33,395 nucleotides of DNA from a virus. The position numbers were made by a program, and so were the translations under genes. The notes beneath the pieces were generated by a model that had not been told where the DNA came from, did not search any database, and saw nothing but the letters and a program-made list of their open reading frames with translations. Below are positions 1-33,395 of the stretch, piece by piece; within the stretch, counting starts at the first letter, position 1, and each line of letters opens with the position of its first letter. Location of the stretch: positions 1-33,395 of the IMG/VR virus record IMGVR_UViG_3300044619_002661. One strand, given 5' to 3'.

Positions 1-302
1 TGTCACCAGAAGAGAGGCATACTCACTTTACAATTTCAGGTCTACCAGAGTGCCCATGAGATTTTTGAACTACCTTGGACTACAGCCAGACAGTTCAGAT
101 GATACTTACCCTATGGCCAGTAGTGACAACCTTAATTTTGATGGAGATGAAATTGCAGGTGTAGGCCACACCCGGTTTGAAAATGTTAATGGCCTTGTGG
201 AAACAAAAGGCAAAAAATGGTTTGAGTTTTTAAACAACACCCAGGATGTAAAATTTACCATCCAGTTTGATGAAGTTACTTTTAACCAAATAGACTTTGC
301 CA
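1..302. repeat. Diverged terminal redundancy, left copy (matches 33094-33395)
   Basis: Base 1 corresponds to 33094 and base 302 to 33395 without gaps. All 15 differences lie between 73 and 175; the first 72 and last 127 bases are identical. The differences affect 13 codons: 10 are silent and 3 are conservative (D/N, L/I, V/I). This looks like two natural alleles of one gene joined in one contig of a circular or permuted genome. A true tandem gene duplication is the alternative. Confidence 0.85.
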
Positions 303-415
303 GAAGGATAAAAATTGGCAACAACCTATATTTGCTAAAATCAGTTAATTTTGCAATTCCACTTGATAGCAAGTTGGCCACCATTGTTGTTTGCCCCATT
401 AGAATTTTGAACTAA
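1..415 (+). CDS. Putative tail protein, C-terminal part (gene start lies at the right end of the map)
   Basis: The reading frame is open from base 2 and ends at TAA 413-415, giving about 137 residues. It matches, in the same frame, the last part of the unfinished gene at the right end of the window (31172 onward). Bases 1-302 align with 33094-33395 with 15 substitutions and no gaps. If the genome is circular, this is the C-terminus of a 778-aa tail protein. The ATG at 50 is internal, not a start. It is followed one base later by a 36-aa membrane protein gene. Function is inferred only from its place after other tail genes; no domain was recognised. Confidence 0.75.
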   Translation, partial: VTRREAYSLYNFRSTRVPMRFLNYLGLQPDSSDDTYPMASSDNLNFDGDEIAGVGHTRFENVNGLVETKGKKWFEFLNNTQDVKFTIQFDEVTFNQIDFARRIKIGNNLYLLKSVNFAIPLDSKLATIVVCPIRILN

Positions 416-416
416 A

Positions 417-527
417 ATGTCATATTATTCAGGAAATAAATTCAAAGAAAGGCTAAAAACCGACCTTGCCATTTGTGGAATTGGCTTGGTTATCTTTTTA
501 ATCATTTATTTTATTTCCCGTTTTTAA
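417..527 (+). CDS. Small single-span membrane protein, 36 aa
   Basis: A short frame starts one base after the stop of the tail gene and encodes a basic N-terminus (NKFKERLK, residues 7-14) followed by one hydrophobic segment (about residues 17-33) ending in RF. The tight spacing after the tail gene and the terminator that follows (555-582) suggest it is the last gene of the long transcript running from the portal genes through the tail genes. Function is unknown. A second holin-like or superinfection protein is possible but nothing in the sequence decides this. Confidence 0.5.
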   Translation: MSYYSGNKFKERLKTDLAICGIGLVIFLIIYFISRF

Positions 528-547
528 TCTGAAAAAAATATTTTTCT

Positions 548-582
548 GTCCTAGAGCCACTTCAAAAGAGTGGCTTTTTTTG
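548..582 (+). promoter_or_regulatory. Candidate phage late promoter 1 (GTCCT-N26-TTTG), for the collagen-like fibre gene
   Basis: GTCCTAGAG begins at 548 and TTTG lies at 579-582, exactly 31 bases on. The ATG at 587 starts 4 bases after TTTG. The same arrangement recurs six more times in the genome. The spacer here contains a complete terminator hairpin, so the element would stop the upstream transcript and start the next one. Confidence 0.65.
555..582 (+). terminator. Intrinsic terminator after the tail genes
   Basis: A perfect 7-bp stem (AGCCACT 555-561, AGTGGCT 569-575) with a 7-base loop is followed by a run of seven T (575-581). It lies wholly inside candidate late promoter 1; the T run overlaps the TTTG element. 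Confidence 0.85.
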
Positions 583-586
583 TTGC

Positions 587-1978
<1,392 letters not shown>

Positions 1979-1981
1979 AAA

Positions 1982-2347
1982 ATGACTGAAAATCAACAAA
2001 AACTTTTGACCCTACTGCAAAAGCTGGACATCAGCCTTGCCGCAGAGTTTGAAAAACTGGTATTGGCCAATGAGCTTGGCATAATATCCAATGCTATACT
2101 TACCACAAAAACCGAAGAGTTAAGCAGCCAGGCAGGTGCAATTTTGAACCCGATAGTAGTAGAGGCAGATCCTATTTCTCCAATCACAGAAGCAAGAATT
2201 TTGCAATTGATTGATGACCGGGTAGAGCTCTCAGGTGGATATCCAAATATGATAGTTTCTATTGATGGCTCAGAGAAAGCAAAATTTGATTTTACTCAGG
2301 TTAGTGAAGAATCTTTTATCAACTTTTTAAACAACCACGGAATATGA
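1982..2347 (+). CDS. Hypothetical protein, 121 aa, in the fibre cluster
   Basis: Three bases after the collagen-like gene, and its stop overlaps the next start (ATGA at 2344-2347). The first 60 residues are predicted mostly helical and leucine-rich; the rest is mixed. The C-terminus (FINFLNNHG) resembles the end of the collagen-like protein (FLFNFLNFN), which might be a shared docking or trimer-end sequence, though the likeness is short. No known domain was recognised. Its place between the fibre and two other surface proteins suggests a fibre accessory or chaperone role; this is inference. Confidence 0.6.
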   Translation: MTENQQKLLTLLQKLDISLAAEFEKLVLANELGIISNAILTTKTEELSSQAGAILNPIVVEADPISPITEARILQLIDDRVELSGGYPNMIVSIDGSEKAKFDFTQVSEESFINFLNNHGI

Positions 2348-3027
2348 ATTTCCCTCAGTTTGGGCGAGTGCCATACATAGAATCAGCAGAAGGAGGTGTG
2401 GCCAATGTGGCCAAAGATGGATCAGGAACATTGTATAAATTGGCAGAAATGCCATGGAAAGCAGTTCCTGTCACCATCAATACAACCAACGACACTGTTT
2501 CAATTGCTAACTGGAGTTTTGTTTCAGTAGCCAACCAGATAGTGATTTTGCCTGGAGATAAAATTGTATTTTTAAGCGGCACACCTGCCACAGGAACTGC
2601 ATTAAACACTGAGTATACCATTACAGATTTTTCAGTTGCAACCGACACAGCCACTTTTAAATTGCTAAACAGTAGCAATGTGCTGATAGATTTATCTGGC
2701 TCACCGGCCAATCTAATAGCTGGCTTCAATTCCGGAGGCAGAATTGATGTCATTGAAGTGAGGTCTGCACAGTTAGCCAGGGCGGCAAGTTCAGCACAGA
2801 CAATTTGTATTTTTCGCAAAAAAGCAACCAGCTCAGCGTTGATGCTTATCAGTGAATTTGCACTTGCAACAGCCACGGCAAGTGTGACTGTTATCGGAGC
2901 TAACACAACGCTAACACCTACAGGTGGATATATTTTAAACTCAGGCGATCAGCTATGGTTTACCCAGTCTGCCTATGCAGGTGCTCAAGATAGAGTAATG
3001 GTAACTGCAAGAGGTAGTTTGTTTTAA
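2344..3027 (+). CDS. Hypothetical virion surface protein, 227 aa
   Basis: The protein is rich in T, S, A, V and alternates hydrophobic and polar residues as in beta-sheet structural proteins. It contains two G-D-x-(I/L)-x-F-type stretches (PGDKIVFLSG near residue 75 and SGDQLWFTQS near 200), typical of beta-sandwich repeats. The start overlaps the upstream stop by four bases, so translation is probably coupled. It sits between the collagen-like fibre and a LamG-like protein, so I read it as a fibre or adhesin component. No catalytic motif was seen. Confidence 0.6.
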   Translation: MNFPQFGRVPYIESAEGGVANVAKDGSGTLYKLAEMPWKAVPVTINTTNDTVSIANWSFVSVANQIVILPGDKIVFLSGTPATGTALNTEYTITDFSVATDTATFKLLNSSNVLIDLSGSPANLIAGFNSGGRIDVIEVRSAQLARAASSAQTICIFRKKATSSALMLISEFALATATASVTVIGANTTLTPTGGYILNSGDQLWFTQSAYAGAQDRVMVTARGSLF

Positions 3028-3031
3028 AAAT

Positions 3032-3802
3032 ATGTTTCCAATATCGAGCCCAAATTTTTTGCCAAGCTATCCATCCGGTGCCAATCGTGGAGCTTTACAA
3101 TTGCGCTTAAACACTTCCTTTTCCACCGGGCAATTTGTAAAGGAAAATCTTGCCCTTGATTTTATTGGCAACAACATATTGAGCTATGGAAGAGGTGGAG
3201 CTTGGCGCTCCATGGGAATATTGACTTCAATAGCAACTCCCAATTCAACTTTGGTGCATAGCAATAACATGGGAGGCGCACCCATTTTTAACGGCATAAA
3301 TTCAAACTTTACTGGCACCACGTTTGAGCCTTCTCGATATACCATGTGCTGCTGGTTTAAAGCAACCGGGGTGCCCAATAACAATGATAACACAGGTGGT
3401 GCCCTTTTATGCGGAAACGGCCAAATAGGTTTATCTGGGTATTTACTTTGCTACTCCTGGCTGAATTCAGCCATATACTATGGGCAAGATGGTTTCACGG
3501 CATCCGTAATATCTGCCAACGGCACTGCTCCCAGGAATACCATCATCCATGTGGCAGTAAGGTTTAACGGAGCAACCAGAGATATCTACATCAATGGTTT
3601 TTTGTCCGCATCTTCTGCCTACACCACTGCTCCAGCATATCCAGCAACTGGTGATAAACTTTTTAAAATAGGCAGCTGGGGTACTGCAGCGGTCCGGCAA
3701 TTTAATGGTGAAATTTATCGAATGAGCATGTATGACAGGGCATTGACACCCAGTGAAATTTTGCAAAACTTTACAGCTCAAAGGGGATTTTATGGGGTTT
3801 AG
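3032..3802 (+). CDS. LamG/concanavalin-A-like jellyroll protein (putative receptor-binding protein)
   Basis: The 256-aa product has the pattern of a laminin-G-like (LamG) jellyroll over about residues 95-250: a W-F-K strand after TMCC, the central (H/W)-V-A-V-R-F-N-G strand (IIHVAVRFNG), the D-I-Y-I-N-G-F strand, and the closing F-N-G-E-I-Y-R-M-S-M-Y-D-R-A-L-T-P-S-E-I signature. Such domains bind glycans or proteins and are common in phage tail tips and Bacteroidota surface proteins. No signal peptide is present, which fits a virion protein. It lies four bases after the preceding gene. With the collagen-like fibre it forms a likely host-recognition cluster. Confidence 0.72.
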   Translation: MFPISSPNFLPSYPSGANRGALQLRLNTSFSTGQFVKENLALDFIGNNILSYGRGGAWRSMGILTSIATPNSTLVHSNNMGGAPIFNGINSNFTGTTFEPSRYTMCCWFKATGVPNNNDNTGGALLCGNGQIGLSGYLLCYSWLNSAIYYGQDGFTASVISANGTAPRNTIIHVAVRFNGATRDIYINGFLSASSAYTTAPAYPATGDKLFKIGSWGTAAVRQFNGEIYRMSMYDRALTPSEILQNFTAQRGFYGV

Positions 3803-3820
3803 TATTATAAACTTTTTACA

Positions 3821-4369
3821 ATGCAGAAAGAGGTAAGTGAACAATACAAGCAAGACCTGGAAGACCTCACAGCGGCATGGCTTGAAACTGCCATCCGGGA
3901 GCTTATCCAGTCTGCAAAAGATAAAAAGGTAAATGTGACACAGGAAACCATTAACTCTATCATTGGAAGCTTTGCAGGCATCAGCGATCAGGGCACAGGT
4001 GAAGTGCTTATTGGCTTTAAAAACTCAGGCAGATTTATAGATTTCCGAAAATCACCAGACTGGCAAAAGTTTCCACCCATTCAATCACTTGCTGATTGGG
4101 TTATGAGAATCGGGATCTCAAAATTTAAATACATACCAGGCTATGAAAATGCAAAAAGACCAATCTCTGTTCAAATGGCTGCCAGGCGAATTGCCTGGGG
4201 AGTGGCCATTCATAGGTATCACCTTGGAGCAAAGCGAAGAAGGCCATGGTTTGCCAAGCTTTTTTACAAAAGACTTTTGGGTAAATTCATTGGAGCCATG
4301 GTAGATGCCACTGGCACCAGTTCAATACGAGTAATCACAGAAAACTTCTCAGACAAAACCAATTCTTAA
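3821..4369 (+). CDS. Hypothetical protein next to the tape measure gene, 182 aa
   Basis: The N-terminal 45 residues look helical and charged. A central GFKNSGRFIDFRKSP stretch precedes a tryptophan-containing helical part, and a very basic segment follows (RYHLGAKRRRPWFAKLFYKR, about residues 132-151). The gene ends one base before the tape measure start at 4371. Proteins of this size just upstream of a tape measure are often tail-completion or tail-assembly factors, and the pattern recalls small neck or tail-completion proteins, but I did not recognise a specific family. Confidence 0.6.
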   Translation: MQKEVSEQYKQDLEDLTAAWLETAIRELIQSAKDKKVNVTQETINSIIGSFAGISDQGTGEVLIGFKNSGRFIDFRKSPDWQKFPPIQSLADWVMRIGISKFKYIPGYENAKRPISVQMAARRIAWGVAIHRYHLGAKRRRPWFAKLFYKRLLGKFIGAMVDATGTSSIRVITENFSDKTNS

Positions 4370-4370
4370 A

Positions 4371-6815
4371 ATGGCAGGACAATCAACAGAAACACAAGTA
4401 AACCTCAAGATAAACGGAGAATCCGCAGCAAACACGCTCAAGACAATGGGTGGAGAGGTGAGAGGTTTGCGAAAAGAACTTGCCGCAATACCAGTAGACA
4501 CACAGGCTTTTATTGACAAAGCAAAGGAGCTGGATGTGGCAGAAAACAGGCTTTTGGCTGCAAAGAATGCAGCCAAAGAAGTGAGAACTCAAATGAATGC
4601 CCTGGGAGATGATACCAAGAAAGCCAGAGCAGACCTGCTATCACTTTCACCTGTGGGAAGAATGTTGCAAAATCTGCAAGAAGGCTTTACCACAGTGAGA
4701 ACTGCAGTGGGAGCCAACATTGCAGGCATGAATCTTTTGAAGCTTGCCATTGCAGCCACAGGCATTGGCGCTTTGGTTATTGCCCTGGTTTCATTGGTAC
4801 AATACTTTAAAAACACTGATGATGGTGCCAAAAAGCTTGAAGGCGCAATGAAAGCACTTGGTTTCATTACCAACACCCTCATGAATGGATTTCAAAACCT
4901 TGGAAAATTTATGGTGGAGGCTTTTGACAATCCCAAAAAGGCACTTAATGAATTGGGGGATTTCTTGCTTAATAATTTGATAAACAGATTTAAGGCTTTT
5001 GCAGTCATACTGGATGGAATTATCAGTCTGGATTTTAAAAAAGTAACTGATGGAACCATCCAACTGGCATCCGGAGTGACAAATGCCACTGATAAAATTG
5101 CGGCTTTGGGTGATGAATTAAAGGCGGCAGCAGAGGCAGGTTTTGACCTGGCCAACATGATAGACGCATATGATGAAGCCCAGTCGAATGCTTTGGTGAC
5201 AAATGCAAAGTTTGAAGAGCAGATCTCCAGGTTGCTACTTCAATCCAAAGACCGCACCAAATCAGAAGAAGACAGGCTGGTTTTATTGGACAGGGCATCA
5301 TCATTGGAAACACAAAGGCTGCAGGATCAGATTTCACTTTCAAATCAAAATCTGGAAATCAAAAAACTGGAATTTGAGCAGGCACAAAAAACAGGCAACC
5401 AGACAGATGAGCAATACAAAGCTTTTAAAGAGGCAGAGGCAGAAATTATAGGGTTGAGAACTTCAAGCATAGAGCTCCAGGAAAAAATATCTAATAGGCG
5501 CAATGCCTTGCTGGAAGCTTCTGAGAACAAAAGGAAAACAATGGAGGAGGCTGAAAAGAAAGCCCAGGAAGACAAAGAAAAAGCAGAGCTTGACTACATA
5601 AGGAGACTTACAGACTTACGAATTACCAACATAGTGGATGAAGAAGACAGAAAGCGAGCTCAAATAGAAGTGTCTTTTCAAAGAGGTTTGGAGGATGCCG
5701 CACTCAAAGGCCAGCTCACTACAGATGTTGAACTTGAGCTCAAGCGGCAAAGGCAGTTAGCCCTGGATGAACTTGACAAAAGTGTGGAAGAACAACAGAT
5801 TCAGAGGATATTAACGGCAGAAGAATTAAGGCTTCAGGAACAGCAACTGGCAATTGAAAATCTGGTATTAACTGAGCAAGAAAAAGAAAATCGACTTTAT
5901 GAGGTAAACAGGATCGGGCTGGAAAACAGGCTTACACTTATGCGAACACAATATGGTGAGCAAAGCAATGAAGTAAAAAAAGCACTTCTTGAGCTGAGTA
6001 AGTTAGACACAGACCACCACAAGAAGACAACCGACAATTCAAAGAAATCAGCGGACTTTGATGCCAAGATCCAGCAACAAAGGTTTGATTTAACAGCCAG
6101 CGCTTTGGGAGGTATAGCTGAGTTATTACAATCTGATGTAAAAAACAGGCAAAAAAATGCCGAAATGATAAAGCTCTTTGCAGCCGGTGAAGCCATTGCC
6201 TTGGGTGTAAAAGAGGTGGCAGGTATTTGGTCAAATGCAAACATGAATGCACTTAATGCTGTGATACCAGGCTGGGGTCCGGCATTTGCCGCAGTGCAAA
6301 CAGCGCTGGCAGTGGTCAGAACTGGTGCCGCAGTCAATAACATAAACTCTACAAAATTTGCCAAAGGTGGTTTGAGCAGAGTAAATGGTGGCATTCTTCC
6401 TGGCAGAAGTCACGAGCAGGGAGGTGTAGGTCTGATTGACAATGCAACAGGGCGCAGCCTTGGCGAGGCTGAGGGTGGTGAGTTCTTTATGGTACTTTCA
6501 AAAAGCTTCACAGAAAGAAACAGGCCTGTTTTGGATATGTTTTTGGATGCCAGCCTTTCAGGTAGCAATAAAAGATTTTACAGAGAGGGTGGCTTTGGCA
6601 GCATAGATGATACCAATATGGTTTCAAATGCACCCGGAGGCGCTGCAGGTTCTAACCAGGAATTGATGTCAGTTACTAAGCAGCAAATAGAGCTACTTGC
6701 ATCCATCAACAACAGACTAGGAAACGGCCAGAGAATTCAGGCCACTGTATCCTATGAGCAGTCTCAGTCTGTGGCAGATGAAGCGGCTCAGATAGAGGCT
6801 GAAGCTTTGGCCTAG
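4371..6815 (+). CDS. Tail tape measure protein
   Basis: The 814-aa protein has the tape measure layout. It begins with helical N-terminal repeats, has a strongly hydrophobic segment at about residues 122-146 (AIAATGIGALVIALVSLV), then a long highly charged coiled-coil from about 250 to 600. It ends with an alanine-rich hydrophobic helix pair and the Gly-rich ending (AKGGLSRVNGGILPGRSHE, then AEGGEFFMVLSKS) seen in many Bacteroidota phage tape measures. It sets tail length and helps DNA entry. At about 1.5 angstrom per residue, 814 residues would give a tail near 120 nm. It is the last gene of the rightward late region and ends tail-to-tail, overlapping the integrase end by four bases. Being downstream of the fibre genes is an unusual order. 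Confidence 0.85.
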   Translation: MAGQSTETQVNLKINGESAANTLKTMGGEVRGLRKELAAIPVDTQAFIDKAKELDVAENRLLAAKNAAKEVRTQMNALGDDTKKARADLLSLSPVGRMLQNLQEGFTTVRTAVGANIAGMNLLKLAIAATGIGALVIALVSLVQYFKNTDDGAKKLEGAMKALGFITNTLMNGFQNLGKFMVEAFDNPKKALNELGDFLLNNLINRFKAFAVILDGIISLDFKKVTDGTIQLASGVTNATDKIAALGDELKAAAEAGFDLANMIDAYDEAQSNALVTNAKFEEQISRLLLQSKDRTKSEEDRLVLLDRASSLETQRLQDQISLSNQNLEIKKLEFEQAQKTGNQTDEQYKAFKEAEAEIIGLRTSSIELQEKISNRRNALLEASENKRKTMEEAEKKAQEDKEKAELDYIRRLTDLRITNIVDEEDRKRAQIEVSFQRGLEDAALKGQLTTDVELELKRQRQLALDELDKSVEEQQIQRILTAEELRLQEQQLAIENLVLTEQEKENRLYEVNRIGLENRLTLMRTQYGEQSNEVKKALLELSKLDTDHHKKTTDNSKKSADFDAKIQQQRFDLTASALGGIAELLQSDVKNRQKNAEMIKLFAAGEAIALGVKEVAGIWSNANMNALNAVIPGWGPAFAAVQTALAVVRTGAAVNNINSTKFAKGGLSRVNGGILPGRSHEQGGVGLIDNATGRSLGEAEGGEFFMVLSKSFTERNRPVLDMFLDASLSGSNKRFYREGGFGSIDDTNMVSNAPGGAAGSNQELMSVTKQQIELLASINNRLGNGQRIQATVSYEQSQSVADEAAQIEAEALA

Positions 6816-7972
6816 TATTCTGGCCAGTTTCCAAGAAACTGATCCGTTGGATTGATGAGGCCCATATTGGTGAGGTATTGAGCTGTCTGACTTGGTGAAG
6901 AGTGGCCGCAAAGCATCTGGATGATATTAATGGGCACACCTGCCTTGTAGCACATGATCGCACCTGTGTGTTTCAATGCATAAAGGGTGTGCCCTTCTCC
7001 ATTCAATTTGCAAATCTTCAGGTATTTACTTAGGAAATCATAAAAATGGGTGGTTGTGAAAGCTTTTTCCGATGGCTTACCCTCTTTTCCAAAAACATAA
7101 AAATCAGCTGGGTAATTTCGCAGGCCATGCTTTTGAATCAGCCTTTCCAATGGTGGTATGATTGGCACCGACCTGCCACCAGTTTTGCCTCTTTCCTTTG
7201 GAATGAAAATAGATTTCTCCCTCAGCTCACCAACCTTTAAAAAATGGAGCTCCTTTCTTGGTCTGGCAAGGGTAAAAAGACAAAAATCAATAAACAGACA
7301 CCATTGATGGTTATTGTCTTTTTCGGCTTCAAGTTTTAGCCTGGCAATTGACTCAAGATTGAAAGGAATATTTTTTTCTCCTTTCGGCACTTTTTTTCTT
7401 GCCACTTTCTCTGCCACATTTTTTTCAAGAATATCCAAACTGACCAAATATTCAAGACTTGAATAAATGATCCCCAGATATTCATTGAATGTCTTTGGTC
7501 CAAAACCATTTTTATTTTCCATCCATTCCATAATTTCCACCACATGGATGGTTTTAAGTTTTTGGACTTCAATTTTTGGCTTTTTCTCAAAAAACATTGA
7601 CACCTGGGAGATCACCCACTTGTGTGTAGATTGCCAATTCCGGGAAAGGTCTTTTGATTTTTTGTCAAAAGAATATTGAATGGCTTCGGGAAGGGTAAAA
7701 GTCTGGTTTTCCTTCTTTTTTTTGCCATCAGGCTCTACAATCTGCAAACCTTTCTCCAGGTATTCTGTGATTTGCTTGATATAGCTTTCTGCCAGCTTGT
7801 ATCTCTTTGCCTTGTCTTTGGTGTGGTTCAGATTAAGGGCAAACCTTTGCCTCACCAGCTCACCATTTTCTTTATTGGTGGCATAATAGATGATATACCA
7901 CCTTTTGGAGACATCACCACCATGATCTACCAGCCTTGGTTTTTTGAATTTTGGCTTACTTTCTTCTGGCAT
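6812..7972 (-). CDS. int: Tyrosine-type site-specific integrase
   Basis: I choose the start at 7972 (MPEESK, 386 aa). The longer open frame to 8074 would read through an arm-type repeat and the attP core. The N-terminus is basic (arm-binding-like), the middle (about 100-190) is SAM-like core-binding, and the C-terminal half is catalytic. Visible catalytic positions are the first Arg of ARPRKEL, Lys of KTGGR, a YALKHT box (about 331-336) where most family members have HxLRHT, His of GHSS (about 357), and the nucleophile Tyr366 in QTAQYL. The Y/K variant is, from memory, a known subgroup in Bacteroidota. It would integrate the phage through the adjacent attP. No excisionase was identified with certainty. 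Confidence 0.88.
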   Translation of the reverse strand: MPEESKPKFKKPRLVDHGGDVSKRWYIIYYATNKENGELVRQRFALNLNHTKDKAKRYKLAESYIKQITEYLEKGLQIVEPDGKKKKENQTFTLPEAIQYSFDKKSKDLSRNWQSTHKWVISQVSMFFEKKPKIEVQKLKTIHVVEIMEWMENKNGFGPKTFNEYLGIIYSSLEYLVSLDILEKNVAEKVARKKVPKGEKNIPFNLESIARLKLEAEKDNNHQWCLFIDFCLFTLARPRKELHFLKVGELREKSIFIPKERGKTGGRSVPIIPPLERLIQKHGLRNYPADFYVFGKEGKPSEKAFTTTHFYDFLSKYLKICKLNGEGHTLYALKHTGAIMCYKAGVPINIIQMLCGHSSPSQTAQYLTNMGLINPTDQFLGNWPEY

Positions 7973-7995
7973 TGCGGAATTGAGTAACCTTAAAC

Positions 7996-8022
7996 TTACT
8001 GCCCCAAATACTGCCACAAAAA
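7996..8022. repeat. Arm-type integrase site, left copy of a 27-bp direct repeat
   Basis: This 27-bp sequence recurs at 8176-8202 with one mismatch (C for A at its ninth base). Each copy contains two ACTGCC(A/C)CAAA units 12 bp apart. The two copies flank the candidate att core, as arm-type sites do around a phage attP. An alternative is operator sites for the repressor. Confidence 0.6.
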
Positions 8023-8065
8023 GTGAAGCAAGTAGGTAACTATCTGATATAACGGTGTTTAAACT

Positions 8066-8087
8066 GTGGACCATACTGGGCTCGAAC
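8066..8087 (-). other. Candidate attP core, resembling the 3' end of a tRNA gene
   Basis: Read on the minus strand, the core is GTTCGAGCCCAGTATGGTCC followed by AC. GTTCGAGC is a T-loop sequence, CCAGT would be the 3' half of a T-stem, and ATGGTCC the 3' half of an acceptor stem. Bases upstream (TTAAAA) do not complete the T-stem, as expected where phage sequence takes over from the shared tRNA part. The core lies between the two 27-bp repeats and beside the integrase. I infer that the phage inserts at a tRNA 3' end whose acceptor 5' strand is GGACCAT. Confidence 0.55.
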
Positions 8088-8160
8088 TTTTAAAAATTGG
8101 TTTTTGTCTAATTTTATTTTTTAATGTATTAAGAATCAACACTCTTTTTTTTAGTGATTT

Positions 8161-8202
8161 GGCAGTATTTGCCAATTACTGCCACAAATACTGCCACAAA
8201 AA
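8161..8202. repeat. Arm-type integrase site, right copy, plus an inverted unit
   Basis: The right 27-bp copy occupies 8176-8202 and abuts the stop codon of the repressor gene. Just before it, GGCAGTA at 8161-8167 is an inverted copy of the TACTGCC unit, giving three units on this side against two on the left. Confidence 0.55.
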
Positions 8203-8727
8203 TTAGTTTGGGATTAGCTTTTCCGGTGACATAATCTTTCGAAGTTCTTCTCTTAGACATTGAGCCACATCAGCCATTTCAATTAGTTCTTTTCTTAGTT
8301 TTTCAATTGTCTTTTGCTTGGTTTCATTCTCTTCCCTAAGCTGTTCATTTTCAATTCGCAATAAAATTTCTTTAGCATTATTTCTTTTGTTCATATCTTC
8401 TTCTTCTTTGTTATCTCTTTGGGTTGCCACAAATTGATCCTTGTTTGTTGGAAGACTGAAATCCTTGTTATTATTCTTATTTACAAACCTAAACCACTCA
8501 GAATTTGGAATTTGAGTGGTAAAAATTCCAATATCGACTCCAAACTCTTGACAAATCTTAATTCTAAATGAGTCCCTGATATTGTGGGTACCATTCTCAA
8601 GTAGAGAATAGCTTGATTCTGCAACCCCTAGAAATTCTGCCATTTGCTTTTGCTTCCATCCTTTTAAGTTCCTTATGAACATGATGGGGGTTAATTCTTT
8701 ATCTATCGTTTTTTTCTGCACTTTCAT
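8203..8727 (-). CDS. XRE-type helix-turn-helix repressor with C-terminal coiled coil
   Basis: The chosen start (MKVQKK) gives 174 aa; the frame also extends to 8781 but those residues would use most of the promoter region. Residues about 14-62 form an XRE helix-turn-helix (IRNLKGWKQKQMAEFLGVAESSYSLLENG). The last 60 residues (NAKEILLRIENEQLREENET onward) have a heptad pattern of a coiled coil for oligomerisation. There is no S24 peptidase domain, so induction by RecA-driven self-cleavage is unlikely. It faces the 8815 gene across an 87-bp region with a palindrome. Position and domain make it the probable prophage repressor. Confidence 0.75.
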   Translation of the reverse strand: MKVQKKTIDKELTPIMFIRNLKGWKQKQMAEFLGVAESSYSLLENGTHNIRDSFRIKICQEFGVDIGIFTTQIPNSEWFRFVNKNNNKDFSLPTNKDQFVATQRDNKEEEDMNKRNNAKEILLRIENEQLREENETKQKTIEKLRKELIEMADVAQCLREELRKIMSPEKLIPN

Positions 8728-8770
8728 ATAAGAAATGAATTTAATTAGTGTTGCACGAATTCTTTTACAA

Positions 8771-8786
8771 AATCTTAACAAAGATT
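8771..8786. promoter_or_regulatory. Candidate operator palindrome in the lysogeny switch
   Basis: AATCTT at 8771-8776 and AAGATT at 8781-8786 are perfect inverted arms around AACA. The palindrome lies between the divergent repressor and 8815 genes and overlaps the candidate -7 element of the repressor promoter. It is a natural site for the repressor or the Cro-like protein. Confidence 0.4.
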
Positions 8787-8810
8787 AAAAAATTCTAATA
8801 AAAAAACAAA
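8779..8810 (-). promoter_or_regulatory. Candidate host-type promoter for the repressor gene
   Basis: On the minus strand TTTG (8810-8807) is followed after 20 bases by AATCTTTG (8786-8779), close to the Bacteroidota form TTTG-N19-21-TAnnTTTG. It would give a leader of about 45 bases before the ATG at 8727. The first base of the -7 element is off consensus. Confidence 0.35.
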
Positions 8811-8814
8811 GAAA

Positions 8815-9090
8815 ATGGCTATTTCAAAAAATGACCGAAAAAAGTATCTGGATGATTGGAATGAGGTGCTGGACCACGTTTCCTATGGATATGTGGATAA
8901 GACAATTTTAATCCTGGCAGAGCAAGGCCTGCAGGTTTCAAAAAGCAAAATATACAATGTGGTTTCCGGGTCAATCAAAGACCGGAGCATTTTAGATGCC
9001 ATCCGCAAAGTGGTGCTCCCAATGTATGGAAATGAGCCTGAGGCTGAAATGGTAGAACTCAATAACAAAAAACTAAACCTCTACGCATAA
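8815..9090 (+). CDS. Putative Cro-like small DNA-binding protein, 91 aa
   Basis: This is the first gene of the rightward early operon and is divergent from the repressor, the usual place for a Cro-type protein. Residues about 20-65 read as helices with a helix-turn-helix-like portion (GLQVSKSKIYNVVSGSIKDR, 37-56) followed by an acidic helix. The protein is small, with basic N-terminal residues KNDRKK. Its stop and the next start share one base (TAATG at 9088-9092), so the two are probably translationally coupled. The role is inferred from position and the HTH-like segment. Confidence 0.55.
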   Translation: MAISKNDRKKYLDDWNEVLDHVSYGYVDKTILILAEQGLQVSKSKIYNVVSGSIKDRSILDAIRKVVLPMYGNEPEAEMVELNNKKLNLYA

Positions 9091-9419
9091 TGAGACAGGC
9101 ATTTCAAAGATTTACCGATTTGCCAGAATTTGGCAGAAGCAACCAGGTGCAGACCATAATAGATGGCGCAGAAGGTGAAGGTCTTTTTATGATTTCTGAG
9201 GGCGGCAATTTGGTGAAGCTCCATCTGCACTCCCTGGCTAACGAAAAGCACAGGTCCAATGCCATATACAAGCTTAATTCCATTGCGGAAACTGCAGTTA
9301 AGGCGATCACATTTATCCAGGCGATGCCTTGCGCCACTTCAGACCAATATCCAGCCATCAATGAGGCCATTTCTAAAATAGAAAACTTTATCAAAGAGCT
9401 GGGCCATGCTTCAGAATGA
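9090..9419 (+). CDS. Hypothetical early protein, 109 aa
   Basis: The second gene of the early operon overlaps its upstream neighbour by one base and its downstream neighbour (start 9406) by fourteen. The C-terminal half looks helical (NAIYKLNSIAETAVKAITFI and SKIENFIKELGHA). No family or catalytic motif was recognised. Compact overlapping genes at this position in temperate phages often act in early control, recombination or host takeover. Confidence 0.6.
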   Translation: MRQAFQRFTDLPEFGRSNQVQTIIDGAEGEGLFMISEGGNLVKLHLHSLANEKHRSNAIYKLNSIAETAVKAITFIQAMPCATSDQYPAINEAISKIENFIKELGHASE

Positions 9420-9546
9420 TACGCTCATCAGCATCACAGTGGTTCTATCGGCCTTAGCAATATCCTTTTGCTTTCATGTGGCCTTCTACCACATCCAATG
9501 GACCAATATTTTAAAATTTTTCACATCTAAAAAAACAAAAAAATGA
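9406..9546 (+). CDS. Small single-span membrane protein, 46 aa
   Basis: This short frame starts within the end of the upstream gene (overlap 14 bases) and ends at TGA 9544-9546, overlapping the next ATG at 9543. A hydrophobic stretch at about residues 7-30 (LISITVVLSALAISFCFHVA) forms one membrane span, followed by a lysine-rich C-terminus (TSKKTKK). Overlap at both ends favours a real gene. Function is unknown; superinfection exclusion or control of the host envelope is possible. Confidence 0.55.
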   Translation: MLQNDTLISITVVLSALAISFCFHVAFYHIQWTNILKFFTSKKTKK

Positions 9547-9812
9547 TCAGATTCTGGAAATGGCTTTCAGACTTTTCTACCAGAAAGTTTTTATCAATAA
9601 AAGCCAGAAAAAATACTAAAAACACGTTTAAAATGAAGGCTGTGGTAATTGACTACAACCAATGGACAGAGCTTGTATCAGCTTTAGGCAGTCTGGAAAC
9701 AAAGATTTTCATAGACTATGTAAACTCCAACACTCCGGATGAGAAAACCTTCTTTAAAAATAGGCTTACACAGGTGAGATCTACAATTGAGCAACTTGAA
9801 ACTGCCTGGTGA
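9543..9812 (+). CDS. Hypothetical early protein, 89 aa
   Basis: The frame opens at 9543, overlapping the upstream stop, and encodes a basic N-terminus (WLSDFSTRKFLSIKARKN) before a second possible start at 9633 (MKAVVIDYNQW, 59 aa). The shorter form resembles many small Bacteroidota proteins with a strand followed by two helices; the longer form is favoured by the four-base overlap. Its stop is followed one base later by the next ATG (9814). No family was recognised. Confidence 0.5.
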   Translation: MIRFWKWLSDFSTRKFLSIKARKNTKNTFKMKAVVIDYNQWTELVSALGSLETKIFIDYVNSNTPDEKTFFKNRLTQVRSTIEQLETAW

Positions 9813-9813
9813 T

Positions 9814-10029
9814 ATGCAAGTAGAAATCAACTCCGAATTTTTGGAAGAACTAACTGACCAAATACTTGTGCTTGATTTTATGCGCTGGAAGTATATCCGC
9901 ACAATGCCAGCAGCCAGAGCAGAAAAAGACCTCTGGGAGATAAAAAAAAGAGAAAGGCTTCTGAGAAATGATGCCAATCTTCTCAAATCAGAATTAAAAA
10001 AATATTTAGAAACTCTAAAGAATGAGTGA
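9814..10029 (+). CDS. Hypothetical helical protein, 71 aa, upstream of the primase
   Basis: I choose ATG 9814 (MQVEINSEF), one base after the upstream stop; an earlier non-ATG start at 9787 would overlap that gene. The product is almost wholly helical and charged, with a likely coiled coil at the C-terminus (RLLRNDANLLKSELKKYLET). It overlaps the primase start by eight bases (10022-10029), so it is likely coupled with primase synthesis and might be a replication accessory. Confidence 0.6.
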   Translation: MQVEINSEFLEELTDQILVLDFMRWKYIRTMPAARAEKDLWEIKKRERLLRNDANLLKSELKKYLETLKNE

Positions 10030-12973
10030 AGTTAAAAACACGTTAATCAGCTTTTTTAAAGGTGGAATTCACAATGTAGCCAGCCCGGAGTTTATCACTT
10101 TGGAGGCGGCTCTGGATTACATCAAAACAGGAAAGGAGTTTGAGCCACTCATCAGAGAGCTCAGGTCTGAAAAGGAAAAGGAAAAAAGACAAGAATTAAA
10201 GAAAAAGCTCAGCTATTTCATTTTTTCAGGAACTTTTAAAAAGCGAAATTCAAAAGAACTGGTAGATCACTCAGGGCTTTTGGTTATCGACTTTGACAAT
10301 GTAGCCGATGTGCTTAACACCAGGCTACAACTACAGGCAGATCCTTTCACTTTGGCACTTTTCAAAAGTCCAGGTGGAGATGGTCTCAAGCTTTTGGTCC
10401 GCATTTATCCAGACAAGCACCTGGAAAGCTTTAAAGCTTTGGAGGTTTACTTTAAAGACAACTACCAAATGGAGGTAGATAAGTCTGGAAAGGATGTTTG
10501 CCGAGCTTGCTATACCTCAGCCGACACAAGTCTGTTTTTTAATCCGGATGCCCAGCTTTTTACCACCACTTATGTGGCTGTAGATGAAGAAACAGGCGAG
10601 GTAAAAGAGGTGGAAAGGGTATCAGCCAAAAACGAGAGGAGGCAAATGACAGATTTGCAATACTCTGAGCTGATGGCCAACCGGGTAATAGATGCAGCCA
10701 TAGACCTTACAGACCCTTATGATAACTGGATGCTTCTGGCTTTCTCCATGGCCAGCCTTGGAGAACCAGGTAGAGAACTGTTTCAAAGGCTTTCTTCCAT
10801 GCATGTGGACTATGACCACAAAAAGGTGGATGAAAAGTTTGACAATGCCATCAAAACAACCCGGTTTACTACTCCAAAGTGGTTTTGGAAGGAATGCAAG
10901 CAAAGAGGCTTAGATACAAGCTATCCAAAGGATGAAAATGGGCTTGTAGTCACTCCCAGGTCAAAGGCAAAAGAGAAGGCAAAGCGAGCCGAGCTTGAGC
11001 ATGATGATGATGCAAACCTCATATTCACCTGGCCAAAGGGATGTGAGTTTGCCAATGGAGAAGAAAGGATGTTGGCAGAAAATTCAGTAAAGTTTTACCA
11101 GCATTTCAGCCACAAAAACATTACCTACATGGCTACCTTCAAAGCTGGTGATGTGGATGGCCTTAATGCCACCACTGTGTTTTTCAAAAGGGTTTCAAAC
11201 TTTGCTGTGCATAGCTACTATGTGGTAATGGATGAGGAGGGCAAAGCCAGCCGGATAGTGCAGCTCATTAATGCCAGGAAAGAAAGCATCCTGGCTATCA
11301 TTCCGACTGAGGCTTTCACTTCTGTTCAAGAGTTTTCAAAGTATGTGGAGAGAGGAAACTACTACCACAGCATGAGCAAACCGGAATTCACAAAGCTAAA
11401 AGCCAAAATCTATGATGATTGCAAGCACTGCAAGGTTATTTCTACACTTGGCCTGCAGCCTGAGGGCTTCTTTGCTTTTGCAAATGGCATTTGGGCAGAT
11501 TCCAACTTTGTAAAAATTGATGATTGGGGAGTGGTCCAGTACAAAGAGGCTTTTTACTTCCTTCCGGCTCTTTCTGCCATGTATAAGGATCAGATAAAGA
11601 TGTACCAATCAGAGCGCCAGTTTTTATTTGTTAAGCGCTCTGTGAGCTTTGGAGACTGGGCTGACCTGTTCTGCCAGGTATATGGTGAAAATGGAAAAAT
11701 CGGCCTCATGTTTTATCTGGCATCCATGTTTTCAGATGTCATTTTTAAGGTAGAAAACTTTTTCCCTATCCTGTATCTGTACGGAAAGCCATCCAGCGGA
11801 AAGACAACTATGGCCATAAGCCTTATTTCAATGCTTCAACCGACAGGTGAGACCTCAATAGGCTCCAATATCAACTCAACTCCTATGCCTGCACTATTCA
11901 GGCAGCTTGGTCAGGTCAGAAATGGCATAGTGCTCATAGAAGAGTACAACAACGACCTGGAGAAGCGGACCATTGAGTACATCAAACAGACCTGGAACCG
12001 GATTGCCTACACCAAATCAGACACAGCGGCTTCAAACACATCCACCAAAACTGTGGGCTTGCAGGTAGAATCTGCCACAGTAATGACCGGGCAGCACTTG
12101 CCCAATGTGGATGTGGCTCTTTTCACCCGGTGCATCTTGCTTTCATACTTCAAAAAAGAAAGCTACACAGATGATGAGCGAGATTTGATGGTAAGGCTTA
12201 AAGACATGCAAAGCGGATCGCTCACCCAGATTTCCTGTGAGATAATGAATCACCGGAAACTGGTAAAAGAAAACTTCCAAATCCAATACACGAAGGAGAA
12301 AAAAGAGTTTTCAAAGCACTTCAAAGGAGCCGACCTGGACAGGGTAGCTGGCCACTGTGCCCAGCTGATGGCTATCTACACCTGCCTGAAAGAAAAGCTG
12401 CACCTTCCTTTCAATTATGAACAGCTAAAAAACTGTGTTTTGGAGATAAGCCAGAAACAGATAGACATGATGCTGAGCTCACAGGAAAGCAGCACCTTCT
12501 GGGAGATCCTTCAGCACCTCTTTTTTCAGAACCGGATTTTTGATGAATCGGATTTTTGTGTGAGAAAGCTCCCGGCCATCACTTTGAAGGTGCATGGTGA
12601 GAAAAAGGAAAAGCAGGTGGAGTTTGGTGAAGAAATCGAAGTGCTTTTTCTGAGATTGAATAAAGTGCACGGCCTCTATCTAAGCGAAATGGGAATGCAA
12701 AGGCGCAAAGGCGCAATGGACAAAACCAGCCTTGCAAACTATCTGGAGAATTCAAAGCAGTTCATAGGCCAAAAGGCAAGCTTTAGGTTCAAAGATTCGG
12801 TCACAAGCTGCTATGTCTTTAACTATTCACTTTTGAAAGCCACAGGCATCACACTTGAAAAACTGGATGGCCAGGCCATGAGCTCTGATGATATAATCAG
12901 AGAGGATAAGTATGCAGAAGAAGGTGTGGAAGTGCCAACGGCAATACTAGCAGACAAAGATTTACCATTTTAA
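10022..12973 (+). CDS. Primase-helicase with VirE/BT4734-type N-terminal domain
   Basis: This 983-aa protein is the main replication enzyme. Residues about 20-190 match the VirE N-terminal/BT4734-like domain, including the LLVIDFDN strand near residue 91 and the PGGDGLKLLV strand, a primase-like fold widespread in Bacteroidota mobile elements. Residues about 215-300 look like a primase C-terminal helical domain (DNWMLLAFSMASLGE to PKWFWKECKQRG). A helicase-type ATPase follows, with Walker A GKPSSGKTT at about 587-595 and Walker B GIVLIEEYNND at about 635-645. It probably makes primers and unwinds the origin, relying on host polymerase; no phage polymerase was seen. It overlaps the upstream gene by eight bases. 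The iteron region at 16.7-17.0 kb is a candidate target. Confidence 0.85.
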   Translation: MSEVKNTLISFFKGGIHNVASPEFITLEAALDYIKTGKEFEPLIRELRSEKEKEKRQELKKKLSYFIFSGTFKKRNSKELVDHSGLLVIDFDNVADVLNTRLQLQADPFTLALFKSPGGDGLKLLVRIYPDKHLESFKALEVYFKDNYQMEVDKSGKDVCRACYTSADTSLFFNPDAQLFTTTYVAVDEETGEVKEVERVSAKNERRQMTDLQYSELMANRVIDAAIDLTDPYDNWMLLAFSMASLGEPGRELFQRLSSMHVDYDHKKVDEKFDNAIKTTRFTTPKWFWKECKQRGLDTSYPKDENGLVVTPRSKAKEKAKRAELEHDDDANLIFTWPKGCEFANGEERMLAENSVKFYQHFSHKNITYMATFKAGDVDGLNATTVFFKRVSNFAVHSYYVVMDEEGKASRIVQLINARKESILAIIPTEAFTSVQEFSKYVERGNYYHSMSKPEFTKLKAKIYDDCKHCKVISTLGLQPEGFFAFANGIWADSNFVKIDDWGVVQYKEAFYFLPALSAMYKDQIKMYQSERQFLFVKRSVSFGDWADLFCQVYGENGKIGLMFYLASMFSDVIFKVENFFPILYLYGKPSSGKTTMAISLISMLQPTGETSIGSNINSTPMPALFRQLGQVRNGIVLIEEYNNDLEKRTIEYIKQTWNRIAYTKSDTAASNTSTKTVGLQVESATVMTGQHLPNVDVALFTRCILLSYFKKESYTDDERDLMVRLKDMQSGSLTQISCEIMNHRKLVKENFQIQYTKEKKEFSKHFKGADLDRVAGHCAQLMAIYTCLKEKLHLPFNYEQLKNCVLEISQKQIDMMLSSQESSTFWEILQHLFFQNRIFDESDFCVRKLPAITLKVHGEKKEKQVEFGEEIEVLFLRLNKVHGLYLSEMGMQRRKGAMDKTSLANYLENSKQFIGQKASFRFKDSVTSCYVFNYSLLKATGITLEKLDGQAMSSDDIIREDKYAEEGVEVPTAILADKDLPF

Positions 12974-12975
12974 GC

Positions 12976-13299
12976 ATGAAATTAGAACACGATGAAATGG
13001 AATTGCCTTTGCCAAAATCGGAGGCCATGCCACAATACTTTTTCCGCAAAACAGATACCAGCATGGAAGTGGTGAAGGTGACAGCCTACAACCTCCAGGT
13101 GGTGGCGAGTGCCAGCCGGGCAAAAGACCTGGAAGGAAATGACATCTACACCTATGCCATCACCAGGCAGCGGCTGGATGGCAGAGACTGGTTTCTTCTC
13201 AAGTCCTTTTGGAAAGGATGCCAGGCAGATGCTTTTCTTGAAGTGGTGCAAGCCATTGCCAAAAACACAGAAAAAGCCTATCACTCCTTAAAAAAATAA
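12976..13299 (+). CDS. Hypothetical early protein, 107 aa
   Basis: It starts two bases after the primase stop and is followed two bases later by the next gene, so it belongs to the replication operon. The middle looks like a small beta-rich fold (VVKVTAYNLQVVASASR, YTYAITRQRLDGRDWFLLKS) ending in a helix. No Cys/His metal site or catalytic motif is obvious. Function not recognised. Confidence 0.6.
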   Translation: MKLEHDEMELPLPKSEAMPQYFFRKTDTSMEVVKVTAYNLQVVASASRAKDLEGNDIYTYAITRQRLDGRDWFLLKSFWKGCQADAFLEVVQAIAKNTEKAYHSLKK

Positions 13300-13301
13300 A
13301 C

Positions 13302-13493
13302 ATGGAATACAAAGGACTGATAGAAGGACTGGAAAAGGGAGAAGCAAAGCACCAGGAGCAAGCCAAAAAGATAAGGCAAGCCATTGATGCCTTGCAAGCG
13401 CTGTGCCCTCATGAAAAAAGCGCATGGGTAGGTAATGACCACAACCACAACTATTACCGCTGTACGAATTGTAAAATCATTTTAGAAAAATAA
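13302..13493 (+). CDS. Small protein with a predicted zinc site, 63 aa
   Basis: The N-terminal half is a charged helix (EKGEAKHQEQAKKIRQAID). The C-terminal half has C35-P-H37 and C54-T-N-C57 separated by a short strand region, the spacing of a zinc ribbon. Such proteins may bind nucleic acid or act as transcription accessories. It is in tight succession with its neighbours in the early operon. Confidence 0.6.
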   Translation: MEYKGLIEGLEKGEAKHQEQAKKIRQAIDALQALCPHEKSAWVGNDHNHNYYRCTNCKIILEK

Positions 13494-13500
13494 AAAAGAC

Positions 13501-13866
13501 ATGACACACGAAGTGAGATATTTTATCATGAAGCTATCAATGCATATGCTTCATAAATGCCTCCAGGGCGCAAGCTTTGGAAAAGGAGGCGAGGAAATCA
13601 GGAGAAGCCTGTATAATCTTAATAAAGGGCTTCTGCACCTGAATGCATTTCAGAATCCTGATGTTGTAAAAGCGCTTTTAGATAGTGAGCACACTATTAA
13701 AGAACTGGCTGAGAAGCTTGCTGAAGGCGAGTGGGAACACCTTGTCCTGGTGATTAATCTGATAAGCGAAGTAACCGCAGGCAATGTGCTTGTGGTGGAG
13801 AAGGAGCAGTATGATGGGCTAGTGGAAAAGCATGAGGAGCAACTTAACAATCTGCCGCAGTTATGA
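13501..13866 (+). CDS. Hypothetical early protein, 121 aa
   Basis: The start follows the previous stop by seven bases and the end overlaps the next ATG (13863) by four. The sequence is mostly helical and acidic toward the C-terminus (VVEKEQYDGLVEKHEEQLNN). An ATG at residue 10 (MKLSMHMLHK) is an alternative start. No domain recognised. Confidence 0.55.
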   Translation: MTHEVRYFIMKLSMHMLHKCLQGASFGKGGEEIRRSLYNLNKGLLHLNAFQNPDVVKALLDSEHTIKELAEKLAEGEWEHLVLVINLISEVTAGNVLVVEKEQYDGLVEKHEEQLNNLPQL

Positions 13867-14108
13867 TGACAATTAATGATATGCCAAAAGAGCTAAGACA
13901 ATCAGTTTTTGTAATCGACACACTATGCAATAAATGGGGAATTTGGCTTTCCGATAGTGGCCGGATTGCTCTAATAAATGAACATGGTCATTTTTTAGGT
14001 ATAGTAAACAACATAGGAAAAACCGGATTTACAGTAGAAATGTGGGTTTGTAATTCTTTAGCTAAGGCAAGAGTCAAATTTGAAAATCTAACTGTGATAC
14101 AAAAATGA
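13863..14108 (+). CDS. Hypothetical early protein, 81 aa
   Basis: This small, probably beta-rich protein overlaps both neighbours by four bases. It begins with a short helix (MPKELRQSVFVIDTLCNK), then strands with G and W residues (WGIWLSDSGRIALINEHG). No family or motif was recognised; codon use is like its neighbours. Confidence 0.55.
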   Translation: MMTINDMPKELRQSVFVIDTLCNKWGIWLSDSGRIALINEHGHFLGIVNNIGKTGFTVEMWVCNSLAKARVKFENLTVIQK

Positions 14109-14314
14109 AATTCATTTCAAACTGCAACCAAATCCGCTGTGCATTTCGGGAGAATTGCCAGCGATATAACCCAGAAGGGAATGACACACCTATACTTATG
14201 TTTTTGCCAGATGGTGTGGTAGGTGACCATCTTGGTGAGCTTGATGGATGCACTGATTTCTGGCCTAAAAAAGAATTTTCAACAACAGAAAAAAAAATCA
14301 AAACCAATGTATAG
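14105..14314 (+). CDS. Small cysteine-containing protein, 69 aa
   Basis: Four cysteines (7, 12, 18 and 49) could form a metal site; CNQIRCAFRENC is compact. The C-terminus is basic (KKEFSTTEKKIKTN). It overlaps the preceding gene by four bases and the following one by eight. The cysteine pattern is reminiscent of small metal-binding regulators but no family is assigned. Confidence 0.5.
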   Translation: MKFISNCNQIRCAFRENCQRYNPEGNDTPILMFLPDGVVGDHLGELDGCTDFWPKKEFSTTEKKIKTNV

Positions 14315-14693
14315 CATCTATGCCTACCCACCACCCAAAAAAAAGGAGGTGATGTTGAAAAAGAAATTCAAATCAGAAAGCAGAGAAGAAGCCTTTTTGA
14401 TTTCAAAAAGCTTGCAGATGGAAGGCTACATTAATGTTCAGATTTGCGAGATTGAGAAAAAAGGCAAAGCCAAAATTTTTCAAACAATGGATGTAACAAA
14501 ACAGGCACTAGTGCTCAAGATAGGTGACAGATTTTACAGCAGGCACACAGGAGACAGAATTACAACTGCATGGACATTGGCTGGAGCATTTCTTTTTTTA
14601 GAAGGTGCGGCAGTTAAAATAGAAAATGTAGAAGAACTTTTGAAAAAGAAAGGCTATAATCCAATTCGTAAAATAGTTGAGGTATTGGATTAA
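14307..14693 (+). CDS. Hypothetical protein, 128 aa, last gene of the early operon
   Basis: I choose ATG 14307 (MYSIYAYPPP) rather than 14223, because the longer form would overlap the upstream gene by 92 bases and its extra residues look like a shadow frame. The product is basic at the N-terminus with a strand-helix mix and ends with a helical part. The hydrophobic TAWTLAGAFLFLEGAAV segment is not long enough for a sure membrane span. A strong terminator follows at 14722. Confidence 0.55.
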   Translation: MYSIYAYPPPKKKEVMLKKKFKSESREEAFLISKSLQMEGYINVQICEIEKKGKAKIFQTMDVTKQALVLKIGDRFYSRHTGDRITTAWTLAGAFLFLEGAAVKIENVEELLKKKGYNPIRKIVEVLD

Positions 14694-14721
14694 CTCATAA
14701 ACATGCGAAACTTTTAACATA

Positions 14722-14749
14722 AGCCCTGGAGAAATCCGGGGCTTTTTTT
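14722..14749 (+). terminator. Intrinsic terminator of the early/replication operon
   Basis: A 9-bp stem (AGCCCTGGA with TCCGGGGCT, one G-T pair) closes on a GAAA tetraloop and is followed by seven T (14743-14749). It separates the early operon from the protease gene, and candidate late promoter 2 begins three bases after it. Confidence 0.88.
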
Positions 14750-14751
14750 AA

Positions 14752-14786
14752 GTCCTTTTCTGAGATAGAGTTTGACCTCAGATTTG
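14752..14786 (+). promoter_or_regulatory. Candidate phage late promoter 2 (GTCCT-N26-TTTG), for the metalloprotease
   Basis: GTCCT at 14752 and TTTG at 14783-14786 keep the exact spacing of the class. The -7 octamer CAGATTTG is identical to that of promoter 7. Unlike most members, the ATG (14809) is 22 bases beyond TTTG, leaving a short leader. Confidence 0.6.
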
Positions 14787-14810
14787 AAAAAACAAATCAA
14801 AAAACTCTAT
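14765..14810. repeat. Nested inverted repeat across the metalloprotease promoter and start codon
   Basis: Outer arms ATAGAGTTT (14765-14773) and AAACTCTAT (14802-14810) are perfect, and inner arms GATTTG (14781-14786) and CAAATC (14793-14798) surround six A. The inner left arm contains the -7 TTTG and the outer right arm includes the first two bases of the start codon. It could be an operator, or an RNA hairpin on a read-through transcript that hides the start. Confidence 0.5.
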
Positions 14811-16452
14811 GAAAAACTTTGTGATGCTTGGAATGGTGGTTTTACTATCATTCAATGGGTTTGGGCAAAAATTTGCAAACACCCAGTCAGAAAAAAACAC
14901 GATTGCAGAAGCAATGCCGGATTTTTCACTATCTAAAAAACAGGATCTGAAAAATGGCATTTGCCTGGATATCCGGCCAAGCTTGATATCTCAGATTTAT
15001 GCCACAGAGCCACAGACAATTTCTATTTCTATTCCTGGGTGGCCTGCCATCAAATTGCAAAAGGCAGAAATCTTCTCACCAGACTTTGCGGTGACCACCT
15101 CTGATGGTGCCACATTGAGAGGAAAGCAATACAAGGGAGTGCACTATTTTTCAGAATCCGGGATTGATGGCATTTCTTTTTTTGCTGACAGATTGATGGG
15201 AGTTATCACAAAAAACAATATTGCCTACAACCTGGGCAAAGAAGAGAAAGGCACCAGGTATGTTTTAATTTCTGAAAAGGATGGCCCGGCAATTGATTTC
15301 AATTGCCAGACACAGGATGAAAATGATTTTCCAACAAGCTCCAGACCTGCACCTGCCATCACTGCTTCCTGTAAAATTACCAGAATAGCCTTGGAGGCTG
15401 ATTTTGATTTGTATGTAAAATCAAACTCCTCTGTGAGTACCCTGGCAAACTTTACATCCGGAATTTTCAATGTAGTAAAACAAATCTATAGAAAGGAAGG
15501 TGTGGCCATCCAGTATGCAAGCCTGTTTATCTGGACCACTGTGGACCCTTATGCGACATTAACTCAGCCTTTCCAGATTTTACCATTGTTTTCAGCAAAT
15601 AGGCCCAAGCTACCAAGCTTTGACCTCATCCACTTATTGGAAAACAGGACGAATTCATTTGGCGGCATTGCCTTTGTGGGTGGGCTTTGCAATGGTTCGC
15701 CACATGGTGTTTCCAGTATTTTTTATAGTTTTAATCAATTACCACTTTACAGCTGGACAGTCTCTGTGGTATGTCATGAGCTTGGCCACAATTTCAACAG
15801 CAAGCACACACATTGGTGTGGATGGAATAAAGGCAACAATATCTATGGAAGACTTGATTCATGCTATGCAGGTGAAGGCTTTACACCACCTGCCGGAGCC
15901 ACTGTAGTTGGTTGCAACAGCACAAAAGCCTATAACTTTTCTGGAACCATTATGAGTTACTGCTACAACTATGGAGCGGTGAACCTCAACAAAGGTTTTG
16001 GCAAGCTCCCTGGTGATGTGATTCGGTTGTATGTAGCGCAAGGTGGATGCCTGCCAACAGTTACGAGCCCGATATGCGACAGCCTTAACACAACCATAGT
16101 GCAGCCACCACCACCTCCTCCAGCTCAATGTGTGACTGGATTGCAACATTTCACCAATGCATCCGGGCAAAGTTGTTTTCGATTTAACATACAGCCTGGA
16201 TGCAGATACACGCTCAACTATTGCAGATATGATGGCTACACCCAGGCAAACCAACCACCCTCCGGAGCCACCCCCTCTGCCTGTGGAATTCGAAATGGAT
16301 TGAGCAACTATCTGCCAACAGCCATTCAGCTTGCAGCTGGCAAAATAGAACTGGTGGCAAATGGCCAGCCATCATTCAGGCAAAGGTGGTATTCCCTCAG
16401 ATGCCAGGGCAGTGATGGCATCACACAGCTACATTTCTTTTGGTGGCCTTAG
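14809..16452 (+). CDS. Secreted metzincin (reprolysin-like) zinc metalloprotease
   Basis: The 547-aa protein starts with a Sec signal peptide (about residues 1-19, hydrophobic core VMLGMVVLLSF, ending GFGQ). A propeptide-like region runs to about 185. The catalytic domain has the extended zinc motif H323-E-L-G-H327-x5-H333 and a Met-turn with M382 (GTIMSYC), which define metzincins; the whole resembles reprolysin-like (M12) proteases of Bacteroidota. A six-proline linker near 430 leads to a Cys-rich C-terminal domain of about 110 residues. It should be exported, cut by autolysis and act on proteins outside the cytoplasm. The gene stands alone between terminators but has a late-type promoter, so it is probably made in the lytic phase. 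Roles could be degrading host surface or matrix protein, or being packed in the virion. A host-derived cargo gene is the alternative reading. Confidence 0.85.
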   Translation: MKNFVMLGMVVLLSFNGFGQKFANTQSEKNTIAEAMPDFSLSKKQDLKNGICLDIRPSLISQIYATEPQTISISIPGWPAIKLQKAEIFSPDFAVTTSDGATLRGKQYKGVHYFSESGIDGISFFADRLMGVITKNNIAYNLGKEEKGTRYVLISEKDGPAIDFNCQTQDENDFPTSSRPAPAITASCKITRIALEADFDLYVKSNSSVSTLANFTSGIFNVVKQIYRKEGVAIQYASLFIWTTVDPYATLTQPFQILPLFSANRPKLPSFDLIHLLENRTNSFGGIAFVGGLCNGSPHGVSSIFYSFNQLPLYSWTVSVVCHELGHNFNSKHTHWCGWNKGNNIYGRLDSCYAGEGFTPPAGATVVGCNSTKAYNFSGTIMSYCYNYGAVNLNKGFGKLPGDVIRLYVAQGGCLPTVTSPICDSLNTTIVQPPPPPPAQCVTGLQHFTNASGQSCFRFNIQPGCRYTLNYCRYDGYTQANQPPSGATPSACGIRNGLSNYLPTAIQLAAGKIELVANGQPSFRQRWYSLRCQGSDGITQLHFFWWP

Positions 16453-16458
16453 TTTAAG

Positions 16459-16526
16459 AGCTGAGAATCCTGTATTGCAGCCTACACCCTTGCTATTTAA
16501 AAAATATGGGATTCTCAGCTTCTTTT
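16459..16526 (+). terminator. Long-loop hairpin after the metalloprotease gene
   Basis: A perfect 12-bp inverted repeat (AGCTGAGAATCC 16459-16470, GGATTCTCAGCT 16509-16520) with a 38-base loop is followed by TCTTTT. It begins seven bases after the stop. It is a plausible terminator, although the loop is long and the T run interrupted. Confidence 0.55.
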
Positions 16527-16717
16527 ATCCAGACCCTCCCCTACCCACCTATCCGGATGTATATCCTGAATTTTCCTTTTATAAAATAAAAAAAGTTATG
16601 TCAAAAAAGCGAAAGGGATACTGCCTTCAGGTTTTGGAGGCTAGTCTGGATATAGAGGTGACTGTAAACCTCCAAAACCTTCAGAATTATTTCGATTTTA
16701 GCAAGGTGGCATATTTT

Positions 16718-16985
16718 CGACCTACACGACCTACAGACCTACAGACTATATATATATTTCTTCTTTTTAATTATAAAATATTTATATATAAGGGGTTAGG
16801 TTTTTGGTTTTGCGGTTTTGGCTGTAGGTTTTCTGTAGGTTTTTTGTAGGTCGTGTAGGACGGATTGAGTTTTGTAGGAAAATGCCGACCTACAGATTTG
16901 GGTGAATTCAAAAATCGACCTACAAAATTTAAACTGAAAGCCAGAGAGTTAAGGCACTTTGTAGGACTGTAGGACATGTAGGTCG
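16718..16985. repeat. Iteron array: 13 copies of TGTAGG(T/A) in both orientations (candidate origin)
   Basis: Minus-oriented CGACCTACA or GACCTACA units lie at 16718, 16727, 16736, 16886 and 16916. Plus-oriented TGTAGGT/TGTAGGA units lie at 16823, 16834, 16845, 16854, 16873, 16960, 16968 and 16977. Within clusters the spacing is 8-11 bp, close to one helical turn. An AT-rich stretch (16744-16798, mostly TATATA and AATTATAAAATATTTATATATA) separates the left and right clusters, as in an origin with a DNA-unwinding element. The array fills the largest gene-free stretch of the phage (16453-17211). Protein-binding iterons for replication or a regulatory array are the two readings; no gene was accepted here. 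Confidence 0.6.
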
Positions 16986-17093
16986 CAAAAACACCCCACA
17001 TTGAAAAACATATTTTTTTACCTCCCAGAAAAACAAAAAAACTCTAACCCTAAAAAAAAGCCAGATACCAGGTAGATATGATATCAATAAAAA

Positions 17094-17126
17094 TTTGATT
17101 ATTTCAAGAAAGTTAGAATACTTTTG
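17094..17126 (+). promoter_or_regulatory. Host-type (Bacteroidota) promoter, first of two in tandem
   Basis: TTTG (17094-17097), a 21-base spacer, and TACTTTTG (17119-17126) match the Bacteroidota sigma-A form TTTG-N19-21-TAnnTTTG. The 15 bases around the -7 element (17114-17128) are repeated exactly at 17171-17185. Confidence 0.65.
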
Positions 17127-17148
17127 TCACATTAAATTTAAGACCTAA

Positions 17149-17183
17149 TTTGTTGTTTAATAATATTTTATAGAATACTTTTG
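17149..17183 (+). promoter_or_regulatory. Host-type promoter, second of two in tandem, for the 17212 gene
   Basis: TTG (17153-17155) is 20 bases from TACTTTTG (17176-17183); TTTG at 17149 is also present at a 23-base spacing. Transcription would start near 17190, about 20 bases before the ATG. This contrasts with the GTCCT promoters downstream. Confidence 0.65.
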
Positions 17184-17211
17184 TCTTATTCAAAAATGGT
17201 ACTTTTCAAAT

Positions 17212-17706
17212 ATGATTAAACAGCATATTCTTCCTGTAAAGCCTTATGTATTTCAGGTTTTGCAGCATCAACTTGAAAATGGGGTTTTGAAAATCAACCG
17301 GAGAGTAGTCCGGACCATAACCAACCCGGTGAGGGTAAAGGAATACTTTGACAGGAATAAAAACTCAAAGTATTGCATAAAGGTAGAACTGCAAACCAGT
17401 TCCTTATACACTTTGCACGGCCTGCAGATGGAACTGGCAAGCCAATTCCGGGATAAACTTTACACCCATATAGCCATTTCAGTAAAGAGTGGATCTTCCG
17501 CAATGGGTGCTCTCAGGAGTTTTTTTGAGTTTTACAACATTACGGAAGACCAATATGATTTAAGCAGTGCATATCGCACCTGGCTAAGGGAGAAGGAAAA
17601 ATATCTGAACCCAAAAGAATACATGGAAAAAAAGATATGCCAGAAAGCAGAAAAGCAAGAGCAAAAACCAAAGAACAATTCTCAATTGACCATTTTCGGT
17701 CCTTAA
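17212..17706 (+). CDS. Hypothetical protein, 164 aa; candidate late-gene activator
   Basis: This is the first gene after the iteron array and the only late-region gene behind clear host-type promoters. The N-terminal 100 residues are mixed and basic (LKINRRVVRTITNPVRVKEY). Residues about 98-130 (GSSAMGALRSFFEFYNITED then DLSSAYRTWLREKEKY) read as two or three helices that could form a DNA-binding unit, and recall in a general way the C-terminal part of Mor/C-type phage activators; this likeness is weak. The C-terminus is lysine- and glutamine-rich. The stop overlaps candidate late promoter 3, which begins at 17699. I infer a regulator that turns on the GTCCT promoters. A replication-initiator role (iteron binding) is the main alternative. 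Confidence 0.5.
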   Translation: MIKQHILPVKPYVFQVLQHQLENGVLKINRRVVRTITNPVRVKEYFDRNKNSKYCIKVELQTSSLYTLHGLQMELASQFRDKLYTHIAISVKSGSSAMGALRSFFEFYNITEDQYDLSSAYRTWLREKEKYLNPKEYMEKKICQKAEKQEQKPKNNSQLTIFGP

Positions 17707-17733
17707 CAATATATGGCTGCACCTTCACTTTTG
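17699..17733 (+). promoter_or_regulatory. Candidate phage late promoter 3 (GTCCT-N26-TTTG), for the endolysin
   Basis: GTCCTTAAC starts at 17699, inside the last codons of the 17212 gene, and TTTG lies at 17730-17733 within CACTTTTG. The GTG start of the amidase begins 4 bases after TTTG, the same distance as at four other genes, which supports GTG as the true start. Confidence 0.65.
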
Positions 17734-17737
17734 TATT

Positions 17738-18157
17738 GTGAGGGAAATACGGAACATCGTTTTGCACTGCACGGCCAGTCCACAATCTCAGACCATTGCT
17801 GAACTCCTGAATTATTGGAGAACGGTAATGAAATGGAGAGTACCTGGATATCATAAAATAATACAGGCAAATGGTTCCGTAGTTTCCCTCATGGACTTTT
17901 CCCGACCCACCAATGGAGTGTCTGGGCACAATGCCAACTCTATCCACATCAGCTACTTTGGAGGGGTGGATATATCTGGAAAACCTGTGGATAACCGGAC
18001 ACCAGCACAAAGGGCATCAATGCTTGCCCTGGTGAAAGAACTTAGAGCCATGTTTCCAGATGCCAGAATACTTGGCCACAGGGATTTTCCGGGTGTGAAA
18101 AAAGCATGTCCTTCTTTTGATGTTTCTAAATGGTTGAAAGAAAATGGAGTTAATTGA
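17738..18157 (+). CDS. N-acetylmuramoyl-L-alanine amidase endolysin (T7 lysozyme-like)
   Basis: The 139-aa protein is a single amidase_2/PGRP-type domain that cuts the bond between N-acetylmuramic acid and L-alanine in peptidoglycan. Zinc ligands are H10 (VLHCTAS), H114 (GHRD) and C124 (KACPSFD); Y38 (VPGYHKII) and K121/K122 match catalytic positions of T7 lysozyme. It is a little shorter than T7 lysozyme (151 aa) and has no signal peptide, so release should depend on the holin at 27804. Translation starts at GTG; no in-frame ATG lies upstream, and the ATG at 17713 is out of frame. Its end overlaps the next gene by 14 bases. It is about 10 kb away from the holin and spanin genes. Confidence 0.88.
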   Translation: MREIRNIVLHCTASPQSQTIAELLNYWRTVMKWRVPGYHKIIQANGSVVSLMDFSRPTNGVSGHNANSIHISYFGGVDISGKPVDNRTPAQRASMLALVKELRAMFPDARILGHRDFPGVKKACPSFDVSKWLKENGVN

Positions 18158-18935
18158 TTTTTTAGCTGAAAGCACAGATGTTGGAAACTTCTGTGATAGG
18201 GTATATGGTGGCATCACAGAGGTTTATCTGGTTCCAGCTGGTGGAGGCTTTTCCCTTTTTTTAAAACCTTCTGAGATATTGGAACTGCCCACACTTGATG
18301 TTTCTCCATTCAGGATAGTTCTTGAGCCGGAAAGCTGTGAGCTACGCTGCAGAAACATATTTGATAAAAATGGCAGTAAGTTTGAAAACACCATAATTTT
18401 TAGGAATATCCGAAAAGTTTATGAGTGGCTGCATGAAAACAGGTACAAAAGCTTTTGGGTGATTTTGAAGCAGGGAGAAACCCGGTGCCTGGTTACTGGT
18501 GATGATGATATGCCTTACAGGTATGCGGCTGACTATGCAGTAGAAAAAGAGATGCAGAATGAAGCGGCTTTTACTGTGAGTTTAAAAAGCACCCAGTTAA
18601 GGCCATTTCATGTGATTAGATTCAGATTTGTAGTATTAGATCCAAACGACTGGCAAGAGCAAACACCTTACATAGGTGAATGGACACTTGAAAAAGGCGC
18701 AGCAACACAGCCAAATGACTTTGTAAAGTTTGAGGGCAATATCTACTCAAAAGAATCAAACAGAACCTCTTTTGAAAATCCTGCAGGAAATGATGACTAT
18801 GCATTTTTAGGCCCATTCAGTGGGAGCTGGGAGAAAGATGGAGTTTATAGTGGTGGAATCACATATGTTGAATTTAATGGAAAGCTCTATTATCATTTAA
18901 CTTTGACCAATGGATATACCTATGTATATCTATAA
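18144..18935 (+). CDS. Hypothetical phage protein with C-terminal carbohydrate-binding-like module, 263 aa
   Basis: The first 165 residues are mixed alpha/beta, with a strand region typical of proteins seen beside Bacteroidota phage lysis genes (SFWVILKQGETRCLVTGDD, then AFTVSLKSTQLRPFHVI). The last 80 residues contain a module like the one in the collagen-like fibre: YIGEWTLEKGAATQPND, V-K-F-E-G-N-I-Y, N-P-A-G, then G-S-W. That pattern suggests a family 5/12-like carbohydrate-binding fold. The gene overlaps the amidase end by 14 bases, so the two are co-translated. It may aid endolysin action or be a minor virion protein; neither is shown. Confidence 0.6.
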   Translation: MELIDFLAESTDVGNFCDRVYGGITEVYLVPAGGGFSLFLKPSEILELPTLDVSPFRIVLEPESCELRCRNIFDKNGSKFENTIIFRNIRKVYEWLHENRYKSFWVILKQGETRCLVTGDDDMPYRYAADYAVEKEMQNEAAFTVSLKSTQLRPFHVIRFRFVVLDPNDWQEQTPYIGEWTLEKGAATQPNDFVKFEGNIYSKESNRTSFENPAGNDDYAFLGPFSGSWEKDGVYSGGITYVEFNGKLYYHLTLTNGYTYVYL

Positions 18936-18938
18936 TTA

Positions 18939-18973
18939 GTCCTAAAAGAAAAATCATTTCTTCAAAATCTTTG
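18939..18973 (+). promoter_or_regulatory. Candidate phage late promoter 4 (GTCCT-N26-TTTG), for the head operon
   Basis: GTCCTAAAA at 18939 is three bases after the previous stop; TTTG is at 18970-18973 within AATCTTTG; ATG 18978 follows after 4 bases. No terminator is apparent before it. Confidence 0.65.
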
Positions 18974-18977
18974 TAGC

Positions 18978-20384
18978 ATGGTAAAACCTAATTCCGAGAA
19001 AAAGAAAGACAGCCGGGCCAACTCAAAAGGCCAGGTGCATTCTGCTTTGATCAGAGCCATTGACACAAGCACAGTAGTAGATGAAAAAGAAGGCATCCTA
19101 TACAATGTACTTCTTTGCCAATCCATGCAGCCAAAAGGTGCAGCTGGCTTTGTGGATAACATCTGGGATGAGGCTTCTCAGGATTTTACCAGACTTCCGG
19201 TTGTCACTCCTCAGTCTTTTGTAGAAAAACTGGTGGATCTTTCTGCCAATTTCAGAGAGAAAGGCCAGAAGGCAAGATTTGGCCACCCTGCCATGTGTGA
19301 GCAAGAGGCTGGAAACCATTGCGGCTGGATTAAAAACATAAGGCTGGAAGGTGATGGTGTGGTAGGTGACATCCACCTTGCAGACTTTGCAGACCTCAGC
19401 CCAAAAGGAAATCTCAAATCTTATGTCCTGGCAGCGGCTAAAGAAGATCCGGAAGCATTGATGATGTCCATAGTGTTTTCTCCAGGAGAATACTACTTTC
19501 AGGAAAATGGTTTTCAGGTAGAATATGACTGGAGCATAGAGCATGACAACAGGATCATGGCTTTGCCAGAGGCTGAAAGGGTTCTTTTTGAAACTGTCAA
19601 AGCATGGCACTACACCGATTTTGTAGGCGAGGGTGCAAATACTAATAATCTTTTTCGGTCTGTAAATGGTGAGCCTATGAGCGCTGCACTGGTTACCGAC
19701 TTTCTGGATTCTAATCCGGAAATATTTGAGATCTTAACAAAGAGCCCTGAGATAATGAAAGGCTTTTTGCAAAAATATGAGGCCTACAAGGCCAGAACTC
19801 TTTCCAAACAGCAAGTAAAAATGAGTAAACCAATGACTTGGAAACAGCGCACAGCTGCTTTCCTTAGTGGTATGGCTGAGCGCCTGGTACAAGGCGAAGT
19901 CACCATTCGAAACATTGATGCCACCACCTCTGAGGGTGCCAACATCACTATCATGACAACTGAGACAATGCCTCAAGTTGGTGATATTGTTCAACTGACT
20001 GACACAGGTGAGATTCCACCAGCTCAAGTTCACACCATTGCAGGTGGTGATCTGGATGGTTACCAAGTCACAACTGATGAGGCTGGAACTATCACAGAAA
20101 TAGTTGAGCCAGTTGCCACAGCTCCGGAAGAAACAGAAGCACCAGTGGCAGAAGATGCCATCCGCAAAATGATAGCTGAAGAAGTTGCCAGGGCCATCGC
20201 TCCGGTTGCTACAGAGTTAAAGTCTGTAAAGTCTGACCTGGAAAGCTTCAAAGCCAAGCCATTGGTAAAAAAAGCATCTGAGGCCAGAGTGCAGGTTGCA
20301 AATGCTACAACCAGAGAAGCAGAGATGCCAGCCTGGGAAAAGGAAATGATTGCAAAATCTGAAAAGTTTGCACGAAATATCTAG
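18978..20384 (+). CDS. Head maturation protease fused to scaffold
   Basis: The 468-aa protein has a protease-like half (about residues 20-220) and a scaffold-like half. The first contains the ARFGHP box (His near 103) and the ALMMSIVFSPG box (Ser near 163), the His and Ser positions of Mu/HK97-like prohead proteases, separated by a GDIHLADFADLSP strand-loop. The second half has a low-complexity linker rich in T, E, P (about 370-390) and a charged helical coiled coil (IRKMIAEEVARAIAPVATEL) of the scaffold type. It lies directly before the major capsid gene, as expected. It should guide procapsid assembly and be cleaved out on maturation. Confidence 0.72.
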   Translation: MVKPNSEKKKDSRANSKGQVHSALIRAIDTSTVVDEKEGILYNVLLCQSMQPKGAAGFVDNIWDEASQDFTRLPVVTPQSFVEKLVDLSANFREKGQKARFGHPAMCEQEAGNHCGWIKNIRLEGDGVVGDIHLADFADLSPKGNLKSYVLAAAKEDPEALMMSIVFSPGEYYFQENGFQVEYDWSIEHDNRIMALPEAERVLFETVKAWHYTDFVGEGANTNNLFRSVNGEPMSAALVTDFLDSNPEIFEILTKSPEIMKGFLQKYEAYKARTLSKQQVKMSKPMTWKQRTAAFLSGMAERLVQGEVTIRNIDATTSEGANITIMTTETMPQVGDIVQLTDTGEIPPAQVHTIAGGDLDGYQVTTDEAGTITEIVEPVATAPEETEAPVAEDAIRKMIAEEVARAIAPVATELKSVKSDLESFKAKPLVKKASEARVQVANATTREAEMPAWEKEMIAKSEKFARNI

Positions 20385-20426
20385 CACAATTTTAATTTTT
20401 CTACCACTTAAAAACGTATATATAAA

Positions 20427-21377
20427 ATGCCAACTATCAAAACTTCTGATTTAGCAGGCAAGCTGAAAGACCAATTCCTTCAGCAGTCAGAAATATTCAA
20501 AACTGAGGTTCTTGTTGATGACATGAACTTTTTGGAGTACATGGCTCCTCCAATCCTGACAAAGGATGAAGTGCCATTGACAAGGGTAATTACTGGAGAC
20601 ATTGTTCAGCCAGGAGCAAAGGCGGCTTTTAATGCTTCTTCTGATGCCCATACCTTTAAGGCAAGGACTTCAAAGGTAAGACCTGGAAAAGTTGATTTGA
20701 CTTACACCCCGGTGGACATCAATTTGCTTGCAAATTCTTACTATGGCTATCTTGCCCAAATCAAGAAAACATACCACGACTACTCAATTGCTGAGTTTTT
20801 CATGGATGCCATCAAAAGGAAGATCAAAGACAACATCAGACTGAAAGCTTTGTATGATGGTGTTTACAACGCATCCGGAACTGCTCCTGTAGATATCTTT
20901 GATGGTATTCTTGCACAGATGGCAGTATCTGGTGTAGTACCTGCAGGCAACATCTACACAGGTGCAGCGCTTACTGCTTCCAATGCAGTTGATATCTTTG
21001 AGGCTACTTATGACAAGGTGCCAGCTAAGTACCAGAGCATGAATCTTGCAGTCATTGCTTCTCCTTCTGCATTGAGAAAGTATTTCCTTGACTACAGAAG
21101 CTCTTATGGCTCTGTGATCTACAATCAGGATTTCTTGAAAAATGGTATAGATGGAACTTCAACTCAGTTCTTTGCTGAGCCAGGTCTGGATGCAAATCCA
21201 AACAAGATCATCATCACAACCATGGATAATTTAACCTGGCATGTTAATCCTGAAAATGACATGGAAGCAGTAACCATCGAAACAGAGAAAAGAAATGTCC
21301 ATGTAATGGTTGATTTTGATGTGACTCCAAACTTCTTCACTGGAGATGAAATCTGGACAAATGCGGTAACTCCTTAA
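20427..21377 (+). CDS. Major capsid protein
   Basis: At 316 aa and directly after the protease/scaffold gene, this is the major capsid protein. It has an N-terminal helical region, a long central part with the E-loop-like stretch (ARTSKVRPGKVDLTYTP), a helical spine segment (DYSIAEFFMDAIKRKIKDNI), and a C-terminal strand set (RNVHVMVDFDVTPNFFTG), in line with HK97-type folds of Bacteroidota phages. Transcription probably comes from promoter 4; the 42-bp gap before it contains no GTCCT element. Confidence 0.8.
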   Translation: MPTIKTSDLAGKLKDQFLQQSEIFKTEVLVDDMNFLEYMAPPILTKDEVPLTRVITGDIVQPGAKAAFNASSDAHTFKARTSKVRPGKVDLTYTPVDINLLANSYYGYLAQIKKTYHDYSIAEFFMDAIKRKIKDNIRLKALYDGVYNASGTAPVDIFDGILAQMAVSGVVPAGNIYTGAALTASNAVDIFEATYDKVPAKYQSMNLAVIASPSALRKYFLDYRSSYGSVIYNQDFLKNGIDGTSTQFFAEPGLDANPNKIIITTMDNLTWHVNPENDMEAVTIETEKRNVHVMVDFDVTPNFFTGDEIWTNAVTP

Positions 21378-21405
21378 TCTCTTAACCTCCTAAAGTTTAA
21401 AGAGT

Positions 21406-21921
21406 ATGTGTTATACCCCTCAGGATATTAATGAGAGTTGCTTAAATGCACCCGGTGGCGCTGTCAGATTCTTTCACATTCCACAATCTGAGGTTGTTTC
21501 ATTTGGCGCAGTAACTGCCAACATGATTCCAACCATCACATTTGCAACTGGCAAAAAAATGTTTGAAATCCAGTTCATGGATGAAACAGGTGGATTTGAT
21601 GAGAATGATGTCGGAACCAACAACCAACCTGCTTTTGAGTTTATCGGCAAAATGAGCTTGAAAGGCAATTCTGCAGATGATAGAGCTTATGTAAATACGC
21701 TCAGGTCAGGCAGACACGTTGTTGCTATGGTATTGAACAACGGCCAAATCTTTTTGGCTGGCACACCTTTCAAGCCATGCTATCTTCGAAAAGCCAACAG
21801 AAAAGGCGGCTTAAAAATCGAAGATCCAAACATCCAGGAGTTGGAGTGGTACTTCAAATCTATGGAAGGCATAGTTGAATATTCTGGCACCCTTGCCAGT
21901 TTAGAAACAGTAGGCGCTTAA
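21406..21921 (+). CDS. Putative tail tube or other abundant virion protein, 171 aa
   Basis: The protein is mostly strands and loops, without coiled coil or signal. Motifs such as MFEIQFMDETGGFDEN and AFEFIGKMSLKGNS fit a beta-barrel structural protein such as a tail tube subunit. The gene lies 28 bases after the capsid gene and is followed by a strong terminator, so it is probably transcribed at a high level together with the capsid gene. A head decoration protein is the alternative. Confidence 0.5.
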   Translation: MCYTPQDINESCLNAPGGAVRFFHIPQSEVVSFGAVTANMIPTITFATGKKMFEIQFMDETGGFDENDVGTNNQPAFEFIGKMSLKGNSADDRAYVNTLRSGRHVVAMVLNNGQIFLAGTPFKPCYLRKANRKGGLKIEDPNIQELEWYFKSMEGIVEYSGTLASLETVGA

Positions 21922-21938
21922 TAGTTGCCAACAAACAA

Positions 21939-21973
21939 GTCCTAAAGCCACTCATTTTGAGTGGCTTTTTTTG
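21939..21973 (+). promoter_or_regulatory. Candidate phage late promoter 5 (GTCCT-N26-TTTG)
   Basis: GTCCTAAAG at 21939 and TTTG at 21970-21973 match the class. The spacer contains a full terminator hairpin, as at promoter 1. The downstream ATG (22007) is 33 bases past TTTG, the longest leader of the group. Confidence 0.6.
21946..21972 (+). terminator. Intrinsic terminator after the capsid transcript
   Basis: A perfect 9-bp stem (AGCCACTCA 21946-21954, TGAGTGGCT 21958-21966) with a three-base loop is followed by seven T. Its stem sequence AGCCACT/AGTGGCT equals that of the terminator at 555, and it is inside candidate late promoter 5. Confidence 0.88.
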
Positions 21974-22006
21974 TATCAATAAATTTTAATCTAAAAAAAC
22001 ATTGCC

Positions 22007-22777
22007 ATGGCAACCATAAAAGAAAAAGCCATCGCCTGGCTGGAAGGCGAAACCAAAGACTACCAGGAAGGCTTAAATCTGGTAAGAGAAATTACTTTAA
22101 ACAAAGGCTTACTTTCCTCTTTGGATGCAAAACGAAACGACAGGCACCTGGACAAGATCAACTATCTTTTGTCTCAGTATTGCAGCGCAGAATATAAGGT
22201 CTTAGCAGTTGTTGCTGATATAACACCACAGCCGGAAAAAGCAATAAAAGTTTTGCCTTTGAACCCGGATGATGCAAGGCAGCTTGAAGCTGATGATTTT
22301 GTGAAAAAATTACCAGTTGGTGTTCAGGAGTTGGTAGCCAATAAAAAAAGGCTTTTCAATGAAAGAAACATCCGATCTCAAAAAATTACAGACCTCACCG
22401 ATAATGTAGAAGCAGACCAACAAATACCTTTTGAGGTGGAAGAATTGGTGAAAGAAGTATTGAATATTGATGAAGACATCAAAGCGATAGACAGCCAGCT
22501 GGCTTTCTTTTTTGCAACCGGAGCCATGGCTCAATTAAGGAAAGCAGATCCGCAGGTATCTGACCTGGAGCCGGAAACAATGGAAAGCATTGAGAAGAAA
22601 ATCAACAACAAAAAAAGCCAGGTAAGCAAAGCAAAAAAAGCATATGAGTTGAAGCCAGATGATGTGGCCAAAGCCGAAAAGTTTGCAAAAATGGAACTGG
22701 AATTGAAAGACTTAATATTTCAAAAAGAAACTATGAAGCAGAATGCAGTAGCAGCTTCAACAGTAAAAAGCGATTAA
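22007..22777 (+). CDS. Hypothetical helical protein, 256 aa
   Basis: This protein is wholly helical and charged, with a coiled-coil C-terminal half (IEKKINNKKSQVSKAKKAYE and KMELELKDLIFQKETMKQ). It has its own candidate promoter (5) and terminator (22799), so it is made as a single-gene transcript between the capsid and terminase genes. No domain was recognised. It could be a tail-assembly or scaffold-like factor; the monocistronic layout suggests that its amount matters. Confidence 0.6.
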   Translation: MATIKEKAIAWLEGETKDYQEGLNLVREITLNKGLLSSLDAKRNDRHLDKINYLLSQYCSAEYKVLAVVADITPQPEKAIKVLPLNPDDARQLEADDFVKKLPVGVQELVANKKRLFNERNIRSQKITDLTDNVEADQQIPFEVEELVKEVLNIDEDIKAIDSQLAFFFATGAMAQLRKADPQVSDLEPETMESIEKKINNKKSQVSKAKKAYELKPDDVAKAEKFAKMELELKDLIFQKETMKQNAVAASTVKSD

Positions 22778-22798
22778 ACGGTGATTGATAGCTGAAAA

Positions 22799-22829
22799 GG
22801 TTACTGTCTTTGATGGTAACCTTTTTTTT
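22799..22829 (+). terminator. Intrinsic terminator before the terminase operon
   Basis: The stem GGTTAC (22799-22804) with GTAACC (22816-22821), loop of 11 bases, is followed by eight T (22822-22829). Promoter 6 begins three bases later. Confidence 0.78.
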
Positions 22830-22831
22830 AT

Positions 22832-22866
22832 GTCCTAAAGTTGCCAGTTACCAGTTGCCATTTTTG
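22832..22866 (+). promoter_or_regulatory. Candidate phage late promoter 6 (GTCCT-N26-TTTG), for the terminase genes
   Basis: GTCCTAAAG at 22832 and TTTG at 22863-22866 within CATTTTTG; ATG 22871 follows after 4 bases. This supports 22871 rather than the TTG at 22841 as the start of the small terminase gene. Confidence 0.65.
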
Positions 22867-22870
22867 CCAA
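22841..22870. repeat. TTGCCA cluster at the start of the small terminase gene
   Basis: TTGCCA occurs at 22841, 22855 and 22864, with AGTTGCCA twice here and also at 21923 and 24969, the gene-free edges around the terminase region. Such repeats could be small-terminase binding sites (pac or cos region), but the motif also occurs inside genes. Confidence 0.3.
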
Positions 22871-23425
22871 ATGGAAATCCAGCGGCAAAATAAGTTTGGC
22901 AGATATGTGGACATGATCATTGGCAAGTCCAGTGGTAGTCTCAAGCAAAAGCAAGTTCTTGCCATGTATCGCTTTGCCTTCACCATGAGCTGTGAAGGAT
23001 ATACACCTCTGGTGGTAGCGCAGGCAGTGGCAGACAACTTTGATGTGACCAGAAGCAGAGGCTTTAAGGTAGTCCAGGATGCAAAGGTGGTTTTTGGAGA
23101 TGCCGCCAAGTTTTCCAAAAATGGTGCGAGGTATGCCAGAGCTGAATACCTAATGAGGCTTTCCAAAAAAGCAGAAGAAAGAGGAGACATCTCCACAGCC
23201 AGGCTATGCGCTATGGATGCGGCAAAACTTGAAGCCTTGGATCAGCCAGACTTTGAAGGCATGGTGGACCCGATGCAGTTCATGAATCCGGATGAGTTTG
23301 TAATTTCCTCAGACCCGAAAATATTAGATGCTGTCAATAAAACCATGGAGGTGGTTTTTGATATAGACCATGAAGTAGTTGAACCAATAACCGAAAATGG
23401 CAAGGCAGAAGAAAAAAATGGTTAG
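22871..23425 (+). CDS. terS: Putative terminase small subunit
   Basis: The 184-aa product (MEIQRQ start) lies just before the large terminase and overlaps it by 29 bases. Its N-terminal 80 residues are helical with an HTH-like pattern (LVVAQAVADNFDVTRSRGFK), the DNA-binding part expected in small terminases; the middle is helical (AEYLMRLSKKAEERGDISTA), suited to ring assembly. The acidic C-terminus would contact the large subunit. Assignment rests on position and layout, not on a clear family match. Confidence 0.65.
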   Translation: MEIQRQNKFGRYVDMIIGKSSGSLKQKQVLAMYRFAFTMSCEGYTPLVVAQAVADNFDVTRSRGFKVVQDAKVVFGDAAKFSKNGARYARAEYLMRLSKKAEERGDISTARLCAMDAAKLEALDQPDFEGMVDPMQFMNPDEFVISSDPKILDAVNKTMEVVFDIDHEVVEPITENGKAEEKNG

Positions 23426-24944
23426 GGTAGTCTACATGAACCCTATTCAGAAAAAGTTTTTTTCTGCCAGGCAAAAGCGCAAAACCATGAATTGTGGCAG
23501 AGGACTTGGAAAGTCTTATATGATAGGCCACCACAACTATTTGAAGTACCGGAATATGCCAAAAGCAAAGTCCTTACTTCTTGCCAATACGTTTTATCAG
23601 TTGCTAACCAAAACAGCACCACAAATGGAGCAGGCTTTTGGTGATTGGGGCTTGAGAGAATATGACCCAAAAACAAAGGATGGCCACTGGGTATTTGGCA
23701 AGCGGCCACCCACACACTTTGAAAAGCCACACTCAGCACCTAAAAACTTTGAGTATTGCTACACCTTTATAAATGGCTACACCATAGAGCTTGCCAGTGC
23801 AGAAACAAAAGATAAGATTAGAGGTGGAAGTTATGATGCCCTGGATGCTGATGAATCAGCCACATTAAAAGAAGCGGATTGGAATAAGATCATGACACCC
23901 TCAGTGAGAGGGATAAACAGAGGACCAAAAAACATAGATAGCTATCTGAGATATTCAATCTGTGATTTTACCTCAGCTCCCTGGCTGATGGAAGGAAACT
24001 GGATATACCACACAGAAGAACTTGCCAAAGAGCAGCCAGATAAATTCTTTTTTCTCAAAGCGGCTACGCATGAAAACGTAGAGATACTTGGCCAGGCATA
24101 TCTCGACCATCTGAGAGCTACACTTTCACCACTTGAGTATTTTGTTGAGGTACTTAATGGAAGGCTCAAGCGCCAGGCAGATGGTGGTTTTTATCCGGGA
24201 TTTAATGATGATAAGCACATCCGGAATAACAGCTTCGAATACGACTGGACAGGTGAAGGTAAAATGACTTTTAAACGTGACAATTTCATTGACCCATCCA
24301 AAGAGCTGATCTTCTCTTTGGATTTCAATGTCAAGTTTACCTCTGGCCTTGTGGTCCAGGAACAGTTCTTTCCACAGTACAGAGAACTCCGTTTTTGTGA
24401 TGCCCTATTTGAAAAGCCAGATCCAACCAAAGACCTGGGCAAAGAATCGGAATTGCTTATTGATAGAATTGTGGATAACTTCTGCAAGAAGTATGCATTC
24501 CACCCGGTTAAGTATATTGAGATAGATGGAGACAACTCAGCGAAAAATCTGAGGGTAGGAGCTGCACCCATGTTTGAGCAGGTGGCCGCAAGGTTCAGGC
24601 AGAATGGATGGCAGCCAGTTATCAAAGCCATAGGCAAACTGCCACTGCACCAAAGCAGATACCTGCTCATCAACAACATTCTCAGGCAGTCAGAAGCCAG
24701 ATATCCAAGAATAGCGATACATGGCACCAACTGCAAAAATTTGATTATGTCTATCCAAAACGCTGGGGTAAAAGGTGATTTCCAAAAGGACAAATCCAGT
24801 GAGCTCAAAGACATAGACCAAACCATTGCCACCCACTTCAGTGATTGCTTTGACTATGTAATCTTTAGAAAGTATGGCGACCTACTTATGAATGGCAGCT
24901 CCACCATCTGGGCATCCACTATGCCTTCTTCAATTGGAAGGTAA
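23397..24944 (+). CDS. terL: Terminase large subunit
   Basis: This 515-aa protein is the packaging motor. The Walker A loop is GRGLGKS (34-40), Walker B with catalytic Glu is DALDADE (147-153), and the nuclease acidic residues are likely D309 (SLDFN), D377 (EIDGDN) and D483/D486 (DCFD). ATPase and RNaseH-like nuclease halves are joined near residue 280. ATG 23397 overlaps the upstream gene; internal ATGs at 23418 and 23436 are alternatives. The protein moves phage DNA into the procapsid through the portal encoded at 25528. Confidence 0.88.
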   Translation: MARQKKKMVRVVYMNPIQKKFFSARQKRKTMNCGRGLGKSYMIGHHNYLKYRNMPKAKSLLLANTFYQLLTKTAPQMEQAFGDWGLREYDPKTKDGHWVFGKRPPTHFEKPHSAPKNFEYCYTFINGYTIELASAETKDKIRGGSYDALDADESATLKEADWNKIMTPSVRGINRGPKNIDSYLRYSICDFTSAPWLMEGNWIYHTEELAKEQPDKFFFLKAATHENVEILGQAYLDHLRATLSPLEYFVEVLNGRLKRQADGGFYPGFNDDKHIRNNSFEYDWTGEGKMTFKRDNFIDPSKELIFSLDFNVKFTSGLVVQEQFFPQYRELRFCDALFEKPDPTKDLGKESELLIDRIVDNFCKKYAFHPVKYIEIDGDNSAKNLRVGAAPMFEQVAARFRQNGWQPVIKAIGKLPLHQSRYLLINNILRQSEARYPRIAIHGTNCKNLIMSIQNAGVKGDFQKDKSSELKDIDQTIATHFSDCFDYVIFRKYGDLLMNGSSTIWASTMPSSIGR

Positions 24945-25004
24945 ATGCTTTTTAATCATACAAATCAAAGTTGCCAATAACTTTTTTTCTTGAAATTCAT
25001 ATTT

Positions 25005-25028
25005 ACCGGATTTTTCTGGTTTTTCTTT
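25005..25028 (+). terminator. Weak terminator-like hairpin after the terminase gene
   Basis: ACCGG (25005-25009) can pair with CTGGT (25016-25020), one G-T pair, followed by TTTTCTTTT. The stem is short. The gap 24945-25199 (255 bp) otherwise holds a 6-bp inverted repeat TGTCAA/TTGACA (about 25038-25071) and candidate promoter 7. Confidence 0.4.
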
Positions 25029-25160
25029 TGCCAGTTGTCAAAGGGCGCCTGTGCCATTCTTCTTGACAGAAAGTAGAATTTAAACTGTGTTATAAAGCGA
25101 TAATTCTAAAACAATCAAGCTGCACCAAAAAGGAAAAGTATAATAAAACCCTAAAAATTA

Positions 25161-25195
25161 GTCCTATTTAAAAAAATAGTAAGCGCTCAGATTTG
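25161..25195 (+). promoter_or_regulatory. Candidate phage late promoter 7 (GTCCT-N26-TTTG), for the portal and tail genes
   Basis: GTCCTATTT at 25161 and TTTG at 25192-25195 within CAGATTTG; ATG 25200 follows after 4 bases. From here genes run without a gap large enough for another promoter through the circular junction to the terminator at 555. Confidence 0.65.
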
Positions 25196-25199
25196 AGAC

Positions 25200-25553
25200 A
25201 TGAAAACGGAAAATTCATTTGATGGGATTAGAATCAGGCAAGTGCTTGATTTAATCTACTCCAGCTTTGATGATTTCAGTTTGACATTCATAAAAACCAA
25301 TGGAAAAGACAAGGTTTTTAAAAAAAGGGTAAGGCTTGGAGTGCCACCGAGTTTGAAAAAGCTTGCAAAAATGCAGGGTTTGCCTTCTGAGGGCCAGAAC
25401 TCCAGCAGCTGGAACCACCAAATCAACAAAAGCCACAACCTGTTACTTTTTGACATAGATAAAAATCGGCCTTTTGAGGTCAAAATTTGCCTTCTCACTT
25501 CTTTCAATGGTATAAAAATCAATTGGCATGTCCCGAAAAAAACAACAAACTGA
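25200..25553 (+). CDS. Hypothetical protein upstream of the portal, 117 aa
   Basis: The small basic protein starts exactly 39 bases after the GTCCT of promoter 7 and overlaps the portal gene by 26 bases. Motifs include FDDFSLTFIKTNGK and the strand DIDKNRPFEVKICLLTSF; a central part (VPPSLKKLAKMQGLPSEG) is loop-rich. No family was recognised. Because it leads the portal operon, a head or packaging accessory role is plausible. Confidence 0.6.
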   Translation: MKTENSFDGIRIRQVLDLIYSSFDDFSLTFIKTNGKDKVFKKRVRLGVPPSLKKLAKMQGLPSEGQNSSSWNHQINKSHNLLLFDIDKNRPFEVKICLLTSFNGIKINWHVPKKTTN

Positions 25554-26823
25554 TACATGGATTGGCTATTTGCCAAAGTCCAGGTCTGTGATTGAAATCA
25601 CAAGCTCCAAAAATGCAGCAACCACCAAAGGAAAAGGAACTGTGGAAGGCATTGCCTATCAGAAGCTTGGTGATGATGACAAGCTTGCAGATGAAATTCT
25701 GGAAATGGTTTGGCAAAATGATTTTATGCCTCAGTTGCTTTTGACTGAAGCATCATTTTTGTATGGTGGCGGCTTGCAGCTATTCAGAAAAAGACTTGTG
25801 CCTGGCACAGAAACAACCAGGGCCAAAATAATAATTGAGCCAGCTCAGGATGCGGCAATGGAGGCATGGGCAAAAAGAGTTTTTTTAAATGAATACTTTC
25901 TAAAAGCCTGCTATCAGTTTGTTTACAACGCTAATGTTTACACTGGTTTCAACCTCACACCAGAAAGTAGGATTGCAAACTTTACTTGCTACGACTTTCC
26001 AAACATCAGAGCTGAGAGGTCTGATGACCATGGCCAGATTCCAAGCTATCTGATTTTTGGTGAAAAGAAAAAGGATGGAAAGGTTTATAAATTCGAGCAG
26101 GTACCAAGGTACAGGTCCGGGATTGAAAAAAGTGAGCCACAGTTTATTTTTCATTCCAAGCTTCCGACACCGGGCCAGGCTTATTATGGACTGCCAGCTT
26201 TTTATGGTGCAATGAAAACCATAAAGCTTCTCAATCAGATTCCAGACTTTCACCTTTCCGGATTAGAAAACGGATACAACATAAAGTACCATGTAAAGGT
26301 GCCCGATGTTTGGCTGGACCAATTCGGTAGCCAGGAGGATAAGGACAAAGCCTGGGAAAAATTAAGAGAGGATATGGATGAGCAATTGTCAAGCAAAGAC
26401 AATGTGAACAAAACCATCATTTCTAAATTTGTAATTGACAGATCCACCGGAAAGCCATTGCCTGGCTTTGATATTATTCCGATGGATAACAACCAAACGG
26501 ATCAAGCCTACCTGGCACTGGGCAAAGACATGCGGATAAATGCTGGCTCAGCCGTTGGCATCCATCCTGGCCTTGCCAATGTGGACACTGGTGGAAAACT
26601 TGGTGGCACTGCCAGTGAAATGAGGGTGGCAGCTGACCTGCACCTGAAACTCAGAACTCCCATTCCAAGAATGAAGATTTTGCAAGCTTTGGAGATAGCC
26701 TATCAGATAGAAGGTTTTCCAAGCGACCTCTTTTTTGCTCCGATTGATGTGGAACTGATAACCACGGATCAGAATCCAAATGGAAAACAAACTGTAACCT
26801 CCTCAGCCAATGCCCCTGTTTAA
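25528..26823 (+). CDS. Portal protein
   Basis: The 431-aa protein follows the terminase and has typical portal features: an N-terminal helical/strand core (DEILEMVWQNDFMPQLLLTE, GGGLQLFRK), the wing region, a long stem-like helix (DKAWEKLREDMDEQLSSKDN), and the C-terminal G-I-H-P-G-L-A-N-V segment then a basic helical part. Twelve copies would form the ring at the capsid vertex through which DNA enters. It overlaps the next gene by 14 bases. The family match is by position and shape; it is similar in type to portals of Bacteroidota siphophages. Confidence 0.78.
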   Translation: MSRKKQQTDTWIGYLPKSRSVIEITSSKNAATTKGKGTVEGIAYQKLGDDDKLADEILEMVWQNDFMPQLLLTEASFLYGGGLQLFRKRLVPGTETTRAKIIIEPAQDAAMEAWAKRVFLNEYFLKACYQFVYNANVYTGFNLTPESRIANFTCYDFPNIRAERSDDHGQIPSYLIFGEKKKDGKVYKFEQVPRYRSGIEKSEPQFIFHSKLPTPGQAYYGLPAFYGAMKTIKLLNQIPDFHLSGLENGYNIKYHVKVPDVWLDQFGSQEDKDKAWEKLREDMDEQLSSKDNVNKTIISKFVIDRSTGKPLPGFDIIPMDNNQTDQAYLALGKDMRINAGSAVGIHPGLANVDTGGKLGGTASEMRVAADLHLKLRTPIPRMKILQALEIAYQIEGFPSDLFFAPIDVELITTDQNPNGKQTVTSSANAPV

Positions 26824-27799
26824 AACAATACCAGAAATGAAGGCAGTATTCAGCAGGCTGAATGCAAGTGCCTCAATTGAAAGCTACATTTCTTTTAGAG
26901 ATGATGCAGAAGAAAAGTACATCAAGCCATTGATAGGTGAGCTGCAGTTTGAAGACCTGCAAATCCACTATGATTCCAATGCAGAGGACTTGGATATGGA
27001 CAACCTACTCTACCAGGTGAGAAGATGTTTGGTCTATTACACTTTACTGGAGGCAGCTCCCACTCAATTGCTGGACTTTGGTGATGGTGGAATTATGGAA
27101 GGACAAACAGAAGGCCAAAGCAGCGCAAGGCAGTGGACTATAAAAGGAGCAGTTGAATATTTCAGCACTAATGCCGACACCTTTGCAGAATCAGTTCTAC
27201 AGTTTCTGGAAAAAAACAAAGCCAATTATTTAACATGGGATAATTCAGAAAGCAGAAAATTGGCCAGAGCATTGTTCATACCAAATGGAAGAGCATGGAA
27301 AGACGCAGGCGCTGACTTAGATCAGCCAAATAGGTTTTTTCTTCGCTGCTATCAATCTGTCAAAAGAGCTCAGGAAATAAATGTTCTGGATATTATAGGC
27401 CAAGACCTGATGGATGAGTTGGTGGATGAAATGGTGGAAGCGACCGTTACAGTTGAAAATCAAAAACTGATTGACAAGATCCGGCCAATGGTAGCCTACT
27501 ATGCTTTAGCTGATGCGATCCCGACAGTTGCATTTGTTATATCCAGTTCAGGTGTTCGGGTTCTTAATGAATCAATGTCAGATGGTGCATTTGCAAAACA
27601 GCCTGTAAGCGATGAACTGGTGGCCGCACAAACGCAAAGAAACATAAACCTTGGAAGAAGGTATGAAGCCATCCTTTGCAAGTTTTTAAATGACAACGCA
27701 GCGGACTATCCACTTTGGCCAGTGCCCACAACCAGCACCGGAGCTGGTGCAGTGAAAAGCTTAATAGACAACGGAAACAAAAAATCCTTTCAATTGTAA
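26810..27799 (+). CDS. Putative connector protein with internal duplication (DUF6712-like), 329 aa
   Basis: The protein appears to have two related halves. The first (about 30-145) ends FAESVLQFLEKNKANYLTW and the second (about 195-305) ends YEAILCKFLNDNAADYPLW; both have a Y-Y-(T/A)-L-(L/A)-(E/D)-A-(A/I)-P-T helix (residues near 75 and 233). This resembles the Bacteroidota phage family known as DUF6712, which sits beside portal genes. I infer a head-tail connector or adaptor role. It overlaps the portal gene by 14 bases. Confidence 0.62.
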   Translation: MPLFKTIPEMKAVFSRLNASASIESYISFRDDAEEKYIKPLIGELQFEDLQIHYDSNAEDLDMDNLLYQVRRCLVYYTLLEAAPTQLLDFGDGGIMEGQTEGQSSARQWTIKGAVEYFSTNADTFAESVLQFLEKNKANYLTWDNSESRKLARALFIPNGRAWKDAGADLDQPNRFFLRCYQSVKRAQEINVLDIIGQDLMDELVDEMVEATVTVENQKLIDKIRPMVAYYALADAIPTVAFVISSSGVRVLNESMSDGAFAKQPVSDELVAAQTQRNINLGRRYEAILCKFLNDNAADYPLWPVPTTSTGAGAVKSLIDNGNKKSFQL

Positions 27800-27803
27800 A
27801 GCC

Positions 27804-28373
27804 ATGATTTTAAAAAAAATACTTGTATCCTTTTATAAATTGTACATACAGTTTTGGCATGATTTGGGCTTTGATGGGTTTTTTGATTTTCTGGCCATCA
27901 CTTTTTACAACCATTCTGCAAAAAGTTTTTTCATTCAAATAACAGTAGCCAGCGCCACTGCTTTATCCTTCTCCTCTTTTGTAGAAAAGTGGATCTACAA
28001 CCCGGCATCTGCAGTGTGGCTTATCGTGTTCATGGTTGTTACTGATACTTTGCTGGGTGCCTTTGTAGCCATCAAACAAAACGAGGCTTTCAACCTTGCC
28101 AAGTTTACCCGGATGGCTCCAATATTGATATCTCACCTGGTAGTGATGTCAGTGAGCTGGCACATGAGCCAGATTGACAACACCATTTTCTCATGGCTAC
28201 CTCAGGCAGTCTTTGCTTTTTTCTCTGGAAGAAACCTGATGGGGATAGTCCGGAATATGGTCATCCTAAAATGGCTGAATGGAAACTTTGTGCAGTTCTT
28301 AATTGACAGAGTAAAGCCAGACCTGATGGATGCCATGAAACCAGAGAAAGTAAAATCTGAAAAAACTAACTGA
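27804..28373 (+). CDS. Holin
   Basis: At 189 aa this is a membrane protein with about three hydrophobic segments: residues 40-58 (SFFIQITVASATALSFSSF), 68-90 (AVWLIVFMVVTDTLLGAFVA) and 103-122 (MAPILISHLVVMSVSWHM), plus a weaker amphipathic one. The VFMVVTDTLLGAF segment is typical of the holin family related to toxin-secretion/phage-lysis holins. The C-terminus is charged and cytoplasmic. It would form the membrane holes that release the amidase at 17738. The next gene starts at its stop (28373) and encodes the spanin. Confidence 0.78.
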   Translation: MILKKILVSFYKLYIQFWHDLGFDGFFDFLAITFYNHSAKSFFIQITVASATALSFSSFVEKWIYNPASAVWLIVFMVVTDTLLGAFVAIKQNEAFNLAKFTRMAPILISHLVVMSVSWHMSQIDNTIFSWLPQAVFAFFSGRNLMGIVRNMVILKWLNGNFVQFLIDRVKPDLMDAMKPEKVKSEKTN

Positions 28374-28852
28374 TGAAGTACCTATTGTTTTTCCTTATCC
28401 TTTCATTGACATCCTGTGTGACTTACAACCGATGCTATAAAAAGTATGGCAAGCAAATCGGAGACAGCACCACCAAGATGGTAGTGGGCAAAGCAGACAT
28501 CAAGTTGAAAGCAGATTCAACTGCCGGGCTGGTATCACCTGCAGAACTGGATAAACTAGAGGATGGAGAAACGATGGAAATATTTGACACCGATGTGCAG
28601 GTAGATGCGGAGCCGGATGCATCTTTAGTGACCACACCCAGAAAGCCAAAGCTATACATCACCAGAAAAGGAAATGACTTTCAGGTGAAAGCAGTCACAC
28701 CACCAGACACGATCAAAGTTCAGGTGAAGGTGCCATGTGTTTGCCCTCCACAGATTCAGTTTGAAGAACCCTCCTCAGGCTGGGTTTATTTCTTTTCCGG
28801 TCTGTTCGTTGGCATTGTTTCACTTTTCATTCTTGCCTTCATTTTTAAATGA
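28373..28852 (+). CDS. Single-molecule spanin (u-spanin): outer-membrane lipoprotein with inner-membrane anchor
   Basis: The 159-aa protein has a lipoprotein signal with lipobox LTSC (acylated C15) at the N-terminus and a C-terminal membrane span (about residues 138-158, FFSGLFVGIVSLFILAFIF) ending in K. The middle is a periplasmic stretch of about 110 residues. This is the layout of T1 gp11-type unimolecular spanins, which join and fuse the inner and outer membranes at lysis. It overlaps the holin gene by one base and the next gene by four. The lipoprotein signal also fits a Gram-negative host of the Bacteroidota kind. Confidence 0.8.
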   Translation: MKYLLFFLILSLTSCVTYNRCYKKYGKQIGDSTTKMVVGKADIKLKADSTAGLVSPAELDKLEDGETMEIFDTDVQVDAEPDASLVTTPRKPKLYITRKGNDFQVKAVTPPDTIKVQVKVPCVCPPQIQFEEPSSGWVYFFSGLFVGIVSLFILAFIFK

Positions 28853-29613
28853 CAAAAATCGAACTCTTTGGCAAAGCCTATGATTTCCCATCCACATGGG
28901 AGGAGCTGACCGATGCCCAGGTGGAAAGGATCTGTGGCTTTCTTTTGCAGCCCTGGAGCCCTGCACTTCAATATCTTTTAATCCGTTTGCTTTTGCCCAT
29001 CAAACCATCTGCCTGGACAAAACTCACTGATGATGAATTACTGGCCTTGCTTCCAATCACTGATTTTTTACAAAAACCTGTTTTGCCAAAAGAATTCAAA
29101 CTTTTCAGCATTGGCCTGAGAGGCTTCTGGCTTCCATCACAATTAAAAATCAGAGCTGTGGATTGGATTGCCACTGAGCCACATCTAAAAAGGTTTGCAA
29201 AATATGGAGACATCAAATCTCTGGACTTATTGGTGGCTTCTTTATGCAGGCCACTCAAGTTGTGGATAGTGCTTTTCCCTTGGTTCAAAACCTTTGCCAT
29301 CAACTGGGATGGAGACCCCAGAGAAAAATACCACAGCGACATTGCCACCATCCGGGCTGGCAAGCTTGCAAAAGTGCCAATGCACAAAAAGCTTTTGGTG
29401 GTGTGGTGGTTGGTGCAGCTTCGCTGGGATATCTTCAAAAATTACAAATCAGTTTTTGAGGGAAGCGGCACAGGTGAAAAAGGAGACTGGATTGAAACCA
29501 TAATGCACCTGGCAGAAAAAAACTTGTTTGGAGACCTGCAAAGCACCATGCAAACCAACCTGCATTTGATTTTGAAATACCTACACAAAGAGAAAAAGGA
29601 AAACAGAAAATGA
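28849..29613 (+). CDS. Hypothetical phage morphogenesis protein, 254 aa
   Basis: The start overlaps the spanin stop (ATGA). The product is helical and rich in W, L and F; the early WEELTDAQVERICGFLLQ stretch resembles the N-terminal pattern of proteins found near tail genes in Bacteroidota phages. A middle segment (LWIVLFPWFKTF) is hydrophobic but short. No signal peptide. Overlapped by the next gene by four bases. A tail assembly chaperone is a possible role, with no frameshift site seen. Confidence 0.55.
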   Translation: MTKIELFGKAYDFPSTWEELTDAQVERICGFLLQPWSPALQYLLIRLLLPIKPSAWTKLTDDELLALLPITDFLQKPVLPKEFKLFSIGLRGFWLPSQLKIRAVDWIATEPHLKRFAKYGDIKSLDLLVASLCRPLKLWIVLFPWFKTFAINWDGDPREKYHSDIATIRAGKLAKVPMHKKLLVVWWLVQLRWDIFKNYKSVFEGSGTGEKGDWIETIMHLAEKNLFGDLQSTMQTNLHLILKYLHKEKKENRK

Positions 29614-30080
29614 GTGTATTTATAGAAACAAAAAACTACTTCAAACAGCTGTCTATGCAGCACCTGAAACTGGCTGGAAACTTTGTGCATGGTGGCACGA
29701 AAGAACTCAGGGAGGCTGTGGTTTCTGCAACCAGCTACCCACTTCTTTTAATGGACACTCCTTTCATTGACATCAAAGACAGCGGCAGTGCAGTTTTTGG
29801 AAAGGCCAAATCTGATTTTACAGTCGTGATGGCTGCACCCAATGTGCACAAATCCAAAGCTGAAATAGACGACCTCTGGGTAGAAGCAGAAGAAATCTGC
29901 ATGGATATAATTTCCAGACTCAAGCGAGATGCAAAAAATAAACTTCATTATGTAGATGTATCTGAGCTGGACATGACACCCATAGACCCTTTATTGATAG
30001 ATGGCTGCATAGGATGGCGCATAGAGTTTACCCTGGGCAGGCAAATAGATATTTGTTACAAACCTGAAAACTGGGATTAA
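29610..30080 (+). CDS. Putative tail-completion protein, 156 aa
   Basis: The protein is mixed alpha/beta with a long helix (SKAEIDDLWVEAEEICMDII) in the middle and a C-terminal strand set (GWRIEFTLGRQIDICYKPEN). Size and place, between connector and tail genes, match tail terminator or tail-completion proteins. Start overlaps the previous stop by four bases. The C-terminal GRQIDICYKPENW pattern is seen in Bacteroidota phage proteins of this neighbourhood, though I cannot name the family. Confidence 0.55.
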   Translation: MSVFIETKNYFKQLSMQHLKLAGNFVHGGTKELREAVVSATSYPLLLMDTPFIDIKDSGSAVFGKAKSDFTVVMAAPNVHKSKAEIDDLWVEAEEICMDIISRLKRDAKNKLHYVDVSELDMTPIDPLLIDGCIGWRIEFTLGRQIDICYKPENWD

Positions 30081-30083
30081 GAC

Positions 30084-31175
30084 ATGCCAAAATTTAGCCG
30101 GAACCCGATAGTAGCCACAGCCACTACTACCTCTCCATATCAAACATTGGAGCTTGAGGTATTTATTGAAACCCTTGCCACATATGATACCTATTACAGC
30201 TTGGGCACTTTTACTTATTTAAGTGATTCTCAATCTGCATTTTTAGAGCAAATACAAGACTTGCTTCATTGCGCTTTAATGAATGACATTGCAGAGACAA
30301 TGCCAGAAAACAATACCATTGGAGTGGTGAAAGGTCTTTGCCGAAAGTTTAAGTACAGAACCCGATATATGACAACCGGAACCTGGGGAAGCTGGACAGA
30401 CAGTGCAGTAGACCATGTTGTATTGGGAGGCAAGGCTTATGAAAACTTTAACAATACCACCCTATTTGATCGGCCTGTTTTTTTGAACTATCAGGATCTT
30501 CTTCTTACTCCCTATCTGGCAACTGGTTTTGTCTATGTGCTTGCTCATGAAGCACAGAACCTACTTTACAGTTTTAATTTTGAAAGCCTTAGCGGAGCGC
30601 CATCCAGTGATGGTGGTGGAATTTTCGGAATTACAAGACCCTTTGAGGTTGTAAAAATTCCTATAGTATATCCATCTCCGGACCTTTCCTCCATGTACTA
30701 CCTTTCAGTGGAGATCAACAATGTGGTAGAGTTCATGTATCTGCTTGCTGATTTTGAATATCGGCCTGTCAAAACAGATTTTATGTATCTCTCATCCGCA
30801 GGTGGATGGGCTTTTCTGCCTTGCTATGGGCAGCGGATAAAAGGCTTGGAGGTAAGCCAGAAAATAGCGGAAAACATTAGCCAGGGAGACTACTACAGCC
30901 AGCCAGATATTGGAAACTATCAGGTGTGGAAATCCAGCGGAAAAAGAAAGGAAAAAGTTTCACTGGGTTACATTCCACAAAAATATATTGCCCTTATCTC
31001 TCAGGACTTTTTATTGTCCAGGAAAAGATTTGTCTGGAACAATACCATAGGCAAATGGCTACCAGTGGCTGTGGAAACTAAAAGTGTGATTTTTGAAAGC
31101 ACCACTGACCTGGACCTTGGCTCCTTTTCTTTTGAATTCAGATATTTATTTGACAACGACATCCCTAGCTTATGA
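30084..31175 (+). CDS. Putative tail protein, 363 aa
   Basis: The 363-aa protein is strand-rich with many Y and F, no signal, and a repeated two-part look (YYSLGTFTYLSDSQS early; DFLLSRKRFVWNNTIGK near residue 315). The C-terminal FEFRYLFDND ends where the next gene starts (ATGA at 31172-31175). It is placed where distal tail proteins occur in siphophages, just before the large tail protein. The role is inferred from position. Confidence 0.6.
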   Translation: MPKFSRNPIVATATTTSPYQTLELEVFIETLATYDTYYSLGTFTYLSDSQSAFLEQIQDLLHCALMNDIAETMPENNTIGVVKGLCRKFKYRTRYMTTGTWGSWTDSAVDHVVLGGKAYENFNNTTLFDRPVFLNYQDLLLTPYLATGFVYVLAHEAQNLLYSFNFESLSGAPSSDGGGIFGITRPFEVVKIPIVYPSPDLSSMYYLSVEINNVVEFMYLLADFEYRPVKTDFMYLSSAGGWAFLPCYGQRIKGLEVSQKIAENISQGDYYSQPDIGNYQVWKSSGKRKEKVSLGYIPQKYIALISQDFLLSRKRFVWNNTIGKWLPVAVETKSVIFESTTDLDLGSFSFEFRYLFDNDIPSL

Positions 31176-33395
31176 TTGCCCTTATATCTCCGACTGGCCA
31201 GAGCCTGGATTTATTTCCCGACACCGTTGTGGGAATGGAACTCAAGAACCCGATTTTTGACAGTGAGTTTTTAAATGGTGGCTTTTCATATGCTTTCACG
31301 ATTCCACAGACAGAAGCAAACATTCTGTTTTTTGATTTCAAAAACAAAGTAGCAGCCAACCAGGATTTTGAAAGATTTTATTATGGCTTTACTTTAAAAA
31401 GTGGCATTACACAAATAGCTGTCACAGTCAGGCTTCGAAGTATGGTGGATGATAAGATCAACATCAATCTTTTTACAGATTCCGGCTCAGTGGCTTCATT
31501 GATGAAAAACACAAAGCTGAAGGATGTGCCGATGGATGAGATCCTTCTGCCTGTCACCTTTGGCATGTTCATCCATGCCTACATGGGATTGATTGCTGGT
31601 GGCCCAGAAGAAGGAGATTTGATTGGTACTTCACTAAAATATACCACCATCCCTGGCTTTCCAACTAATGAAATAAACTTTGCTGTAAAATTTAGAACCG
31701 ATGGCCCGACCACCATTCAAGACCTTTGCAACAAAATAAACAACCCGGTCCATCCGGAAGAATTTATCTTATCAAAAGCATATCTAAAAGATGATGTAGT
31801 AGTGAGCTCTGATGGTGTGTACTGGATGGCAAATGTGGACACCCAAAATGCAGATTTGATTGATGAAGAAGATGGCGGTAACTGGATATTTATTGGTGAC
31901 AGAGTGCTTTGGCATTTTTATTACGGCAATAACTACATAGCAAAAGAAAGATATTCTGACCCCTATGATGATGGCCGATTGCTTGCTACTCCAACAGAAG
32001 GACAGATTCCATTTACCAACTCATTTATAGTCCGGGATATCCGAGTGAGCACCCCAGACCTTATGATTCTCACCAACTCTTTTTCAAACTATGGAGAGTA
32101 TTATGGCTTTGATGTTTACGCTTCAAACGTAAACCCGGTAAACTTTTATACTGACTACCATGCCATGCTCAACACAGACATGAAGGCCAGAAACAACATT
32201 GCGCCTACAAGTGATCAGGCATCTCATGTCTTTCCATGTATTCGGAATATAGACTTTACTACTGAATCAGAGTTTGCTGGCTACCTAAACTATTTTGATG
32301 GTGGTAATTTTTCTTTCAATTCCAATGCCGTTGGATCTAGATTCAAATTTGCCATCAGCCCACAGGTCTATGTCAGCTATGTGTTTAAAAAGATATGTGA
32401 GTTTATTGGCTTTGAATACAACAAAGAATTTTTCACCCAAAACTTAGACCATGCCTCAAAGCTTCTGTATTCAAATAGAACCTTGAGCCAGATATCTGCA
32501 TTTTACACCAATGTGTATGTCTATCTGGATGCGTTTACAAATAACTACAGGCTTCAGGATGTAATGCCAGAGGGCACCATTTCTAATTTTATAAATGCCA
32601 TCCGCAGTTACTTTTTTTGGGGTGTGTTTTTTGATATCCGGTCAAGCAAAATAAAACTGGTTACCTACAACGACATACTTGATTCTGTGCCTTTGGATTG
32701 GACTGGCCTTGTGAGCCCGGCAGATGAAATCAGCTTTGAAAACAAATCTGGCTTTGTTGCCTTTTACCGGGAAGATGGTTCAGACCTTTATAAAAAAGAA
32801 TTCATAGAGCCAGATCTCATGGAGCCCAATAAATATAGGTTTGGCGAAAAAATATACTTCAAGCAATACCTGCCAAACTATGTTGAAAATGTTGACTTGG
32901 TCAGATATGTGGTAGATGAAGATAGCTTCTATCAGTATCAGCAAAACCCAGGCGGCTCAACAAGCTGGAATTTTATTTCAAAGAATGTGGTAGGTGTATT
33001 AAAAGGACAGGGAGAAACCAGACACCAAACCATGGCAGATACTTTGTTGATGGGTACCATAGCAAAAAAAGTAGGAGTTACCTGGCGAGTGCCTGTCACC
33101 AGAAGAGAGGCATACTCACTTTACAATTTCAGGTCTACCAGAGTGCCCATGAGATTTTTGAACTATCTTGGACTACAGCCAGACAGCTCAGACAATACAT
33201 ATCCAATGGCCAGCAGTGACAATATCAATTTTGATGGAGATGAAATTGCAGGCATAGGCCACACCAGATTTGAAAATGTTAATGGCCTTGTGGAAACAAA
33301 AGGCAAAAAATGGTTTGAGTTTTTAAACAACACCCAGGATGTAAAATTTACCATCCAGTTTGATGAAGTTACTTTTAACCAAATAGACTTTGCCA
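31172..33395 (+). CDS. Large putative tail protein, N-terminal 741 residues (continues at the left end of the map)
   Basis: One open frame runs from ATG 31172 to the last base with no stop; the protein starts MIALISPTGQSLDLFPDT. Joining at 33395/302 gives a 778-aa product ending at 415. It is strand-rich, with helical parts, and the sequence FSYAFTIPQTEANILFFDF near residue 35 is typical of tail-tip or baseplate proteins in Bacteroidota phages. It overlaps the upstream gene by four bases. A tail-associated or tail-tip structural protein is the likely role; no lytic domain was seen. It is the only gene crossing the contig ends. Confidence 0.7.
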   Translation, partial: MIALISPTGQSLDLFPDTVVGMELKNPIFDSEFLNGGFSYAFTIPQTEANILFFDFKNKVAANQDFERFYYGFTLKSGITQIAVTVRLRSMVDDKININLFTDSGSVASLMKNTKLKDVPMDEILLPVTFGMFIHAYMGLIAGGPEEGDLIGTSLKYTTIPGFPTNEINFAVKFRTDGPTTIQDLCNKINNPVHPEEFILSKAYLKDDVVVSSDGVYWMANVDTQNADLIDEEDGGNWIFIGDRVLWHFYYGNNYIAKERYSDPYDDGRLLATPTEGQIPFTNSFIVRDIRVSTPDLMILTNSFSNYGEYYGFDVYASNVNPVNFYTDYHAMLNTDMKARNNIAPTSDQASHVFPCIRNIDFTTESEFAGYLNYFDGGNFSFNSNAVGSRFKFAISPQVYVSYVFKKICEFIGFEYNKEFFTQNLDHASKLLYSNRTLSQISAFYTNVYVYLDAFTNNYRLQDVMPEGTISNFINAIRSYFFWGVFFDIRSSKIKLVTYNDILDSVPLDWTGLVSPADEISFENKSGFVAFYREDGSDLYKKEFIEPDLMEPNKYRFGEKIYFKQYLPNYVENVDLVRYVVDEDSFYQYQQNPGGSTSWNFISKNVVGVLKGQGETRHQTMADTLLMGTIAKKVGVTWRVPVTRREAYSLYNFRSTRVPMRFLNYLGLQPDSSDNTYPMASSDNINFDGDEIAGIGHTRFENVNGLVETKGKKWFEFLNNTQDVKFTIQFDEVTFNQIDFA
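33094..33395. repeat. Diverged terminal redundancy, right copy (matches 1-302)
   Basis: This is the gap-free counterpart of bases 1-302 with 15 substitutions. See the left copy for the pattern of differences. Confidence 0.85.

Follow-up and report, generated by a model that had tools for sequence, protein, structure and literature searches.

Exported proteases encoded by phages are easily dismissed as lysogenic cargo, and the locus described here raises the question of whether one such protease serves the lysogen or is made during lytic development, and where it would act. The locus lies in a 33,395-nucleotide stretch of viral DNA (IMG/VR record IMGVR_UViG_3300044619_002661), the whole of which we refer to as the window. 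The window phage has integrase and repressor genes. The contig ends (1-306 and 33090-33395) overlap over about 300 bases with scattered mismatches, and therefore the genome is probably complete and was circularly assembled from a mixed population.

A preliminary description of this DNA had proposed an exported zinc protease of 547 residues, and this was borne out by our analysis: the motifs HELGHNFNSKH (residues 323-333) and GTIMSYC (residues 379-385) lie in one frame, 14809-16452. The first position of the region given there, 14752, proved to be that of a GTCCT box, the gene itself beginning at 14809. Residues H323, E324, H327, H333 and M382 were identical in all 30 aligned catalytic domains. 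N330 of the window protease falls at a position that is G or S in all its relatives, glycine being usual in the zinc motif. The metzincin zinc motif, HEXXHXX(G/N)XXH, permits N at the eighth place, and the window protease has both this motif and the Met-turn of the metzincin clan. Four Pfam M12B models (PF13688, PF13582, PF01421 and PF13583) scored above their curated cut-offs, with E-values of 3.2e-12 for Reprolysin_5, 1.5e-10 for Reprolysin_3 and 1.4e-08 for Reprolysin, and the best solved relatives by sequence were snake venom metalloproteinases (BaP1, 3.8e-07). The protein had no PHROG match and no NCBIfam match up to E 0.05, the fragilysin model TIGR03935 included, and no such protease was found among 50,697 records of isolate phages. 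Judged from its sequence, the gene product is, with little doubt, an exported and probably active protease.

The predicted signal peptide ends in GFG|Q, and the same Q ending occurs in the proteases of eight relatives (L002, L003, L007, L008, L030, L032, L039 and L041). This Q-rule has been described for the signal peptides of Bacteroidota (PMC5837995), and Porphyromonas phages have been reported to encode Q-rule proteins (PMC10367356). Behind the signal peptide lies a prodomain, at the end of which C166, shared by 24 of 27 aligned relatives in an (F/W)xC context, is a candidate cysteine switch. An AlphaFold model built from 36 sequences (pLDDT 81.6, pTM 0.70), which superseded a run with 10 sequences (pLDDT 53.7), predicts an ADAM-like zymogen: residues 43-421 align to zymogen ADAM17 with a Z of 26.9 (3.6 A over 314 residues), in a comparison with the PDB that covers mainly residues 38-422 and leaves the C-terminal domain largely outside. 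In the fold search, no viral model matched at E 0.001.

Pfam recognized nothing beyond the protease domain in the window protein, and the C-terminal domain had no Pfam match even at E 5. Further exported proteins encoded by the giant phage contigs G005, G006 and G017 end in the same domain, among them an 835-residue protein of G005 that has no protease match, and four Cytophagaceae genomes each encode one chromosomal protease with this domain (148 genomes of the order were searched). No T9SS sorting domain model of Pfam or NCBIfam, Por_Secre_tail or other, matched the window protein; the protease of one relative (L039) does carry a T9SS sorting domain (Pfam 4.6e-07, above its cut-off).

Table 1. 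Coordinates of the protease locus and of the composite promoters in the window
Feature	Position	Strand	Basis or remark
Predicted promoter of collagen-like fibre gene	548..582	+	GTCCT-N26-TTTG; start codon 587 at predicted +1
Intrinsic terminator closing upstream (early/middle) unit	14721..14750	+	10-bp stem AAGCCCTGGAGAAATCCGGGGCTT, then T-run; immediately 5' of promoter
Predicted late promoter of protease	14752..14786	+	GTCCT (14752-14756)-N22-CAGATTTG (14779-14786)
M12B (reprolysin/ADAM-like) secreted metalloprotease	14809..16452	+	547 aa, frame open throughout
Sec signal peptide, predicted cleavage G19|Q20 (Q-rule)	14809..14865	+	Sequence; N-terminus MKNFVMLGMVVLLSFNGFG|Q
Prodomain, residues about 43-165, and candidate cysteine-switch C166 (codon 15304-15306)	14935..15306	+	Alignment, model
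Catalytic domain, residues about 186-422	15364..16074	+	Pfam; VIA-align to ADAM and snake venom metalloproteinases, Z 16.5-18
Zinc-binding motif HELGHNFNSKH	15775..15807	+	H, E, H, H invariant in 30/30
Met-turn GTIMSYC	15943..15963	+	M382, S383, Y384 invariant in 30/30
C-terminal domain, about 108 aa	16126..16449	+	No Pfam match; common to phage exported proteins and Cytophagaceae proteases
Probable terminator of protease unit	16459..16528	+	12-bp perfect hairpin, 38-nt loop, T-rich tail; read from sequence
Predicted promoter of amidase/endolysin gene	17699..17733	+	GTCCT-N26-TTTG; GTG 17738 at predicted +1
Predicted promoter of head maturation protease/major capsid unit	18939..18973	+	GTCCT-N26-TTTG; ATG 18978 at predicted +1
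Predicted promoter before gene 22007	21939..21973	+	GTCCT-N26-TTTG
Predicted promoter of small/large terminase unit	22832..22866	+	GTCCT-N26-TTTG; ATG 22871 at predicted +1
Predicted promoter of gene 25200/portal unit	25161..25195	+	GTCCT-N26-TTTG; ATG 25200 at predicted +1

As had been noted before, the gene stands alone between terminators: one hairpin precedes it (14721-14744, followed by a T-run) and another, with arms at 16459-16470 and 16509-16520, follows it and was missed by a scan for short-loop terminators. A near-identical terminator sequence is found 5' of the protease genes of the relatives L009 and L002. Transcription from the promoter between the upstream terminator and the gene is predicted to start at 14791, giving an 18-nt leader.

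The GTCCT element, to which the preliminary description had ascribed the common control of the protease, capsid, terminase and endolysin genes, was by itself not enriched in the window (40 sites versus 47 expected). What these units have in common is a composite, GTCCT-N26-TTTG, which was first spotted by eye, as each of the intergenic GTCCTs on the plus strand had TTTG exactly 26 bases on. It occurs seven times in the window, always on the plus strand, versus 0.44 expected, and this count was reached in 0 of 100 shuffles; every other spacing on the plus strand stayed at single counts. Moreover, 6 of the 12 plus-strand GTCCTs are intergenic, though intergenic DNA makes up 6% of the window. The link to the capsid holds for the transcription unit but not for the gene: the major capsid gene (20427) lacks its own box and is part of the unit in which the head maturation protease gene comes first. 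The gene at 587-1978, also under one of the predicted late promoters, encodes a collagen-like protein with GPQGPTGDT repeats, a tail fibre by PHROGs.

Because the flavobacterial TAnnTTTG box spans -12 to -5 (PMC9723704), TTTG of the composite would end at -5 and GTCCT would lie at -39 to -35. With this numbering, the start codon falls at +1 in five of the seven units, and therefore leaderless mRNAs are predicted for them. In Flavobacterium psychrophilum, only 5.5% of mRNAs are leaderless (PMC9723704). For comparison, leaders shorter than 10 nt account for about 3.7% in B. thetaiotaomicron. As in the sigma-A promoters of Bacteroidota, which have TAnnTTTG at -7, TTTG of the -7 box is at the expected place. 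Unlike in these promoters, the phage sites have GTCCT at -39 to -35 rather than TTTG at -33, their -7 box often begins with CA, and many of them are predicted to be leaderless.

As visual inspection of the window itself had suggested the rule, other sequences were used to test it. A 12.5-kb relative, L009, the capsid protein of which is 92% identical, has seven composite sites versus 0.17 expected. Six of them precede orthologues of the promoter-bearing genes of the window, the protease gene included (site at 1596), even though the spacers have diverged, and the seventh is 5' of a permuted tmRNA. The protease gene of L002 is likewise preceded by a composite site (5934). Among all viral contigs, TTTTTTATGTCCT-N26-TTTG was found in at least 119 stretches, versus 31 in all for an N24 control. 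Across the 79 N26 loci examined, 36 non-seed GTCCT-Nd-TTTG sites had d=26, and 1-7 had each other d from 18 to 35; the N24 control loci contained one non-seed site at d=26. The start codon was exactly at +1 for 22 of 81 seed sites. Nameable genes behind the sites elsewhere were mostly those of head maturation proteases, tape measure proteins, a holin and other virion proteins. From the -7 box and the weak homology of two late genes to those of Polaribacter and Flavobacterium phages, we infer that the contigs with GTCCT-N26-TTTG are those of Bacteroidota phages. The class is not universal, as neither Polaribacter phage Leef_1 nor Flavobacterium phage 6H has such a site. In the contig of L002 (G001), only the tmRNA and the protease have an exact composite site; its late genes have none, and there are a few GTCTT-like sites.

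Taken together, these results place the protease, very probably, in the late regulon, as read from its promoter. They agree with the lytic-phase synthesis proposed in the preliminary description: the fixed-spacing promoter is common to lysis, head, packaging and fibre genes, and L009 keeps it before the protease. A phage exported protease is thus placed in the late programme by a promoter signature, which makes its role at release testable. In the literature searched, with subscription journals largely outside it, no description of the rule of GTCCT, 26 bases and TTTG was found. Our broader proposal is tentative, and we hold it with less than even confidence: that GTCCT at -39 to -35 with TTTG ending at -5 represents a widespread, undescribed class of late promoters of Bacteroidota phages, probably dependent on an activator made by the phage and often yielding leaderless mRNAs, and that its regulon includes secreted zymogen proteases acting outside the cell at lysis. 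With this rule, late units, including those for secreted late proteins, can be read from the genomes of uncultured phages. Signal-peptide-like N-termini are present about 20-46 nt behind the predicted GTCCT-N26-TTTG starts in five contigs (L119, L127, L149, L070 and L175), which suggests that further secreted phage proteins belong to the late set.

Several other features were observed in these regions. A conserved family of 150-200 residues, encoded just 5' of late genes (window 17212-17706, L141 9979-10641, L217 29520-29993), is a candidate late regulator. Homologues of gene 17212 were present at 12-13 of 118 GTCCT loci and at none of 31 control loci. We do not assign this gene as the GTCCT activator, as it has homologues in Leef_1 (6.7e-31) and 6H (7.2e-09), both devoid of GTCCT-N26-TTTG. 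In the non-coding region 16714-17195 of the window, CGACCTACA / TGTAGGTCG motifs recur in both orientations, and TAGAATACTTTTGTC is present twice (17114 and 17171) 5' of gene 17212. A recurrent family with N-terminal W..G.xY..G..LY, mostly predicted to be leaderless, is encoded behind GTCCT promoters (window 22007-22777 and many of L075-L169), and one GTCCT-driven gene (alignment A7 proteins) matches Tad2-like PF11195, Thoeris anti-defence, at 1e-25. The permuted (two-piece) tmRNAs (Rfam RF04321, 57.9 and 55.3 bits; tag GKQINVNFAASRKLAA) lie in L009 at 1197-1561 and in L002 at about 5688-5899 (L019 2975-3186), directly 5' of the protease and each with its own GTCCT-N26-TTTG promoter; the window has none. 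Most known permuted tmRNAs come from alpha- and betaproteobacteria, cyanobacteria and certain aquatic phages (PMC11915505, PMC9004378).

In a maximum-likelihood tree, a clade of phage sequences alone (98/99) comprises the proteases of the window, L002, L003, L004 and L024 and adjoins chromosomal Cytophagaceae genes. Because the phage and host labels switch at least three times in the tree, phages gained such proteases more than once. The dN/dS values of about 0.15 and 0.09 in two close pairs indicate purifying selection. The proteases encoded next to the housekeeping gene frr in Cytophagaceae MAGs (L047, L052, L054 and L055) share the signal peptide, the M12B domain and the C-terminal domain with the window protease and are 37-44% identical to it overall; they differ from it in their chromosomal neighbours and in an extra linker of about 100 residues between the protease and C-terminal domains. 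The gene probably derives from an ancient transfer of a secreted protease gene of a host and was then retained in phages.

That close homologues in hosts are secreted proteases of an ordinary chromosomal kind, encoded next to frr, would also suit a role in lysogenic conversion, in which the protease would be expressed from the prophage and aid the lysogen, e.g., in nutrient gain or competition, as secreted proteases of the host family do. The integrase and repressor genes fit this as well, and so might the solitary position between terminators, which the preliminary description took as the usual mark of cargo and which we find uninformative either way. However, the sole upstream promoter recognized is of the class that drives the head, terminase and amidase genes, and L009 retains it. 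We consider this explanation unlikely.

Late control, export and a zymogen form, as predicted from the sequence and model, fit an action at the envelope or outside the cell around lysis. In the scheme that we favour, a temperate Bacteroidota phage would make a secreted ADAM-like zymogen in the late lytic phase. The protein would leave the cytoplasm via the Sec pathway of the host, C166 would keep it inactive until processing outside, and the active protease would cut envelope, surface or matrix proteins of the host around lysis. As a result, either the outer envelope would be weakened for the endolysin, or the surface proteins and debris to which progeny stick or bind again would be cleared. 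We give this scheme as a whole, a late secreted ADAM-like zymogen acting at the host surface around lysis, an even chance. An action on the host surface around cell burst is probable, and an accessory part in lysis or release is the main role that we would name, at slightly less than even confidence.

The breakdown of host surface for release, also put forward in the preliminary description, is made plausible by a listerial analogue and by the neighbourhoods of the gene in other phages, where related proteases are encoded within or next to lysis cassettes. In both the window and L009, the protease gene is found where the early and late modules meet, one gene from the amidase gene. In L039, it is flanked by a DUF5675 gene and a Phage_holin_4_1 gene. 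In L004-L006, it adjoins a convergent M15_3 endolysin gene and small ORFs, membrane- and lipoprotein-like in L004; the proteases themselves have a lipoprotein-type signal (LFGC) at the N-terminus, and the neighbouring small ORFs are holin- and spanin-like in look, with no family match. Two neighbourhoods count against a role in release: the L030 protease gene is in a run of small and replicative-looking genes, and the giant phage G006 has three tandem exported proteases in its tail operon.

A late exported protease could also remove the surface proteins that serve as receptors, so that progeny would avoid dead cells or infected cells would escape re-infection. In that case, the catalytic domain would be expected to vary, because the substrates would vary between hosts. 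In fact, this domain is only about 60-62% identical between the window protease and those of L002 and L003, versus 81-83% for the C-terminal domain, and most of the flanking structural genes of L009 show 86-92% identity. However, this divergence could also stem from recombination importing another allele; we regard receptor clearing as improbable, to the same degree as lysogenic conversion. M12B domains do occur inside very long phage proteins with TPTPT repeats and without an evident signal peptide (L036 6315-14615, and L040 3-1766, the start of which is cut), possibly virion adhesins. It is very doubtful that the window protease is itself part of the virion, as was suggested earlier, and acts at entry, since its export signal and zymogen prodomain suit an extracytoplasmic route better than cytoplasmic virion assembly, the repeat-rich proteins of L036 and L040 and the location of the three G006 proteases notwithstanding.

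Returning to the late secreted zymogen that we favour, several known proteins can be compared with it. Like profragilysin of Bacteroides fragilis, the window protein has a predicted prodomain-plus-catalytic fold (Z about 20, 10-12% identity); unlike fragilysin, it fails the NCBIfam fragilysin model. It resembles the M12B reprolysins/adamalysins (ADAM and snake venom proteins) in the sequence of its catalytic domain and in the same predicted fold, but has no disintegrin, cysteine-rich, EGF or membrane segment, and ends in a bacterial C-terminal domain instead. Its closest tested analogue, as judged by description rather than by sequence likeness of the two metzincins, is Mtz-Tim of Listeria phage elements, a phage-derived secreted metzincin that raises phage-mediated lysis in tests and is encoded after holin-lysin in prophages (PMC8235301). 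Both are secreted metzincins encoded by phage elements. Mtz-Tim acts in a Gram-positive host, with a TIMP-like lipoprotein partner and a gene placed after holin-lysin. The window protease, in contrast, would be made in a host of the Gram-negative type; no partner is recognized next door, as the neighbours 14223-14693 and 17212-17706 have neither a lipobox nor a related match, and the gene has a predicted late promoter of its own.

Follow-up and report, generated by a model that had tools for sequence, protein, structure and literature searches.

A TGTAGG iteron array as the likely replication origin of a temperate Bacteroidota-type phage, with the phage's own primase-helicase as proposed initiator

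The window, i.e. the whole stretch of 33,395 bp analysed here, carries genes for an integrase (6812-8074, minus strand; found by Pfam scan), a repressor (8203-8781, minus strand), a primase-helicase of 983 aa (10022-12973, plus strand), a reprolysin-like (M12) metalloprotease (14809-16452), a 164-aa protein (17212-17706, plus strand) and an amidase (17738-18157); a terminase and a portal protein are also encoded. The two ends (1-302 and 33094-33395) are 95% identical over 302 bp, and judged by this similarity the record probably represents a complete genome of about 33.1 kb that can circularise, with ends that come from slightly different strains. The record itself carries no 'circular' mark. 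Adjoining the phage end region, a markedly GC-rich stretch (587-1978) encodes a 463-aa collagen-repeat protein, and the dense GGACC-type repeats within it are coding, not iterons. The M12 metalloprotease gene, found here in a temperate phage and kept with 65% DNA identity in the related contig L128, is possibly a moron gene.

Between the metalloprotease gene on one side and the 164-aa gene on the other lies a gene-free stretch of about 760 bp (16453-17211). It is the largest between accepted genes of the ORF list, as had been claimed, when two mechanical ORFs (16361-16849, plus strand; 16771-17001, minus strand) that both run through the repeats described below are set aside as spurious. Within this stretch 13 exact copies of TGTAGG are distributed over both strands and 262 bp (16721-16982), about 3.75 kb from the helicase gene and 235 bp from the 164-aa gene. 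The first three copies, starting at 16721, 16730 and 16738, are in minus orientation, and after a gap five plus, two minus and three plus copies follow. Nine of the 13 copies read TGTAGGT and four TGTAGGA, and inside clusters the copies are spaced by 8-11 bp. Thus, the original prediction of at least 13 copies of TGTAGG(T/A) in both orientations, spaced 8-11 bp in clusters within 16718-16985, was right in number and range. The gap between the left set of three and the right set of ten copies (16744-16822) is AT-rich and represents a candidate melting region. Its richest 40 bp are 95% AT, and the segment 16744-16798, named earlier as the AT-rich core flanked by the copies, is 85% AT and belongs to the top 0.07% among 55-bp windows.

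TGTAGG occurs 28 times in the whole 33,395-bp window, 13 of these in the array, compared to 11.0 +/- 3.4 occurrences (largest value 20) in whole-window shuffles. A count of 13 is the maximum reached by any 6-mer across all 270-bp windows of the sequence, and the local Poisson score of the array (300 bp) is 10^-23.6. When paired TGTAGG copies were searched, five forward and two reverse matches were obtained, and the reversed-pattern control gave none. An Rfam search of the window produced no match, and scans for sigma-70 promoters and terminators stayed at chance level. A minimum of the GC skew at the array, which the original prediction led us to look for, was absent and the cumulative skew was lowest near 2-2.5 kb; because the skew here follows the coding strand, we regard this as uninformative rather than refuting. 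A small ORF of 34 aa in the same gene-free stretch (16598-16702) holds a 12-bp perfect inverted repeat (16629-16640/16669-16680) with a DNA fold z of -3.7.

The protein that we propose as initiator, the primase-helicase, contains a BT4734-like primase domain (residues 59-173), a PriCT_2 domain (228-290), an AAA+ helicase with a P-loop near residue 583 and a C-terminal winged helix. The predicted winged helix was located to residues 864-940 (codons 12611-12841, plus strand) by DSSP of model residues 524-600 and is the proposed iteron-binding domain; its wing residues 918-930 are encoded by 12773-12811 (plus strand). As a PDB sequence search with the helicase profile returned chance-level matches only, a fold search was needed. 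The AlphaFold2 model of residues 341-983 (pLDDT 90.6, pTM 0.82) matched best to 5dgk, the SCCmec protein Cch (Z 24.8, 473 residues), followed by 8tch, the SaPIBov1 Rep protein (Z 23.0, 460 residues, model residues 14-609). Both matches are nearly full length with the winged helix included, whereas the remaining rows, with Z values of at most 15.9, mostly cover the core only. The helicase thus shares its complete fold with known self-loading initiators.

Since a single-protein search found no relatives of the primase, an alignment-based search was used, in which the helicase part was compared to viral contigs, from which the best 80 of 129 loci were retained, and to GTDB genomes, which contributed the best 80 of 200; the GTDB relatives were mostly recorded as Bacteroidota. 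The resulting 160 related loci plus the window gave 161 loci in 103 clusters at 80% identity. L267 (broken frame) and loci with a helicase gene running off the contig were left out of the analysis. In 60 of 98 testable non-redundant loci a hexamer array was present at most 700 bp downstream of the helicase stop, compared to 68 of 1858 control 700-bp segments of the same loci (odds ratio 41.6, p = 7e-52). When the search was extended to +6.5 kb, arrays were found in 89 of 100 representatives and none in the other 11 at the threshold used. Of these 89 arrays, 67 lie at most 600 bp from the helicase stop, a share favoured by the procedure, which looked first within 900 bp of the helicase; the unbiased test of location is the 700-bp comparison. 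A location scan with masked coding regions misses arrays under spurious ORFs. Altogether, the phage encodes a candidate for its own cognate initiator, a primase-helicase that has an initiator-type fold and is associated with arrays in its relatives.

The arrays of the relatives resemble the one in the window in several respects. The consensus repeat contains TGT in 76 of the 89 chosen arrays, as opposed to 28 of the 78 further arrays in these loci (p = 4e-11), and lacks it in 13. Counted by representative, the repeats were TGTAGG (21), TGTAGA (8), TGTCTT (6), TGTAGT (5), TGTTGG (5), TGTAGC (4), TGTGGA (4) and several rarer ones. Among the 76 TGT arrays, 73 have copies in both orientations. Of 377 pairs of same-orientation neighbours less than 40 bp apart, 272 are spaced by 8-11 bp, and additional peaks lie at 19-21 bp (49) and 29-31 bp (29), which fits proteins bound along the same side of the DNA helix. 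In 59 of these 76 arrays, the AT content of the richest 40 bp reaches at least the 90th percentile for the locus, and in 42 these 40 bp fall in the largest inter-iteron gap. The window and its relatives thus show the pattern of iteron origins, i.e. multiple short repeats in phase with the helix next to an AT-rich region. Clustered sites in both orientations would also suit a partition (centromere) or other maintenance site, an explanation to which we give hardly any weight: the phage has an integrase, no partition protein was seen among the 20 window ORFs scanned with Pfam, and the association with initiator-type helicases would be left unexplained.

As regards conservation of the iterons, proposed earlier as a check, arrays of similar build occur together with this helicase family in phages and prophages that are only distantly related, and the spelling of the repeat differs by lineage, being TGTTGGAC in a Porphyromonas prophage, TGTCCG in a Microcystis phage, TGTTGGAACT plus variants in Cellulophaga phage Ingeline_1 and GTTGAGA in Flavobacterium phages laban6-1 and 6H. 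The type of primase changes as well, from BT4734 in the window to DnaG in the relatives L022, L083 and L095.

The repeat was also searched blindly, i.e. by three nearby TGTAGG copies in 2.9 million viral contigs and with no protein information. At least 120 contigs matched; the counts given here concern the matches listed and are not frequencies. Among the matches listed, 39 contigs had at least six TGTAGG in 400 bp in both orientations. When the proteins of these 39 loci and the window were clustered, the primase/helicase cluster was the most widespread family (13 of 40, window included), and the D5/DUF5906 helicase domain (PF19263) occurred in 13 of the 39 array loci and in 6 of the remaining 81 (p = 8e-4, among the matches listed), which is a partial enrichment only. 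PF08800 was rejected as a common factor of the array contigs, as it was present in only 2 of 43 records. TGTAGG arrays adjoin terminase/portal genes in L050, L090, L091, L047, L113, L078 and L108, where no gene of the 180-aa family, to which the 164-aa protein of the window belongs, was seen; they may mark either an origin near the packaging genes or another role of the motif. Cases such as L050, L090, L078 and L108 are what speaks for reading the array of the window as a packaging signal (pac/cos) bound by the small terminase. We consider this very unlikely, as the terminase of the window is more than 6 kb away and the packaging module of L128, with about 85% DNA identity, comes without a TGTAGG array.

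The contig L128 also bears on the protein encoded next to the array. The 164-aa protein, whose family measures about 180 aa in relatives, had no credible Pfam or PHROG match, and its single-sequence model was of low confidence (pLDDT 68.6). The family is present in 64 of the 89 array loci, and in 40 it supplies the gene that directly follows the array; of the 22 distal arrays, 14, including that of the window, lie at most about 240 bp from it. Between array and gene there are two promoter-like boxes. The first, TACTTTTG at 17119-17126 (plus strand; TACATTTG in L128), fits TAnnTTTG, which we take to be the Bacteroidota -7 promoter element, and a second TACTTTTG lies upstream of the 164-aa gene at 17176-17183 (plus strand) and is kept in L128. 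These boxes and the proximity of the gene would suit an operator array, in which the 164-aa protein or another regulator acts on the TGTAGG sites and controls the late promoter downstream. However, L128 has retained the 164-aa gene and the two boxes together with the late module, with 84.7% DNA identity over 7.6 kb, yet it is without the TGTAGG array, and only 129 bp precede its boxes and late genes instead of 709 bp in the window. That the array is absent although late genes and boxes are kept speaks against an operator of the late genes and against a site for packaging, and thus also against the array serving transcription control only, the outcome named beforehand as contradicting an origin. 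Moreover, 20 of 67 helicase-proximal arrays are more than 700 bp away from a gene of the 164-aa family. L128 has an array of its own, seven GGACCG/CGGTCC copies at the contig start (L128:29-203), 3.4 kb upstream, and may have undergone a swap of the replication module; as its replication gene is cut off, we can only infer such a swap. Another array, 11 copies of TGGACT, was noted at L131:16033-16242 in a distant relative of the terminase.

In most loci two proteins, the helicase and the 180-aa protein, flank the array. When the bases of the repeat were compared with both (TGT arrays only; 76 representatives, 126 loci before removal of redundancy), they tracked the helicase given the 180-aa protein (partial Mantel 0.168, p = 0.003, 57 loci), whereas the value for the 180-aa protein given the helicase was 0.072 (p = 0.057, 57 loci). 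The best of 146 columns of the 164-aa protein reached only p = 0.008. Fold, Mantel tests and L128 lead us to favour the helicase rather than the 180-aa protein as the iteron binder, and the operator explanation appears unlikely, although a secondary regulatory role of an origin is possible.

All the helicase residues that correlate with the repeat bases (918, 919, 920, 925, 927 and 929, with iteron bases 4-6) belong to the hairpin that forms the wing of the predicted winged helix. No column shares as much mutual information with base 6 as residue 929 (1.2 bits, next 0.94), which also ranked first of 563 columns for this base on 61 independent nearest pairs (p = 4.3e-7). With within-clade permutation at three clade thresholds, it ranked 3, 1 and 1 of 564 for base 6; for base 4, residue 927 ranked 1, 2 and 1 of 564 and residue 919 third, third and second; and for base 5, residue 918 came first or third at two of the three thresholds. 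In the non-redundant set (n = 77), 27 of the 31 loci with Ser929 have G at base 6, and 11 of the 13 with Gln have A. T is present in 4 of the 5 loci with Thr and in all 5 with Tyr, and C in 7 of the 11 with Arg. The pair L170 (Ser929, TGTAGG) and L282 (Thr929, TGTAGT) differs at about 6% of core positions, and 41 other aligned residues differ too. Other comparisons were less clear: the leading columns of the sister-pair test for base 4 are outside the wing, helicase segment 360-430 also shows excess divergence in pairs with different repeats, and in a smaller matched set of 27 pairs residue 929 was not among the top four columns. Among held-out loci, L292, L293, L294, L015, L022 and L083 fit (G at base 6, Ser929) and L295 breaks the rule (A, Ser), i.e. 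one of seven evaluable, with L296 not alignable there; this check is weak because no pair is more common than Ser/G and, of the six fits, three are close relatives. Residues 927 and 929 thus rank with the strongest correlates of bases 4 and 6 of the repeat, as correlations in related sequences and not as phylogenetic proof.

The array with its architecture, the association with the helicase family, the initiator-type fold and the correlation of repeat and wing were all computed directly, and together with the repeat tracking the helicase they support the iteron origin that had been predicted. With a probability of roughly 0.87, we read the array as the replication origin of a temperate Bacteroidota-type phage whose own primase-helicase would bind TGTAGG via its C-terminal winged helix. 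By analogy with SaPI Rep and SCCmec Cch2, replication would start at the array as follows. The winged helix would bind the iterons to the left and right of the AT-rich core, and helicase rings would assemble at the core from the flanking arrays. The helicase would then melt the core, load onto the strands exposed in this way and unwind, and the fused BT4734-type primase domain would prime the strands for a host or phage polymerase.

The arrangement recalls several known origins. PICI origins lie directly 3' of the gene for the initiator and consist of two iteron sets that enclose an AT-rich region, an arrangement said to be shared by no other known bacterial replicon (PMC6092414), and the C-terminal domain of SaPI Rep and Cch2 was reported to recognise iterons downstream of the gene (PMC7581432). 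The window shares with the SaPI/PICI pri-rep-ori the initiator helicase fold (8tch) with a C-terminal DNA-binding domain and the two iteron sets, here three copies left and ten right, around the AT-rich region. Unlike there, its array is about 3.75 kb away and not immediately 3' of the helicase gene (at most 700 bp in the 60 of 98 loci), the primase is of BT4734 type (window) or DnaG type (L022, L083, L095), and the iteron combines a near-constant TGT with variable bases. As terminase and portal are encoded, the element is not a PICI, and complete phages rather than helper-dependent satellites are concerned. SCCmec Cch (5dgk) is the top structural match of the helicase; Cch2, which belongs to a different helicase family than Cch, likewise binds direct repeats downstream of its gene with its C-terminal domain (PMC7581432), but its site consists of three 5-nt AAGTG iterons and element and host are others. 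The pRN1-type replicon has a fused primase-helicase with a C-terminal winged helix and an origin 3' of the gene (PMC4234260). It differs in having a long stem-loop instead of iterons. Lambda O and Rep iteron origins also have repeated sites next to an AT-rich region. They use a separate initiator without helicase domain, and no separate initiator of lambda O/Rep type was seen among the window ORFs scanned.

An iteron origin of SaPI/PICI-like kind is known, and a family of Bacteroidota phages with a changing repeat is new; in the open-licence literature we found no description of an iteron origin in Bacteroidota phages. The array and the helicase provide a concrete candidate origin and initiator for a phage group of a phylum dominant in gut and sea, and extend the SaPI/PICI origin plan to complete phages. 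This would help in annotating origins in uncultured Bacteroidota phages and in building replicons for these hosts. The TGT half is nearly constant, and the pairing of initiators with origins is probably decided by the next three to four bases, which are lineage-specific. With a repeat that switches in this way, the specificity between origin and initiator is open to direct tests in which residues and bases are exchanged. Going further, a large family of temperate Bacteroidota phages may use self-loading MCM-like initiator helicases that read a fixed TGT plus a variable triplet by a simple wing code (for example, at base 6, residue 929 Ser for G, Gln for A, Thr or Tyr for T and Arg for C; base 4 would be read by 919 and 927), a tentative generalisation to which we give somewhat less than even odds. 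If it is true, sequence could reveal the specificity of a replicon, and perhaps which phages are able to coexist in a cell, and a few substitutions could switch it.

Helicase elements residing together in one MAG mostly differ in their iteron (e.g. TGTTCCA, TGTACCG and TGTTCCG). Such co-resident sets are L231/L260/L266 (same MAG), L248/L259 and L236/L268, and their differing iterons hint at incompatibility groups. L262 and L263 share TGTCTTG.
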